A stretch of DNA of 64,000 nucleotides, from the NCBI RefSeq assembly GCF_025602895.1, contig NW_026516250.1, positions 62,001 through 126,000 on the forward strand, in the 5' to 3' direction. Below, one piece after another: positions 1 to 64,000 of this stretch (the first letter of the stretch is position 1; every line of letters starts with the position of its first letter). The notes below the pieces were generated by a model that did not search any database, had not been told where the DNA came from, and saw only the letters and a program-made list of their open reading frames with translations. The stretch comes from Polychytrium aggregatum. Taxonomy: Eukaryota > Chytridiomycota > Chytridiomycetes > Polychytriales. The position numbers and the translations under genes were made by a program.

Positions 1-3000
1 GTCGCGCTTCTTGATGTTGTTGCGCAAGTCTTCGTTCTGCGTCTCGAGCTCACTGATCTGCACCTTCATCGCCTGGATCGCTCGCTTGGTCTCGTCGGCT
101 GTGTCCTCCTTGACATCCTCCATCCGGCTGTAGATGTTCTTGAGCGTCTTGTCGACACGATCCAGCAGCCCACTCTGCTCAGACTTGTAGTACGAGATAA
201 TGTCCCGGGTCTTGCCGATGCGGTCAATGTGCACGCTCACTAGGGTCTCGACAAGCTCGCGCAGACTCGGCTCGGTGCCCATGTCGCCTTGCACCTCGGC
301 CAAGAACTGCTTGGCGTTGACATAGTCCTTGCGTCGCTCCTCTTCCAGATCGTTTAGGATCGACACCGGCATGCTGACTTCATTCTGGATGAACGACGAG
401 ATGCGGCCGAGCATCTGCGGCATGGGCCCCGAGAGATCCATCACCGTGAGTTGCTCGACCAGAGGCTTGGGGCTGGGCGCGCCAATGCCTTTGATATCAA
501 AGTACGAAACCGTCTTGCTCTTGAGCTGGCGCACGGCAGCGTACACGGCCTCGGTTTTCTTGCGCTCGTCCTCGAGGCATCGGCGGAGCTTTTCGATCTC
601 TCGGTTGAGATCCGCCGCATGTTTTTGCTGCTGGGAGCACGCTTCGTTGCTGGCCTGGAGATCCTCTTTCATTCGAACAATCTCCAGGTTCAGCTTGGCC
701 ACGCGCTCGTCGGTCGACAGGGTGAGCTCGACTTGACTGGCCTCGTGCCGATTGACGTGGGACTGCAGTTCCGCGATCTGCTGGGTCAGCTGTCCGATGA
801 GTGCCTTCTGTTCGAGGTCGTTCTTGAGATACGACGCATGCGTTTCTTTGTATATCTGTTCCTTGGACTCGTTGTCATGCTTCAGGAGCTCCACTTTGCT
901 CTTCATTTCCACGAGCGACTTTTCTTGGGAAGAATGCACTTTCTGGATTTGGCCCATTTGCTCGCGCAGATCCCGCTCGAGCTGCTTCGAGAACTTGACT
1001 TCTTTCTCCAGGACCTCGTTCTCGGCGCTTAACACCCGTTCTCGCTCCGTGAGCGACTCCAGGGCAGCTTCTTGCTCCGCAATAGTTTTTTTCATCTTTC
1101 GCACGCTAGTTTCGTATTCCTTGATATCAGCGCGGTATATCTCGATCTGTGCTGTGTCTTGGATAATTTGCTCGTTGAGCTGGCTAAGGGTCTCCTCGTA
1201 TCCCTTTGCGTTGGCAACTTCTGCATCGTAGAGCGTTCGTAGATCCCGCAGGTTCTCCTCCAGGACGCTTAACGACTCGATCACTTGCTGGTACTCGGCC
1301 TCTCGTGCTTGCCGCAGGCTCCGCTCCTCTTCGAACTGCTCGGTCAGGAGCTTGATCTCGCCTTCATAATACAGAGCAATGTCGGCAGCCTCCTCTTTGG
1401 ACTTTGCGCTAGCGGGCCTGCTCTTGTCGTGGGATGAACCCTTGAAGGCAATGCCCTTGATTTGGTTCCGGAGAGCATCAATCTGGCGGCTGCGCGAGTC
1501 GACAAGAGTCTTCTCGGTCGCGAGCTCGTCCTTGAGGAGATCATAGTCGAGCTTGAGCTTGTTGTGCTGCTGCTGAAGTTGCTCCTTTTCATAGATCTGC
1601 TGCTGGATCTCTTGGTTCTTGTGCTGCAGCTGCGTCTTGATGGCCGAAATCTCCTTCTGGCTGGTGATCTGGCTTTCGGTCGTCTTCTGGGCTTCGCTGT
1701 TGAGGAGCCCGATGGCTTCGTTGAGCTGCTCGGTGATCTTTTTCTCTGCCCCTATTTGCGCTTGGAGCTCTTGGATCTCCTCGACAAGCTCTGAGTTCTT
1801 GAACTCGTACTCGGCAACAGTCTTTTCGAGGGCAGTCTGAGCATCCCTCTCCCTTTTGCTGCGCGCCGTGAGCTCGAGTACCTTGGCCTCGAGTTTGAGA
1901 TGGGCATCCCCGAGCATTTCCTTGAGATCCAAAGCAGGCACAGCCCTCAGGATCTCCTCCTCAGTTTTGGACTTTGCTCCATCGCTCGTGGCTGTTTCTC
2001 CGAGCCGCTTGGTCAGCAGGTCTCGCTCCCGCTTGCAGAGCATGTACTGCACCACTGCCAGTCGAGTAGCGTGGCCGATCGTTTCGACTTGGGCCTGCAG
2101 CTTCTCCACCTCCTCTTGGTGCTGCTCGGCCGTTTCTTCACGCTCGGCTTGAGCATCGTCGACGAGCTTGCGGCGCTCGGCAGCAGCGTCTTGTCGCTCC
2201 TTCTCGAAGCTACTGAGAATCTGCACCTTCTCCTCCATGTGCTCGACTTTGATGCGAGACAGTTCCTCGGATGCACGGCTGGAGGCTTTGGCGTACTCAT
2301 CTTTCAGCGCCGTCAGCTCGTGCATGAGCCGGTCGTTCTGCGATGTTAAGGATGCAATTTGTGTCGACGATTCAGCTTGGAGCGCATCGTGAGAGGCTGT
2401 GATGAGCCCCAGCTGCTTCTCCGCCGTGACGAGCTTGGAGTTGGTGCTGTCTAGTTTGGTCTCGAGATAAGAAAGCTGGGCCCGAGTGTCGTTTGCGTCC
2501 CGCTCTCGCGCTTGAAGAGCAGCCGATAGCTCACTAATCTTATCCTGAGCCTGGAGATGGCTTTCTCTTTCGGCTGCGAGCTCGGCTTGGAGTGACCGTA
2601 CGGCGGCCTCGCCGTCGGCCCTGGCCTTGTCGATCTTGCTGCGGGCCTCGGCACCGGTGCGTTCAATTGTGTCATTCTTCTCTTGGATGATTTTCTGGAA
2701 GCCGGTGAGTAATCTCGTGATCCAGCGCTCCATCAGCGACTGCCCCGACTCTGCCCCGAGGGCATAGTCCGAGATCTCGGTCTCGGGACCAGAGAAAATC
2801 GGGAACGAAAACTCCTTCATCTTTTTTTCCATGGTGGCTTGCAGGTCATAGAGATACTTTGGATTCATATCAGGTGCACCCGGAGCGACCCTGGGAGGGA
2901 GGGCTGCCGAAGTGACCAAATCGACCCGCTCGCTCAGCTGGCTGATTTCGGACAGGTCAGTGATTTCTTGGATCGACTCGTCGTCGTGCTGTGCCCTGGA

Positions 3001-6000
3001 CGAGCGACTGGTTTTGCGCCCGTCGCTAGATGCCTCCTTGGAAACGCTCGAGTTGTCCGAAAGCGTCTGCTGCCCAGAACGGTGGGCTTCCTGCGTTGCT
3101 TCTCGTACGCTCTCGACAGGTCTCCCGGAGGGCTTGCCGTTGCTCACGCCGTTCTTGGATGGCTTGCGGGTGGCGATCTCCGAGGTCGGGCGGGGCTTGG
3201 AAGATGATGGGCCCGGCTCTGACTGCTGGCTGGCCTCAGATGCGTCTTGCGACTTTGGACGAGAGCCCTTGCCTCGAAGCTGCTCCTGGGCCTTGGACGC
3301 ATCGTCTGCCAGAACTGGCACCAGAACTGGCACCAGAGGGGTCACCGCAATCTTGCTTGGTAGCGGTGGCAGTTCATAGATCGATGAACTTGCTTGGGTA
3401 GAATCCTTGCCTGCTTTTGCGCCAGTAGTCGAGGTGGCCGAGGAAGCCACGCTCGCAGATCGACTCTTGCTGGGCGACTTGCCTTTGCCACTTGCACCAG
3501 AACGGGTCAATAGCTCATCCGTGGAGGTTGAAATCACGCTTGTTCCCAGAACGTCGAGGATATCCGACTCCTCAGGCTCGATCTGCCTCTCTCCGTCGTG
3601 GATTTTGATGGACGGTATGGAGTGAAGGGTCTGCGCGAGAAAGCAGTCATGAGCACCAAACAGAGCAGCGTCGATCTGGTACACAGAGCTGCCGAGATGC
3701 TCCACTTACAGGTTGTTTCTTTGGGGCTGGTTGGCCCCCAGGCGGCAGAGACACGAGCGAAGGACCTTCGTCGAAATCATCTTCACCAGACAGCTGAAAT
3801 GAACAGTGGTATCAGTCAGCGCGCATCTCAGTCGGCAGCCTTGTGCTCGAGTAGCATGAGCACTAGGTGATGCAACAGCGCCAAGCACATAACGCAGCCG
3901 AATTAGTACCTCCGAGCCCGTATCGTATCCCGCTGCTTTTGACCCAGCAGCTTTGGGTTCCTTGGTGGGGGTCGGAAGCTCGCCCCCATCCTTCTCACTC
4001 TCGGTGATGCGTGTCGGCGACTGGTCAGCATTGCCACGGGCCGACTTTTTGGAAGCAGAGTACTCCTCCTTGGAGAGCCCAAGCTGCTCCAGAAGCGCAG
4101 AGTTGGATTGGTTGGCGCCCTCGGAGTCCGAGATACTGATAGAAAAATCGGAGAGGCTCTCACTCTGCGATGCAGATAGATAAGATATGGTCAGAGCACC
4201 CTCATTTTCTGTCGGCGCATATCGAGAAGCAGGTTTGATATCGGAGTAACGTAGCGCATTGCTATCCAGTTGAAGGTTCTCACCGATTGTACTCCATCCA
4301 GACCAGACTTGCTGAGCTCGGACTCGGAGTAGTTGATCTGTCCGAGTCCATCGGTTGGGTGCTTTGGCGAGCTGGTAGCCGAGTGCCCAGAGACGGCCTT
4401 CTTTGGCTTGCTGTACGGAACAGTTCCGGCTCTTTTGGCGTCCTTGTTCTGTCTAGAGCTGCCAGACATAGCTTCTACTGGAACCGTTTCGGTCTCCTCG
4501 AGCTTCTGTGCGGCCTCCGAGACCACCTGCTGGATCTCTGAAGACTCCAGGAAGCTCTTTTTCACGATGACTTTCTTGGCCTCGGTGGCTAGCTCCTTGA
4601 GCAACAGCAGGTCCTTGAGCGCCTGGGCTTCTGCCTCGGGGTCGCTGGGTACACAGTCGATGGGCTTTCGGTCGTTGACATCGGCCAGCATGGGATTGGC
4701 GCCCTTGGCAATCAGTAACTTTGCTATCTCCAAGTTGCCGCGTGCAGCAGCCAAGTGAAGTGGCGTTCTGCCAAAGCACAAAGTCGAGGCGAGCAATTAG
4801 CGCGGTGCGTCTCGAGCAGTCGCCCGGAGTGGCTACAGAGGCTATTACTCGTCCAACCCAATCCAGTGCTTCCAGCCGTCAGAATGCAGCAAATCCGGTG
4901 GCATGATGAGATTGTGAGACGGACGGCTCAATAGGAGCCAGATGGACGCCAGCCGCACGTACTCTCCGATGTGGTTTTTGATGTTGATTAGCTGATCACA
5001 AGCTGCCATTTGGACAAACTTGAGATCCCCAGTGCGGGTGGCATGGTGCAGCAGAGTGAATCCGGACTGGGAGGTGGACGATGCGCAACGCAGAAAAGCA
5101 TATCAGCAAACGGCGCCTCATGTTCCGTGCCGCGCTGTGACGCACTTGTCAAGCAGCACCCCATCCAACTTCAGTCCATTCCATGCCAGACGCACGTCTC
5201 CACTCGCATCAATGCAAAAGAGCCGAGGCAGAGTCACAGTCGTATATCTAACCTTGTCGACGACCTCCTTCGAAGCACCGTGGCTGCAGAGAAAGTCGAA
5301 CATGGCATAATCACCATTGAGCATGGCGTAGTGCAGCGTTGAACAGCCGTAGGCATCAATCAGATTGATGTCTGCATGGTGCTTGAGCAGCAGCTCGACG
5401 ATTTGGTAGTTGCAGCCAATGACGGCCTGGAGCAGAAGGAGGGTGAAGGCAACAGGGGGTTGTGGGACGGTGAGAAAATGAGCCTGTGCTGTGCTGCGGT
5501 TACAGACCAGCCCAAGTGCACCGATCCTGCACCCGGAGCCAACAAACGTCGCCTACCAGCATTAACGCCGAGCGGCCCTCGGAGTCCTCGATGTTTGGAT
5601 TGACTCGCTTCAGCTCGCTACCTTTGCCTTCGTGGTCAACGTACTCGAGCAGAAGCTGGCAGATGTCAAACAGACCGTGTTGGACGGCGACGTGCAGGGC
5701 GGTGAAGCCGTGGTAGGTGTCGGTCTTGTTGATGTCCCGTTTCTTCTCAAGCAGGGCTTTCTTGAGCTTCTTGATGTCCTTGTCGTACACTGCCTTTTGC
5801 AGGGTGTTGAGACGCTGGGGACTGATCGGCGAAGGCGTCTGAACGAGCCCTTTGGTGAAGGTCAGGAAGTTGCCTGTGAGGTTGGTGTTGATCCGAAGCT
5901 CGCTGGGGTTGCGGCTGTTGAGCCGGGAGGCCAGTGAGGAATTGTGGGAGGCTTCAGAGCCAGCTGAAGTCGAGCGCTGCCGCCGCAGCGAGCTAAACAT

Positions 6001-6114
6001 GCCGCTGGACCTGGATATACTTGTGCTGGATTTTGACGCCAACGCGCTGACGGAGCGACTCACGTCGTTGCTGGACTTTTTATCGGCACTGGGCGTGCCC
6101 AGCCTGTTGAACAT
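1..6114 (-). CDS. Ankyrin-repeat plus long coiled-coil protein (ANK-CC paralogue 1), 3' end outside window
   Basis: Seven exons read from ATG at 6114: 6114-5557, 5426-5253, 5066-4963, 4767-4284, 4164-3910, 3793-3710 and 3630 to beyond base 1. They give 1763 codons with no stop, and all phases agree. A Ser-rich N-terminus is followed by four ankyrin repeats, each split by an intron near its TPLH-like motif (FTALHVAVQ, STLHYAMLN, FTLLHHATR, TPLHLAAAR). A Ser/Thr/Pro-rich linker follows, then more than 900 residues of Gln/Glu/Lys/Leu-rich heptad-like sequence, read as a long coiled coil. Architecture resembles ANKRD26-type scaffold proteins, but no function can be assigned. Two paralogues lie at 41125-47278 and 49916-53128 with the same 174-nt exon 2. 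The true C-terminus is outside the window. Confidence 0.88.
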
Positions 6115-6939
6115 CTTTGGCGAGGCCGAGGAAGCACGACGCGAAGGGTGTGGGTGCTGGTGCGATTACCGTCGGCGAGGGCGAGTTCCGTGGGCTGATA
6201 CGACAGAGCGCAGAGATGCCTGCTTCGCGCTGGAGCAGACGCTGTTGCCGCTGATGCCGCTGTTGCCGCTGATGCCGCTGATGCCGCTAATGCTGATGCC
6301 GATGCCGATGCTGCTGGAGAGCCACATTCCCCGGCCGCGCGAGCGGGTGATTGGGAGGGGGAAGACAAGCTCCAACAGGGCCTGCGATCATGGAAGGTTC
6401 GATCACGTGGGGCGGTCAGGTGTGGTGTTGGGTTTGGCACGGCGGCCTGGCGACTCGATCCAGCAACGCCGACAGCATCGGCATCGGCATCAGCGATATC
6501 GGCATCGACAGCGACATGGATATCGGCATCGACAGCGACAGCAATATCGATGTCGATGTCGCCCACCAACGACCCGGACGACAGAACGTGCCACACCCCA
6601 CCCGCCCAGCCCGCCTTCGGCCCCCTCTCTCGGCTGTGGGGTCTTGTCGCCACCCGGCTCAGCCCAGAGAGCACTGCAGAACAGCGTGGCTGCTGGAGGT
6701 CGTTCCTCCGTGCGCGGTCCGTTGGTTGCACGGGCACCCCAGGCCTTTCTGCTCGGTGCCCAGAGGGTCCCAAGCAAGAGTCCCGTGCATGCTCGTCAGA
6801 GACGGCCGGGAATGGGGGGGGGGAGAATGCAGCAGAAAAAAACGGGAGGCGCTCAAATAGCCCCGGACGAGGAGGACCAGCAGACGAACCTCACCCCTCC
6901 CTCCGCATCCCCAGACCGCCAGCGTCGTGAGTGTCCGCC
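6115..6939. other. Divergent intergenic region between ANK-CC 1 and the bestrophin-like gene
   Basis: About 825 bases separate the two divergent start codons, so both promoters should lie here. I see no convincing TATA box. It holds two low-complexity stretches: a GCTGATGCC-like repeat at about 6236-6310 and a GGCATCG-type repeat at about 6470-6560. Open frames across these repeats are compositional and no gene is supported. Confidence 0.6.
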
Positions 6940-9690
6940 ATGACTAAATCCCAAGCCAAAGGCCGACCCAGGACCCCGACGGGCCCGTCGTTGTAGGTAT
7001 CCTTGCTCCGTGGGGGCATCGCCGGATCCGACCGCCATGCTCCCCCTGGTCGATTCTGCCGTTTCCTGACATATGCTTTGTCGTCGCCATCTCCGTCGAA
7101 TCGATGGCGGCTCTTTGGCATGCCTCGCATCTGCAGCCTGGATATGTATGATCCTAAAGAGAACCACGATATCTGGTTCAAGTAAGTCCAGTCTGGCTGT
7201 TCCTGCTGCTGTCTTGCAACTGCCGCACCGCAGCAGCAACACCCTGGCGACCGCATACGTCCTCGCTAACACAACCACCGTTGGATTGGCGGCGCTGCAG
7301 ATGGACGGGCTCGGTTATCCCAAAGACTCTTCCTCTCGTCGCCGGATTTACGGTCTGGGGCGCCATCTGGGCCTGCGTCTTCCATCTCACGCCGCTTCAG
7401 GGCGTCGGCACCTGTATGACACCGTGCCCAAGCATGCTGAGGCCGCTCGGGTGACTCGGGCACTGTGCCTGGTGGTCACGCAAGCTAACTCCCCTGGCTC
7501 TGCCTTGGCTCTGCCTTGGCTCTGCCTTGGCTCTGCCTTGGCTCTGCACCCGCAGCCATGATTCCCGTGGTCTCCATCGTCGTCGGCTTGCTGCTGGTCT
7601 TCCGAACGAATGCTGCATGTAAGCTGAGTTCCGGGTGCGGCTCCGGTCCTATCGGCCAAGTGCGACGGGGCGGTCCAGGCGTCCAACGACTGGATGCAGC
7701 GACTGGCATGCAGTGGCTGGTGCTAATAACAATATCTGGTGCCGTCCAGATGACCGATTCTATGAGGGACGACGCCTCTGGTCTCAGGGTAAGTCGTCGC
7801 TGCTCTGTGCTGCTCACTCCGCGCCGCACCCAGGACTGACGCCGTCGATTCCAGTTATCACGGGCACCCGCAGTCTAGCGGCGAGAGTCTGGAGTCTCTG
7901 CCCCGAGGTGTAAGTGGTCTTCGTCATCCTCATGCACGGCAAAATGACGGCTGCATGAATCGAGAGCCGTGCCGCTCAGCCAGCCATCCGGCGGCCCTGT
8001 GATCCGCGTATACCATGCAGCTTTCTACCTGCTCTCCTGTTCAATCCCGAACAGTCGCATCTCTCGGCACCCAAACGGCGGTGCCGCTTTGCTCATCACA
8101 TCTCACCAACTGACTTGATCGTTTCTGCGCGCCTTGTCACAGCACCGATGACGACCGCAAGCGAAAGCGCATCGCCATGCGCCTCATGAAGGCATTCCCA
8201 ATTGCCCTCAAGAACCATCTCCGCGGCCATCATGGGCTGTGGAACGGCATGGATCTCGAAGTCGTCCGGACCGACCTCAAATTCCTGCATCCCGTTGTCC
8301 AGGTCTTTGAGCCTGCGATCGAGCTGAATTCTCGGCCCCAAGACGATCTGCGGAAGCTACTACCGCCGCTGCCCGAGTTCCGGCACATGTATCAGGAAGA
8401 CATGATTGCCTATGTCAATGCTGAGCAAGTGAAACTCAACAACATCCAGAGCGACACTGGCAGCGAGCACACCGTTCCCTTGCGCAACCGCCAGTCAATC
8501 AGCTCGTTCATCTCCTATGCCACTACTGCCCGGAATCAATACCCCAGGGTCCGCCGGCCCTCGGTTGTTTCCGCGGCCTCGAGCACCGAGCATTTCCATG
8601 ACTACGCCTGTGGGTGCATCAACTTGCCCCTGGAGATATGTCACATGCTCATTAGTTTTATCAACGAGAGCCGCCGACTCGAACAGGTTCATTTTATCAA
8701 CGGTTCCTCCATGCTAAACCACGTCCTGTAAGTGCTGCATTATGCGCATAGCTGACATTGATGTCTTGGCCAACACCGATGCATAGGAGCCGCCGCTCCG
8801 TTCGTGTTTATCGACTGATGCAACGATGGCGGGAAAGCCTGCGGATCTAGTGCCGATGGTGTCGTAGTCGCCATGGGTGCAAGCTAGGGCATGAGTGCCG
8901 AGCCGATACCGACTGATCCGGCCGCTCCCTTGCCTCCCTGATCATCATAGAACACTCATCGATGCTATGACCGGACTGGAACGCATCTTGACCACCCCGA
9001 TCCCGATCGCCTATACTCTCCATCTGGTCGGTGCTTACAGTGCTTCCTCATGCATGGTGGATATGGGAAGGCCGGTGTCGCCGTGAATGCATCCGTGTTA
9101 CGCTGCGCTAACAGCGTTCTGTCCTTTAACCTGGCTCGGACACTCTTTCCGATCGGCCTCCGCTGTCGTGATGCACCCTGTCGGATTACTGGTTTGATGA
9201 CATCAGAGACACACAGTCTTCCTGTTCATCGCCGCTCTCCCTTTCCAAACAGACCAATACCTTGGTTGGGGAATGATCCCGTTCATGGCACTGGTCTCCT
9301 TCACTCTCCTGGTGAGCTGCAATCCTGCATAGAGATACCTTATGAGCGCGGGCGCATTCCTCCGAGATCGGCTGGGCCGTACTCGGGGTGCTTCGCTGTG
9401 TATACTGCTAGAGAGCGAGTCTGCGACGGGCATTTATGGGATCTGCCTGGCAACTTCCGTAGGGTATTGAAAAAATCGGCAGTGAAATTGAGAACCCGTT
9501 CGGGCTTGAGATCAACGATCTTCCGCTCGAGCACTACTGCGATATTATCCTTGATGAAATCAACTCCCTCATGATGCGTAGCTCCTCCAAAGCCAAGGAC
9601 TGGCATTACTATACCTCCCAAGTCGAAACCATCACCCCCGATCTGAGCGATGCTTACAGCTATACCACCGTGCAGCTCGAAAACAACTAG
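6940..9690 (+). CDS. Bestrophin-like (UPF0187/RFP-TM) anion channel
   Basis: Ten exons: 6940-6992, 7137-7181, 7301-7413, 7556-7618, 7750-7788, 7855-7909, 8143-8727, 8951-9026, 9207-9311 and 9463-9690. They join in phase to 453 residues. The order of motifs is that of the bacterial/plant/fungal bestrophin-like family: VFRTNAAYDRFYEGRRLW after the second membrane segment, the RLMKAFPIALKNHLRG helix, LPLEICHMLISF, GLERILTTPIPIAYTLHLR, a hydrophobic segment with GWGMIPFMALVSFTLLGIE, and IENPFGLEINDLPLEHYC near the end. Family members are chloride/anion channels. About 120 residues between the two halves (exon 7) are a variable insert. A plus-strand AATAAA at 9870-9875 lies inside the adjacent transposon, so the 3' UTR may run into it. 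Localisation and ion selectivity cannot be read from sequence. Confidence 0.9.
7496..7548 (+). repeat. 11-bp tandem repeat in bestrophin intron 3
   Basis: About five direct copies of CTCTGCCTTGG end a few bases before the acceptor of exon 4 at 7556. The array forms most of the pyrimidine-rich tract of that intron. Confidence 0.85.
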
Positions 9691-9795
9691 TGCCAAGCAA
9701 GAATGGGACAGTGCCCGCTATCCTTACAGCGATCAAGGCCCGAAGCTTGATGGTCTGTAGGCCGTATGATCGCAACCGCGTACACTTTATTCAGA

Positions 9796-9808
9796 AAAAA
9801 ACGGGACA
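9796..9808 (+). repeat. Left terminal inverted repeat
   Basis: AAAAAACGGGACA, the exact reverse complement of 13393-13405. The core is A-rich, and a similar sequence at 6833-6847 shares 15 bases with this end, so uniqueness is limited. Confidence 0.6.
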
Positions 9809-9880
9809 ATATAGCCGTTTCCATGAACATGTAGTATGTGCTGTGCTTGCGTCAAGCAAAGCCACAAGAAATAAAACAGA
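9796..9880 (-). ncRNA. Candidate guide-RNA (omega-RNA/fRNA) scaffold region 3' of the Fanzor gene
   Basis: Position-based prediction. In characterised Fanzor and TnpB loci the guide RNA overlaps the 3' end of the nuclease gene and the element end, with the guide taken from flanking DNA. Here the 85 bases between the Fanzor stop and the left repeat contain a perfect hairpin, TGCTTG-CGT-CAAGCA on the plus strand at 9844-9858. Transcription leftwards would place the guide in DNA left of 9796, in the bestrophin 3' flank. A minus-strand AATAAA at 9786-9791 lies just past the end. The RNA could extend into the last part of the coding sequence. No covariance or expression data are available. Confidence 0.35.
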
Positions 9881-12253
9881 TCACTTTGGCAGCCTCCGAG
9901 TGAAGACCGCCGGTCGCTCTCCGATCTCCACAATCGACCTGCATACTGTGATCATGTTGCGCGCCGCATTGACGTCGCGATTCCACACTGTCCGGCAGCT
10001 GGGATTCTTGCAGCTCCTGACAAAGTGGGAATTCGCAACACTGGGCGCATCGAGTCCTTCCAACCGAACTGGCTCCAGGCACTTGGAGCACACCTGCGAG
10101 GTGTTGAACTCGTTCGTCGAGGCCACCTTGACGCTTCCATGATGGTGATTGGGACGGCGTCGGTGGTGCTCGAATTGCTCAAAGTACCGAGCAAATCGCT
10201 GCCTCCGAGGGCTGGATGCATAGCCCTTGCCTTGCCGCCATGACGCATTGCCAAAGGCGATCACCACATCGGTCCGTATCGGGACGTGCTTCAGGACGGC
10301 CTTGCACATCCTGTCGACGGCCACTTGGCGCCTCTTGTGGCCCGTGAAGCGATGGTGACGGGCCTTCTTGCCAAGGTGGAAGTCGAGCTGCACTCGCAGC
10401 TCCGGTCGCAGGACATGGGTGAGATGAACTTTGAAAGCCTCCGAGGACGACACCTTGGGCGAGGGAGTGGTCGACATCCAGGTCTCGATGTCGAGTCGCT
10501 TCTTCTTGGCATTGTGCCAGTCGGTGTTGGACGTATGGCCACACATGTGCTGGTAGTGGCCATTGGAGAACGAGACCACCTCGTCTTGGTGGCCCGGTGC
10601 TTGGATGACCGCCGTGAAGATGGAGCCGACTCCAGGATCGATGCCAATCCAAGTGGTGCGGTTGGGGTCTGGGTCGCCGATGTGGGCCTGGATACGCTGT
10701 TCGGCAGTCGGAGGAGGCTCGATGGTCTCGGTGTGATCGGTTCGACGCACAAACTTGACGAGGCCGATGGTGCATCCAATGCCATCGGTGCTGATCTCGT
10801 AGTTGAACAGCTTCTTGTTCACGTCTCGCTCTTGGAAGAGGGAACTACGCAGCTTGAAGCAACTGCGCCAGAGACGATCCTGGTTGTTGATGCCGTCCTC
10901 ACCTTCTTCCTTGAGCTTGTCCCTGGTGAGTCCAAGGCGCTTCTTTGGACCCAGGAGTTGCCAAAGAGTGACCGTGTCAATCTTGACATACTTGGCCCTT
11001 GCAGTGCATAGAGGAACTATCGTGCACACGGCCGGAGGAGTGTCGACGGCGAGCTGCTTGAGTGCCCAGTTGAGTCTGGAAGCCAGCTTGTTGATCTTGG
11101 CCTTGGTGGTGCCGAGCTCAGACTTGGCCGTGGTGAACCTCTTGTCGTCGGAGGGAATGTCTTGGGTAGTGAGCTCGTCCAGCTTGGCCTGGCGCTGCAG
11201 CTCGGTGACTCGGAGGGCGGGCATGTCACAGTCGATCCACTTGTGGACATTGTCGACCATCTTGTCCCGGGCGAGGATTCCCACATGGTGTGAGAGGCGA
11301 TGGAGGGCCCGGAAGCGGTCCTGGTCGTTGCTGTACCGAAACTCGTCCAGGATGTGGCCAAACTCGGGATAGAGGAACTCGAGATCGGCCTTGGGTGGAG
11401 TCTGCCCTGGTTTCTCGAAGAGCTCGAGACAGGCCTCGATGGCTTCGTGCTTGTGCTTGTTGGCAGGGAATACAGCAGCACAGAAGCGACGAAGGAGTCG
11501 CCAGTAGGCCAGGTCGAGGTGGGTGGTGCAGTTGGTGGCATAGGCATTGACAGCGAGAGTGAGAAGCTGACTGTGAGCACCATCAGGCAGACGAGGGGCC
11601 GGAGGCAGGTCTGCGTGCCGAGTGGTCTGGTAGTCGCGAAAGGAAGCGACCAGATGCTTGTTGTATTTCTTGGTATCCCTGGCCGTCGAGAGGGCACCGG
11701 CCTGGACAATCTTGAAGCACTGGCGAACGAAAGCAGGGGTGGACTTGGAGATGACGGGGACGGGAAGATCCTGCTCGATGCACCGGAGGATGTGCAGGTT
11801 GAGCAGCCTGGATGCCTCGAACTGGATCTGGGTCATGGCCTCGACGGTGGCCTGGATCTTGTCGCGGAGAGCGGGATTGAGACAACAGCCATCCATGGTC
11901 TGCTTGAAGCAGCTGAACTGAGGGGCGGATGACCTTCCATCCACGAGTGGGACGACAGAACTCTTGAGGGGCCGGTATTTGGGACACCTGTTGGTGTTGC
12001 AACGTTCGTGATCGGTGCCATCGCACTGGCGACATCGCTTGCCAGTACTCGAGGAAGTAGATGGACCAGGCTCGGTGGGATCGACATCCATTGGATCTGC
12101 AGAAGCAGTGGTGGTGAGCAACGGAGCAACAGACGACCAAGCATGCGTGGGGTCAGAATACGAACCAGAGACAGGCTCCGACTGTGACTTGGCTTTCTTG
12201 GGCCTGGGTGGCCGAGGCTGGCCATCACCGGTACCCTTGCGCTTCGGAGGCAT
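9881..12253 (-). CDS. Fz: Fanzor RNA-guided nuclease (eukaryotic TnpB homologue), intact
   Basis: An uninterrupted 790-codon frame without introns. The C-terminus carries the Fanzor signature, RuvC Asp then [TS][TS]xx then a C4 zinc finger then RD. D539 lies in the motif WIGIDPGVGSIFTAV. 178 residues later comes T718-S719, followed by Cys722, Cys725, Cys748 and Cys753, and NRDVNAARN with D760. The block AFGNASW..GKGYASSP (about 666-680) is in the place where Fanzors have a rearranged RuvC-II site. The N-terminus has basic nuclear-localisation-like patches (PPKRK, PRPKKAK) and a CCHC-like knuckle (C74, C77, H82, C85 or C90). Family members cleave DNA guided by an RNA encoded at the element end. 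The gene is downstream of, and co-oriented with, the transposase. All catalytic and zinc residues I can locate are present, so activity is plausible but unproven. Confidence 0.93.
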   Translation of the reverse strand: MPPKRKGTGDGQPRPPRPKKAKSQSEPVSGSYSDPTHAWSSVAPLLTTTASADPMDVDPTEPGPSTSSSTGKRCRQCDGTDHERCNTNRCPKYRPLKSSVVPLVDGRSSAPQFSCFKQTMDGCCLNPALRDKIQATVEAMTQIQFEASRLLNLHILRCIEQDLPVPVISKSTPAFVRQCFKIVQAGALSTARDTKKYNKHLVASFRDYQTTRHADLPPAPRLPDGAHSQLLTLAVNAYATNCTTHLDLAYWRLLRRFCAAVFPANKHKHEAIEACLELFEKPGQTPPKADLEFLYPEFGHILDEFRYSNDQDRFRALHRLSHHVGILARDKMVDNVHKWIDCDMPALRVTELQRQAKLDELTTQDIPSDDKRFTTAKSELGTTKAKINKLASRLNWALKQLAVDTPPAVCTIVPLCTARAKYVKIDTVTLWQLLGPKKRLGLTRDKLKEEGEDGINNQDRLWRSCFKLRSSLFQERDVNKKLFNYEISTDGIGCTIGLVKFVRRTDHTETIEPPPTAEQRIQAHIGDPDPNRTTWIGIDPGVGSIFTAVIQAPGHQDEVVSFSNGHYQHMCGHTSNTDWHNAKKKRLDIETWMSTTPSPKVSSSEAFKVHLTHVLRPELRVQLDFHLGKKARHHRFTGHKRRQVAVDRMCKAVLKHVPIRTDVVIAFGNASWRQGKGYASSPRRQRFARYFEQFEHHRRRPNHHHGSVKVASTNEFNTSQVCSKCLEPVRLEGLDAPSVANSHFVRSCKNPSCRTVWNRDVNAARNMITVCRSIVEIGERPAVFTRRLPK

Positions 12254-12382
12254 GGGGGCAGAGGATGCTGGATGCCTGCCAGTGGTACTGGTCAGAGTAG
12301 AGACTTTTTTTTATCGTACAATAGCGCGATGATCAGATCAAGGCGAGATGAGGGAAGAAAGCAGCAGGACGAAGGTGTGGCA

Positions 12383-12389
12383 TTTATAC
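12383..12389 (-). promoter_or_regulatory. TATA box candidate for the Fanzor gene
   Basis: On the minus strand the sequence reads TATAAAT, 130 bp upstream of the Fanzor ATG and between the transposase stop and the Fanzor start. This would give Fanzor its own promoter, separate from transposase transcription. Confidence 0.5.
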
Positions 12390-12438
12390 CCGAGAGCAGG
12401 AGCCCGTCTTTGCGGGCTGGTTGGGGAAGTGACCCTGT

Positions 12439-13335
12439 TCAAAAATCGCCGAGAGGTTCAAGCCAGGGATTTGAGCGTGAAAATGGCGGAGTGATTGGAG
12501 GGAACTCAACCCCAAAATTGATGGGGACTAAACCCCAAAATGATGGGGACTCAACCCCAAAGAAGTTCTCGATGGGATTGAAGTCGGGTGAAGCAGGTGG
12601 GGTGAAGATCACTGACCATCCTCGGCGCTCGATGCAGTCCAGGACAGCCCTTGTCTTGTGCATGCTGACATTGTCCATCACAATCACAGAGTCGTCTGGG
12701 AAGCTCGCTCGCTCAAAGAACTCGACCATCGAGTGTGTTTTGAATGATGTGGGGATATACATGCGATGCAGCACACCAGAGTGGTTGATGGCAAATGCAG
12801 CCGAGACAGACTTGTGTTTCATGTGATTGCGCTGGCGAAGCGGAGCACCCTTCGGTGAGTATCCGTAAAGAGGGAAAATGGATCTCCTGATCCCTGTCTC
12901 GTCGACAAAAACGAATCGCCGCGGGTCAATGGAGCGGACCTGGTCCCTGAACTGTGCCACTCGCTCATCCAGTCGCTTGGACTTGTAGAGGTGTGTTGCC
13001 CTCTTGTGTGAGAGACCTGCTCGGTGGATGGCAGTGTGGCAGAGTGAGAGTGATACTTTCCTCTGGAGGATGGACTCGAGCTTGCATCGCAACACAGGAC
13101 CAGTCTGGAACGGGTCCTGTTCAATCAGGGTGCGAATGACTGGACATGCCTGCTCGAAGAAAGTGGATATGCGGGCTGGGACTCGGGGTGACTCGGTTGG
13201 CTTGCATCCTCGGTGCCATCGATGGATGGTGCTCTTGGATACACTGAATATGGAGGCGACCTTACGCAGGCTATGGATGAGGGCGTAGCATCGCAATGCG
13301 GCGGTGCGAAAGTCGGATGTGTGGCGAATGGTCAT
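12439..13335 (-). CDS. Tc1/IS630-type DD34E transposase, C-terminus altered by a tandem repeat
   Basis: 298 residues, no introns. An N-terminal helix-turn-helix region (about residues 15-45, ...KVASIFSVSKSTIHRW) is followed by a DDE core: D145 in FVFVDETGIRRS, D221 in VIVMDNVSMHKT, and E256 in PDFNPIENFF, with exactly 34 residues between the second and third acids. This is the Tc1/IS630 spacing. Directly after the catalytic Glu the protein runs into residues encoded by three copies of a 22-bp repeat (about 258-281) and then about 17 unrelated residues, so the usual C-terminal helix after the Glu seems lost or replaced. Function would be cut-and-paste mobilisation of the element that also carries Fanzor. 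Activity of this copy is doubtful. Confidence 0.9.
   Translation of the reverse strand: MTIRHTSDFRTAALRCYALIHSLRKVASIFSVSKSTIHRWHRGCKPTESPRVPARISTFFEQACPVIRTLIEQDPFQTGPVLRCKLESILQRKVSLSLCHTAIHRAGLSHKRATHLYKSKRLDERVAQFRDQVRSIDPRRFVFVDETGIRRSIFPLYGYSPKGAPLRQRNHMKHKSVSAAFAINHSGVLHRMYIPTSFKTHSMVEFFERASFPDDSVIVMDNVSMHKTRAVLDCIERRGWSVIFTPPASPDFNPIENFFGVESPSFWGLVPINFGVEFPPITPPFSRSNPWLEPLGDF
12500..12564. repeat. Tandem ~22-bp palindromic repeat in the transposase C-terminal codons
   Basis: Three units with the plus-strand form GGGGACTCAACCCCAAAATGAT (first unit GGGAACT..., second GGGGACTAAA...). Each contains a GGGG/CCCC inverted pair around a six-base loop. The array begins immediately after the codons of the catalytic NPIENFF motif. 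Confidence 0.85.
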
Positions 13336-13392
13336 GGCCAGCGCGCGATAACATTGGGTAACAAAATATTCGATGAATGGTCAAAACCTGGG

Positions 13393-13405
13393 TGTCCCGT
13401 TTTTT
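13393..13405 (-). repeat. Right terminal inverted repeat
   Basis: TGTCCCGTTTTTT on the plus strand, the perfect complement of the left repeat. It lies 57 bp upstream of the transposase ATG. Confidence 0.6.
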
Positions 13406-13704
13406 ATTGGATTGCCTGTAACATTTCTCCGTTTGGCTGGCAGCCAAAGTTTTGTTGTGGATTTGGGCAGCATGCTCTTGAATACATCCAGTCGATATCT
13501 ACGGGTGACAATCAACCGGCGCACCGATATGATGCTCCACGAAGCATGGCATCCCGTGCAGGGACGATGCAGGGTTGTTGGGCGGAGGTCCGCCGGCATC
13601 ATGTCCGCCGCGCGCTTTCCCCATCCCCGCCATTCTTCTCCTCTGCCATCTTGCAGCTCCTTTCGCTCTCATCTCAGCTGCTCACTCAGCCCCCAGAACA
13701 AACC
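13406..13704. other. Upstream region of xylose isomerase
   Basis: About 300 bases between the transposon end and the xylose isomerase ATG. It ends in a pyrimidine-rich stretch, (C/T)-rich at 13615-13700, typical of the leaders in this window. No TATA box seen. Confidence 0.5.
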
Positions 13705-16470
13705 ATGTCCAGCCAGAGCTACTTTTCCAAGATTCAAGGGCCCATCCCCTACAGCGGCCCATCGTCCAGCGACCCGCTCAGTTTCCAATGGTACAACAAG
13801 GATGCCATTGTCCATGGTCGAAAGGTGAACGGTCCATCGCTGTTTGGCTTGCCGGCTGGATGCTCATACGGGATAGGTCCCGACTGCGAGTCTATCCCAG
13901 CACTGGATAACAACTGATGATCTCCTCCTGTCCAGATGAGAGACTGGCTGCGTTTCTCTGTGTGCTTCTGGCACACCTTCCGTGGTATCGGCGCCGATCC
14001 TTTTGGTGCTGCCACACTCGCCCGGCCCTGGGACACTGTCGATCTGGCTGGGGCCTCCTTTGCCGAGCTCGCCGCTTCGTGCAAGCGCAGGGTCGATGCT
14101 GCTTTCGAGTTCTTCAGGTCAGCGGGGACTGCATCTGGATAATTTGCTTTCCTCGTGCCCTTTCGCCGCAACACCGGATGCGATCGCCGCCACTCCAGCC
14201 ACCGCTACTTCGAAAGGCTCTCCCGAGCTATTCTGCTGCCCCACGGGATCGCCCTCTTGGTTCATTGGCGGTGCTGGCGCAGACGGATGCACCGGCGATC
14301 CTGGTGTGGTTATCTTATTCAAGGTTGATTCCGCCACCGCTCCCGCTTTCGCCTCCGGCAGCAAGCTCGGCGTCGATTACTACACTTTCCACGACCGAGA
14401 CGTTGCCCCCGAGCTCGACACTATCGAGCAAACGAATGCGCTCCTCGACGTCGTTGCCGACTACCTCTTGCAGAAGCAGAGCGAGACCGGAATCAAGGTC
14501 CGTGTGCCCCACCCCGGCTGCTTATCGTCCAATGCTTGCCAATGTTTGCCATCTCACGCGCCCACTCCAATCCAGCTCCTCTGGGGCACTGCAAATCTCT
14601 TCAGCAGCCCCAAGTTCATGAACGGCGCCGCAACCAATCCAGACGTCGTTGTATATGCCCATGCTGCTGCTCAGGTTGGTCGCGTGGGCGGTGCCGGAGC
14701 CGTCGGATGTTGCCTTGCCGAGACTGATCGGGTTTGTCTTCCGCAACATCTCCTGCAGGTGAAGAAAGCCATGGAGGTACGTGCGATACATCAGCCCTCT
14801 GTCCTGGCCGCAAGCACCATGGTTTTATAACTTCTGCTTGCCACCGCAGGTCACGCATAAGCTTGGTGGTGAGGGATACGTCTTCTGGGGCGGGCGCGAA
14901 GGCTATCAGTCCTTGCTCAACACCAATGTCAAGAAGGAACTGGTAAGTTGAGGCAACCGGAGCGGATGCCTCAACAGGCTGAGCAGTCACCGTTCCGGGC
15001 GCTGATACTGATCCTGCATCTACCCAGGACCAAATGGCCTCGTTTTTCCACATGGCTGTCGCACACAAGCAGAAGATCGGGGCCAAGTTCCAGTTCTACA
15101 TTGAGGTAGGGCCGGACAATAGTACGATCCAAAGGCACGATCCAAAGGGACTGGTACCGAGCTCGGTCGAATCTTCCTCTGACGTTGCCATTGCCTATGA
15201 TTTGCTTTTTGCCATCCGATGGCGAACCCAACCAGCCAAAGCCTCGAGAGCCAACTAAGCACCAGGTATATGCATCCGGCTTGCCCATCGGCAATACCGA
15301 CCGCTTGCCTGTTGGCGACCTGGCCAAATCGTGCGCACATCCATCAGTCCATTCACTCGTCCATTCATCTATCCATTCACTCGTCCATTCATCCAGTATG
15401 ACTACGATGCCCAGACAGTCATTGGGTTCCTTTATCACTATGGTCTCATCGAGCACTTCAAGCTTAATATTGAGGTAAAGCTCCTCGGCCCTCGAAACCC
15501 CGCTCTTGCTTCGCCATGCCCGATATCACATGCGCTATTCATATACTAATTGGCAACAATGTCTTCCATGCGGTGGCAGCCCAACCACACTACCCTTGCT
15601 GGCCATCAATATGACCACGACATTGTTCTTGCGGCTGCTTACAACATGCGTGAGTATCGGTTCGCAGACGGATATGCGATCGAGATGTTGTTTGATGGCT
15701 GCTGACATGCGCTTATCCAATGCCACTTGCAACGACAGTTGGTTCTATTGACTGCAACACAGGCGACGAGCTTCTCGGCTGGGACACGGACCAGTTTCTC
15801 ACCGACGAGCGCAAGGCCACGCTGGTCTTGAAGGCCGTCATCGAAATGGGCGGCTTCAAGACAGGCGGCCTCAACTTTGACTGCAAGGTGCGCCGAGAAT
15901 CGACGGATATTGAAGGTGAGTGCAAGTGCGGCTGGCGGGTTGCGCGATAGAGTGACTACTGGCCAAAAGTCGGGTCGACAAGCGGCTCCTCAGTGGTTTC
16001 GTGATCGGATTTGCCGACATTTTACGTACGCTAACCGTCATGGTGTCCTCGAACAACGGGCCCTATCTGCAATTCGTGATCCCACATGCTCCCCAAAGAC
16101 ATGTTCATTGCGCACATTGGCTCGATGGATACCTTCGCGCGCGGCCTCCTCAACGCTGCCCAGATCGTCGAAAGCGGCCGCCTGCGTGGGATGATCGACC
16201 ACCGCTACAAGTCGTGGACGGAGCACAGGGAAGGCCAAGCAGTCACCGCTGGCCAGTCGTCTTTTGAGGAGCTGGAGCAACTGGCCAAGAAGCACGGTCA
16301 GCCAGAGCTGCGCTCGGGCAAGCAAGGTGAGGGCACTGACATTCGCATGATACGCGGCCGTGCGTTGCGTGCCGGGCCCGGCAGCTCATATCAGCCTCTC
16401 TCTCTCTGGCTCAGAACTGTTCGAGCGAGTCTTTAACGACGAGCTTACCAAGTCCTCTTCGAAGCACTGA
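13705..16470 (+). CDS. xylA: Xylose isomerase
   Basis: Thirteen exons: 13705-13824, 13936-14117, 14362-14497, 14576-14674, 14759-14776 (18 nt), 14850-14942, 15028-15105, 15236-15265, 15397-15474, 15580-15649, 15739-15915, 16099-16326 and 16415-16470. They join in phase to 454 residues, the usual class II length. The active-site motifs are present in order: [28 protein letters not shown] (catalytic His and Asp), [49 protein letters not shown] (metal Glu), [14 protein letters not shown] (metal Glu and His), [19 protein letters not shown] and [15 protein letters not shown] (metal Asp). The enzyme interconverts D-xylose and D-xylulose in the cytosol. Most fungi use reductase plus dehydrogenase instead; isomerase is known in anaerobic chytrids, where bacterial origin has been proposed. 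The dense introns show this copy is fully eukaryotic in structure. Confidence 0.95.
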
Positions 16471-17093
16471 GATGCCGGCCGCATATGGGTACATATGGAC
16501 GTGCAGGATGTGCTGGGTGCGCATCCAGATGTATCGATGCTCACCGCCAACTACGAGCAGCCAACGATCGAGAGCTTGAGCCTGAACCTGAACCTGAGCC
16601 TGAGCCAGGACCGCACCGCGCCAATACAGGCGGATCTATCCAGTCGACGGTAGCTCCGGCCACATGTTCGTCGTGAGATGCTCGCTCAGCGTCCATGTCG
16701 CTCAGGGGGGCAGATGGGACGAGCATTCCATGGGATTTGCGATTTGGGTACCGAGGGACGCCAGGCAGGCCATGTGCGCCTCGGCATGGGAAAGTCTTTG
16801 TCGCCCTGACAAGACTGCGCTGGTTGGGTGTATTCACTATGGCCCAGAAGGAATATGCCAGGCAGGCCATGTGCGCTGCGACGTCGAGCGGCCTGCATCA
16901 CCTCAGCCACCCGCCGTGCACCAATATGGCGCTCTGGCCGGCAACGTGCCTCCTGCTTGGTGCTGATTCGCAGGACTGGTGGATATAAACGGGCCGGAGA
17001 CTTGACTTCCCAGCACCCCCCGTCCAGCCGCCTCTGCCTCTGCCTTTCGCCTCTGCCTCTATTTGCCGCCAGCACCGCCTGCCAAATCTCTCC
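16471..17093. other. Intergenic region and promoter of the membrane-protein gene
   Basis: Holds a (CCTGAA/CCTGAG)n hexamer run at about 16575-16605, a 20-bp direct repeat (16760-16779 and 16857-16876), and a TATA box at 16984. No coding exon is supported. Confidence 0.55.
16984..16989 (+). promoter_or_regulatory. TATA box upstream of the 17094 gene
   Basis: TATAAA, 110 bp before the ATG, followed by a pyrimidine-rich leader. Confidence 0.55.
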
Positions 17094-18238
17094 ATGTCGC
17101 CTCTGCAGACCCTCTTTGTCTGCCTCTTCGCCTTCCTGCTCGGGGGCGCTGAGGCCTCTCCCATTGCCCTCGCTGTCCGCAGCACCATCAGCGCCGGTGC
17201 CGTCAGCGTCACCCTGACTATCGGCACTATCATCTTTGGCATCCTGGCCATCATCGTTGGCCTGCTCTTCTGCTTCTTTGGCTACCGCCTCTTCCGCATC
17301 ATCTTCTTCTTTGCCGGTTTCTATGTGTTTGGTGAGTGCTCGCCCGCAACACCGGTCGGCGTGTTACTTGTGCCCGAGCTTCGCCATGAGTATGCATCCT
17401 AACCACCATTTCTGTTCTGCAGCCACCATCGCCTACATCGCGCTCATCCTGATTGAGCCCGCCAATGGCTGGGCTAACCACGACACCATCTACTGGGTCA
17501 CCTGCCTGATTTTCGGCATCATCGGTGCCATTCTTTCGGGCTTCCTCTTCCACCTCGGCCTGGCTTGCGTCGGCGCCCTCGGCGGTCTGTTCCTGGCTGG
17601 CATCATCCTCTCCTGGCAGAGCGGCGGCTTGATCCAGTCGACCTGGGGCCGCATCCTCTTCATTGTTATCATGGTGAGAGCGCTGTTGCCGATACCCTCC
17701 CACCTCGATGGCTGTCTCTGGATCAGACATTGCTGGCACACCTACTGATCCAAGCTGGTGCGGTCTCTCTGCAGGTCATTCTCGGCATCGTGCTTATCTT
17801 CGTCCTGGAGAAGCACATCCTCATCATCTCTACCTCGATTACCGGAGCCTACTCTGTCTTCTACGGCATCGACATCTTTGCCCAGACCGGCTTCACATCG
17901 GCTGCCCAGGCTTTCCTCGGCGACTATCATAGCCTGAGTGTCTTCATGTGAGTGATCCTGCAGTCGAGCCTCGCAATTGGACCCTGGTGGGCTGCCCAAA
18001 CCTTTGGCCACATTGCCTACCCACCAGCAAGCCATGCTGGTGTCCCATTCTGCTCTACTGATGCCCTCCGTCCGCGCCCTGCAGTACCAACTCCAGAATC
18101 TTTGCCATGCTGGCCTTCATGATCGTCCTGGCTATCATCGGTATTGCTACACAATACTGGATCAACCGCACCCGCGATCACGCCAAGCACATGAAGTCCA
18201 GCATCCGCGATCATGTCCGTCGCGCCGAGCGTGTTTGA
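17094..18238 (+). CDS. Multi-pass membrane protein, DUF4203/TMEM198-like
   Basis: Four exons, 17094-17331, 17423-17673, 17775-17947 and 18085-18238, join to 271 residues. A signal-peptide-like start (LFVCLFAFLLGGAEA) is followed by about seven hydrophobic segments rich in Gly/Ile/Phe with short polar loops, for example TIIFGILAIIVGLLFCFFGY and LVTCLIFGIIGAILSGFLFH-like stretches. A basic cytosolic tail ends HVRRAERV. The pattern fits the DUF4203/TMEM198 family of seven-helix proteins, whose biochemical role in fungi is unknown. The start is supported by the TATA box 110 bp upstream and by the signal sequence. Targeting to the secretory pathway or a cell membrane is inferred. Confidence 0.85.
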
Positions 18239-19177
18239 AGGGATTTGCCACTGTTTCGGCTGCGGAGCCTGACAGCCGTTAGCCCCGCTCAGCATTCCCG
18301 GCAAGGACAGGACTACATCTGCTTCCTATGCCGAGCTTTGCTTGTCCTCCAACAGAACCTCATTCCTCCCTGCCTGTTTTTCAGACCTCACTCCTGGTCT
18401 CGCAATCATTGTTATCATGCCACATGTCATCACCAAGTTTCCCATCACCGCCACCGCATTCACCACGGCACTCTTTGCAGCATCCGCCTCACTTGCCCAT
18501 CATCTCAACCTGTTTGTCAGTTGTACAGCCGGCACACTCGCACTGCGTGGCCTGCCGGCTTTTGTTTGCATTTGTATCATTCCAAGCGAAACCATCGACA
18601 TCATCACTCAAACCCTCCCCCTCCTCCTTCCCCGCCAAAAGGAAAGAGGGGAGTGTGTGGAGCCGCTCTGAAGCTTTAGAGAGCAATCAATACACTCAGT
18701 CCGGAAACACGGCGAGAAACCACCAGTTCCCAATTGGCATCGTTGCTGCTGCTGTCAGCTATCGCTGGGACGCTTGTCTTCGGATGGGTCTCATTTCGTT
18801 CCCCGATGCAATAGCCACGTGCGATTATATCTAGTTCTGTATTGTGCTCGAGACAGAGAGACAAGCGGTAACGAACGGACGGAGGCACTATGAGGCCGGG
18901 AACACAACCGATAGAGCAAAGTGCGGCGAGAGAGAGAGGAGTAGAGGGGAGGGCGGAGACATATACGGGAGATGACTGCAGGAAGAGAAAGAGCCGACTA
19001 TGGAGCAGGAGTGAGGAGTGCCACCAGCGGAGCGGAGCGGGGCATGAGGAATAGATGTAGGCTGGACGGACATGCAGTTTCGGGCCTGCAGGTCCTCTGC
19101 CACTGATCAAGCAGCCCTTTCGGATACAGGGCCGGCTTTGATGGCTTCTGGGCTGTTGATCGCTGAGCACTTGTCTG
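18239..19177. other. Convergent intergenic region
   Basis: About 940 bases between two convergent stop codons. The part near 18880-18970 is purine-rich with GAGA runs. Open frames on both strands have low-complexity composition and no recognisable motif. It probably holds the two 3' UTRs. Confidence 0.55.
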
Positions 19178-22100
19178 TTAGTCGTCGTCCTCGACGGCGT
19201 CGCCGAGCTGTCGTTGGACGAGCTCCCTGAACTTGCCGTTGGGGATGTTCATGAGCTCGGCAAAGGATCCCTGCTCGGCAACCTGTCCACTCTCAAGCAT
19301 GATGATCTTGTCGGCCTTCATGATGGTGGACAGACGGTGGGCAATGGTGATCACTGTCCGTCCCTCGACCAGGCGGTCCAGAGCATCCGAGACCAGGTAT
19401 TCACTCGTGGCTTTAATTGGAGAGAGGGAGAGAGAATGTGCGTGCGATCGGTTGTCAAACCAGCCAAGAGGGCCGAGTCAGCAAGCGGACAGCCAGCCAG
19501 AGAACAGCCATCCAGAGAACAGCCAGTCAGAGAACAGCCAGCAAGCGGACAGTTTCGCGCGCACCGGATCTGCCGACGGACCGCATGCTTACCGTCGAGT
19601 GCCGAAGTGGCTTCGTCCAGAACCAAGATCTTGGGGTTCTTGAGCAAGGCTCGGGCAATGGCAATGCCTGTATCGATTCCTGATCTTGAGCAACTGTTTG
19701 CTCGATTGATGTATCTTTTGCACATCACATTCCACATTCGCGCCGACTTCGCCGCCATCTCGCAACAACCACAAATGCAAGCTCAGATCTAGACACAAAT
19801 ACATACGCTGCTTTTGTCCGCCGGAGAGAGCATAGCCCTTCTCGCCCACAAAGGTGTCAAAGCCATCGGGGAAGGACTCGATAAACTCCCGAGCGTTGGC
19901 CTGTTCAGCAGCACTTTGGATATCCTCCAGCGAGGCCGAGGGCCGTCCGTAGGCAATGTTATCGCGGATCGTAGCTGCAAAGAGAACGGGCTGGTTGCAT
20001 GCGGCCGTGTGGCCGTGGTCAGTGTGTGCACTGGAACATGAGTTTGCCCATATGTGTCGGCTGCCTTCAAGTGGGCTTCTGGATCAAGCCAGCTTTGGGT
20101 CGCTTGTGCTTTATCAGCAGCTCACAATGCCGCGCTTGAGCAAAGGCTTCGATGGCAGAGGTAACATACCTCTTGCGAAACAAATCCAATGAGGTTGTCG
20201 CGCAGCCAGGCGACGTCCAAATCCTTTACATCCTTGCCGTCGATTGTAACCGAGCCCGTCGATGGGTCGTAGAAGCGCAGTATCAACTGAGCGACGGTGC
20301 TTTTTCCAGAGCCGGAGTGACCTGTGGCAGTGGAAAATACAGCAGCAGCAACAAAGCCAGACGCTTTAGAATTCAGTCATCCCACGGCTAAGTCTACTGG
20401 GCTGCAGCACAGCTGGGGACTTGCAGAAGCGCAAACTGTGCGAGTCGCTGAGGCTTTCCAGTTTGCACTGCTTTTGCTGCAGCTCGGCCTACCAACGATG
20501 GCCACGCTTGTCCCGGCCTCGACCTCAAACGACAGATCCTTGAAGATCTGCACGTCGCTTCGAGTCGGGTAGGTAAAGGCAATGTTTCTGAGCTGGATGT
20601 GCCCCTTGACTCGATCGGGGTCGAGCTGCAGGCCTTTGCTCGGGAGGGACTCGATCTCTGCTTTGGTGTCAAGCAGATTAAATAGTCGCGAGCTGGCGCC
20701 CACGCCTTTCATGAGATCACTATAGACTCCTGAAATACCGATCATGGAGCCACCGACATAAGCCTGGTAGAGAGCAGCGACTGGTTGCATGAGCGAGGGC
20801 GCATATACGAATAGCGCAGCACATTGCGGCTATGGTGGGCCGAGGGGCACATTGGACATGACGCCCCGCATACGAGAATCGCAGATCGAGTGGCACGCGT
20901 GCACAACAGCGTCAAAGACAGCGTCAAAGACAGCGCGCGGTTGCGTACCGTATACAGGAAGAACGACGTCAGTTCTCCGACGGTGATGGCGCCGGAAGTC
21001 ACCATGCTTCCACCATAGTATAACAGGGCCAACATGACCGCATTTCCGGCAAAGCCCGTCTGGAGATGGAGCATCCGAAAGAAGGCATCGGCTCGTCAGT
21101 CGAGGCATACTATCTCCGAGTTGCTGGCAAAGTGTAATCACTCTTTGGCGCTACAGACGACTCGTATCAAGCCCCTAGAGCGAATGGATCCGCGCAAGTA
21201 AACGAAGCTATCGCATCCACGGTTCTGTGGATTTCCTACTTACGCCGCCAAAGAAAAAGCCCGAGGCCGTTGCCTCGCGCCGGGCAAGATTGTAGATGGC
21301 TCGGGCTTTGTCGGTATAGAGATCGATCTCGCGGTGCTCTTGTGCAAAGGCCCTTACGGTGCGAACGTTGCCAAAACGCTCGGTCGAGACCTTGGTCGCC
21401 TCGCTGACAGCGTCCTGTGTCTTCTTGGACAGGTCTCGGACGATTCGTCCATACCAGACAGCTGAAAGCGCCACGGGCGGAACAATCATCATCATGATCA
21501 TCTAGCAACACAGTAAGTATTGTGAGTTGCGCCGCAGATCCGTGATGGGGACAAAACAGAGACAGTAATGCAGACTTGAAGCATACCGTGAGCTTAAGGT
21601 TGATGTATGCCATCATACCAACGCCCATAGTGCTCATGGCCAGGCTCCTCAGTCCATCGCTCAGGTTGTTTGTGACGGTGCGGCCGACAATCAAGCTGTC
21701 CGACGACAGTCTCGACACCAGCTCGCCGCCTTGGTTGCGGTCAAAGAATGCAATGTCCTGCTTCATGATGTTCTGGAACAGACGCCGTCGCAGCGAAAAG
21801 ACAATCCTGTGGACAACATGGCGGGGCACAAGGGCACGAGAGAATGAGAGTGAGAGTGGGTAAGAGCGAGAAACGAGCGATCTCGGCCAGCCGGTTGGAC
21901 CGTTGAATCGCTGGTAGACTGAGCGGTGCTGGAGCGAGACGTACTTTTCGCCCGTCAGCCTCATCAAAATGACTCTGCCCGTGTTGGCGGCGGCACCCAC
22001 TAGTATCCGGTTGCGCAGAGAGAAACAGCAAGGGGATGTAAGGCTCAAGTCAGTATACTGTCTGCTGGCCGATGCCTGCGGAGTGGACCATCGGAAGCGA

Positions 22101-22929
22101 ACAAAGTCCCAAGGAAGCTGACGATCCCTCGCCGATTTGGCTAGAGTCCTCGCTAAACCCACCAGCAAAAACGGCCAAGAGTCCGCCAAATATCAGAGGC
22201 AGGCTGACTCGCTCTGTGGACTGGGACTCTGGGTCAGGGCGCTCCAGTATTGCGCCGAGAGGATTCGAGGGCCCTTTGACATCCTGAGGCTTGGTTGGCT
22301 CAGCCGCTGCAACTGCCTGGGACTGGGCTGGGTCGGGTAAGCCAGAGTCGGTCGATTTGGCCGACTGCTCTTCCTTGAGACCCTCGAGGACCAAATCAAT
22401 GATCTTGCCCATGCTGAAAGGGACGCTCTGAGAAGGAAGAGACGTTTCAGTGTCAGTTTTGCTGGGGGCCACAATACGGATTCAGTCACTGGCTCGTCCG
22501 CTGCCCAGGGCAAACGCAACGGCAGCGGCAGCGACAGGCTCATGGTCAAGGGCAGCTCCGCTAGTGTAGTTCCGCTAGCACAGCTCACAACGCTCTCGAC
22601 TTGATCTGGGTAACAGGAATCCGCACCATGGTCACAGCCGAGGATACGCTGAGAAGCAGCACAGCGCCGGTGAGCGGCAGGGCCTCTGGTCGAGCCAGGA
22701 GTGCGATTCTTCGGAGCTCGCGCCAGAATCCAGGTGAGCCGGGCTTTGGCGACGAGGAGGTGCCCGATGAAGAGAAGCGGACCCTCTGCCAGGGATTGTG
22801 GGTTCGGGTCAACTGCAGGACATGCATTCTGGGCGGGCCGCAGGAAAGTAGATGGTGCGAGCTGCCAGAGGCGGCGAGACGGGTCGAGATGGCCGAGGCC
22901 GGTTTCGCCGAGGCTTGCAAAAACGACAT
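19178..22929 (-). CDS. Mitochondrial-type ABC half-transporter (ABCB10/MDL-like)
   Basis: Eleven exons: 22929-22627, 22427-22163, 21999-21945, 21806-21587, 21501-21244, 21059-20949, 20763-20493, 20321-20170, 19990-19807, 19667-19593 and 19410-19178. They join to 708 residues. The N-terminus is Ser/Arg/Ala-rich and lacks acids, like a mitochondrial presequence. One ABC membrane domain follows, containing [13 protein letters not shown], the coupling-helix region [16 protein letters not shown] and [15 protein letters not shown]. The nucleotide-binding domain has Walker [11 protein letters not shown]-loop FVSQE, signature LSGGQKQ, Walker [13 protein letters not shown] and H-loop TIAHRLST. Such half-transporters dimerise in the mitochondrial inner membrane and export peptides or heme-pathway substrates. 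Intron 9 (19668-19806) and intron 10 (19411-19592) carry no coding signal. ABCB10 versus Mdl1/Mdl2 cannot be decided here. Confidence 0.93.
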
Positions 22930-23292
22930 TACGAAGGACTGTGGGATTCAAAGATGCATTCCGCTGCAGCGGGGGGTCGAAGGGTGAGGGTTCCTATATC
23001 AGAGTGAGGAAGATGGCGAGCAGCGCAAGGACGAAGCACCAGCTCGACAGGCAGCGGGGCGTTGGATTGCGGATATGGAAGGCGCGCGGTGATTGGCGGA
23101 GCGAGCCGCGATACGGGCGATTGGAAGCTGGTGGATGCCAGCGAGCCAGCGGGGCTCATGATCGATAGCACCGCAGCTCAGTTCACCCGCCCGAAAGACT
23201 GTATTGCGTTGGCGTGCTCACAAATACAGATGCACAGCCGGCCAGAGGGCCGACGTGGCAAAGCCAGATCCACTCGGGCTTGGCAGAGCCGC
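22930..23292. other. Short intergenic region between two co-oriented genes
   Basis: 363 bases between the kinase stop and the ABC transporter start. It should contain the kinase 3' end and the ABC promoter on the minus strand. No motif stands out. Confidence 0.5.
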
Positions 23293-25305
<2,013 letters not shown>

Positions 25306-25930
25306 CCGGGCTGCGGGGATGGTGTGTGGGCGAGCGGGTTGGCGATGGCTGCTGGAGCGAGAGCGAGAGGGCCAGTGCCAGAGGACAGAGTTTTTGGTGG
25401 CAAAGATGCAAGGACGGATGAGGCGCGCAGTGTGTGTGGGCGGCACAGGCTGCAGTGTTTCTGTGCGCGCGCATCCGAATCAAGTGCGACGCAGAGTGAC
25501 ACTGTCGAGATATGTACGACAGTCGTGCGACGAGAGTCGACACACTCCCTGTGCACTGGCTGGCCAGCACGCGCACCGGATGTCGCACAGCATGGCGGCT
25601 CCGCCCAGGCGGTGGCGCTGCTTGGCGCCGTGGTCTGGGCCCTTCGGCGCGGGCCTGCCGAGCGCGTCGCTGGCGTTGGGTTGGTGCGACGGGGCATGCA
25701 GTCCATCTCGCAGCCCATCTCGCAGTCCGTCTTGCAGCCCATCTTGCAGCCCATCTTGCAGCCCATCTTGCAACGCAGCGCAATCCCTCTCCGGGTTCTG
25801 CATTTCTTGCCATCGTCGTCGCCGTCTCGGCTCCGCATTTCCTGCTCCTCTCGCTTGTCCTGAAGCCCCCTCATCAATCCATACCGCCGCGCCGAGCCTC
25901 CAAAGTCTTGACCACAACACCAGCCCCAGC
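25306..25930. other. Divergent promoter region between the kinase and Sel1 genes
   Basis: 625 bases between divergent start codons. It contains a 12-bp tandem repeat, about CAGCCCATCTTG, in six or so copies at 25697-25775. Frames through that repeat are compositional and are not called as genes. Confidence 0.55.
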
Positions 25931-28900
25931 ATGCCGGCCACCACCGAGCGTTCGCAGAGTCAGGTCCAGCAGCGTCTGGGCGAGCTGTTTATCATCGAGC
26001 ATCAGCCATTCGTGCTTAAAGCACGGTTACCAGCCCAGATTGTCTCTAAAGGGGTAGGCCGTTGTTTCCCCGGTGCTGCCCGATCGGCAAGATATCTGCC
26101 GTCGCTGTGCCCTGACCCACTCGTCGTGCCCGGCATCCGCTCGACGAAACATCGACTCCCCAATCGGTCCAGCCTGTGGGATTCTCGTCCAATCGTCTCG
26201 CTCATCCTGGCGCATGGCCCGCTTCTTTTCCCTGCAGACCCCCGAGGAGGCACCTCAGCACATGAGTCTCACAGTGTGGCACCAAGGCGACATTGAGAGC
26301 GTATACGAATGCTTTTACGACCCGCCCAGGCCCGAGATCTTCAGCCTCCTGTCATCTCCAGGTGGCATCCACAGGATTACGCCGCAAGAGGTAGCAGTGC
26401 GCTGCATCTGAATACCTTCCTGATCCGAGCTGGGTCCCGTAACGAATCGATTCGACGAAGGAAAACTTCCTGGGGATACATTTGGTGGTCTTACATTTGG
26501 GATGAATGAGTGAGTCGCTGCTGATGGTCTACTTTGTTCCAGGATAATGAAAGTGGTGCCGAAAGCGCTTCGCCTGAAAAGCTGCTGCTTGTGCTGAAAG
26601 ACCAGACCGAGTCGGAGATCCAAGTCGAGCTTGCCCGAAGACGGATAAGCGACCCGTATGAGAGTCTCCGCAATGAATGCGACCGACTTTCGTTCCTGAG
26701 CAGCACCCACAACGATGAAATCCAGAGCCTGCAGCGGCGTCTGACCTTCCAGGTTCAGGGATCGCTCGGCAGTGTCGACAGCGCAGCAGGTAGCAAAGGT
26801 ACTGTGCATCGACCAAACCGCACACCGCACACCGCCCTCGCTGTCGGCTGTCGGCTGTCGAGTCAACGCTCGCCATCTGCAGTATGGGGTTCCGCATTGG
26901 CAGCATCATTGACTGACATCCCTCAATCTGCGGCTCATGTCAAAGCCCGACGCAAGCCGAATGGCGGAGAAGAAGTCGAGGTTCTTATGGCCCAGGTGAT
27001 CGAAGATTATCACCAGGGTAGCTACGAGCGCGCCAAGGAGCGGCTGGACGCAATCCTCAAGAGCAACCCCGCATATCCACAGGCCCATCACTACATGGGT
27101 CTGCTATACTATTATGGACATGGCGTCGAGCTCGACTACACCGTTGCATTCAGCTGGTTCAAGCAGAGTAAGTCTCGGTCGGCCATATGTCATACGCCGC
27201 TTCTAAGATATAACGCTAATGTCTGATCGTGCGACCATGTGGCCGCTTTCGTTGAGTTGACGGCCGGATCGAGCGTCGTAGCTAACATACACCATCTTGT
27301 GCTCGCAGGTGCCGAAGGAGGGTGTGTATCACGCCGACCATGCTTGTTGGAGTGGCCTATGCTATGATCGCATGAACAGAGCAATGAAAGCTGACAATTG
27401 CTGAAATAATGTGATTTCGAACTGCCCAGTGTCGTCGAGTCACAAAACTACCTCGGCGAATGCTATATGTACGGCCATGGAACAGCTCAGGACTCGAAAA
27501 AGGTGGGCTGCGTCGCGTTTGCCAAGACTCCCGCCGGACAGGCTGATTCTATGTCTGCCTCTCTAACGAAGCTTCTGATACCGTGCCTCAGGCCATCCGC
27601 TGGTACAAGAAGGCTGCTGAGCAAAACTGCCCTTTTGCACAGACAAGTCTGGGACTCTGTCACCAGTCCGGTACCGGAGTCGACCAGAGCGACGAGCTGG
27701 CAGTCTCCAATTTTGTGGCTGCTGCACAGCAAGGCCATACAGAGGCACAGATTCTGCTGGCATCATGCTATGAAACCGGAAGCGGCGTCGCCAAGGACAT
27801 GGAGCAGGCGGTCCATTGGCTCCGGTAGGGTGGTGCACCACGAGAGATCCTCCAAGAGGTCGCCTGATGACTGAATCGACATCAGTGGCGATCCTCAATG
27901 CCCAGCTGCATACGCTTATCATTCTTGCTGATTTTCGATATTGTGCGACCATCCAGGTTGGCTGCAGAGCAAGGCGATCCAGATGCCCAGTGCCGACTTG
28001 GTCTTTGCTACCAGAACGGCAGCGGCGTCCCAGTCGATAATGAAAAGGCAGTCGAGGTAGACCATTTGCGGCACTCTTTGATATTCGCTGATATATCGAC
28101 CCTTGAAAGCGGTGCTTATGCGTGTGCATGGCTCTGCTCTTCATCTTGCAGTGGTTCACCAAGAGCGCCGATCAAGGTATGTGCGCCCTTCGCCGGGTCT
28201 CACCATCGAGCTTGATCATCCGTGCATCCTCGTTAACTCGGTGTCCCAACTCAGATTTTTCCGATGGACTGAACCACCTTGGCTACTGCTACGAGCATGG
28301 TTTGGGCGTCGAGGAGAGCGCCAAGACGGCCGTGCGGTATTACCGAAAAGCCGCTGACCATGGTGAGACCCATACACTTGTATCGCCGCAGCCTCATTGT
28401 GTCATCGTAGTTCTGGACTGAATGCCCATCGCCTCTCACCGACAGGCAATCCCGTGGCATACTTCAACCTCGCCATTTGCTTCGAAAACGGCATCGGTAC
28501 CAAGATCAACCTGCCGATGGCGTTTTCATGTTTCAAGGAGGCCGCCCAACACGGCGATCCGGATGCACAGTACAATATGGGTCGATTTTTGCAGCTCGGT
28601 ATCGGTGTTTCCGTCGACATCAAGCGGGCAATTGGACTCTTCAGAAAGTCGGTAGGTTATCGCCCCACATTCAGAGCCTGCAACAGTCCGATGCACTATG
28701 CAGCGGCTCGTCCGCTTCGCCATCGAGGCCTTTGAATTGTAGCTTCGTTTCTTCTACCAGTCTGGCTTGCAGAAACCAGATGTTTGATTTCGGTAGCGGA
28801 CGCTAGTGCTGAGACATGCCGATTAGTATTCGCTGGTCGCTAATGCAGTCTTTCGAATCGGCTAACAATGATGGGACCTACTTTTGTGTGATTCAATCTG

Positions 28901-31900
28901 CCAGGCCGACCAAGGTAATCCCGTTGCGGCTAGCATGATGCCTCCCTCTGCCCACCCTTTGCCAGACTCACCGTATCTTGCCACACAGACAACGCGGACT
29001 CTCAATTCAGCCTTGGAGAGTGTTATGCCAAGGGGACTGGTGTGAAGCAAGACTGGACCCAGGCTGCGATGTGGTACAACGAGGTATATCAAAGCCGTAT
29101 ATCAAGCGGGCGGTAGCAGAGGCTATGCGAACAGGGTGATGTTTTGGTATGATTGCAGCGTAGTCGTCACAGTCGATCCTACGACCTGGCTGTGTGGGCA
29201 GGCAATGCGTGACTAACCGAGTCGCGGCGCTTTGAAAGGCATCGATCAACGGACACCCTCTGGCACAATATGCACTCGGTCGCTGCTACAAGAAAGGACT
29301 TGGTGTGAAAGTCAGTCCGGAGCTGGCCGTGGTAAGACTCGATAAGATATGACGCTAATTCAAGCTCTGGATGGTGGGTAAACTGCGAGTTTGCGCCTCC
29401 GTACTACATCCCTAACGCACGAATGGCGGCAGAAATGGTTTTCCAAGTCGGCGCATCAAGGCGTCGCGGTTGCCCAAGGCAACTTGGGTCTCTGTTACGA
29501 AAGCGGCTTTGGCGTACAAGTAGATCTTGAAAGGGCCGTCGAGTGGTATACCAAGAGTAAGCGACATGGCAACTACTTGTGCACAGTTTTGTCGAGCCGT
29601 GTGTCACCGCGATCGACGCTGACCCAGGATCTTCCGCGATAACCGCTCTCCAGGTGCCGATCAAGGCAACCCAGGCAAGTGCCGACGCTGACAAGCGAGA
29701 CGTGACCAAGCATAATTTGACCGTCGGCTTATGTTTCGACCCGATCTGTCGCTTTGCAGCTGCCCAATGCAACCTCGCCATCTGCTACGAGCATGGGTTT
29801 GGCGTCAAGCAGGACTATCTGACGGCCGTTTCATACTATCTCAACTCTGCGTCACAAGAGTCAGTTGCGCCTCTTTGTCTCTTACCCTATCCATCTCTGT
29901 CACCCGATTGTGCATCTGAACGACGAGGACGGAAGTCGTTTGCAGCAGTTTTGGTCAGCACCAGCGACCTGACACAAGCATGCTGTGGCTGCAGTCGATT
30001 GTATGGAGTAATTGACACTCTCCTTCCCCTCACAGCGATAGCCTCGCGGCGTGCAATCTCGGCGTGCTCTTTGAGAACGGACACGGAGTGCCACAAGATT
30101 ATGAAGAAGCCGTGCGCTGGTATCGACAGTCAGCTGAAGCCGGATATGCAGGTATGCCGTGCTTCCAACCGGGGCGAGCGCATGGCCGTCGCAGATGCTA
30201 ACGCGACCCATGGCTTCAACAGCCGGCCAGTGCAACCTTGGCCGCTGCTTCCAGAATGGCCATGGCGTACAAAAGGATGTCAAGGAGGCCGTCAAGGTAA
30301 ATGCATAAAGCACCATGGCCTGCCTTGGTCGCCGAGCGGTGATTGCTGACGAAACTGCACCGGTTTCACTCTGTCTCCCACTGTCAGTGGTACCGGCTTG
30401 CTGGCGAGCAAGGCGACGTCGATGCCCTGTTGCTCCTGGCATACTGTCTCGAAAACGGAATCGGAAGCGAGAAGAACCTCGAGAAGGCCGCCGAGTGCTA
30501 CATGAGAGCGGCGGATCTGGGCGAACCCTCGGCTTACTACGGCCTGGGTGTCTGCTACCACAAGGGGCGTGGTGTCAACGAAGACTACAAGTAGGTATCT
30601 CGCCGGTATTGCCGGCAGCAAATGGTGTCGGTGGCGGATCAAGATCTCATCTGGGCTCGGAAACTAATGCCCATTGCTCGTGATCCAGGGAAGCAGCCAA
30701 GTGGTATAGCAAGGGCGCCGAGGCTGGGTGAGTTGGAATGGCGACCCGCCAAGCAGCTTGTGTCCTGCATATCCGCTCGCCAGCGTTGGTTTGTGCAATC
30801 AAAGTCGCCGGTGCGAAGCTGCTATCCTCCTCCATTGGAGCAGACTGCAATCTCACGGCGCTGGCTGATGCAGAATTTACCGATTGTGCCAGCCACGCCG
30901 AGTCCCAGTACAGCTACGGCCTATTGTTTGAGAAGGGATATGGTGTCCATCGGGATCTCAAGGAGGCTGTTTTCTGGTACAAGCGCGCCTCTGACCAAGG
31001 TTTGTGTGGTTGCCATGAGCCTGAGTATGTCCGAGGGCCTCTTTCGAGGAGAGTATGAGAGTATCGACGAGCCCTCTCACTTCACCCACAATCGCGCTCT
31101 GACATGATATCCCGCTCGAACCCAGGCCTGACACAAGCCCACTGGTCGCTGGGTCTGTGCTACGAGCGCGGACTGGGTGTCGAAAAGAACTATCCAAAAG
31201 CCCTCGACCTCTACGGAAAGGCAGCCAAAAAGGGCCATAGCCGAGCGATCGCCCGGATCAGCGCGCTTCACAACCTGCCTCCCATCACCAACCAGGGGCC
31301 CACAACCCTCGATGTCATTCTAGAAGAGCCCACTCTTGAGGCTGCTGAGGATACGGCCGATGCGCTTCCCGAACGCAAGCCGTCCATCATCGACAGGGTC
31401 AGCAACCTCCGGACGCGAATGAGGCCGATCTCTGAGCTTATTCCCAGCTTTCGGGCTTCTGAGTCCAAGAGCACAAGCGCTGTGGCCGGTGCAGGAATTG
31501 GTACAAAGCTGCCCGCTGCTGTCTCCAGACTTCGCCAGAAAGGTGCCCGCGAGTCGTTCATCGATTCTCTCAACACTGCACGTAAGTAGACTCGACATGA
31601 TTTGTATGCGGCTTGGATCGACGCAAGCCGAGTCGCTGCTTGAAGTGCGACACTTTGCTGCCCGTCTTGATCTGAATCTGAATCTGAATCTGTGCTCCTC
31701 TATGCCATCCAACTCGAATACGGCTCAAAGTCAGCACCGTTTCTGTTTCTGCCACCTCTGCTGTCGTCTCGGCTGCGACGACGGCGTCAACTCGTGAGTA
31801 TCTGCCACTGCGTACCCTTCCTAGAGCGCACATCGATTGGCAAGCAGCGGTGCGACTGGTCGGGGTACCCCGCCAACATTGTTCCATGCGTGCTGACATT

Positions 31901-32677
31901 GGCATAGTCATTTCGGCAGCCGGCAGCACTGTCGAGGTTGTGTCCAGACAGATGGTCAGCTCCGAGACCGAGACTGAGACCGAGACTGCATCACCTGACG
32001 ATGGCCCGTCCGAGATGTACGCCAAAGCGGTCCTGAGCTTCATGGGGAAGCGATACGACGATGCCTTCCGCCTGTTTCTGCGAGTTTCCCGGCACGACCA
32101 CCCGCGAGCCTTCTACTATCTTGGACTCTGCTTCCGGCACGGATACGGAACCGAGCCTGATCCCGAACGCGAGTTTATCAACTTCAAGCTCAGTGCCGAG
32201 CTCAACCATCCCGAAGCGCAATGCTGCCTGGGCGAGTGCTACGAAAAGGGCCGCGGCACCGCCCGAGACCTCGTTGCCAGCTTCAACTGGTACCAAAAGG
32301 CGGCCGAGTCCGAGTCTCTCCCAACCGTCCTCAATCTCGCCCGGGCGTATGAGCGCGGAATCGGAACGGAGCCGTCGGTACCGGAGGCGTACAAGATATA
32401 CAAGAAGCTCGCGCAAACGGGGTACCCCGAGGGCGAATATAACCTTGGGCGTCTCCTGGCAGTCGGGGTGGCCTCCGACGGCAGCGATGCTGAGATCAAA
32501 CCCGATCTCGTGGCTGCCTTTGAGCTCTTCCGGAGAGCCGCAAGCAAAGGCCTGCCACAGGCACAGGCTAAGGTCCAGGATCTTTCCGCGCTGATGGGCA
32601 TCTCTCCGCAGCCACAGGACGAAGAAAGCGAGGAGGAAGACGAAAATACCGATGGATACTACGCCTTCTATAGCTGA
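25931..32677 (+). CDS. Sel1-like repeat (SLR) protein, about 22 repeats, 25 exons
   Basis: Exons beginning at 25931, 26238, 26543, 26883, 27309, 27430, 27592, 27957, 28152, 28255, 28446, 28905, 28989, 29239, 29433, 29654, 29760, 30036, 30223, 30388, 30689, 30893, 31126, 31731 and 31908 join in phase to 1281 residues. After about 300 non-repeat residues come roughly 22 Sel1 repeats of the form A-x-LG-x-CYExGxGVxxDxxxAVxWYxKAAxxG, for example SLGLCHQSGTGV and RLGLCYQNGSGVPVD. A Ser/Thr-rich spacer (31300-31980) separates the last four repeats. The C-terminus is acidic. SLR proteins are alpha-solenoid scaffolds, for example Hrd3/Sel1L in ERAD and Chs4/Skt5 in chitin synthesis. There is no signal peptide or CAAX motif, so neither role is claimed. 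Exons 5 and 12 are only 13 and 10 nt, and the intron after exon 16 has a GC donor. Confidence 0.9.
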
Positions 32678-33045
32678 GGACGAGAGAACATGGATGGCTT
32701 GGCGAGTGTGTCTCCAATACAGCCGTTCGAAACGAAACGGGACGGTGCCCATTGTATTCTTCCGTAGATCGGTCACCGGGCCTTCCCCTTCTCCCACGAG
32801 GCCCGGCGACAGAGCACCAGAGTGCCCGAGAACGGCGGTGCTGGTCCTCGCTTGACACATCGCTGCATCCCGGAGTCGCACCCCAGAGCCGAGCAAGGCC
32901 CTCCATGGCGTGCCCGCCAGGGTCGCGCGCCACCAAACAAGCAGCCCGACGGCGGGTTCCCTGGTCTGCCACCGACTTCAGCGCCCATCGGACTGCAAAC
33001 GGTGGCCGCAGCGAGCACTCTCCTCGCCCCGATATTGCGCCCATC
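32678..33045. other. Intergenic region upstream of alpha-mannosidase
   Basis: 368 bases between the Sel1-protein stop and the mannosidase ATG on the same strand. It contains AAACGGGACGGTGCCC at 32735-32750, which resembles a motif at 9702-9716 and the transposon terminus. No TATA box seen. Confidence 0.5.
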
Positions 33046-36000
33046 ATGCAGAAGGTAGATTCCCATCCAGCAGGGGCTCTAGTGCATTCAGTCTTGTGGA
33101 ACTGACCGCCCGCCGCTCTGCAGCACCGCAACATCACCCTCGAGCGTCTCGATAAGTTTCTTCAGGAGGGCCAGTTTTCGGACGTCAACCTCCAGTCGGT
33201 TCTCTGGAAATACCGAGACGAGGGCAGCGTCAGCCTCTCTTACTATGGTAGGTGACAAAATGGCTGGACGAGCAGCGTTGATGGGCTGCTGGCCGGCTCG
33301 CTCTTGCTTCGGCCCAAACATCGGCAGAGTCGGCCGCATCCCCAGGATCTGCTCGGACGGAATCTCGATGCTGACCATTCAAGTATACTTGATCCACACG
33401 CAGCTGTGCCTGATCTCAAGCGCATGTAAGCATGGCTATTATTCCGGGAAAGCCAGATGATCACACCATATGAAAGCACGCTGAGTGCCGCAGAGATGCT
33501 GTCCACTGGATCAGAGCGGGTGCTTGAGCCGCGATGTTGGGCGATGTTAGGCGATGCTGGGAGCTTTGCCCGTCATACACTCATATCATACAACCGCCCG
33601 CTCGCCATCTTTGCCATCAATGCAGTTCTTTTGACGAAGCGTCCAGAGCTGTATACACTCCCACAAGCGTCGGCCAGCGGCTGGGCCCGAGTATGTATTG
33701 AGCCGGCTCACCGAGCTGCTGTTGCCGTGCTGTTCCCGTCTCGCGCGACCATCCCAATAACCTCTGTACGTCGCTCCAGGCTGGGCTACGTTCTGGTTCA
33801 AGGTATCTCCACTCCCGACAGCAGCATCAATATGGTACATTGGGGTATCGTGGCTTCTGCTAACTACGAGGCTTTGGCTCCACCGTAGATTCACATCCAC
33901 CTCCCCAAAGAGCTCCATGGAGAGGCTGTGCTCCTCTTGTTCGACCCCGAGTGCGAGGCCTTAATATGGTCAACCAAGGGCGAGCCTTTGCAGGGCATCA
34001 CTGGTGGCGGGGGTGGTAACAGGCATGTCGACTATTTACTGACCTCCAACGCTCTCGGAGGAGAGGTGAGACACGCTTTGCTCTGTGAGGCACGAAGCGA
34101 AGGGTATAGCACTCAAAGGACATCTGCTGATGCTGGCTTGAACCATGGTTGCGCAGAACTTTGACTTTTTTATCGAGGTTGCCTGCAACGGTCTCTTTGG
34201 CAACGGATCGGGTTTGTATCAGTGGTGTACTCTGAGTGCTCGCTGGAGGTTGGGTTGGTTGTTGCTGAGCACTAACAATTGCATCATCAAATGCCCCCTC
34301 CCCGCATGGTTTCGGCCTCCAGACGGCATGATCAACGCCCCAGCTCCCAACAGGTAAATATCGAGCAGACCTGCCCGCTGAAGGTGCATCCGGGGGCTGC
34401 TCCGACACAAATCCGTGCCCATTGTTCCGCAGATATTACAGACTGGTCAAGGCCGAGGTCGCGGTGCCAAACACCATCGCACAGGCACTGCTGATCGACA
34501 TGCAGATCATCAAGGATATGGCCCGATACCTTCCGGAGAACTCGCAGGCGGCGGCAGACGCGTTGTATACCGCCAACCAAATTGTCAACGCCGTTCGGCC
34601 TGATGTTCCAAGGTATCTGGATTGCATCGTCTCGAGCACTGTTCAGACGTGCTCTTGTCTAACCCCATCGACAGCACTCTGGCCAAGGGAAAAGAAATCG
34701 CGGATGCCTTTTTCGAAAAGCGGAAGAGAGCAGAGTCATTCAATGACCATGTCGTCACCGCAGTTGGGCACTGGTACGCAGGCATCTCCACTTTGACCTT
34801 GAGATGGGATTCAAGCTGCTCACCTTTAGAGCCTAATTCAGCACTTTATCAGCCACATTGATACAGCTTGGCTTTGGACCTATGACGAAACCAAGCGCAA
34901 GGCCGCCCGAAGCTGGTCAACCCAGGTCAGTGGAACAGACAGACCTTCGCGGCTGTGTGAGCGACGTACTTGCTTGACATCTCTGAATCGCCATCTGCCT
35001 CTGCATGATTGTCCGGGATGCATGCGTGTAGTCTTGATATTGATTGTGCCCCCCCCCGCATCTATAACTCGACGCCCACACACACACATTGTCGAACAGT
35101 GCACGTACGTGACTACGTCGATGGCTCCAAAACAGGTGAAGTAGCGATCGTTGCTATCCTTGGTTATGCCTACTCATCCGCATCCCCCATACCTTGGATT
35201 TTGTGACTCGACAGTCTCATGGACCAGTATCCAGAACACAAGTTTGCTTGCTCGGTGAGTGGCCGTGGGGCAACTGCAATTGTTCGTGATAAAACTCGCG
35301 GCGGGGGGAGAATCTGGGCTATCGACTCTGAAGTAGGCACGGTCTGTACAGCCAAAAATAACCTTCCGCGGATTTTTCACGGTTGCAAAAATTGCAACAG
35401 CAAGCGCAACAACTCGAGTGGGTGGAGCATATCTATCCAGCCTTGTTTGAGAGGATCCAAGCCAATGCTCGTCTTGGGAAGTTTATCCCGATCGGAGGTA
35501 GGTGTAGCTCGATGGACGATGGACGCTCTGCATCAAAGTGGCTTTGAACTAACACTCGATGCGGCTTGATGCTCTGCAGGTGTAAGTGAATCAAATGAGT
35601 CGTTTGATTCAACTTGTGCATTCGGCAATTCACACACGTGCTTTTCTCGCTGATACGTTCTGATCGTCAAGACCTGGGTCGAGATGGATTGCAACATTCC
35701 CTCTGGCGAAGCAATGTGCCGCCAATTCCTCTATGGGTATGCTAGCGCTGCTGTCTTTCATGTGCCATCGAACCCGACTCCTCGACAGTGCGCTAACGTG
35801 CATGCGGCAACCAGACAGCGCTTCCTGGAGAAAACGTTTGGCAAAAGAAGCACAGTCTTTTGGCTTCCAGGTAGGCCCTATCCCATGAATCATGCTGGCA
35901 TCATGGCCCAGATGTCTTTCCAGGCACACTTATTGACTTTAACTCCACCAAATAGATACCTTTGGCTATGTAGGTGTCCAGGGAAATAGAGCTCCGGTTT

Positions 36001-39000
36001 CAGAAGCAAATGGGTGGATATGTTCATCATCCAAATCGCGATGCTCACTCTCTGCTCAACGGTTTCTACAACTCGGGTTCTCTGACAGTCTGCACAGGCA
36101 AGTTTCATTGCAAGTGGAACAGCCCGCATGGCTAATATATTTATCAAGTATTTTTGACTCGCAATTCCGGTTGCAGCTTCCTCAAATCGTCAAGGAATCA
36201 GGTGCGCGCTTTGTGATAGCCCGATGAGATCGACATCCCTTATCCGAGCTTAGGTCGGAGCTGACTTTGATATTTGCTGCAGGACTGTCGTATTTTTTCA
36301 CCCAAAAGCTCAGCTGGAACAACATCAACAGGTATGGTGGGATGCTGCATCGTCCTTGCCTCCGTACTACTCGCTACCGGTGGTGACTGATGTTACAATC
36401 ATGGCAGGTTCCCACACACAACGTTCTGGTGGAAGGGGTATGCAGTTGGCCCATGCCATGCACAATCGGACGGGCATCCAGCTGCAACTGAATCCAATAC
36501 GCATGTGAATGGCGGCCGCGGCTTGCATTTCTAACCGCTTTGCTATCGATAGTCTGGATGGCACGAGCGTCTTGACTCATTTCTCACCCGCGGACACATA
36601 CAATGCGCAAGCGACGGTTAATGAAATCCAGATGAGGTGAGTATATGTGTTGCCGACCAGTAAGGCAGGCCAAATCTGCACGCCATCTGACCCGCAATAC
36701 TGCTTTCTTCAGCGTTACCAACAACAAGGATCGATCCTACAGCGACAAGAGTCTTCTGCTGTTTGGCAACGGGGACGGAGGAGGTACGTACAACAAGCAC
36801 AGGGATGGAATAGACTGGGTCGCATTTTGACACGAACACCATCAAACCAGGCGGCCCGCTCCCACAAATGTTGGAGCGCCTTCGACGAATGAGAAACATC
36901 GAGGGCCTGCCCGCCCGCGTCGAGATTGGTGATCCGACGGCGTTTTACCAGCAGCTCGAGCAAACAAGCAGAGACTTGGTCGTGTGGCATGGAGAGCTGG
37001 TAGGTGGCAAGAGGCTGTGGAGCGATACATATGCGTCTATCCAGTCGATCCACTGAAGCTATATTGAACGGGATCTGCGTGTTTATCCATAGTATTTCGA
37101 GTTGCACCGCGGCACGGTAAGCAGAATATCAGTCGTTGCTGTGGATCGTGGGTCATGGCTACGCTGTAGATATGCGCCACGATTATGCTGCGGATCTGCT
37201 TCCTCCTGCCAAGCTCCGCAGCTCTGACCGAGTCTGTACAATCAAACAGTACACCTCTCAAGCGCACATTAAGAAATACAACCGCGCCTCAGAGCTACTG
37301 ATGAAGAATGTCGATATGCTGTCAGCTCTGTGCGCCATATTATCTGTTCCAAACTTTGTGTAGGTGTCAATCAATATTGAGCTCATCCAGTCACTGATCG
37401 CCTCATCATTGTAGCCGGAATCATGGCTATCATACACGCTACTACTCACTGTCAAACTGCTTCTATAGTCACCCGAAGGAGTCCATCGACAAGCTCTGGA
37501 AGAATTTGCTTCTGTACGTGATGCAGTAGTTCCGATGCCCTGTTAACCGCCGCCACTGGTTTGAAGCTGCTCGTGCTTGGAGACATGGATGCACATGGCC
37601 TGTCTTGATGGAGAATGTGCACTCTCACGGCAAAGAGACCAATCACCGGCGAACGGTGCTTCTGTATCTGGTCGACCCTCTTGCCGAACGATCAAGAAAC
37701 GGCGGCAGCACAGCCAATGACGATGTTTATTTATGCAATCCCTCCCCCACACATACGCATACTCTCACAGAAACCAGTTCCATGACGTCTTGGTACGTGC
37801 GACGACATTCCTAGCTCTCCCATCTCTGATCGTACCTCGATTCCCGTGCATATCGCTTTAACAGTGCTAGCTATGCTCGTTGCCTCGCATGCGCATGCGC
37901 CATGAACAGCCTGGATCCTCCATTGAGTTGGCCAATGTCGATGCACGAGAGGTAATCTGTCGATACTCTTCCAAAGGTTGTCTTGCCACAGCATCGTGGG
38001 CAACACCAGCTCGCTTGATATTAATGCACGGGAGCAAGAATACTTATCCGATGATCTAAATCTTTTAGATCTACAAAGACCTTGTCCAGGACGCAGAGAA
38101 GCTTGCCAAAGAGCTCTTCGATAAACTCGCCGACCATCTTTGCGACAACGCTGGCGGCGAGCCTGTGCTCATTGTACTGAACCCGACGCCGTGGCCCAGA
38201 AAAACGTCAGTGGTCTTCATCAACGAACTATCTGCTCCAGACTCATGGTTGCGCATCGCTGCTAATACCGACTGGATCCAAAGTTCGTTTGTATCTGTTG
38301 GAAGCGACTTGGAGTGTCGAGACATGGACAAGTATATGGGCGAGGGCCACGGCTCGGTTCTTCAGAAATCTGCAGCTGGAGGCTACACTGTCTTTGTCGA
38401 AGAGATCGGCGGCTACAGCATCAAAGCCGTACCACTCAAGTCCCTCACGAAGATGGACGAGATCAAGGGTGAGGACATCTATTGTCAGGCGGTGCCGAGC
38501 AGGGCCACAGCGGCTGAATTGGCCACCGAGCTGACGCAAGCATCCATCATATTAGTCATGCGCGAGACTACCGGATATCTGGTCGATAATGGAGAAATCA
38601 GAGTGGTTTTTGATCACCACGGAAGAATCACGAGCTTGGTTGATCTTGAGACCAGGCAAGTGGACAATGTCGTTGCTTGAAGAGGCAATACCACCGCTGG
38701 ACGCGGCAAGCTCCAAAGCTGAATACGCTGACATGCTTGTATTAACATGGATGTGCTGGCGCAAATGAACCGGGAATCGTGCCGTTGCAGCCGCGAGGCC
38801 ATCTTGCCGGGTGCCCGAGCCAACGTGTTCCGAATCTACGAAGATATCCCCTTGTTCTGGGATGCCTGGGATGTAAGTTTTCTGTTGGTGTTCATATCTC
38901 GACCGAGGCCCTGCTTGCATGCTCATAGGGGAATTGCAGATGCTAAAAGAGTCAAAACAGGTTGAAATCTATCATCTCGAAAAGGGATGGGACGCTGGTG

Positions 39001-40400
39001 TTGGTCAACTCGAGCTCGAAGAGGTCGGCTTTCTCCGTGTGGTGCTCAAGGTGGTTCATCCGCTCAGCCAGCACAGCAGCCTGGTGCAGCGAATTATTGT
39101 CAACGCCGGTAGCAAGCAGATCGAGTTTGAGAATAAGGTCGACTGGCACGAAAATCGCAAAATGCTGGCAAGTATCGTCCACGATATGGCGCGAAAGAAG
39201 CGTAGAGCTTCTGTCTCTGCCCGCACGAGCAAGTCCTGTGCCGGACATATCTTCAGCCAGCGGCGATGTCGCTATGCTCACTGTTCAATGCACACTATCG
39301 GATGGCCGCAGAAAGTGGAGTTCCAAGTCAACGTCAGCTGTGATTACGCCACCTACGAAACGCAGTTTGGATTCGTTCAGAGACCAACCCACTACAACAA
39401 CAGTTGGGATATGGCCAAGTTTGAAGTCTGCGGACACAAGTTTGTGGACTACTCGGAATATGGCTTTGGTGTCTCCTTGCTGAACGACAGGTTGGTTGTT
39501 TCGTGAAATGCGGGAAGATGGAATGGAGGTATAGAGTCCAGTGTGTCTCTTGGCACGCATCCCAGGATCTGACCTGAACATCATTTGCTTGACCAGCAAA
39601 TATGGCTTCTCGGTCCACGAAAACACCATGCGCATGAGCTTGCTCCGCGCCCCCAAGGTAAGGACAGTCTGATACAGCCTACTGTACTCTCGGCGCCATG
39701 AGTTTCATGCTCACGCGGCTCCCCCCCCCACAGGCACCTGATGAACACTGCGACATGGGTAAGCATCATCTCCCTGGCACCGGACATAACTATCGCAACT
39801 GCGATTCCATATTGAGCCAACATAACACTCTTCACTGTAGGCGAGCACACGTTCCGCTATGCACTGTACCCGCACGCCGGAACCTTCTACGAGTCTGATG
39901 TAGTTCAAGCTGGCTACGAATTCAACGTTCCCCTGATTGCAAGGTAACACTGCGTTGTTGTGGCGGTGTTTGTATAGCCCTGGCTAAGCAAGCGCCTTGT
40001 CCTTGTAGACCAAGCCAGAGCACCCTCAGCTCCGGTATGATGCAGCTCTTCCGAGTTGCGCAATCCAATGTTGTTCTGGATACGATCAAGGTCCCCGAAG
40101 AGAGCCACGGCAAGGAGGCAGTTCTTCGGTTTTACGAAAGCAAAGGTGGACGAGGGAGGGTGGAGGTACAGAGGTAAGCGCAATTACGAGCGCAATTACG
40201 AGCACAAAGCACGCTCGTTAACGCAATCTCAGGCGCTAATTGATCCGGTGGCTTGCCATACCAGTGCACTCCCTATCCGTGGCGCGCAGCTGTGCAATGT
40301 CTTGGAGGAGCGCAAAGGAGACATTGAGCATAGCCAGACTTCATTTTCGTTCGAAGTTCTTCCTTTCAAAATCATCACCATTCGACTCAGCTTTGAGTAG
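33046..40400 (+). CDS. AMS1: GH38 class IIC alpha-mannosidase (AMS1-like), about 40 exons
   Basis: Forty exons join in phase to about 1119 residues; yeast Ams1 is of similar size. Motifs in order: ALIWSTKGEPLQGITGGGGG, GHCHIDTAWLWTYDETKRK (zinc His and Asp), QCTLMDQYPEHKF, GGTWVEMDCNIPSGEA (nucleophile Asp), FWLPDTFGYSAQLPQIV, FGNGDGGGGPLPQMLERL, LLLNQFHDVLPGSSIELA (zinc His) and LVIDNG-type ETTGYLVDNGEIRVVFDH. The C-terminal beta domains follow. Class IIC enzymes trim free mannose oligosaccharides in cytosol/vacuole. Three exons are micro-exons: 35100-35104 (5 nt), 35580-35581 (2 nt) and 36089-36097 (9 nt); the first exon is also 9 nt (33046-33054). Three introns have GC donors (36098, 38656, 39168). 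The junctions around 37357-37468 are the least certain. Confidence 0.92.
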
Positions 40401-41124
40401 ACTGGACAAACCGCGGTATTGAATTGACTTGCTACAGCATTATATTGTGGGGCAACAGTGATCGATTCCCGTTTCGAGCCATACTGCCGGCTGTCTCTCT
40501 AGCATTCAGAATAGCCCATGCATCCCCTCGAATACACCGCACCGCGTCTCCGATGAAAATAGCACGTACATGTGTCTGGATAATCCAGCTGATAATGGAA
40601 AGGCGAATTGGCATTCTGATATTGGATCAGCACCACCAGTCCCGTCGCTGAATCACGATCGCATTCACAGAAGGCTGTGTATACCGCAAGCTCAGAACGA
40701 AGCAGAGCAGTGTCGTACGAAACATGGTTTCTCGGGGTCAAGAGCGTTAGAGACTCGATGTTGATCTCTTCCTCTTCCCCTGTCTCCATGAGGCCTTCCA
40801 CGTGGCAGTCGCAAGTCAGTCTCTTGGAACGCTGTTTGGCCATGGTGGACGGATGTGTATTCGGGGCCCAGGAGGCAGAATACAAGATAGTGTCCCGTTC
40901 ATTTAGATGGGCTGCAAACCAGATTGGCACATAGCCGCCGATCACCTCGCATTGGGATCGATCCTGGTGGCTGTATTTGAATGATATCTTGGGAATGATT
41001 AGGCGATTAATGGAAGGTGGGAATTCATGGGCGAGCTCCAATAGAAATGAGACCAAGTTGCACAAAATGTTTCCAAAACGTCGCAAATGCAGTTGCGGGG
41101 GAGGGGAGAACGCGATCAGATTGA
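40401..41124. other. Convergent intergenic region
   Basis: About 720 bases between convergent stops. It is less GC-rich than the genes. A 209-codon minus-strand frame crosses it but starts at TTG directly after the ANK-CC 2 stop and has no recognisable motif. It is probably 3' UTR sequence. Confidence 0.5.
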
Positions 41125-44100
41125 TCAAGCGGATCGAAAAAGAGACAGAGATTCTTGGAGGGCATTCCGCCGGGAAGGGAGTTGATTGGACATCCGGCCA
41201 CTGAGGGTCATGAGGTCTTGTTCAAGAGCTTTTACATTTTCGGTAAGCTGCTCAATCAAATCATCGCGATGATTTACTTCGATAGCCATATCGCGACGAA
41301 GAGCTTTGGTTTCTTCCATCGAGTGAATGAGATCCCATTTTGTACTAAGGAGTTCGGTTTGGCTTTGCTGGAGCTCCACCTCACGGCTAGTATGGCCATT
41401 GATCGTTCGCTCGAGGTCGCGGATGTAGGCGCATTTGTTGCCAATATCATTGATAAGGGACGCGATTCTGTCGTCTTTTTCGAAACAACTTCGCTGCAGG
41501 TCACCGACACATTCATCGAGGACAACACATCGCTCCGAGTGGAACTCGTATTGGGAATGGACATCCTCGAACTTTTCTTCAAGGAGTTGATACTGGTGCT
41601 GGAGCTCATCGAATTTGGCTTGAAGACGACCGATAATCGATGATGACTGAGAGAGTTTGTCGTTGAGGGAAGTGACTTCTTGACTTTGGGTCTCGAGTGC
41701 TTCTGCGGCAAGTCGGAGGTTTGACTGTGCAGCCAGCAGAAGCTGTTCTCGAGAATCTAGTGATTGTCGTAGATGGGAGAGGATATCTTCGAGCTGACCC
41801 TTGTGGCTGTTGGATCCATCGAGCCAGGATTGCAGCTCGTTGATTCTGTGGTTGGCTGATTCGAGCTGGCTGTTCTTATCATTCAACTCGTGCTGGACAT
41901 TCTTGAGTTGTTCTTCCAGTTGACCCTTGTGGCTGTTGGATCCATCGAGCCAGGATTGCAGCTCGTTGATCCGGTGGTTGGCTGATTCGAGCTGGCCATT
42001 CTTATCATTCAACTCGTGCTGGACATTCTTGAGTTGCTCTTCCAGTTGACCCTTGTGGCTGTTGGATCCATCGAGCCAGGATTGCAGCTCGTTGATCCGA
42101 TGGTTGGCTGATTCGAGCTGGCTGTTCTTATCATTCAACTCGTGCTGGACATTCTTGAGTTGCTCTTCCAGTTGACCCTTGTGGCTGTTGGATCCATCGA
42201 GCCAGGATTGCAGCTCGTTGATTCTGTGGTTGGCTGATTCGAGCTGGCCATTCTTATCATTCAGTTCATTCTGGACGTGTCGCAGTTGCTCTTCAAGTTG
42301 ACCCTTGTGGCTGTTGGATCCATCGAGCCAGGATTGCAGCTCGTTGATTCTGTGGTTGGCTGATTCGAGCTGGCCATTCTTATCATTCAACTCGTGCTGG
42401 ACATTCTTGAGTTGCTCTTCCAGTTGACCCTTGTGGCTGTTGGATCCATCGAGCCAGGATTGCAGCTCGTTGATCCGATGGTTGGCTGATTCGAGCTGGC
42501 TGTTCTTATCATTCAACTCGTGCTGGACATTCTTGAGTTGCTCTTCCAGTTGACCCTTGTGGCTGTTGGATCCATCGAGCCAGGATTGCAGCTCGTTGAT
42601 TCTGTGGTTGGCTGCCTCGAGCTGGCCATTCTTATCATTCAACTCGTGCTGGACATTCTTGAGTTGTTCTTCCAGTTGACCCTTGTGGCTGTTGGATCCA
42701 TCGAGCCAGGATTGCAGCTCGTTGATTCTGTGGTTGGCTGATTCGAGCTGGCCATTCTTATCATTCAGTTCATTCTGGACGTGTCGCAGTTGCTCTTCAA
42801 GTTGACCCTTGTGGCTGTTGGATCCATCGAGCCAGGATTGCAGCTCGTTGATTCTGTGGTTGGCTGCCTCGAGCTGGCCATTCTTATCATTCAACTCGTG
42901 CTGGACATTCTTGAGTTGCTCTTCCAGTTGACCCTTGTGGCTGTTGGATCCATCGAGCCAGGATTGCAGCTCGTTGATTCTGTGGTTGGCTGCCTCGAGC
43001 TGGCCATTCTTATCATTCAACTCGTGCTGGACATTCTTGAGTTGTTCTTCCAGTTGACCCTTGTGGCTGTTGGATCCATCGAGCCAGGATTGCAGCTCGT
43101 TGATTCTGTGGTTGGCTGATTCGAGCTGGCTGTTCTTGTCATTCAACTCGTGCTGGACATTCTTGAGTTGTTCTTCCAGTTGACCCTTGTGGCTGTTGGA
43201 TCCATCGAGCCAGGATTGCAGCTCGTTGATTCTGTGGTTGGCTGATTCGAGCTGGCTGTTCTTGTCATTCAACTCGTGCTGGACATTCTTGAGTTGTTCT
43301 TCCAGTTGACCCTTGTGGCTGTTGGATCCATCGAGCCAGGATTGCAGCTCGTTGATCCGATGGTTGGCTGATTCGAGCTGGCTGTTCTTATCATTCAACT
43401 CGTGCTGGACATTCTTGAGTTGCTCTTCCAGTTGACCCTTGTGGCTGTTGGATCCATCGAGCCAGGATTGCAGCTCGTTGATTCTGTGGTTGGCTGATTC
43501 GAGCTGGCTGTTCTTGTCATTCAACTCGTGCTGGACATTCTTGAGTTGTTCTTCCAGTTGACCCTTGTGGCTGTTGGATCCATCGAGCCAGGATTGCAGC
43601 TCGTTGATCCGATGGTTGGCTGATTCGAGCTGGCTGTTCTTATCATTCAACTCGTGCTGGACATTCTTGAGTTGCTCTTCCAGTTGACCCTTGTGGCTGT
43701 TGGATCCATCGAGCCAGGATTGCAGCTCGTTGATTCTGTGGTTGGCTGATTCGAGCTGGCTGTTCTTGTCATTCAACTCGTGCTGGACATTCTTGAGTTG
43801 TTCTTCCAGTTGACCCTTGTGGCTGTTGGATCCATCGAGCCAGGATTGCAGCTCGTTGATTCTGTGGTTGGCTGCCTCGAGCTGGCCATTCTTATCATTC
43901 AACTCGTGCTGGACATTCTTGAGTTGTTCTTCCAGTTGACCCTTGTGGCTGTTGGATCCATCGAGCCAGGATTGCAGCTCGTTGATTCTGTGGTTGGCTG
44001 ATTCGAGCTGGCCATTCTTATCATTCAGTTCATTCTGGACGTGTCGCAGTTGCTCTTCAAGTTGACCCTTGTGGCTGTTGGATCCATCGAGCCAGGATTG

Positions 44101-47100
44101 CAGCTCGTTGATTCTGTGGTTGGCTGCCTCGAGCTGGCCATTCTTATCATTCAACTCGTGCTGGACATTCTTGAGTTGTTCTTCCAGTTGACCCTTGTGG
44201 CTGTTGGATCCATCGAGCCAGGATTGCAGCTCGTTGATTCTGTGGTTGGCTGATTCGAGCTGGCTGTTCTTGTCATTCAACTCGTGCTGGACATTCTTGA
44301 GTTGTTCTTCCAGTTGACCCTTGTGGCTGTTGGATCCATCGAGCCAGGATTGCAGCTCGTTGATCCGATGGTTGGCTGATTCGAGCTGGCTGTTCTTGTC
44401 ATTCAACTCGTGCTGGACATTCTTGAGTTGTTCTTCCAGTTGACCCTTGTGGCTGTTGGATCCATCGAGCCAGGATTGCAGCTCGTTGATCCGATGGTTG
44501 GCTGATTCGAGCTGGCTGTTCTTATCATTCAACTCGTGCTGGACATTCTTGAGTTGCTCTTCCAGTTGACCCTTGTGGCTGTTGGATCCATCGAGCCAGG
44601 ATTGCAGCTCGTTGATTCTGTGGTTGGCTGCCTCGAGCTGGCCATTCTTATCATTCAACTCGTGCTGGACATTCTTGAGTTGTTCTTCCAGTTGACCCTT
44701 GTGGCTGTTGGATCCATCGAGCCAGGATTGCAGCTCGTTGATTCTGTGGTTGGCTTCCTCCAGCGTTTTTTTCCATTGCGCCTCCGATGTTTTCAGTTCC
44801 CTGAGCTCCTCCTTCATCTCCTCTATATGTCTCCTCAATTGAGGATCACTCCCGTTCTCACCTCGTGTTGCGTCATTCGCGATGGCTCCCTCTTGATTCC
44901 GTCCGCCGTCGCTTTCCCCCTTGTCGTCCCCATTTCCTTTGTCGCTGGAATTTATACCTCCATCTCCCTCTAATTCATCCCTCTCACATTCGTATCCACT
45001 TATCTTGATCTCCATTGGAGCCTCTGTCGCTTGATCGCCGCCTTCATCTTCCTCACTGTGCTTCAGTTTGAGTGTATCGATTATCAGAGAGCTTTCTGCG
45101 AGTTCTCGCTTTAGCGATAGCGCCTCGATTCTCTGTAGCCGCAGCTGCGTTTCAAGGTCCTTCGTTCGCTTCTCTGCAATATTTCGAAGTCGTTTGCTCT
45201 CCATCATTTCACTTTTCAATGAGCGTATTAGCTCGCTCACATCTTCATCTGGCGGTCCGGTATTCTCGATTGTTGATTTGGCCTCACTTCCCTGGGTTTC
45301 GTGGATCAACGCGCTGTCTTTTCTTGGATCGGTTTCAGGCAAGGTCCCATCATTTTCACATACGGCATTGGAAGATTGCTTTGTCGGCGTTCCTCCTCGG
45401 GAGCCCGTTCCTCTCCGGACCTTGAGTCAATCATGGACATTATCAGTGTTACATAAGGTATACATCAGCTGACGAAAATGCGGTGTCTGGCTTACCAAGC
45501 CCCGGACTCGTTCGGATAGACTTGGTCGATGACTGAGACCTCCGGCCTGGGACTCGCGGGAGAGATGAAACTATCGTTGTTTACTGTTAGTTCAATGCAT
45601 GAGCTTCATATCGTTCCTTCCTCTGCCTTGGGCCATTCTTCTTTACCTCTGTGGATGCGTCCACCCATACATCCGCCGAGCCTTCAACCTCGCTTTGGCT
45701 GCAAGCCGAGAGTACGCTTGTGCGTCTGCTGTGTCGATCATCGTTTGCCATTGAATCCCTTGCTGTGACATCATCGAGGGCGTCCTCGCACTCGCCTTCG
45801 ACCACGAGTAGCTCATTCCAAGGCTCACGGGATAATACGCTTGCGTTTTTGAGATAGTCAACCGGCCGCTTGCCTTCCTTGTCTTGTATGGAGATATCTG
45901 CCCCAAATGAAACTAGGATCCGAGCAATGTCGAGACTTGCTTCGGCCGCAGCTAGATGCAAGGCCGTCCTGATGCGGTGTGCATTCTGTCGGTGAGTTCC
46001 TGGGTCGAAGACGCGCAGACCCACATATCGAATCACGGGGCGCTGCACAACCGGTGTGATAGAATCTCCCCTCTGCGTGCGCACTTACTGGCCCTCGTAA
46101 TTTCGCTTATTGCAGGTCTTGAGTCTGCTGCACAGATATCCCACAAGCCCAGGCATTTGCAGACGGGTCGCGTGGTGGAGCAGGGTAAAGCCGGTCTGCC
46201 AAAACCAGGGCATCATGGGTCTCAGATACGACGAGCTCGGCTGGTTATCGCACAGCAGCTTGACATCATCCACTTGTTTGTTCGTGGGAATCCTACCTTG
46301 TCGATAACGGTAATCGAGGCTTGGTGTTCAACGAGATACTTGAACAGCTCCTCTTGCCCGCCCAGCAATGCGTAGTGGAGAGCGCTGCATCCATAAACAT
46401 CAATCAAATCCACGTCGGCAGAGTTGTTGACAAGCAGCTCTGTAATTGCTCTGTTTCCGTTGATACATGCCTGTGGGAAAGCGTGGTGAGTTTCAAGTTC
46501 TGAGACCCCTGTGTCATCTATGCCATTCACATTTCGTCGCATAGCAAGATCAAATACCATACTGGATTGCCACGCAATACCCTATTCCCGCTGCACAATG
46601 CCGACAAACACGGGCCCGGCAGCCGACGAGCGAGTATGCGAGACGCGGAGACAAGTGGAAACCAGGCTGCAGACTCACCTGTATCAGCGGAGTGCGTCCT
46701 TCGGCGTCCCGGGCATCTGGATTGACCTTCTTCAGATAGAGCTCGCGCTTGTTTGCCGGGGTATATTCGAGCAGGAACTTTGCAATGTCCAGGAGGTCTT
46801 TCTGGACGGCAATGTGCAGAGCAGTGAAGCGGTGGAAGGTGTCGACTTTGTTGATATCGCGTGAGCGCTGTAGAAGCAGCTTCTTGCATCGCTCGATGTT
46901 GTTCTCGTACACGGCCTTTTGCAGCGAGTTGAGTTTCTTTGGGGTAATTGGCGAGGGTGTCTTGAGGGTATCCTTGGTGAAGGCCAAGAAGTCGGCGGCA
47001 ACAGAGGTGTCGATGGCGAGCCCGGATTTGCGCATGCGCTGCGTCCCAGACGACGGACCAACCTCGGGGAAGGATGTCACGGACGACGAGCGAGATGACC

Positions 47101-47278
47101 GGAAGATCGAGAATGAGCCAAAGCGGCTGGCGGCCCGCGAGCCACCTCCCTGCACCGAGCCAGCCGTCACAAAGTCGTCGACAGAGCCGTTGACGCTGCC
47201 CTCGGCCAGCTTGCTTCGAGACGCCGAGAGCGCACTGCCGGCCTGGAGTTCATGCGTGCTGCCCAGGCCCTCTCGCAT
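41125..47278 (-). CDS. Ankyrin plus repetitive coiled-coil protein (ANK-CC paralogue 2)
   Basis: Six exons, 47278-46679, 46470-46297, 46195-46089, 45968-45647, 45570-45496 and 45420-41125, join to 1857 residues. Four ankyrin repeats (FTALHIAVQ, SALHYALLG, FTLLHHATR, TALHLAAAE) are placed as in paralogue 1, with an identical 174-nt exon 2. The last exon encodes an acidic coiled coil containing 24 copies of a 42-residue unit (ANHRINELQSWLDGSNSHKG...), then about 220 residues of non-repeated coiled coil. The start is uncertain: the same frame has another ATG at 47452. The chosen start gives an N-terminal tail similar in length to paralogue 1. The role is probably structural or cytoskeletal scaffolding; this is inference only. 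Confidence 0.88.
41788..44754 (-). repeat. 24 x 126-bp in-frame tandem repeat (42-residue coiled-coil unit)
   Basis: GGATCC recurs exactly every 126 bp from 41812 to 44710, 24 times. Units differ at a few positions only: KNVQHE versus RHVQNE, and KNSQLES versus KNGQLEA or KNGQLES. The unit keeps frame and contains a helix-breaking DGSNS between two helical halves, so the protein may be a chain of short helices and not one continuous coiled coil. Confidence 0.97.
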
Positions 47279-48337
47279 GCTTCGGGCGTGAGCAAAAGTA
47301 GTGGTTGCGCTGGTAGCCGTGAGAATATCGGGCGGCTGTTTGCGTGCTGGTGAGACGGCCGAAGAATAATGCGAAAAGGCTGGTGCTGCAAACCTGGCCC
47401 CCACGCCACCGGAGCAAATCGACCGGAAGCGCCATTGCTGTCCTCGCTGCATTCCCACGGAATCAGTTCGTGCTCGGAAGTGACGCAGAGTGCCTCCATA
47501 GAGACAATCAGTCAAGAATGATGCCAATCTTGCCAATCATGACTGCTGCAGTGCCAAAACAATGCTACAGCCAATATGCTGTTTGGCGGTGCCAGTGCAG
47601 ATCAAGTCAGTGTTTTGGGTTGCGAGACATGTAGTCAACGCCATCCAAACCGGGACATACGGGTAATGATTTGTTGTCTCCAAGCATCACACGCTGGTCG
47701 TGGCCGTCTGGGAAAGCCTGCCTCCATCATCAGTGTGTCCAAGAGCAACACAATCACAGTCTACAGGGCAATTGCGAAAATCAGAGGGCGATTGTGGAGA
47801 CGAGAGGATGACCCACGGCCTTCGCTCGCACGTTGCCAAAGTGATCAGCTCTGATCCCTGGTAAACTACATGTTCGATTAATGGGAGGATGCCTCGCTTT
47901 TTTTCTGAATACGTTGAATGGACTATGGAAAGCAGTGGACGCAGAGACCCATCGGCTTTGACATCACATCGTGCTTGGCCAGCGTTCGGGCTATGGTTTC
48001 AGTCTCTCCCACCGCCACGTTGATTCGAGCAGCGATTTCGAATCGTTCCAGAGCATTCCGAGCCATTCCGAGCCATTCCGAGACGGCACAGGCACACAGC
48101 GAGAGCGATGCTCTCTACCCTATGTGACGCTGTGCAACAAGTGCCGACCAGAGAGACATCTAAGGCATGTCCTAGTTCGGCTCAAGGTGAGATGTGGTCC
48201 GGCGCTGACACAACTACCCGCTGCGCTGGACTGGAAAAAGTCACTGTGCTGTAGATTGAGACTGATATACATGCAGACGTAGCTGCTTGGGTGCGGAAGG
48301 AGGGGATCTGCCACATTGACGACGAGTCGGAGGTGGT
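47279..48337. other. Intergenic region upstream of ANK-CC 2
   Basis: About 1.06 kb. It should hold the ANK-CC 2 promoter and the CIA2 3' end. A short direct repeat, CATTCCGAGC, is present three times at about 48050-48080. No coding exon is supported. Confidence 0.5.
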
Positions 48338-49625
48338 TCACTTGTCCAGGGCCGTCGCCAGGCACTAGAATACCGATGCAGACAATAGTCAGTGCGATTG
48401 TGCGGGCTTCCAGGGGGCTGTCTGTGTCGATTCGGACGGCCTGATGGGGCCGAGGCAATCCGACGCTGCAGCCACAACCTTACCTGATTGACGACATCCA
48501 GCAGATGGCTGTTCTCCAGGGCAGCTGCCACTCGTTCCTTGTCATTCAGCTGCTTGTTGACTATGACAAACAGGGCGGTCAAAGCGAGACGCAGGATGCG
48601 TTCGTCAGCAGAGGACCATGCACAAATCAAAGCAGTGCAGACTGCAGGCATCGTGGGCGCTCGACGGCAATGACGCTCGGTGGGTCACCCGAACGAAAAT
48701 ACAAAGCAGCTCTGATGGTAAGATCTATGCCCCCTCCTCGGACTCGATCGGAGCGAGTTCCCACCTGCTGCTTCGGATTGATGGGTTCCTTCTCGAACGT
48801 AAATATCGATCTTGAGGACAATAGCGCCGGGTGGCGGTCAGATGGCTGAGGTTCGTCTCTTGATCCACACGATGGCTGCATGATGATCCGCTGCAGCCTT
48901 TTGCAAAATTGGACCGCCTCTCCAACCGGCGGTCTTGAACGAGCCGCCCTGGATTGCCATGTCCCGTCCAGCCCCGACCTGTGCCTGGGGCCAGAGAGGA
49001 AATCACACACCCACACACGCGCCCACCTTGAATCGATCCGGGAGCGATCGCAGCAGTCGCACCCGGATGCACAGTCCGATCAGGGTTGCCATGGAGCAGT
49101 GTGGGATCGTCGGAGTGAAGCGAATGTTGACATGGTTCTTGGCCAAGTCGACGTCGATGAGCTCGAGCTGAGTGATGTTGAGCTGCTCGAGTGTCAACTG
49201 GCGACGACCCAGGCGGAGGAAACCAAGGCCGAGAGCGAGCGGGTTAGTATCCATCTGGTGCATTGTGTCCATTTCAGTCGCACTCAGAGAGAGTCTCGGA
49301 ATTGGATGGGACAATGGCGTGGCCTGCCCGGGGGCTTACGGGATGCTCGGGATCATTGATGTGTCGGATCAGCTCTGTCGGCGGCAGCGTTCTGGATCAG
49401 TATCGACCTGGGATCGGGCCCATAGTCCACGGACTGCAGGACAGGACGGCCGTATCAAGCAGTCGGCCGACACAAGGGACAGGGACCAGCGCCCATACCA
49501 AAGATCTCCTCGGCGTCCAGCGGATCCGGAGTGGACTCGTCGGCGTCCTCGGAGCGCACGGGACGCACCCGCTTTTCGCGGACTTCGTAGACTGTTGGGT
49601 TGGCGTTGATCAGCTCGTCAGGCAT
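48338..49625 (-). CDS. CIA2: CIA2/FAM96B-like cytosolic Fe-S assembly targeting factor
   Basis: Six exons, 49625-49499, 49374-49340, 49197-49027, 48810-48765, 48560-48484 and 48364-48338 (27 nt), join to 160 residues; human CIAO2B is of near-equal length. Motifs are INANPTVYE at the N-terminus, [18 protein letters not shown], the MIP18/DUF59 core [16 protein letters not shown] with its conserved reactive Cys, [38 protein letters not shown] and the C-terminal NQCLA. CIA2 acts with Cia1 and Met18/MMS19 to insert Fe-S clusters into cytosolic and nuclear apoproteins. All splice phases agree, and the tiny last exon restores the conserved C-terminal Cys. Confidence 0.95.
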
Positions 49626-49915
49626 GTCGGGAGAGGAGCAGGAGGGAGAGATGGGGGGAGGGGGCGGTGCACGATTCGCTCTGTCGGGCCACGGATCTCG
49701 GGCGAGGGGAAGCTCCAGACGGGGGAAGCTGCAGATGGGGACCAGCGTCGGCGGGAGAATGGATTTGCGCAACAGCAGAATTTGTCATTGTTTTCGGAGG
49801 CGGCCCCAGATAGCACCCATCACGTGCGCGGCTGCGCGACGGTTCGCCCGACTGCCGTCGGTGGCGATGCGCGTGGCGAGCATGTGGCAGGCGGTGGCGG
49901 GATGTGGCGTCTGTG

Positions 49916-52900
49916 CTACAGCGGGAACGCAAGCCACAGCGACTGGCCCTGGACCTGCCACAAAGCCCCCCTGGTCGGCCCCGCGTCGCGCCGGTGGGCC
50001 AGCTGCTGCTGGAGGATCGCCAGCCGGGTCTGCAGAGCCGTCTGCTGCTCGACGAGGACGCGCAGAAGCAGGTCCTTGGAGCATGCCCCGTCGCCGTCGG
50101 GGGCCGTGCAGGTCTTGGTGCCGTCCGAGCCCGTGGGTGGGTCGGGTGTCGCAGCGCAGGCTCTGTCCTTGGTCTGGGCGGCCTGGAGCATCTGCACCTG
50201 CGCCGCCAGGGTCTGGCATCGCTCCTGAAGAGCAGCAGCGGCATCGAGGCTCTCCGCCAGTCGCTCACCGAGGATCTTGAGGCGGGTATTCTTTTCGGCA
50301 ACACGCCCCGAGAGCACCGCCTGCAGCTTCCCGACAATGTCTTTGACCTGTTCCCTGGCGCCTTGCTCTGGGTTGGGGCTCTCGATGAACAGAGACTCTC
50401 CGTCGACAGAGAGGCCGTTCAGCTCCTCCAACATCAGCGCCACAAGGCCGTCGTGGTGATGGCTCTTGAACAGCCTCGAGAGCCCACCGAGCAGCCGGCC
50501 GCGATCCTGTCTGTGTTCGGCGGTCGTCTTTTCGAATCATTTGCGGGAGGCACCAGTCAGTCGTCCATCCAATCCATTCCTCAGCCCCGGCCCTCCGGAT
50601 ACCCTCCCGCGTGGAGCCACTTTGCCAAGCAGGGTATCTCCCACAGGCGAGGGTATCTGCTGGCTCTAATACCCCCCGCGTGCCAGCCCAGCAATCCGTA
50701 CATGGAGACTGCACCGCAGTGTCGGCTGACATCGCTGCACCACGCATCCCGCACTTGGACCTCGCCAAAGACTGGTCTCGCCTCAGCCGCGAAGGGTATC
50801 CTACCTCGGACGGGGGTGTGACTCGCGCAGAAGCAAGGGCCGCAGGAGGCGGATGCGAAAGCTGATCGAGGCCTGTGGCTGACCGCTCGGCGATAGCCTC
50901 GAGATTGCTGGGGCCAGGAAACGACGAGGGCTGTTCGATGCGGCCCGATCCGGTGCCGGCGTCGGTATTGGTGTCGGTGATGGCATCGGTGATGGTCGGA
51001 GTGGGACAGACGACGACCGCTTTCGCACGGATCGTGCTATCTGTGCCAACATGGGTGATCGAGCAGGCTCCAGCGACAGCACCGTCTGGTGTCGTTGTGC
51101 TCGGCTTGGTGGCATTCGTGTCGGCGAGGCCTCGCTCCTTGCGTATTTTCTCTCCAGTGTCGGCGGGCTCCTGGGCGAACTCAGATCCTTCTGGCTGAGA
51201 CAGAGGGCCAGCCGGCCCGATCGGGGCAGGCAGATGGGGTGGTGATGTCGCCTGGACCTCGCCCTTGTCTGGGGTCACAAGTGGTGTCCGGGCCAAAGTA
51301 CCAGCGATCGCCGCGCTGGTGCGAGACGACTGATGAAACATGGGAGGCGGATCGGAATAGGTGGGGTACCGAGCCAACACCGCCTGGAGGGTCCGCAGAG
51401 TGTCGGATGGGCCATCACCGTCGGTCCTCGGCAGCAGGTCCGAAGGTACCTGTCCGATGCGATCGGCAATGTCCATATCGGCCCCAGCCGAGACGAGCAG
51501 TTCGACTAGCGGTACGCTGCCGGCCTTGAATGCCAGATGCAGAGGGGTCCTGCAACAGTACCGACGAGCGGCCAAAGATACGTAAGCCTGCTGGATCTGA
51601 TTCAATTGACCCGGAAGTCGACCCGACGAACGGATCTCGAGCCACACCACTCGAGATGGTCCGATCCGGCCGGCCTTTCCCACCCGTTCCCACGACTCTC
51701 TGTGAGGGAGCGCCGTCTTGCCAAAATAACGGTGCGAGGGACTTACTGTCCAGAGTTGTCTTGGCGATTGACAAGTGACTCGATGCCGTCAGAGTGATCC
51801 AGAACAAATTTGCACATTTCGGACGAGTCCTGGCGAACGGCGTGGTGGAGGAGCGTCGAGCCAGCCTGGGAACGGCACATGGCCATTTCAGGTAAGCAGC
51901 AAAACTTGGGGAGGACAGACCCAAGCCGATCGGAAGGAGAGTATGGCAGCAGGAGCCCGGTCCGGATGCGATTGCGACATGTTCCCTCGCCACTCCGATG
52001 CTCACCGGATCCACCAGCGCAGGAATGGGACCTTGGCCGGCAAGCAGCTCGAGAAGCCCTTGGTTCCTTATCAGCACAGCATAGTGGAAGGCCGTGAGCC
52101 CGCAGTGGTCGGCAATGCCAATGTCCGCCTTGGTCTGGACGAGGAGACTGGCGATCTCAGTGTGTCCCAGGAGGACAGCCTGGCAAGACAAGTACAGGGA
52201 AGGTTCAGGACCAGCGATCCCATGACCCGATTCTGCGGAGGCAGATACGACGCATGACCGAGGCAGGCTGCAACTGGTGCAATCTGGTCTCATCCTGGGC
52301 AAATGGAATGCACAGCCCACGGATTGCGGAGCGGGTGGATTGACGTTCGATGGCTGGTGGGATCAATGACCAACGACGGTCCTGGCCCACATGATACGCG
52401 GTGGTCAAACCGCCGTGAGACAGATCGTCTCCTTTGCCGGGGTTGGTCGATTCAGCTCGGGGCAGAAGGTCGGAGCCATTCGCAGGCGCAATCGCTCTCG
52501 GTTGGAGAGTCGGAGAGCACATCCCACTGCCCTCCCCGAGCCGTGAGAACGAACAGGGCCCCCCCTCGCCCCTTATTCCTCGGAAAGTACATACCCAGGT
52601 GAGGGCTGTCCGCCCGATGGCGTCGGGGAGGTTCACATCTGTCGTCTTCATGGCGGGACCCTTGAGTTTCGACCTTGACGAGGCGTCCCAGCGGTACTCC
52701 ACCAGAAAGCGGACACACTCGGGCAGCTGCCTCCAGACGGCCAGATGCAGAGGGGTACAGCCGTGACGGGAATCCAGTTTGTTAATGTCCCTGCTGGCGT
52801 CGTAGAGCAGCTTGGTCATCTTTTTGATGTCGCCGTGGAAGACGGCTCGGTGGAGGGTATTGAGACTGGCCGGGTCGACGGATGGCGACTGCCGCAGCAC

Positions 52901-53128
52901 CTCCAGAGGCAGTCCGAGAACACTGGCAAGCCGCTCGGCAGGGGCGAGATCGGGCTGCTGACCGGCGAGAGGCTCTGACACTGAGCGCTGCCGCGCCTTG
53001 GGGAGGATGCTATCGGAGAGGGAAGAGATGCTGATTTTGCGCCGGAGGGAAAGACGCCTTGACTCGGTCGGGGCTCCTGAGCAGACCGAGGCTGACCGAG
53101 TATGCTGCTGCTGCTGACCCGAGCGCAT
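49916..53128 (-). CDS. Ankyrin plus short coiled-coil protein (ANK-CC paralogue 3)
   Basis: Five exons, 53128-52595, 52179-52006, 51865-51747, 51549-50805 and 50464-49916, join to 710 residues. It has the same plan as paralogues 1 and 2: a basic Ser-rich N-terminus (SLRRKISISSL), four ankyrin repeats (CTPLHLAVW, LTAFHYAVL, STLLHHAVR, TPLHLAFKA) and exon 2 of exactly 174 nt. A Pro/Ser/Thr-rich low-complexity middle contains a TDTNTDAG-like run. A single coiled coil of about 130 residues ends the protein, far shorter than in the paralogues. The last intron (50465-50804) is long and its acceptor is inferred from frame. No function is assigned beyond probable scaffold. Confidence 0.82.
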
Positions 53129-54230
53129 GACTTTTGGGCCAGACCTTGAGAGCCGCTGGTGCGAGGGCTAGTGAGACCTGTGTTTCCAGAGCGACGCACA
53201 CACTCGGCGCAAATTGTAGCGGTATAACACAGGGAAGGTTCGCCCAATAACCGGTTCGGGAGTTGTTTGCTCGAGGACACCCAGCGGGACAGCAACGGCG
53301 ACGGCGAAGGACGAAGGCGAAGGCCGCTGCTGAGGCTGTGCTGATGACCATCGCGACAATCACAACAATCACCACGATCACGGCAATCACGGCTGCGGCT
53401 GCCGCGGCATATGTGCGCGCTGCCGACCTGGACGAGCGAGACGGATGGAGAGGCATACGGAGCGAGGCCGCGATCGAGATTTCCTCGCTGCTTGGGCGTA
53501 TTGCGCGCTGGAGCCCTGTGCAGGAGATGGTTCTTTGTCAAGGGCCGCCTCCATGGCACCGACCAGCCGAGGTGAGCAAGCATGGACAAGGAACGGAGCG
53601 AATCGCCCCATTCCCCCTCCCCAACAAGCGGCAGCCGCGATACGGGCTTGCGACTCGGGGGAACAAGAGAGCGTCGCCTCCCCCTCCTCGCAGGCCCTCA
53701 CAGGGAAGGCGGCGTAACGTCCCGCCTGCTCCCTCGCTCCTTGCCGCGGCCAGATGGATTTGTGCTCGGGCTGGCTCGCGGTGTATCGCCGCCAGCCGGC
53801 ACAATGTCCACAGCCCGATCAGCAGGCGGGCCGACCCATGGCCAATCCATGGCCGATGCCTGCGTCGAATCGATGCTCGAGCACCTCTGTCGGGTATCTG
53901 CTCAAATGACTGCGTCGAGCTCCGGCTCTGCTCGCTCCCCCTCGCCAAACAAGGTCCGTTGGGAGATATCCCCGTCCATACAGACCTGGTTGGTGCCCAT
54001 TGATACCCCGTTGGCTGCTCGGTCGGCCGGCCAGCCAGCACGTTCACAGACCATGGCCGCCTGTCCAATGGCACTGCGCGGCTGTGCCTCCCTCGCTCGC
54101 TCCCGCGTCGATGTCCCGAATCGCATATAAAAAGGCCATCCTGGTCCTGCTGCAGGACATGGCCAAGACACGCTCCTCAGTCTCTCCCTTCTATCGACAC
54201 CCAGCCTCTGCGCTCATCCCTGACCTCGTA
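53129..54230. other. Divergent promoter region of ANK-CC 3 and the zinc-finger gene
   Basis: About 1.1 kb. It contains an (ATCACNAC)-like run near 53345-53395 and a TATA box at 54126. A 246-codon plus-strand frame (53263-54003) crosses it with Arg/Ser/Ala-biased composition and no motif, and is not called. Confidence 0.55.
54126..54132 (+). promoter_or_regulatory. TATA box of the zinc-finger gene
   Basis: TATAAAA within CATATAAAAAGG. It implies a transcription start near 54155-54165 and therefore favours the ATG at 54231 over upstream in-frame ATGs. Confidence 0.6.
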
Positions 54231-55124
54231 ATGCATCCTCGCTTTCGTTCCTCGACCGGCTCGTCCTCATACCCGGGATTCTCTTGGTCGAGCAGCTCAC
54301 AGTCCATCCCCATCCCCGTCCCCATCCCTGCCTTTTCCTCGTCCCGCTCGTTCGTGCTGCAGGATTATCACAGTTGCTACGATAACTGCCGGCATCGCAG
54401 CGACCCAAACCACTGCTCCCAGACCCACCGGAGCTATTCGGGCGGCCAGAACGGCTCCCCCATGACCCCTCACGAACCTGTCGCTCAGGCGCCGGCCCGC
54501 ATCCAATCCTGTGACTCGTATACCCATGAGATGCCGGCCGACTCGCAAGCCCAGGTCCATTTCTCGGATGCCTGCCAAGACGGCTGCACAACCCTCTACC
54601 CGGAGAATGCCCGGGCTACTCAGAGCGCCCACAGACTCCATCACCAGACGCACCCGCACCCGCACCATCCCTTTCACCAATCTCAGTTCGATGGATGCCA
54701 TTCCGGCACGTCCGGGCTCCCGTTTCCTGTCGACAACAGCCAGTACACCGGCGCGCCAACCCGCCCGGCGAGCGAGCCTCTCATGCCGCCCAGCCCGTCG
54801 CCCGACCTGTCGTCGCTACCATCTCCACAGAGCACCATCGATGACGACTTTGGTGCAAGCCCGCTGCTGTCTTCTCCCACCAGCAGCACCGAGGTCGCGA
54901 CCGAAGTCGAGATCGGTTCACCGCGACCGTACGAGTGCCCGACCTGCCATATCCGGTTCCAGCGCCGCCATGATCTGAATCGTCACTGCAACATTCACTC
55001 GAAGGAGCGACCGTTTTTCTGCTCTCGCTGCCAGCGCCGGTTCGTCCGCCGAGATGCCCTCAGGCGTCATCAGCGGATGAAGAACGAGACCCGCCGGTTC
55101 CGATGCGTCGCAACACCGCAGTGA
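54231..55124 (+). CDS. C2H2 zinc-finger protein, probable transcription factor
   Basis: A single exon of 297 residues. Long Ser/Pro/His-rich regions, probably disordered (HQTHPHPHHPFHQSQ, MPPSPSPDLSSLPSPQS), precede two C-terminal fingers. The first is canonical: YECPTCHIRFQRRHDLNRH..H. The second has CSRCQRRFVRRDALRRH but lacks a second His at the usual spacing; only a Cys (RFRC) follows 12 residues later, so it is degenerate or CCHC-like. The HSKERPFFC linker matches the TGEKPF class. A nuclear DNA-binding role is inferred; targets are unknown. The start was chosen from the TATA box at 54126. In-frame ATGs at 54111 and 54159 lie at or before the likely transcription start. Confidence 0.8.
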   Translation: MHPRFRSSTGSSSYPGFSWSSSSQSIPIPVPIPAFSSSRSFVLQDYHSCYDNCRHRSDPNHCSQTHRSYSGGQNGSPMTPHEPVAQAPARIQSCDSYTHEMPADSQAQVHFSDACQDGCTTLYPENARATQSAHRLHHQTHPHPHHPFHQSQFDGCHSGTSGLPFPVDNSQYTGAPTRPASEPLMPPSPSPDLSSLPSPQSTIDDDFGASPLLSSPTSSTEVATEVEIGSPRPYECPTCHIRFQRRHDLNRHCNIHSKERPFFCSRCQRRFVRRDALRRHQRMKNETRRFRCVATPQ

Positions 55125-56974
55125 GCGTCGCCTCGTTGTCCCTCGGCCACCGCCAGCCCGGTGCCCAAGGATGGGCGACGAGGGGGGGGGCTTGTGCTTG
55201 TGCTTTGCGGGTCCCGTCCTGCATTCCTCCTCGCCAGCAGGATGTCTGCGCTCCAAAGCAGGCCTCGATCCTCAGCCCCGCTCCGCTGCTCTGGTACACA
55301 TTCCCGTTCCACATCATTTCCTCTGGCGAGTGCGCCTCTCCCCCACCACCGTCTGCGCCCAGCCCATTGCATGTACTTGCCAGCATACCATCTTTCGTCT
55401 GCATTTCTTTGGCCCTCTCTAAAGCAACAGTAACAACAGTAACAACACCAATAGCTCTCTGATAGAATCAGCACCGAAACCATAGTCAGTCAGATCGCTT
55501 TTCTTTTCCTTCTCTCCGTTTTTTAGTATTGGCATGCTTTCTGTTGTAAAAAAAAAAGTGGAGATCCCCTGGTCTCCAGCAACAGATCAATAAACAACAT
55601 GCTGTAGTGACACCGCTCGCTCTTGGCCTCGATGCCATGCCACGACATGCCACGACATGCCATGCCACGTCGCTGCAGACAGGGGTGGTTGCTTACACGC
55701 ATCGGCTGATCTTTGCCGCTGTGCTCCCTGGCGGGCTGGAAGCCCGCGCGTCGCCAGGCTTCTTGCCACGCGTCGGTCTGGCGATGCCGGACAACAAGGC
55801 GGACCTGCCGCCCTTGTCGCCGGGGCGCCAAAGGGGCGAAATGTGCGTCTGTGCGAGCCTGGCCGTCCTGCTGTTTCCTGCGAACTTGGGGCTGGGCGGC
55901 CTTGTTCGGTGCAGAGACACGGACCCTCCCTGCAACGAAGCGGGAATGGGCGTGGCAATCAGCCTGATTGACGAGGGAGGACGGGAAGGTGGCGGATCCG
56001 AGCTTTGTTGTTGAGGTCACGGAAACCGAGCGCATCACACATGTATGGATGCGCTCCGGACTGCAAGGTGCATCGCACCACGGCTCGGGCGCACGACGTG
56101 GAGGGCAGTGCTAATGCGGTGGCGGTGCTGGTTTAAGCTGGTGCTGGTGCTTAAGTTGGTGCTGGTGCTTAAGTTGGTGCTGGTGCTTAAGTTGGTGCTC
56201 GTGCTGGTGCTGGTGCTCGTGCTGGTGCTGACGCCTTGCAGAACGGCGGCCGCTGCTCCAAACAGCGACGCCGACTCTCTGGCCTTTCCCCCAGGCGGCC
56301 GAGACTGGGCACGCCTCTCCACAGTTCAGGGTGGGAACAAATCATCCACCAGGGTCATATTGCTCTTGTGCTGGGCTGGCCCTTCAAGCCACGTCCGTCG
56401 GCATGGGCGGTCCTGGACAGCGACGGCCCCGGGCCAACGGTGGCGGTTCTTGCCCCCTGTGTTGGTGCCGGTGGCTTGTGCCTGGTCGCACCTCTCTGAG
56501 CCCAAGGCGGCTGCTCAGCTGCTCGCTTGCTTCTCGGCTTGCTCCTCGGCTTGCTCCTCGGCTTGCTCCTCGGCTTGCTCGATTGCTCCTTTGCTCGATT
56601 GCTCCTTTGCCTGCCTGCTGTGGCTGCGACTCTCCAATCGTGTTTCGTCTTGGCGGTGGATCAGCTGTCCACGGCAACGGCCGAGCACGCATCGCACCGC
56701 CGGCAGAGGTTGACCTCGTCTCCTCTCGCTGTGCACGGCCCTGGCAGCGAGGCTTGGCTGTCAACCCAGCCACCCCAGCCAGGAGGATGCGGCCAGCCCC
56801 CCTTGTCGCCACCAACAGCCACGCCGATTTTGCCGACTTGCCGATAGCCGCCGCTCGGATGGAAGGCGGACGAGCTTGTTGTCATTGTGACTGGTGCGGG
56901 ACACCCACCGGCGTCACTCGCAGCGAAAAAGGAGCTACAATTGGACTCTGGATGACAGGCTCGTGGGATGTTGG
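55125..56974. other. Gene-free region of 1.85 kb with low-complexity repeats
   Basis: Lies between the zinc-finger stop and the methyltransferase stop. Contains a T-rich tract and A-run near 55500-55560, AATAAA at about 55588, a CATGCCACGA repeat at 55630-55670, a GGTGCTGGTGCTTAAGTT repeat at 56125-56235, and a CTCGGCTTGCTC repeat at 56520-56610. Long frames are explained by these repeats. No gene seen. Confidence 0.6.
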
Positions 56975-59148
56975 CTACTGGCCCTCGAGCTGCTTCGAGG
57001 CGTCCGTCAGCGGCACGTAGCGAACATCCATCCACCTCTGCTTGGTGATTTCGCCTCGCTCGTTCTTGGTGTAGATGAACACGGCCTGGTCGCCGCGGCA
57101 TGGGCCGACAGGGACCATCATGCGGCCACCGACCTTGAGCTGGTCGAGCAGCTGTCGGCCAGCAACCCGTAGAGCATCCGCAGGCCATGGGAAGGGGCAA
57201 ACGGGAAAGGGCCGTGTGTTAGAGGTTGCGGGGGGGGGTGGCAGAAACGCAGAGGCTGATCAGTGCATGAGCGCCGTGGGCCATGCTCCACCACTCGTCC
57301 CTCCCCTCATCCACATTCAGCCTTCCGTGGTGCGTCGGCTGCGTCTTGCTGGCAATCGTCAGCGGCCAACGACACCCGCTCCCGCATCCCGCAGCCCCAG
57401 TGCTTACCGCCTGTGGGACGGGGTATGCCGCCGCCCCGACGTGGATGGCTTCGTATGGGGCCTCCGCCGCGTACCCGTTCCTGCCGTCGCCCTGGACAAT
57501 GTCCACGCGGCCGTTCTCGAGCAGCTCGGGGTGGTCCTTGGCAATGTTATGTTGGCTCAGTTGCACCTGGCCGCAGACGACGGGTGAGCACTGATGAAAC
57601 ATGCGGTCGCCGAGCGCACCAGAGACGGCACCCCGGTCCTGCCAGACCAGCCGAGCCAGTCAGGCACACCGCACAGGATGCCATACGCGCCGAGAGATCA
57701 TGCAACCGGGCCCCAGGGCCGCCACCGCTGTTGGCCCACGTTTCTCGCCGCATCAACATCAACCAGAGGAAGCTCGAACCGCTCACCAGTTGAGGGATAT
57801 GCTCGATCCCGACGACCTTGCCGGTCTCTCCGGCCAGAGCGGCAAAGCATGCCGTGAGATAGCCACTTCCGCAGCCAACATCTGCAGTTCCAGAGGGTGA
57901 GTGATTGGACCTGGAGGCTGCTCTAGCATTAGCGAACAGATGTGCGAGACTCACCCAGGACGCGGCTGCCTTCATGAATCACATCGCAGAGGGCCTCGAG
58001 GGCAAAGGCATGCATGTGAGGGGCCGATATGGTTGCTCCTGGTGAGTTGGGTCGCAGACCGGGTGGTTGAGCCGTTGGTAAGTATTGGAAAGGCGCACAC
58101 TGGCTCACGGTTCACCCTATCGCTCGCTGCAACAATCCCTCGGGCGGATAGGATCGGTTGCCTCGCTATTCCTTGAATGGACTCATGCCTACCATACTGA
58201 ATCTGCGGTTTGTCCATCGCAACGTATCCAGGCCACCACGTTTGGTGCGGCAAACGTTAGGCAAGTTGCAGCATGTATCCTACGCAACCACAGCTGTAGA
58301 CACAAACGCAGCCGCCGCGGAAATGCAAGACTTGCTCTCCCCCCGCCTCCTCCCTGGCGATCAAAGCAGTGCATAATCCACCAAACAAGTCCAGGCTTTA
58401 CCGAGAACGGGGCGTCCTGTGTTGGGCATGTGTCCATGTGGATACAGACCATGGCCGAGACATGGTGAGCAATCGTTTTCCAAATGCTTGAGCACCCCTC
58501 ACTTCCCGGCCCGCTGTGATATGCAGCAGGAGCAGACCGACACTCGTGTAGCAGCAGCAGCACCAGGATGGACTGCTCGATCATATACCGTGTATGGCTG
58601 ATGGGAACAATAGTTGGCCCGGTCGACCTGGGTGCGGAGGAGCAGCCAAAGGTGAGACGACTGGCTGGTTGGAGGCGGGTGGTTGATGCTACGTCCCTGG
58701 CGGACATGCTGGCGGCTCCATTGGCGCTCGATAGCGAACGGAGGATCTCCAGAGTCACTTACGGCGAGCATTGCCTGTTCGACTGCGGGTTTGGTGATGA
58801 TGCGGGCTCCTGTCCGCCAGAGAGATGCGATGAGCCGGGTGAGCTTGGCTGGGGCCATCGGCGCTGACGTCCCTTGCAAGCGAGAGACCTGCACATGAAC
58901 TTGGCTGGTCTCCTGGCCCAGACACTCGGACTCGCTGCACCGATCGGTTCTCGGCAGCGGCTGCGACTCCATCCGACGAGGCCTTGCACGCAGCGCCCGA
59001 ATATCCAAGATCGCTCTGAGCCCCATCCTGCTGCTGAGACAAACACCGCTCGCCTCCTCCGCCCCCCACCAAGCCAAACGACCGTGCACATACTGGCCAG
59101 ATTCCTGACGAGCTCAGCGTTGGACGATCCGGTGCATCTCCAGGCCAT
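56975..59148 (-). CDS. PCMT: Protein-L-isoaspartate(D-aspartate) O-methyltransferase
   Basis: Nine exons: 59148-59094, 58809-58763, 58627-58589, 58416-58402 (15 nt), 58202-58193 (10 nt), 58038-57955, 57881-57787, 57566-57408 and 57151-56975. They join to 226 residues, the standard PCMT length. Motifs: [18 protein letters not shown] start, [33 protein letters not shown] (read in two parts across the micro-exons), the SAM-binding [65 protein letters not shown] and the C-terminal RYVPLTDA. The enzyme methylates L-isoaspartyl residues with S-adenosylmethionine to start repair of aged proteins in the cytosol. The two micro-exons are needed to restore the substrate-binding loop in frame. Confidence 0.95.
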
Positions 59149-59649
59149 CGTTCGTGTGTTAGGGGATAGATAGGTGAGGGGGGGGGTATGTGGATTTCAG
59201 ACAAGCGAAACTGCTCTCGTTGCTGGCGGAGCGATGGATTTGAAACCCCGACGGAGAGCGCCCTGGAATCGTCTCGGTGCTGCTTCCAGGGGCTGGCTCT
59301 GTTGCTCCGGCCAGGGCAGAGTGTGGCTGGCCACGCTCAGCGCCACAGTGCTGCGCAGTCATGTGCGGCATGCAGAAAAAAAAAGTCCGCCTGGTTTTCA
59401 GCGCGGTGGATGCCATTGGCAACGATCGGAGCAGATCCGAATCGCACCCTGGATCCGAATCGCATTCCCATCGTCGTTGCAAGCGGTGCAAGAGAGAAAG
59501 AAAGGAAAAAAAGATACAAGTGGGTCGATGGTCGTGCGGCTGCGCCGGGGCTACGCAAGGGCATCGCTGCCTCAAACGCACATCGCTCTCACGGCTCACG
59601 GCTGCATCATTCCTGCCGCAGGTCATCTTGGCACACGAGCAAACTCGAA
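59149..59649. other. Divergent promoter region of the PCMT and DPH5 genes
   Basis: 501 bases between divergent ATGs. Contains an A-run at about 59380 and AGAAAGGAAAAAA at about 59495-59510. No TATA box or coding signal recognised. Confidence 0.5.
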
Positions 59650-61280
59650 ATGGTTCTGTACATTGTTGGACTGGGTCTTGCTGACGAGTACGACATCACC
59701 CTGAAGGGGCTGGAGGCCGTCAAGTCGTGCGACCGGGTGTATCTGGAGGCATACACTTCGATCCTGATGGTCGGCAAGGAGAAGCTGGTATGTTTTTGCC
59801 ATCCGGGCCGTGCCCAAGACTGATCCATCGGGACACAGCATCGAGAGAAAAGCTGGCGGACCGGCTCGGAACCGATGGGCCCACTGCGAATACGTCGGGG
59901 CCGATGGACTGACTCGTTGGCTGGGTGCTTGCTGGCTGGTAGGAGGCGCTCTATGGGAAGGAAATCATTGTCGCCGACCGAGAGACGGTCGAATCCGAAG
60001 CCGACTCGATCCTGGCCAATGCCGATAAGATCAACGTCGCCTTTTTGGTCGTTGGCGATCCATACGGGTAAGTCTGCGGCTCGCATGACTGAGGAGCGTG
60101 GGACACAACGCCGAGCGGGCGATCGACGATACCAAGAGCCCCCTCTTGAGCAAGAGCGCATTCGGTCCCAAGAGATCTGCAAAGGGCGGTTCGGTCGTGT
60201 GTCTCCAGTCTCGGCCTCGCTGCTGGCTTGCAATGACCATGCTGTCTCAGTCCAAGATCGTTGGGTCTGCCGGACTTGCTCGGTCTATCTGAATGCTGAC
60301 GCACTCGACTCGCCCGGCTCGCTCTGCCGACGCTGCAACCTGACGTTGGATCCGTGGTGTCAGCGCCACCACCCACATCGACCTCGTCATCCGGGCCAAG
60401 GAGCTGTCCATTCCCGTAGTCTCGATCCACAACGCCTCCATCATGAATGCCATCGGCTCGTGCGGACTGCAGCTGTACAACTATGGCCAGGCCGTGTCGA
60501 TTGTCTTCTTCACCGAGACTTGGAGACCCGATAGCTTCTACGACAAGATCAAGCAGAACCGGGCCATCAACCTACACACCCTGTGTTTGCTCGGTAAGTC
60601 TCGGGGAGGGAGGACGACGACGGAGGTGTTGGCAAAATCTCGGCGCGGTTGCTGATGGACTGCGGATGGCGCTGGATTCTCAGATATCAAGGTGAAGGAG
60701 CAGAGCATCGAAAACATGGCCAGGTAAGCTTGTGTCGCAGAACATGGCCCTCGATGGAACGGCATGGTTTCCCCCCCCCCAAGAAACCGACTCTGTCGCC
60801 CGGTACGACTGACCGTATTCCGTGTCTTGTCAACAGGGGCAGAAAGATCTATGAGCCTCCACGCTACATGACCGTCAACCAGGCTGTCGAGCAGCTGCTC
60901 GAAGTCGAGGAGCGCCGGGGCGAGAATGGTACGTTTGCATGCAAGGGAGAGGGAGAGGGAGAGGGAGAGGGAGAGGGAGAGGGAGAGGGCACCAAGACTC
61001 AGACGAGGGTAGGGCTTGTCCTTGAAACTAACCCGCTCGCTGCGATACGCACACAGTGTACGGACCCAACACCATCGCCGTGGGCATGGCCCGCGTCGGT
61101 GCAAACGACCAGAAGATCATCTCGGGCACCCTGGCCGAGCTGAAGGAGTGCGACTTTGGCGGCCCGCTGCACTCGCTGATCATCGCGGGACAGATGCACT
61201 TTTTGGAGGCCGATCTGGTCAAGTCGTTCGCGGTCAACCCGGAGAGCTTTCAGAAGCACGCGGATGTCTCGGACCACTAG
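59650..61280 (+). CDS. DPH5: Diphthine (methyl ester) synthase
   Basis: Six exons, 59650-59787, 59943-60067, 60364-60593, 60684-60723, 60837-60928 and 61057-61280, join to 282 residues, the usual Dph5 length. It opens with [102 protein letters not shown] and [18 protein letters not shown] follow, all hallmark blocks of this tetrapyrrole-methylase-fold enzyme. It uses S-adenosylmethionine to methylate the diphthamide precursor on the target histidine of translation elongation factor 2. Cytosolic. Intron 5 contains a GGGAGA tandem repeat. Confidence 0.96.
60944..60989 (+). repeat. GGGAGA hexanucleotide repeat in DPH5 intron 5
   Basis: About seven copies of GGGAGA form a pure polypurine tract of 46 bases on the coding strand, starting 15 bases after the donor site. 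Confidence 0.9.
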
Positions 61281-62420
61281 ACGCTGATGCGAAAGCCGGT
61301 GCGCCATGAACCTGCGCCCAGAGTCAATACATGAGATTTGGCGCAATCGGCAGTGCAGAAGGCTGGCCGACCCAAGGAAACGGGGCGGGGCAGCAAGCGT
61401 GTTGACGCACAGCGGTATCAAACCAAAACAGTGGTCGGCTGCGGGTCCTGGTCGATGACCCAACAAGCACCCTGATCCGTCCTGTGTTGATGCCGGATCG
61501 CGCCGTGTGCGAAGACAGCAAGGGGGTCGTGTGCAGTGCTGTGTCGCACTAGGGTCGTGCTGACACGGCCCTGCCACACGGTGTGACCAGATTGTGGCCG
61601 CTTGCTGGCTTGTGCGTGGCGGCGGCGGGTTCAGTTGGGCCGAGAGACACTGTGCCGTGCTTGGTTGCACAGCGTTATGCAGAGTGGGTCTGTGGCTTGG
61701 GGCAGTGTGCTGTTGTGCTGTGTGCTGTGGATTGCAGCGTTACTGTGCAGCACGACTGTGCCATACAGTGCCGTTGCCACCGCTGTGCTCCCGATTGATC
61801 AACAGGTCGCACACATGTCACACGGACCCGCGCCCCCGCACGCCACCGCCCAGCTCGGCACGGCCACTGCGACTGCAGCTCCAGCATTGTGTCTGTCGAC
61901 GGCGTGCTGTCGCCGCGGCTGTGTCGCCTCTTTGCTCGGCGGCAAGATTGGCCAGAAATGCCCTTGCTTTTTTCTCTTGGTCCCGTCCTGGCTTGCGACT
62001 GGCTTGAAACTGGCTTGCAACTGGCTTGGATCTTGCGTGTTTGATACCTTGCTGGGCCGAGGACTTGCTCGCTCGCCCGATTGCCGATAGACTCGCTCGT
62101 TCACTTATCCGCTCGCTGGTGGACTTGCTCGCTCTATTGCCTGCCTCGCTCGCTCGCTCGCTACCCTGTGCCCTTGCTTGCCAGACAGCCCGCTTATTCG
62201 CTCGCTCGTTCGTTCGTGGTCGTATTTGCCAGGCCGGCTGGTCTTGTCTTATCAGCCCAGTTGCACCCTTTTCTTCTGCCTCTGCTTCTGTCGTTGCCCT
62301 GTCCTTCTCCCTCCTTCCTCCCCGCGATCGATAGTTCCCGAATCTCTTCTCCCTCCATCCCTGCGTCTCCCCAATTAGCTCCCTCTCCTGCTTGAAGTCG
62401 CCCTTTGCCTGTTTGACGCC
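61281..62420. other. Gene-free region upstream of the last gene
   Basis: 1.14 kb. It carries CTCGCT repeats at 62065-62215 and a long pyrimidine-rich leader up to 62420, like other promoters here. Open frames are Arg/Ser/Leu-biased and have no motif. Confidence 0.55.
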
Positions 62421-64000
62421 ATGGTCCCCCAGAAATCCAGACCCATCTTGGTCGCCAACTCGTCGTCAAGTCACCATCGCCGCTCAGCACCCATCAACAT
62501 GGCGTTTTCGGACACGGCCTCGGAGGAGTCCTTCTCGTCCATCTCGACGTCGCTTTCGTCGGCAAAGAATAAAAGAATCGCCGTCGTGCCGGCTCCGTTG
62601 GGCGACTATGCCCCCAACGTCGTTTCGCTCGACGACTATGCCGCTCGCCACAACCATCCTGCTCATGTCTCGGGCTCGCTGTCGTCGTCGGCGTCGGCCT
62701 CTGTCGTCGCCCCTGGCAAAAAGAACCGCATCGTGGTATCGACGTCGCCGTCCATGCTGGAAGCCGGCCGCACGCCCAGCGTCAAAGTGGTATGTGTCCA
62801 AGGCTTGCCTCGATCCTCCTTCGATCCTCCTTCGATCCTGCCTCGATCCTCCTTCGATCTTGCCCTGTCTGTCCCTCGATCTTGCCGCTCTGCTCCCTCC
62901 TCTCGTTCCTCCCCCAACCGCTGTCCTACGCTTGCCGTCCTGTTCGATCCTTGTGACGGCCCTCCTGTCCCGGCGTGTTCCTCGCACGATGACTCTCCTC
63001 GCCTCGCCGCCATCCAACGTGTCGTTGTGCGTCACCCTGCGTGCTCGACTCCATCCTCCCACCCTCAACGGACTCAAAAGGAGTGCCTACCTCCCTCTGC
63101 TCTGGACTTGACACATCCAGCCACAAGCTATCACTCCATCACGGCGATGACGAGGCTGTACCCACCCATCACTCTCTCTCGACGCCACCCACCTTCATAG
63201 CCCCCCCTCCCCCGAATGTCACATTCGCACCTGGACCCGCGCTCTAACCATCCGCCTCGCATCGTGCTGCGACATGCTCTGCAGCGGGCCACTCATGCTC
63301 CAAAGAAACCGATCGTGGCCGACCCGGCGTTGGCTGAGGATGCTGCTGCTGCTGCTGCGGCGGCGGCGGCCTCGTCGGGCATCTGCCAGCACTGCCGACA
63401 GCATCTCGGACACAAAAGCAGCGCCTCCGATGCCCAGCTCAACGACCGCACCATGCGCAAGGTAGGTTTGCAACCATCTAGCTGTGCAAGCGCCGACCAG
63501 GCTGGGCCATATGCGCGCCAAGCCAACTCCGTGGCAGAACGTGTGCGTCAGCGACCGGCTGCAACGGCACGATACCCGATTCGCCGTTCTCCGAGATCGC
63601 ATGCACATACGACTGGCCACAAGCATATCGCTGTCGAGTCCGTTGCCTCTCCGCCAACCGCTGACCATCTGCTGTGTTCGTACCCCCCCCCCAGATGATG
63701 GATTTGGAAATCTCAAACACCTCCCTGCTGGCTGTCAACGCCTCGCTCGAGTCGACGATCCGGCAGCAAGCCCAGTCGATCGAACGACTAAAGCGCAAGC
63801 TGGAGAGGTTAGCAGTCTGTCTGCCACGTTGGGATCTGGCTTCCCTTTCTTCCAAGCGCATGTGCTGACTGAGTTTACTTTGGCCCGCGCGGGCTCTCCA
63901 ATCCCCACAGGAGACGCCGAGACAGCGGTGGCGAGCCCTCCGAGGAAGAACTGGACTCTGTTCGGTCTGAAGAGGTAAGAACAGCCACCACAGCCGTGCT
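62421..64000 (+). CDS. Unrecognised Ser-rich protein with coiled coil, 3' end outside window
   Basis: Four exons are visible: 62421-62789, 63201-63461, 63695-63807 and 63911-63974, all in phase, the last followed by a GTAAGA donor. The 268 or so residues seen are Ser/Ala-rich (SSISTSLSSAKNKR, an Ala10 run at about 63343-63372) with one CQHC pair. A predicted coiled coil is MMDLEISNTSLLAVNASLES followed by IRQQAQSIERLKRKLER, then an RRRRDSGGEPSEEE stretch. The coiled-coil block resembles a short conserved segment seen in some fungal proteins of unknown role, but I cannot name the family. An alternative ATG in the same frame is at 62499. Confidence 0.75.

Follow-up and report, generated by a model that had tools for sequence, protein, structure and literature searches.

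A Fanzor1-carrying DD34E transposon in Polychytrium aggregatum and a one-sided TTA at its insertion sites

What would an RNA-guided nuclease do for a transposon that carries it, and how would it locate its targets? The question is raised by a locus in a 64,000-nt stretch of Polychytrium aggregatum DNA (the window). An earlier note had described an intact 790-codon Fanzor gene lying there head-to-tail with a DD34E transposase gene inside a Tc1/IS630-type transposon. Profile matches identify both proteins, the two open reading frames (ORFs) point in the same direction, and the host is indeed a chytrid.

The ends of the element were defined by comparing the window copy with the 20 best-matching other copies (n = 21), whose flanks differ; two of the 20, L042 and L044, share one site. 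Conserved sequence begins with CACTTTATTCAG... at position 9783 and stops with ...GGATTGCCTG at 13418 in this set, giving an element of 3,636 bp (9783..13418). Since the other copies extend conservation to these positions, the boundaries given previously, 9796 and 13405, were rejected. The 13-bp inverted repeats reported with them are real but represent only the inner part of imperfect 26-bp terminal inverted repeats located at 9783..9808 (plus strand) and 13393..13418 (minus strand), which are identical at 19 and differ at 7 of 26 positions. The proposed genome search for further copies with aligned ends does reveal copies with common ends, at the revised positions.

TA flanks both ends of all but one of the 21 copies (the exception, L050, has CA on the left), at 9781..9782 and 13419..13420 in the window copy. 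When the flanks were joined with a single TA, they aligned without gaps to an unoccupied related repeat, L068, which is only 65% identical and has GA at the TA position. Alignments with L066 and L067 also crossed the junction; about 12 nt from it they have a gap of one base. The tandem array containing L052 gave at least two gap-free BLAST alignments across the joined site, and units of the L047 array align gap-free by eye. A TA target-site duplication is thus supported by unoccupied relatives, all of them distant.

The Fanzor ORF (9881..12253, minus strand, 790 aa) is intact and matches the Pfam TNB domain (PF07282, E = 6.5e-9). In a profile search of the PDB (profile A1), the best match was PpFz1 (9cf0, E = 1.3e-6), followed by SpuFz1 (8gkh, E = 1.7e-6), LaTranC (E = 0.0062), and GtFz1 (E = 0.023); structures of PpFz1 and GtFz1 have been solved (PMC11423790). 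The PpFz1 match reflects weak sequence similarity confined to residues ~448 to 789. A single-sequence phmmer search of the PDB yielded no Fanzor at E = 10, and the full-length protein had no match at E = 1e-3 among 5.8 billion proteins, while its C-terminal region had four. Judged by profile E-values, known Fanzor1 proteins appear to be nearer kin of the ORF product than TnpB/Cas12. It contains the Fanzor1 C-terminal motif D-X(125,275)-[TS][TS]-X2-C4 finger-X(5,50)-RD (PMC3627910), with D539, T718-S719, C722/C725/C748/C753, and R759-D760 at the expected places, in agreement with the signature residues listed earlier. The catalytic glutamate just before the TS motif, E715, is conserved without exception in an alignment of 12 sequences that includes 10 copies of this family, and it aligns with the glutamate of the SpuFz1 DEYKTS stretch. 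Fanzor2 proteins are found in elements of the IS607 type, which encode a serine recombinase; assignment to Fanzor2 was rejected, the transposase here being an IS630 DDE enzyme. The Fanzor product is probably an RNA-guided DNA-cutting enzyme. Of 1,276 candidate frames, 57 were scored, and 47 of these are free of stops. Variants among 25 copies show purifying selection (pN/pS of 0.30 for shared and 0.41 for private variants).

The transposase ORF (12439..13335, minus strand, 298 aa) matches NF033545 (E = 1.4e-33) and DDE_3 (E = 1.2e-21). Its catalytic residues are D145, D221, and E256, with 34 residues separating the last two. A DDE_3/IS630 transposase with DD34E spacing, TA at the ends, and inverted repeats identify the element as a TA-inserting Tc1/mariner/IS630 DD34E transposon carrying Fanzor1, an assignment that we regard as supported. 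Copies of ~3.74 kb encode a complete transposase of 310 aa, as in L064 (DDE_3, E = 2.7e-23). In the window copy, however, the protein tail beyond NPIENFFG is encoded by three copies of a 22- to 23-bp minisatellite (12494..12561). Because its transposase is C-terminally altered, the window copy is probably non-autonomous and would be mobilized by transposase from complete copies. The previous claim that transposase, nuclease, and ends are kept together therefore holds for the family, but not without qualification for the window copy.

Twenty-five places in the genome, including the window copy, match all or almost all of a 3,610-bp query, the other 24 at 94 to 96% (40 of 1,219 candidates scored). 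The right-end 14-mer has 354 exact genome matches, family relatives included, against none for the reversed control, so the multicopy family exceeds chance. Short derivatives of 308 to 309 bp retain 214 nt of the left and 97 nt of the right end, and those of 1.1 kb retain 447 and 661 nt, respectively. The predicted guide-RNA end (see below) is present in both of these sequenced classes. A fuzzy search for the left end came up empty for five of the diverged relatives (L010, L014, L016, L030, and L032).

An A follows the right TA at 174 of 180 ends, compared to 415 of 2,832 TA steps (14.7%) in the window. The mirror base, T, occurs at 40 of 215 left ends, which is near background, and the left flanks of the 21 copies show no base preference. 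This one-sided bias leads us to predict a target-adjacent motif (TAM) 5′-TTA-3′ on the Fanzor-sense strand (13419..13421, minus strand). If the left flank is the guide, a TAM has to lie on the side that shows the bias. By analogy, the prediction parallels Spu-1, where a CA is conserved upstream of the 5′ repeat and, together with TA, equals the measured TAM CATA (PMC10432273); the Polychytrium element has T in place of CA. The TAM of GtFz1, TTAA, also resembles the predicted TTA (PMC11423790), although its profile match is only E = 0.023.

An origin of this A in the element, and not in the host, is very unlikely. At 97%, the A is about as conserved as ordinary positions of the element, no true empty allele turned up, and the best unoccupied relative is the divergent L068, whose GA at the junction makes this reading slightly more likely; against this, flanks joined with one TA align gap-free to L068 and within the L052 and L047 arrays, and the gaps in L066 and L067 lie away from the junction. 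A more serious, though still doubtful, alternative is that Fanzor is a passenger in site choice, with the one-sided TAA coming from a transposase that prefers asymmetric targets. Such a bias could arise at insertion, the inverted repeats differ from each other, and the 309-bp copies L022 and L024, which lack the Fanzor gene, also have TAA. Yet target preferences of Tc1/mariner/IS630 DDE transposases are usually symmetric and palindromic, whereas here the left side is near background and the bias falls on the side demanded by the TAM prediction. Moreover, the short copies retain the predicted guide-RNA end, so Fanzor could act on them in trans.

The predicted ωRNA scaffold comprises the 3′ end of the Fanzor gene, the terminal inverted repeat, and TA (9781..9930, minus strand). 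The 150-nt segment folds at −49.1 kcal/mol (z = −3.27), and none of 200 shuffles was as good. Other lengths gave weaker folds (z = −1.98 at 100 nt, −2.15 at 102 nt, and −0.89 at 120 nt, where 40 of 200 shuffles were as good). The modeled fold thus exceeds shuffles by no more than a moderate margin and varies with the length folded, which counts against the reading favored below. Three related ends were folded, of which L020 and L031 were no better than shuffles. Divergence in a DNA alignment of five guide-RNA ends was too high for covariation to be counted, and an Rfam search gave two sub-threshold matches only, to unrelated families. The putative guide, by analogy with Fanzor1 (PMC10432273, PMC10711439), would be the first 20 nt past TA (an assumed length; 9761..9780, minus strand). 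Guides targeting the element itself were considered and rejected, as none of 35 flanks matched any of 35 elements over 12 exact bases.

Taken as a whole, we consider it probable that the family combines DD34E transposition, a flank-derived guide, a TTA TAM, and retention by cutting and copying; RNA-guided retention is our favored, unproven mechanism. Transposition itself would be cut-and-paste, carried out by the transposase. The scaffold would be the last part of the Fanzor transcript, which would extend across the left inverted repeat and the duplicated TA. The next 14 to 20 nt of host flank would serve as the guide, so that every copy would be directed at its own empty site. On the side away from the guide, the target TA and one host T would form the TAM. 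Fanzor would then cleave the unoccupied site on the sister or homologous chromosome, and repair would copy the element back. A similar role as a retention device or gene drive in plasmids, with an RNA-guided nuclease acting on empty sites, has been proposed for IS200/IS605 TnpB, which differs in being bacterial, in its transposase, and in being TnpB rather than Fanzor (PMC11870625).

No true empty allele, with whatever boundaries, was found at 21 sites tested, 11 of which had a second haplotype (one search scored 40 of 184 candidates); both haplotypes were occupied at all 11. The lack of empty alleles is also expected if insertions are older than haplotype divergence, and this counts against retention as the explanation. 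Simple homing should also make alleles alike, while most long alleles are unlike. Eight long-long allele pairs from these searches differ by 3.0 to 4.8%, against 0.26% in flanks; a ninth, found by chance, differs by 0.4%. Four allele pairs contain sharp near-identical tracts of 333 to 847 bp with 0 to 2 differences (one, of 782 bp, has 3), and a fifth is near-identical over 86% of its length. No such tracts arose in 400 independent-site simulations, which ignore short-range linkage. Given this divergence relative to flanks and the sharp tracts, the differences between long alleles suggest ectopic gene conversion, barring assembly error.

Assembly error, with reads or consensus mixed among similar copies, is unlikely. 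It would fit the decay of linkage among variable sites to background within ~25 bp, very short for biology, and the restriction of the effect to long copies, as expected of long-repeat assembly trouble. The near-identical tracts speak against it, as do the 309-bp allele pairs (0 and 1 differences of 309) and the flanks of the window copy, with 16 mismatches between haplotypes in 9,720 bp. Purifying selection further indicates that copy variants are not random errors. As a weak point against it, for an unrelated dispersed repeat 14 places out of 17 form seven pairs of equal score. Two control families were tried: a LINE was too uniform for the linkage test, and DDE_3 appeared to consist mostly of the Fanzor-carrying family itself, going by frame lengths and places alone.

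There are also sites with a full-length element on one haplotype and a 308-bp or 1.1-kb copy on the other. A rather unlikely extension of the retention reading is a eukaryotic RNA-guided homing transposon, in which occupied sites would be opened again and again by transposase excision or Fanzor cleavage, then refilled, and their contents rewritten, by repair that switches templates between the many copies. Such a transposon would account for the absence of empty alleles, the TTA on one side only, mixed-size occupants, and mosaic copies near linkage equilibrium.

None of the papers searched pairs Polychytrium with Fanzor, consistent with the earlier note's view of the element as undescribed; the kind, however, Fanzor1 with a mariner-type transposase, was described in 2013 (PMC3627910), and the Polychytrium element is an additional example. 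PGv-1 and PUl-1 likewise combine the two genes in one element with TA duplications. PGv-1 and its close relatives are described as single-copy and virus-linked, whereas the Polychytrium family has many copies in a fungal genome, and PGv-1 carries an additional endonuclease gene (PMC3627910). Spu-1 (SPu-1) of Spizellomyces punctatus, which encodes SpuFz1, resembles the Polychytrium family in its Fanzor1, chytrid host, TA duplication, multiple copies, and Fanzor-less ghost copies retaining the RNA end. It differs in size (2.1 kb, 633 aa) and has 17 to 19 full-length copies, fewer than the full-length Fanzor frames scored here (PMC3627910, PMC10432273). Between the repeats of Spu-1, the best-studied chytrid element, no transposase was found (PMC10432273), unlike in the Polychytrium element. 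A single fungal genome holds transposase, nuclease, a predicted guide-RNA end, derivatives that lack the protein yet retain this end, and a TAM predicted from sequence. The copy number is high, and 11 of the 21 sites tested have two assembled haplotypes. This combination makes cut-and-copy retention testable.

RIP-like hypermutation was considered as a source of the differences among copies and rejected, since the changes are of mixed type (C>T 141, G>A 140, T>C 109, A>G 85, and 298 transversions) and the differences are mostly shared rather than private.

The window copy (9783–13418, 3,636 bp) belongs to a family that adds to the known Fanzor1-mariner elements and is unusually complete and abundant. 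The earlier note had taken it to be undescribed. No paper naming Polychytrium and Fanzor jointly was found in the literature searched (main texts without supplements, mostly of papers free of subscription), but the kind, a Fanzor1 and a mariner-type transposase in a single element, has been known since its description in 2013 (a passage of PMC3627910). The window copy was compared with the whole genome of origin by a DNA search with a 3,610-bp query. At least 25 places, the window copy included, span the query wholly or nearly among the 40 of 1,219 candidates scored; the host genome thus holds other copies of the 3.6-kb element, at least 24 of them, at 94–96% identity. Comparison with the 20 best-matching copies fetched shifts the ends outward from the positions 9796 and 13405 first proposed to 9783 and 13418. 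The 13-bp inverted repeats reported earlier are present but form just the inner half of 26-bp repeats, identical at 19 positions. TA lies on both sides of 20 of the 21 copies, including the window copy; the exception, L050, has CA on the left.

A 14-mer of the right end has 354 exact genome matches versus 0 for the reversed control, and for the left end a 27-mer gives 215 matches and its control none. At least seven of 30 right-end loci cut out are diverged relatives (L010, L014, L016, L020, and L030–L032). For a length census, the first 100 left ends listed were paired with right ends among those listed. Classed by length, the 68 that paired comprise 26 complete copies (~3.74 kb), 16 of the window type, 12 of 3.2–3.55 kb, 8 shorter than 400 bp, 5 near 1.1 kb, and 1 other; the remaining 32 had no partner among the right ends listed or had a differing right end.

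The Fanzor ORF carries the published motif of this nuclease with a conserved Glu beside it, which bears out the signature residues claimed earlier. Single-sequence searches gave weak matches; a 12-sequence Fanzor profile run against solved structures returned PpFz1 first (E 1.3e-6), then SpuFz1 (E 1.7e-6). Stop-free frames make up 47 of the 57 full-length frames scored among 1,276 candidates, and a 788- to 790-aa frame runs from the usual start in 19 of 25 fetched long copies. Over 25 copies, shared variants of the Fanzor have a pN/pS of 0.30 and private ones 0.41; the corresponding values for the transposase portion before the minisatellite are 0.20 and 0.54. The transposase is IS630-type with a DD34E triad, as the earlier note had it, and in the window type the portion after the catalytic Glu is replaced. 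Among 25 long copies, picked mostly for likeness to the window copy, the transposase frame is 268 aa in 13, of other lengths in 11, and complete (310 aa) in one (L064, 3,736 bp); complete-length frames are common among the DDE_3 matches. The C-terminal part of the Fanzor, used as a query, returned four proteins, two of them P. aggregatum gene models. The public P. aggregatum models P0122 and P0123 (male-sterility domain, F-box) carry fused Fanzor fragments, reflecting either mis-annotation or capture; three blocks matching this genome at 99% cover the whole F-box model, its unique part included, which identifies the host as P. aggregatum or a strain very close to it.

At 174 of 180 exact right ends the TA is followed by A, against a background of 415 in 2,832 TA occurrences on both strands of the window. 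The mirror base, T before the left TA, is found at 40 of 215 left ends, and in the 21 copies this position is C in 8, A in 5, G in 5, and T in 3. Read on the Fanzor strand, (−) in the window, 5′-TTA stands ahead of the element. The A seems to belong to the host: the window copy's joined flanks align gap-free across the junction with a related unoccupied repeat, L068 (65% identity, GA in place of TA), and the joined site of L052 is spanned by gap-free alignments within its tandem array. The window copy's alignments with L066 and L067 also cross the junction but contain a gap of one base ~12 nt from it, and that with L069 ends short of it. Spu-1 likewise shows one-sided conservation beside the element, but there CA precedes TA, matching its measured TAM, CATA (part of PMC10432273), whereas here T precedes it. 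Passages of PMC11423790 list CATA, TTAA, and ATN as Fanzor1 TAMs; one assigns CATA to GtFz1 and TTAA to SpuFz1, and a later one assigns TTAA to GtFz1, in agreement with the SpuFz1 CATA of the 2023 paper. A live rival explanation is that the one-sidedness lies in the target preference of the transposase itself.

The predicted guide-RNA scaffold, 150 nt of the Fanzor strand ending with the TA, has a computed fold of −49.1 kcal/mol (z −3.27); shorter pieces fold less well, with z −1.98 at 100 nt, −2.15 at 102 nt, and −0.89 at 120 nt. In this computed structure, a hairpin arises from the inverted repeat, and the terminal GUGUA, including the TA, closes the structure, in agreement with Fanzor1 scaffolds that consist partly of inverted repeats and target duplications (excerpt of PMC10711439). 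Both sequenced short classes retain this predicted guide-RNA region: the 308- to 309-bp class keeps 214 nt on the left and 97 nt on the right, and the 1.1-kb class 447 and 661 nt. They look similar to the ghost loci of Spu-1. At L037 (C13:461920), a window-family copy has its left end directly against a diverged relative's right end, so its predicted guide would match a transposon end.

Joined flanks were searched for 21 sites (12 + 9) chosen among those with both flanks available, leaving out three copies of already known pairs and one tandem-array site; 40 of 40 candidates were scored in the 12-site search. The assembly contains a second haplotype for 11 of the 21 sites (6 + 5), and this search found no empty allele among the 11, with 40 of 184 candidates scored for the nine sites. 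Insertions that are simply old would also explain this absence. Our best reading is that the transposon moves by cut-and-paste and that the Fanzor, guided by each copy's flank and licensed by TTA, would cut empty sites, the repair of which would refill them with the element.

Thirteen allele pairs were compared, the 11 from the searches and two chance finds (L041/L028 and L042/L044). Their flanks differ at 18 of 6,921 positions, 8 of them in L050/L085. Two 309-bp pairs have 1 and 0 differences in 309; the eight long-long pairs from the searches are 109–161 bases apart (3.0–4.8%), non-allelic copies differ by 4.18% on average (397 pairs), and L042/L044 has 16 differences in 3,631 (0.44%). A full-length copy faces a 308-bp copy at L045/L062 and a 1.1-kb copy at L041/L028, and the window type faces the complete type, by length, at L050, L054, and L058. 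Since simple homing would yield alike alleles, explaining the turnover seen here takes template switching among copies while a break is repaired, or else breaks within the copies themselves; this is speculation.

Two-state segmentation called near-identical tracts over 22% of L039/L060, 21% of L054/L064, 23% of L049/L086, 51% of L058/L084, and 86% of L042/L044; the four remaining long pairs, one of them the window copy's, have no such tract. Some tract, 15% at most, is shared by 50 of 370 non-allelic pairs; simulated independent sites gave tracts in 0 of 400. In L058/L084, as far as coordinates match, the changeover between the complete and the window type falls in a non-identical patch. Linkage between variable sites reaches background within ~25 bp. 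We read these patterns as the sum of many events of ectopic gene conversion, a frequent process here. So short a linkage scale is a warning, and no transposon of comparable divergence turned up to serve as a control. Three observations speak for a sound assembly: short alleles are identical, variants are under purifying selection, and the haplotypes beside the window copy have 16 mismatches in 9,720 bp. An unrelated dispersed repeat gives weak backing: 14 of its 17 places form seven pairs by equal score, and 3 are single.

A second Fanzor family (L070–L083) shares ~53% identity with the first in the part compared and has 67 further places at 90–97% among 70 matches listed; in about 12 of them the frame stays open for about 900 aa or longer. 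At the positions that correspond to the first family's tips, it and its relatives have GACUGUA and, in several copies but not in L078 and L079, UACAGUC. Among three such ends compared with shuffles, L083 folds better (z −2.17), and L020 (z 0.06) and L031 (z −0.32) fold no better. Ten of 14 sampled second-family 3′ ends (L070–L077, L080, and L081) have one downstream flank in common (AGTATCTCGCACTG..., slightly varied and followed by a GT repeat); here another repeat seems to have captured a Fanzor guide-RNA end whose guide is thereby fixed.

Elsewhere in the window, 24 in-register copies of a 126-bp (42-codon) tandem repeat lie at 41660–44857 within a 1,405-aa coiled-coil–like ORF. The genome also holds well over 100 reverse-transcriptase (LINE-like) copies of near-equal score, many with 1,284-aa frames, grouped in possibly centromeric clusters across many contigs.
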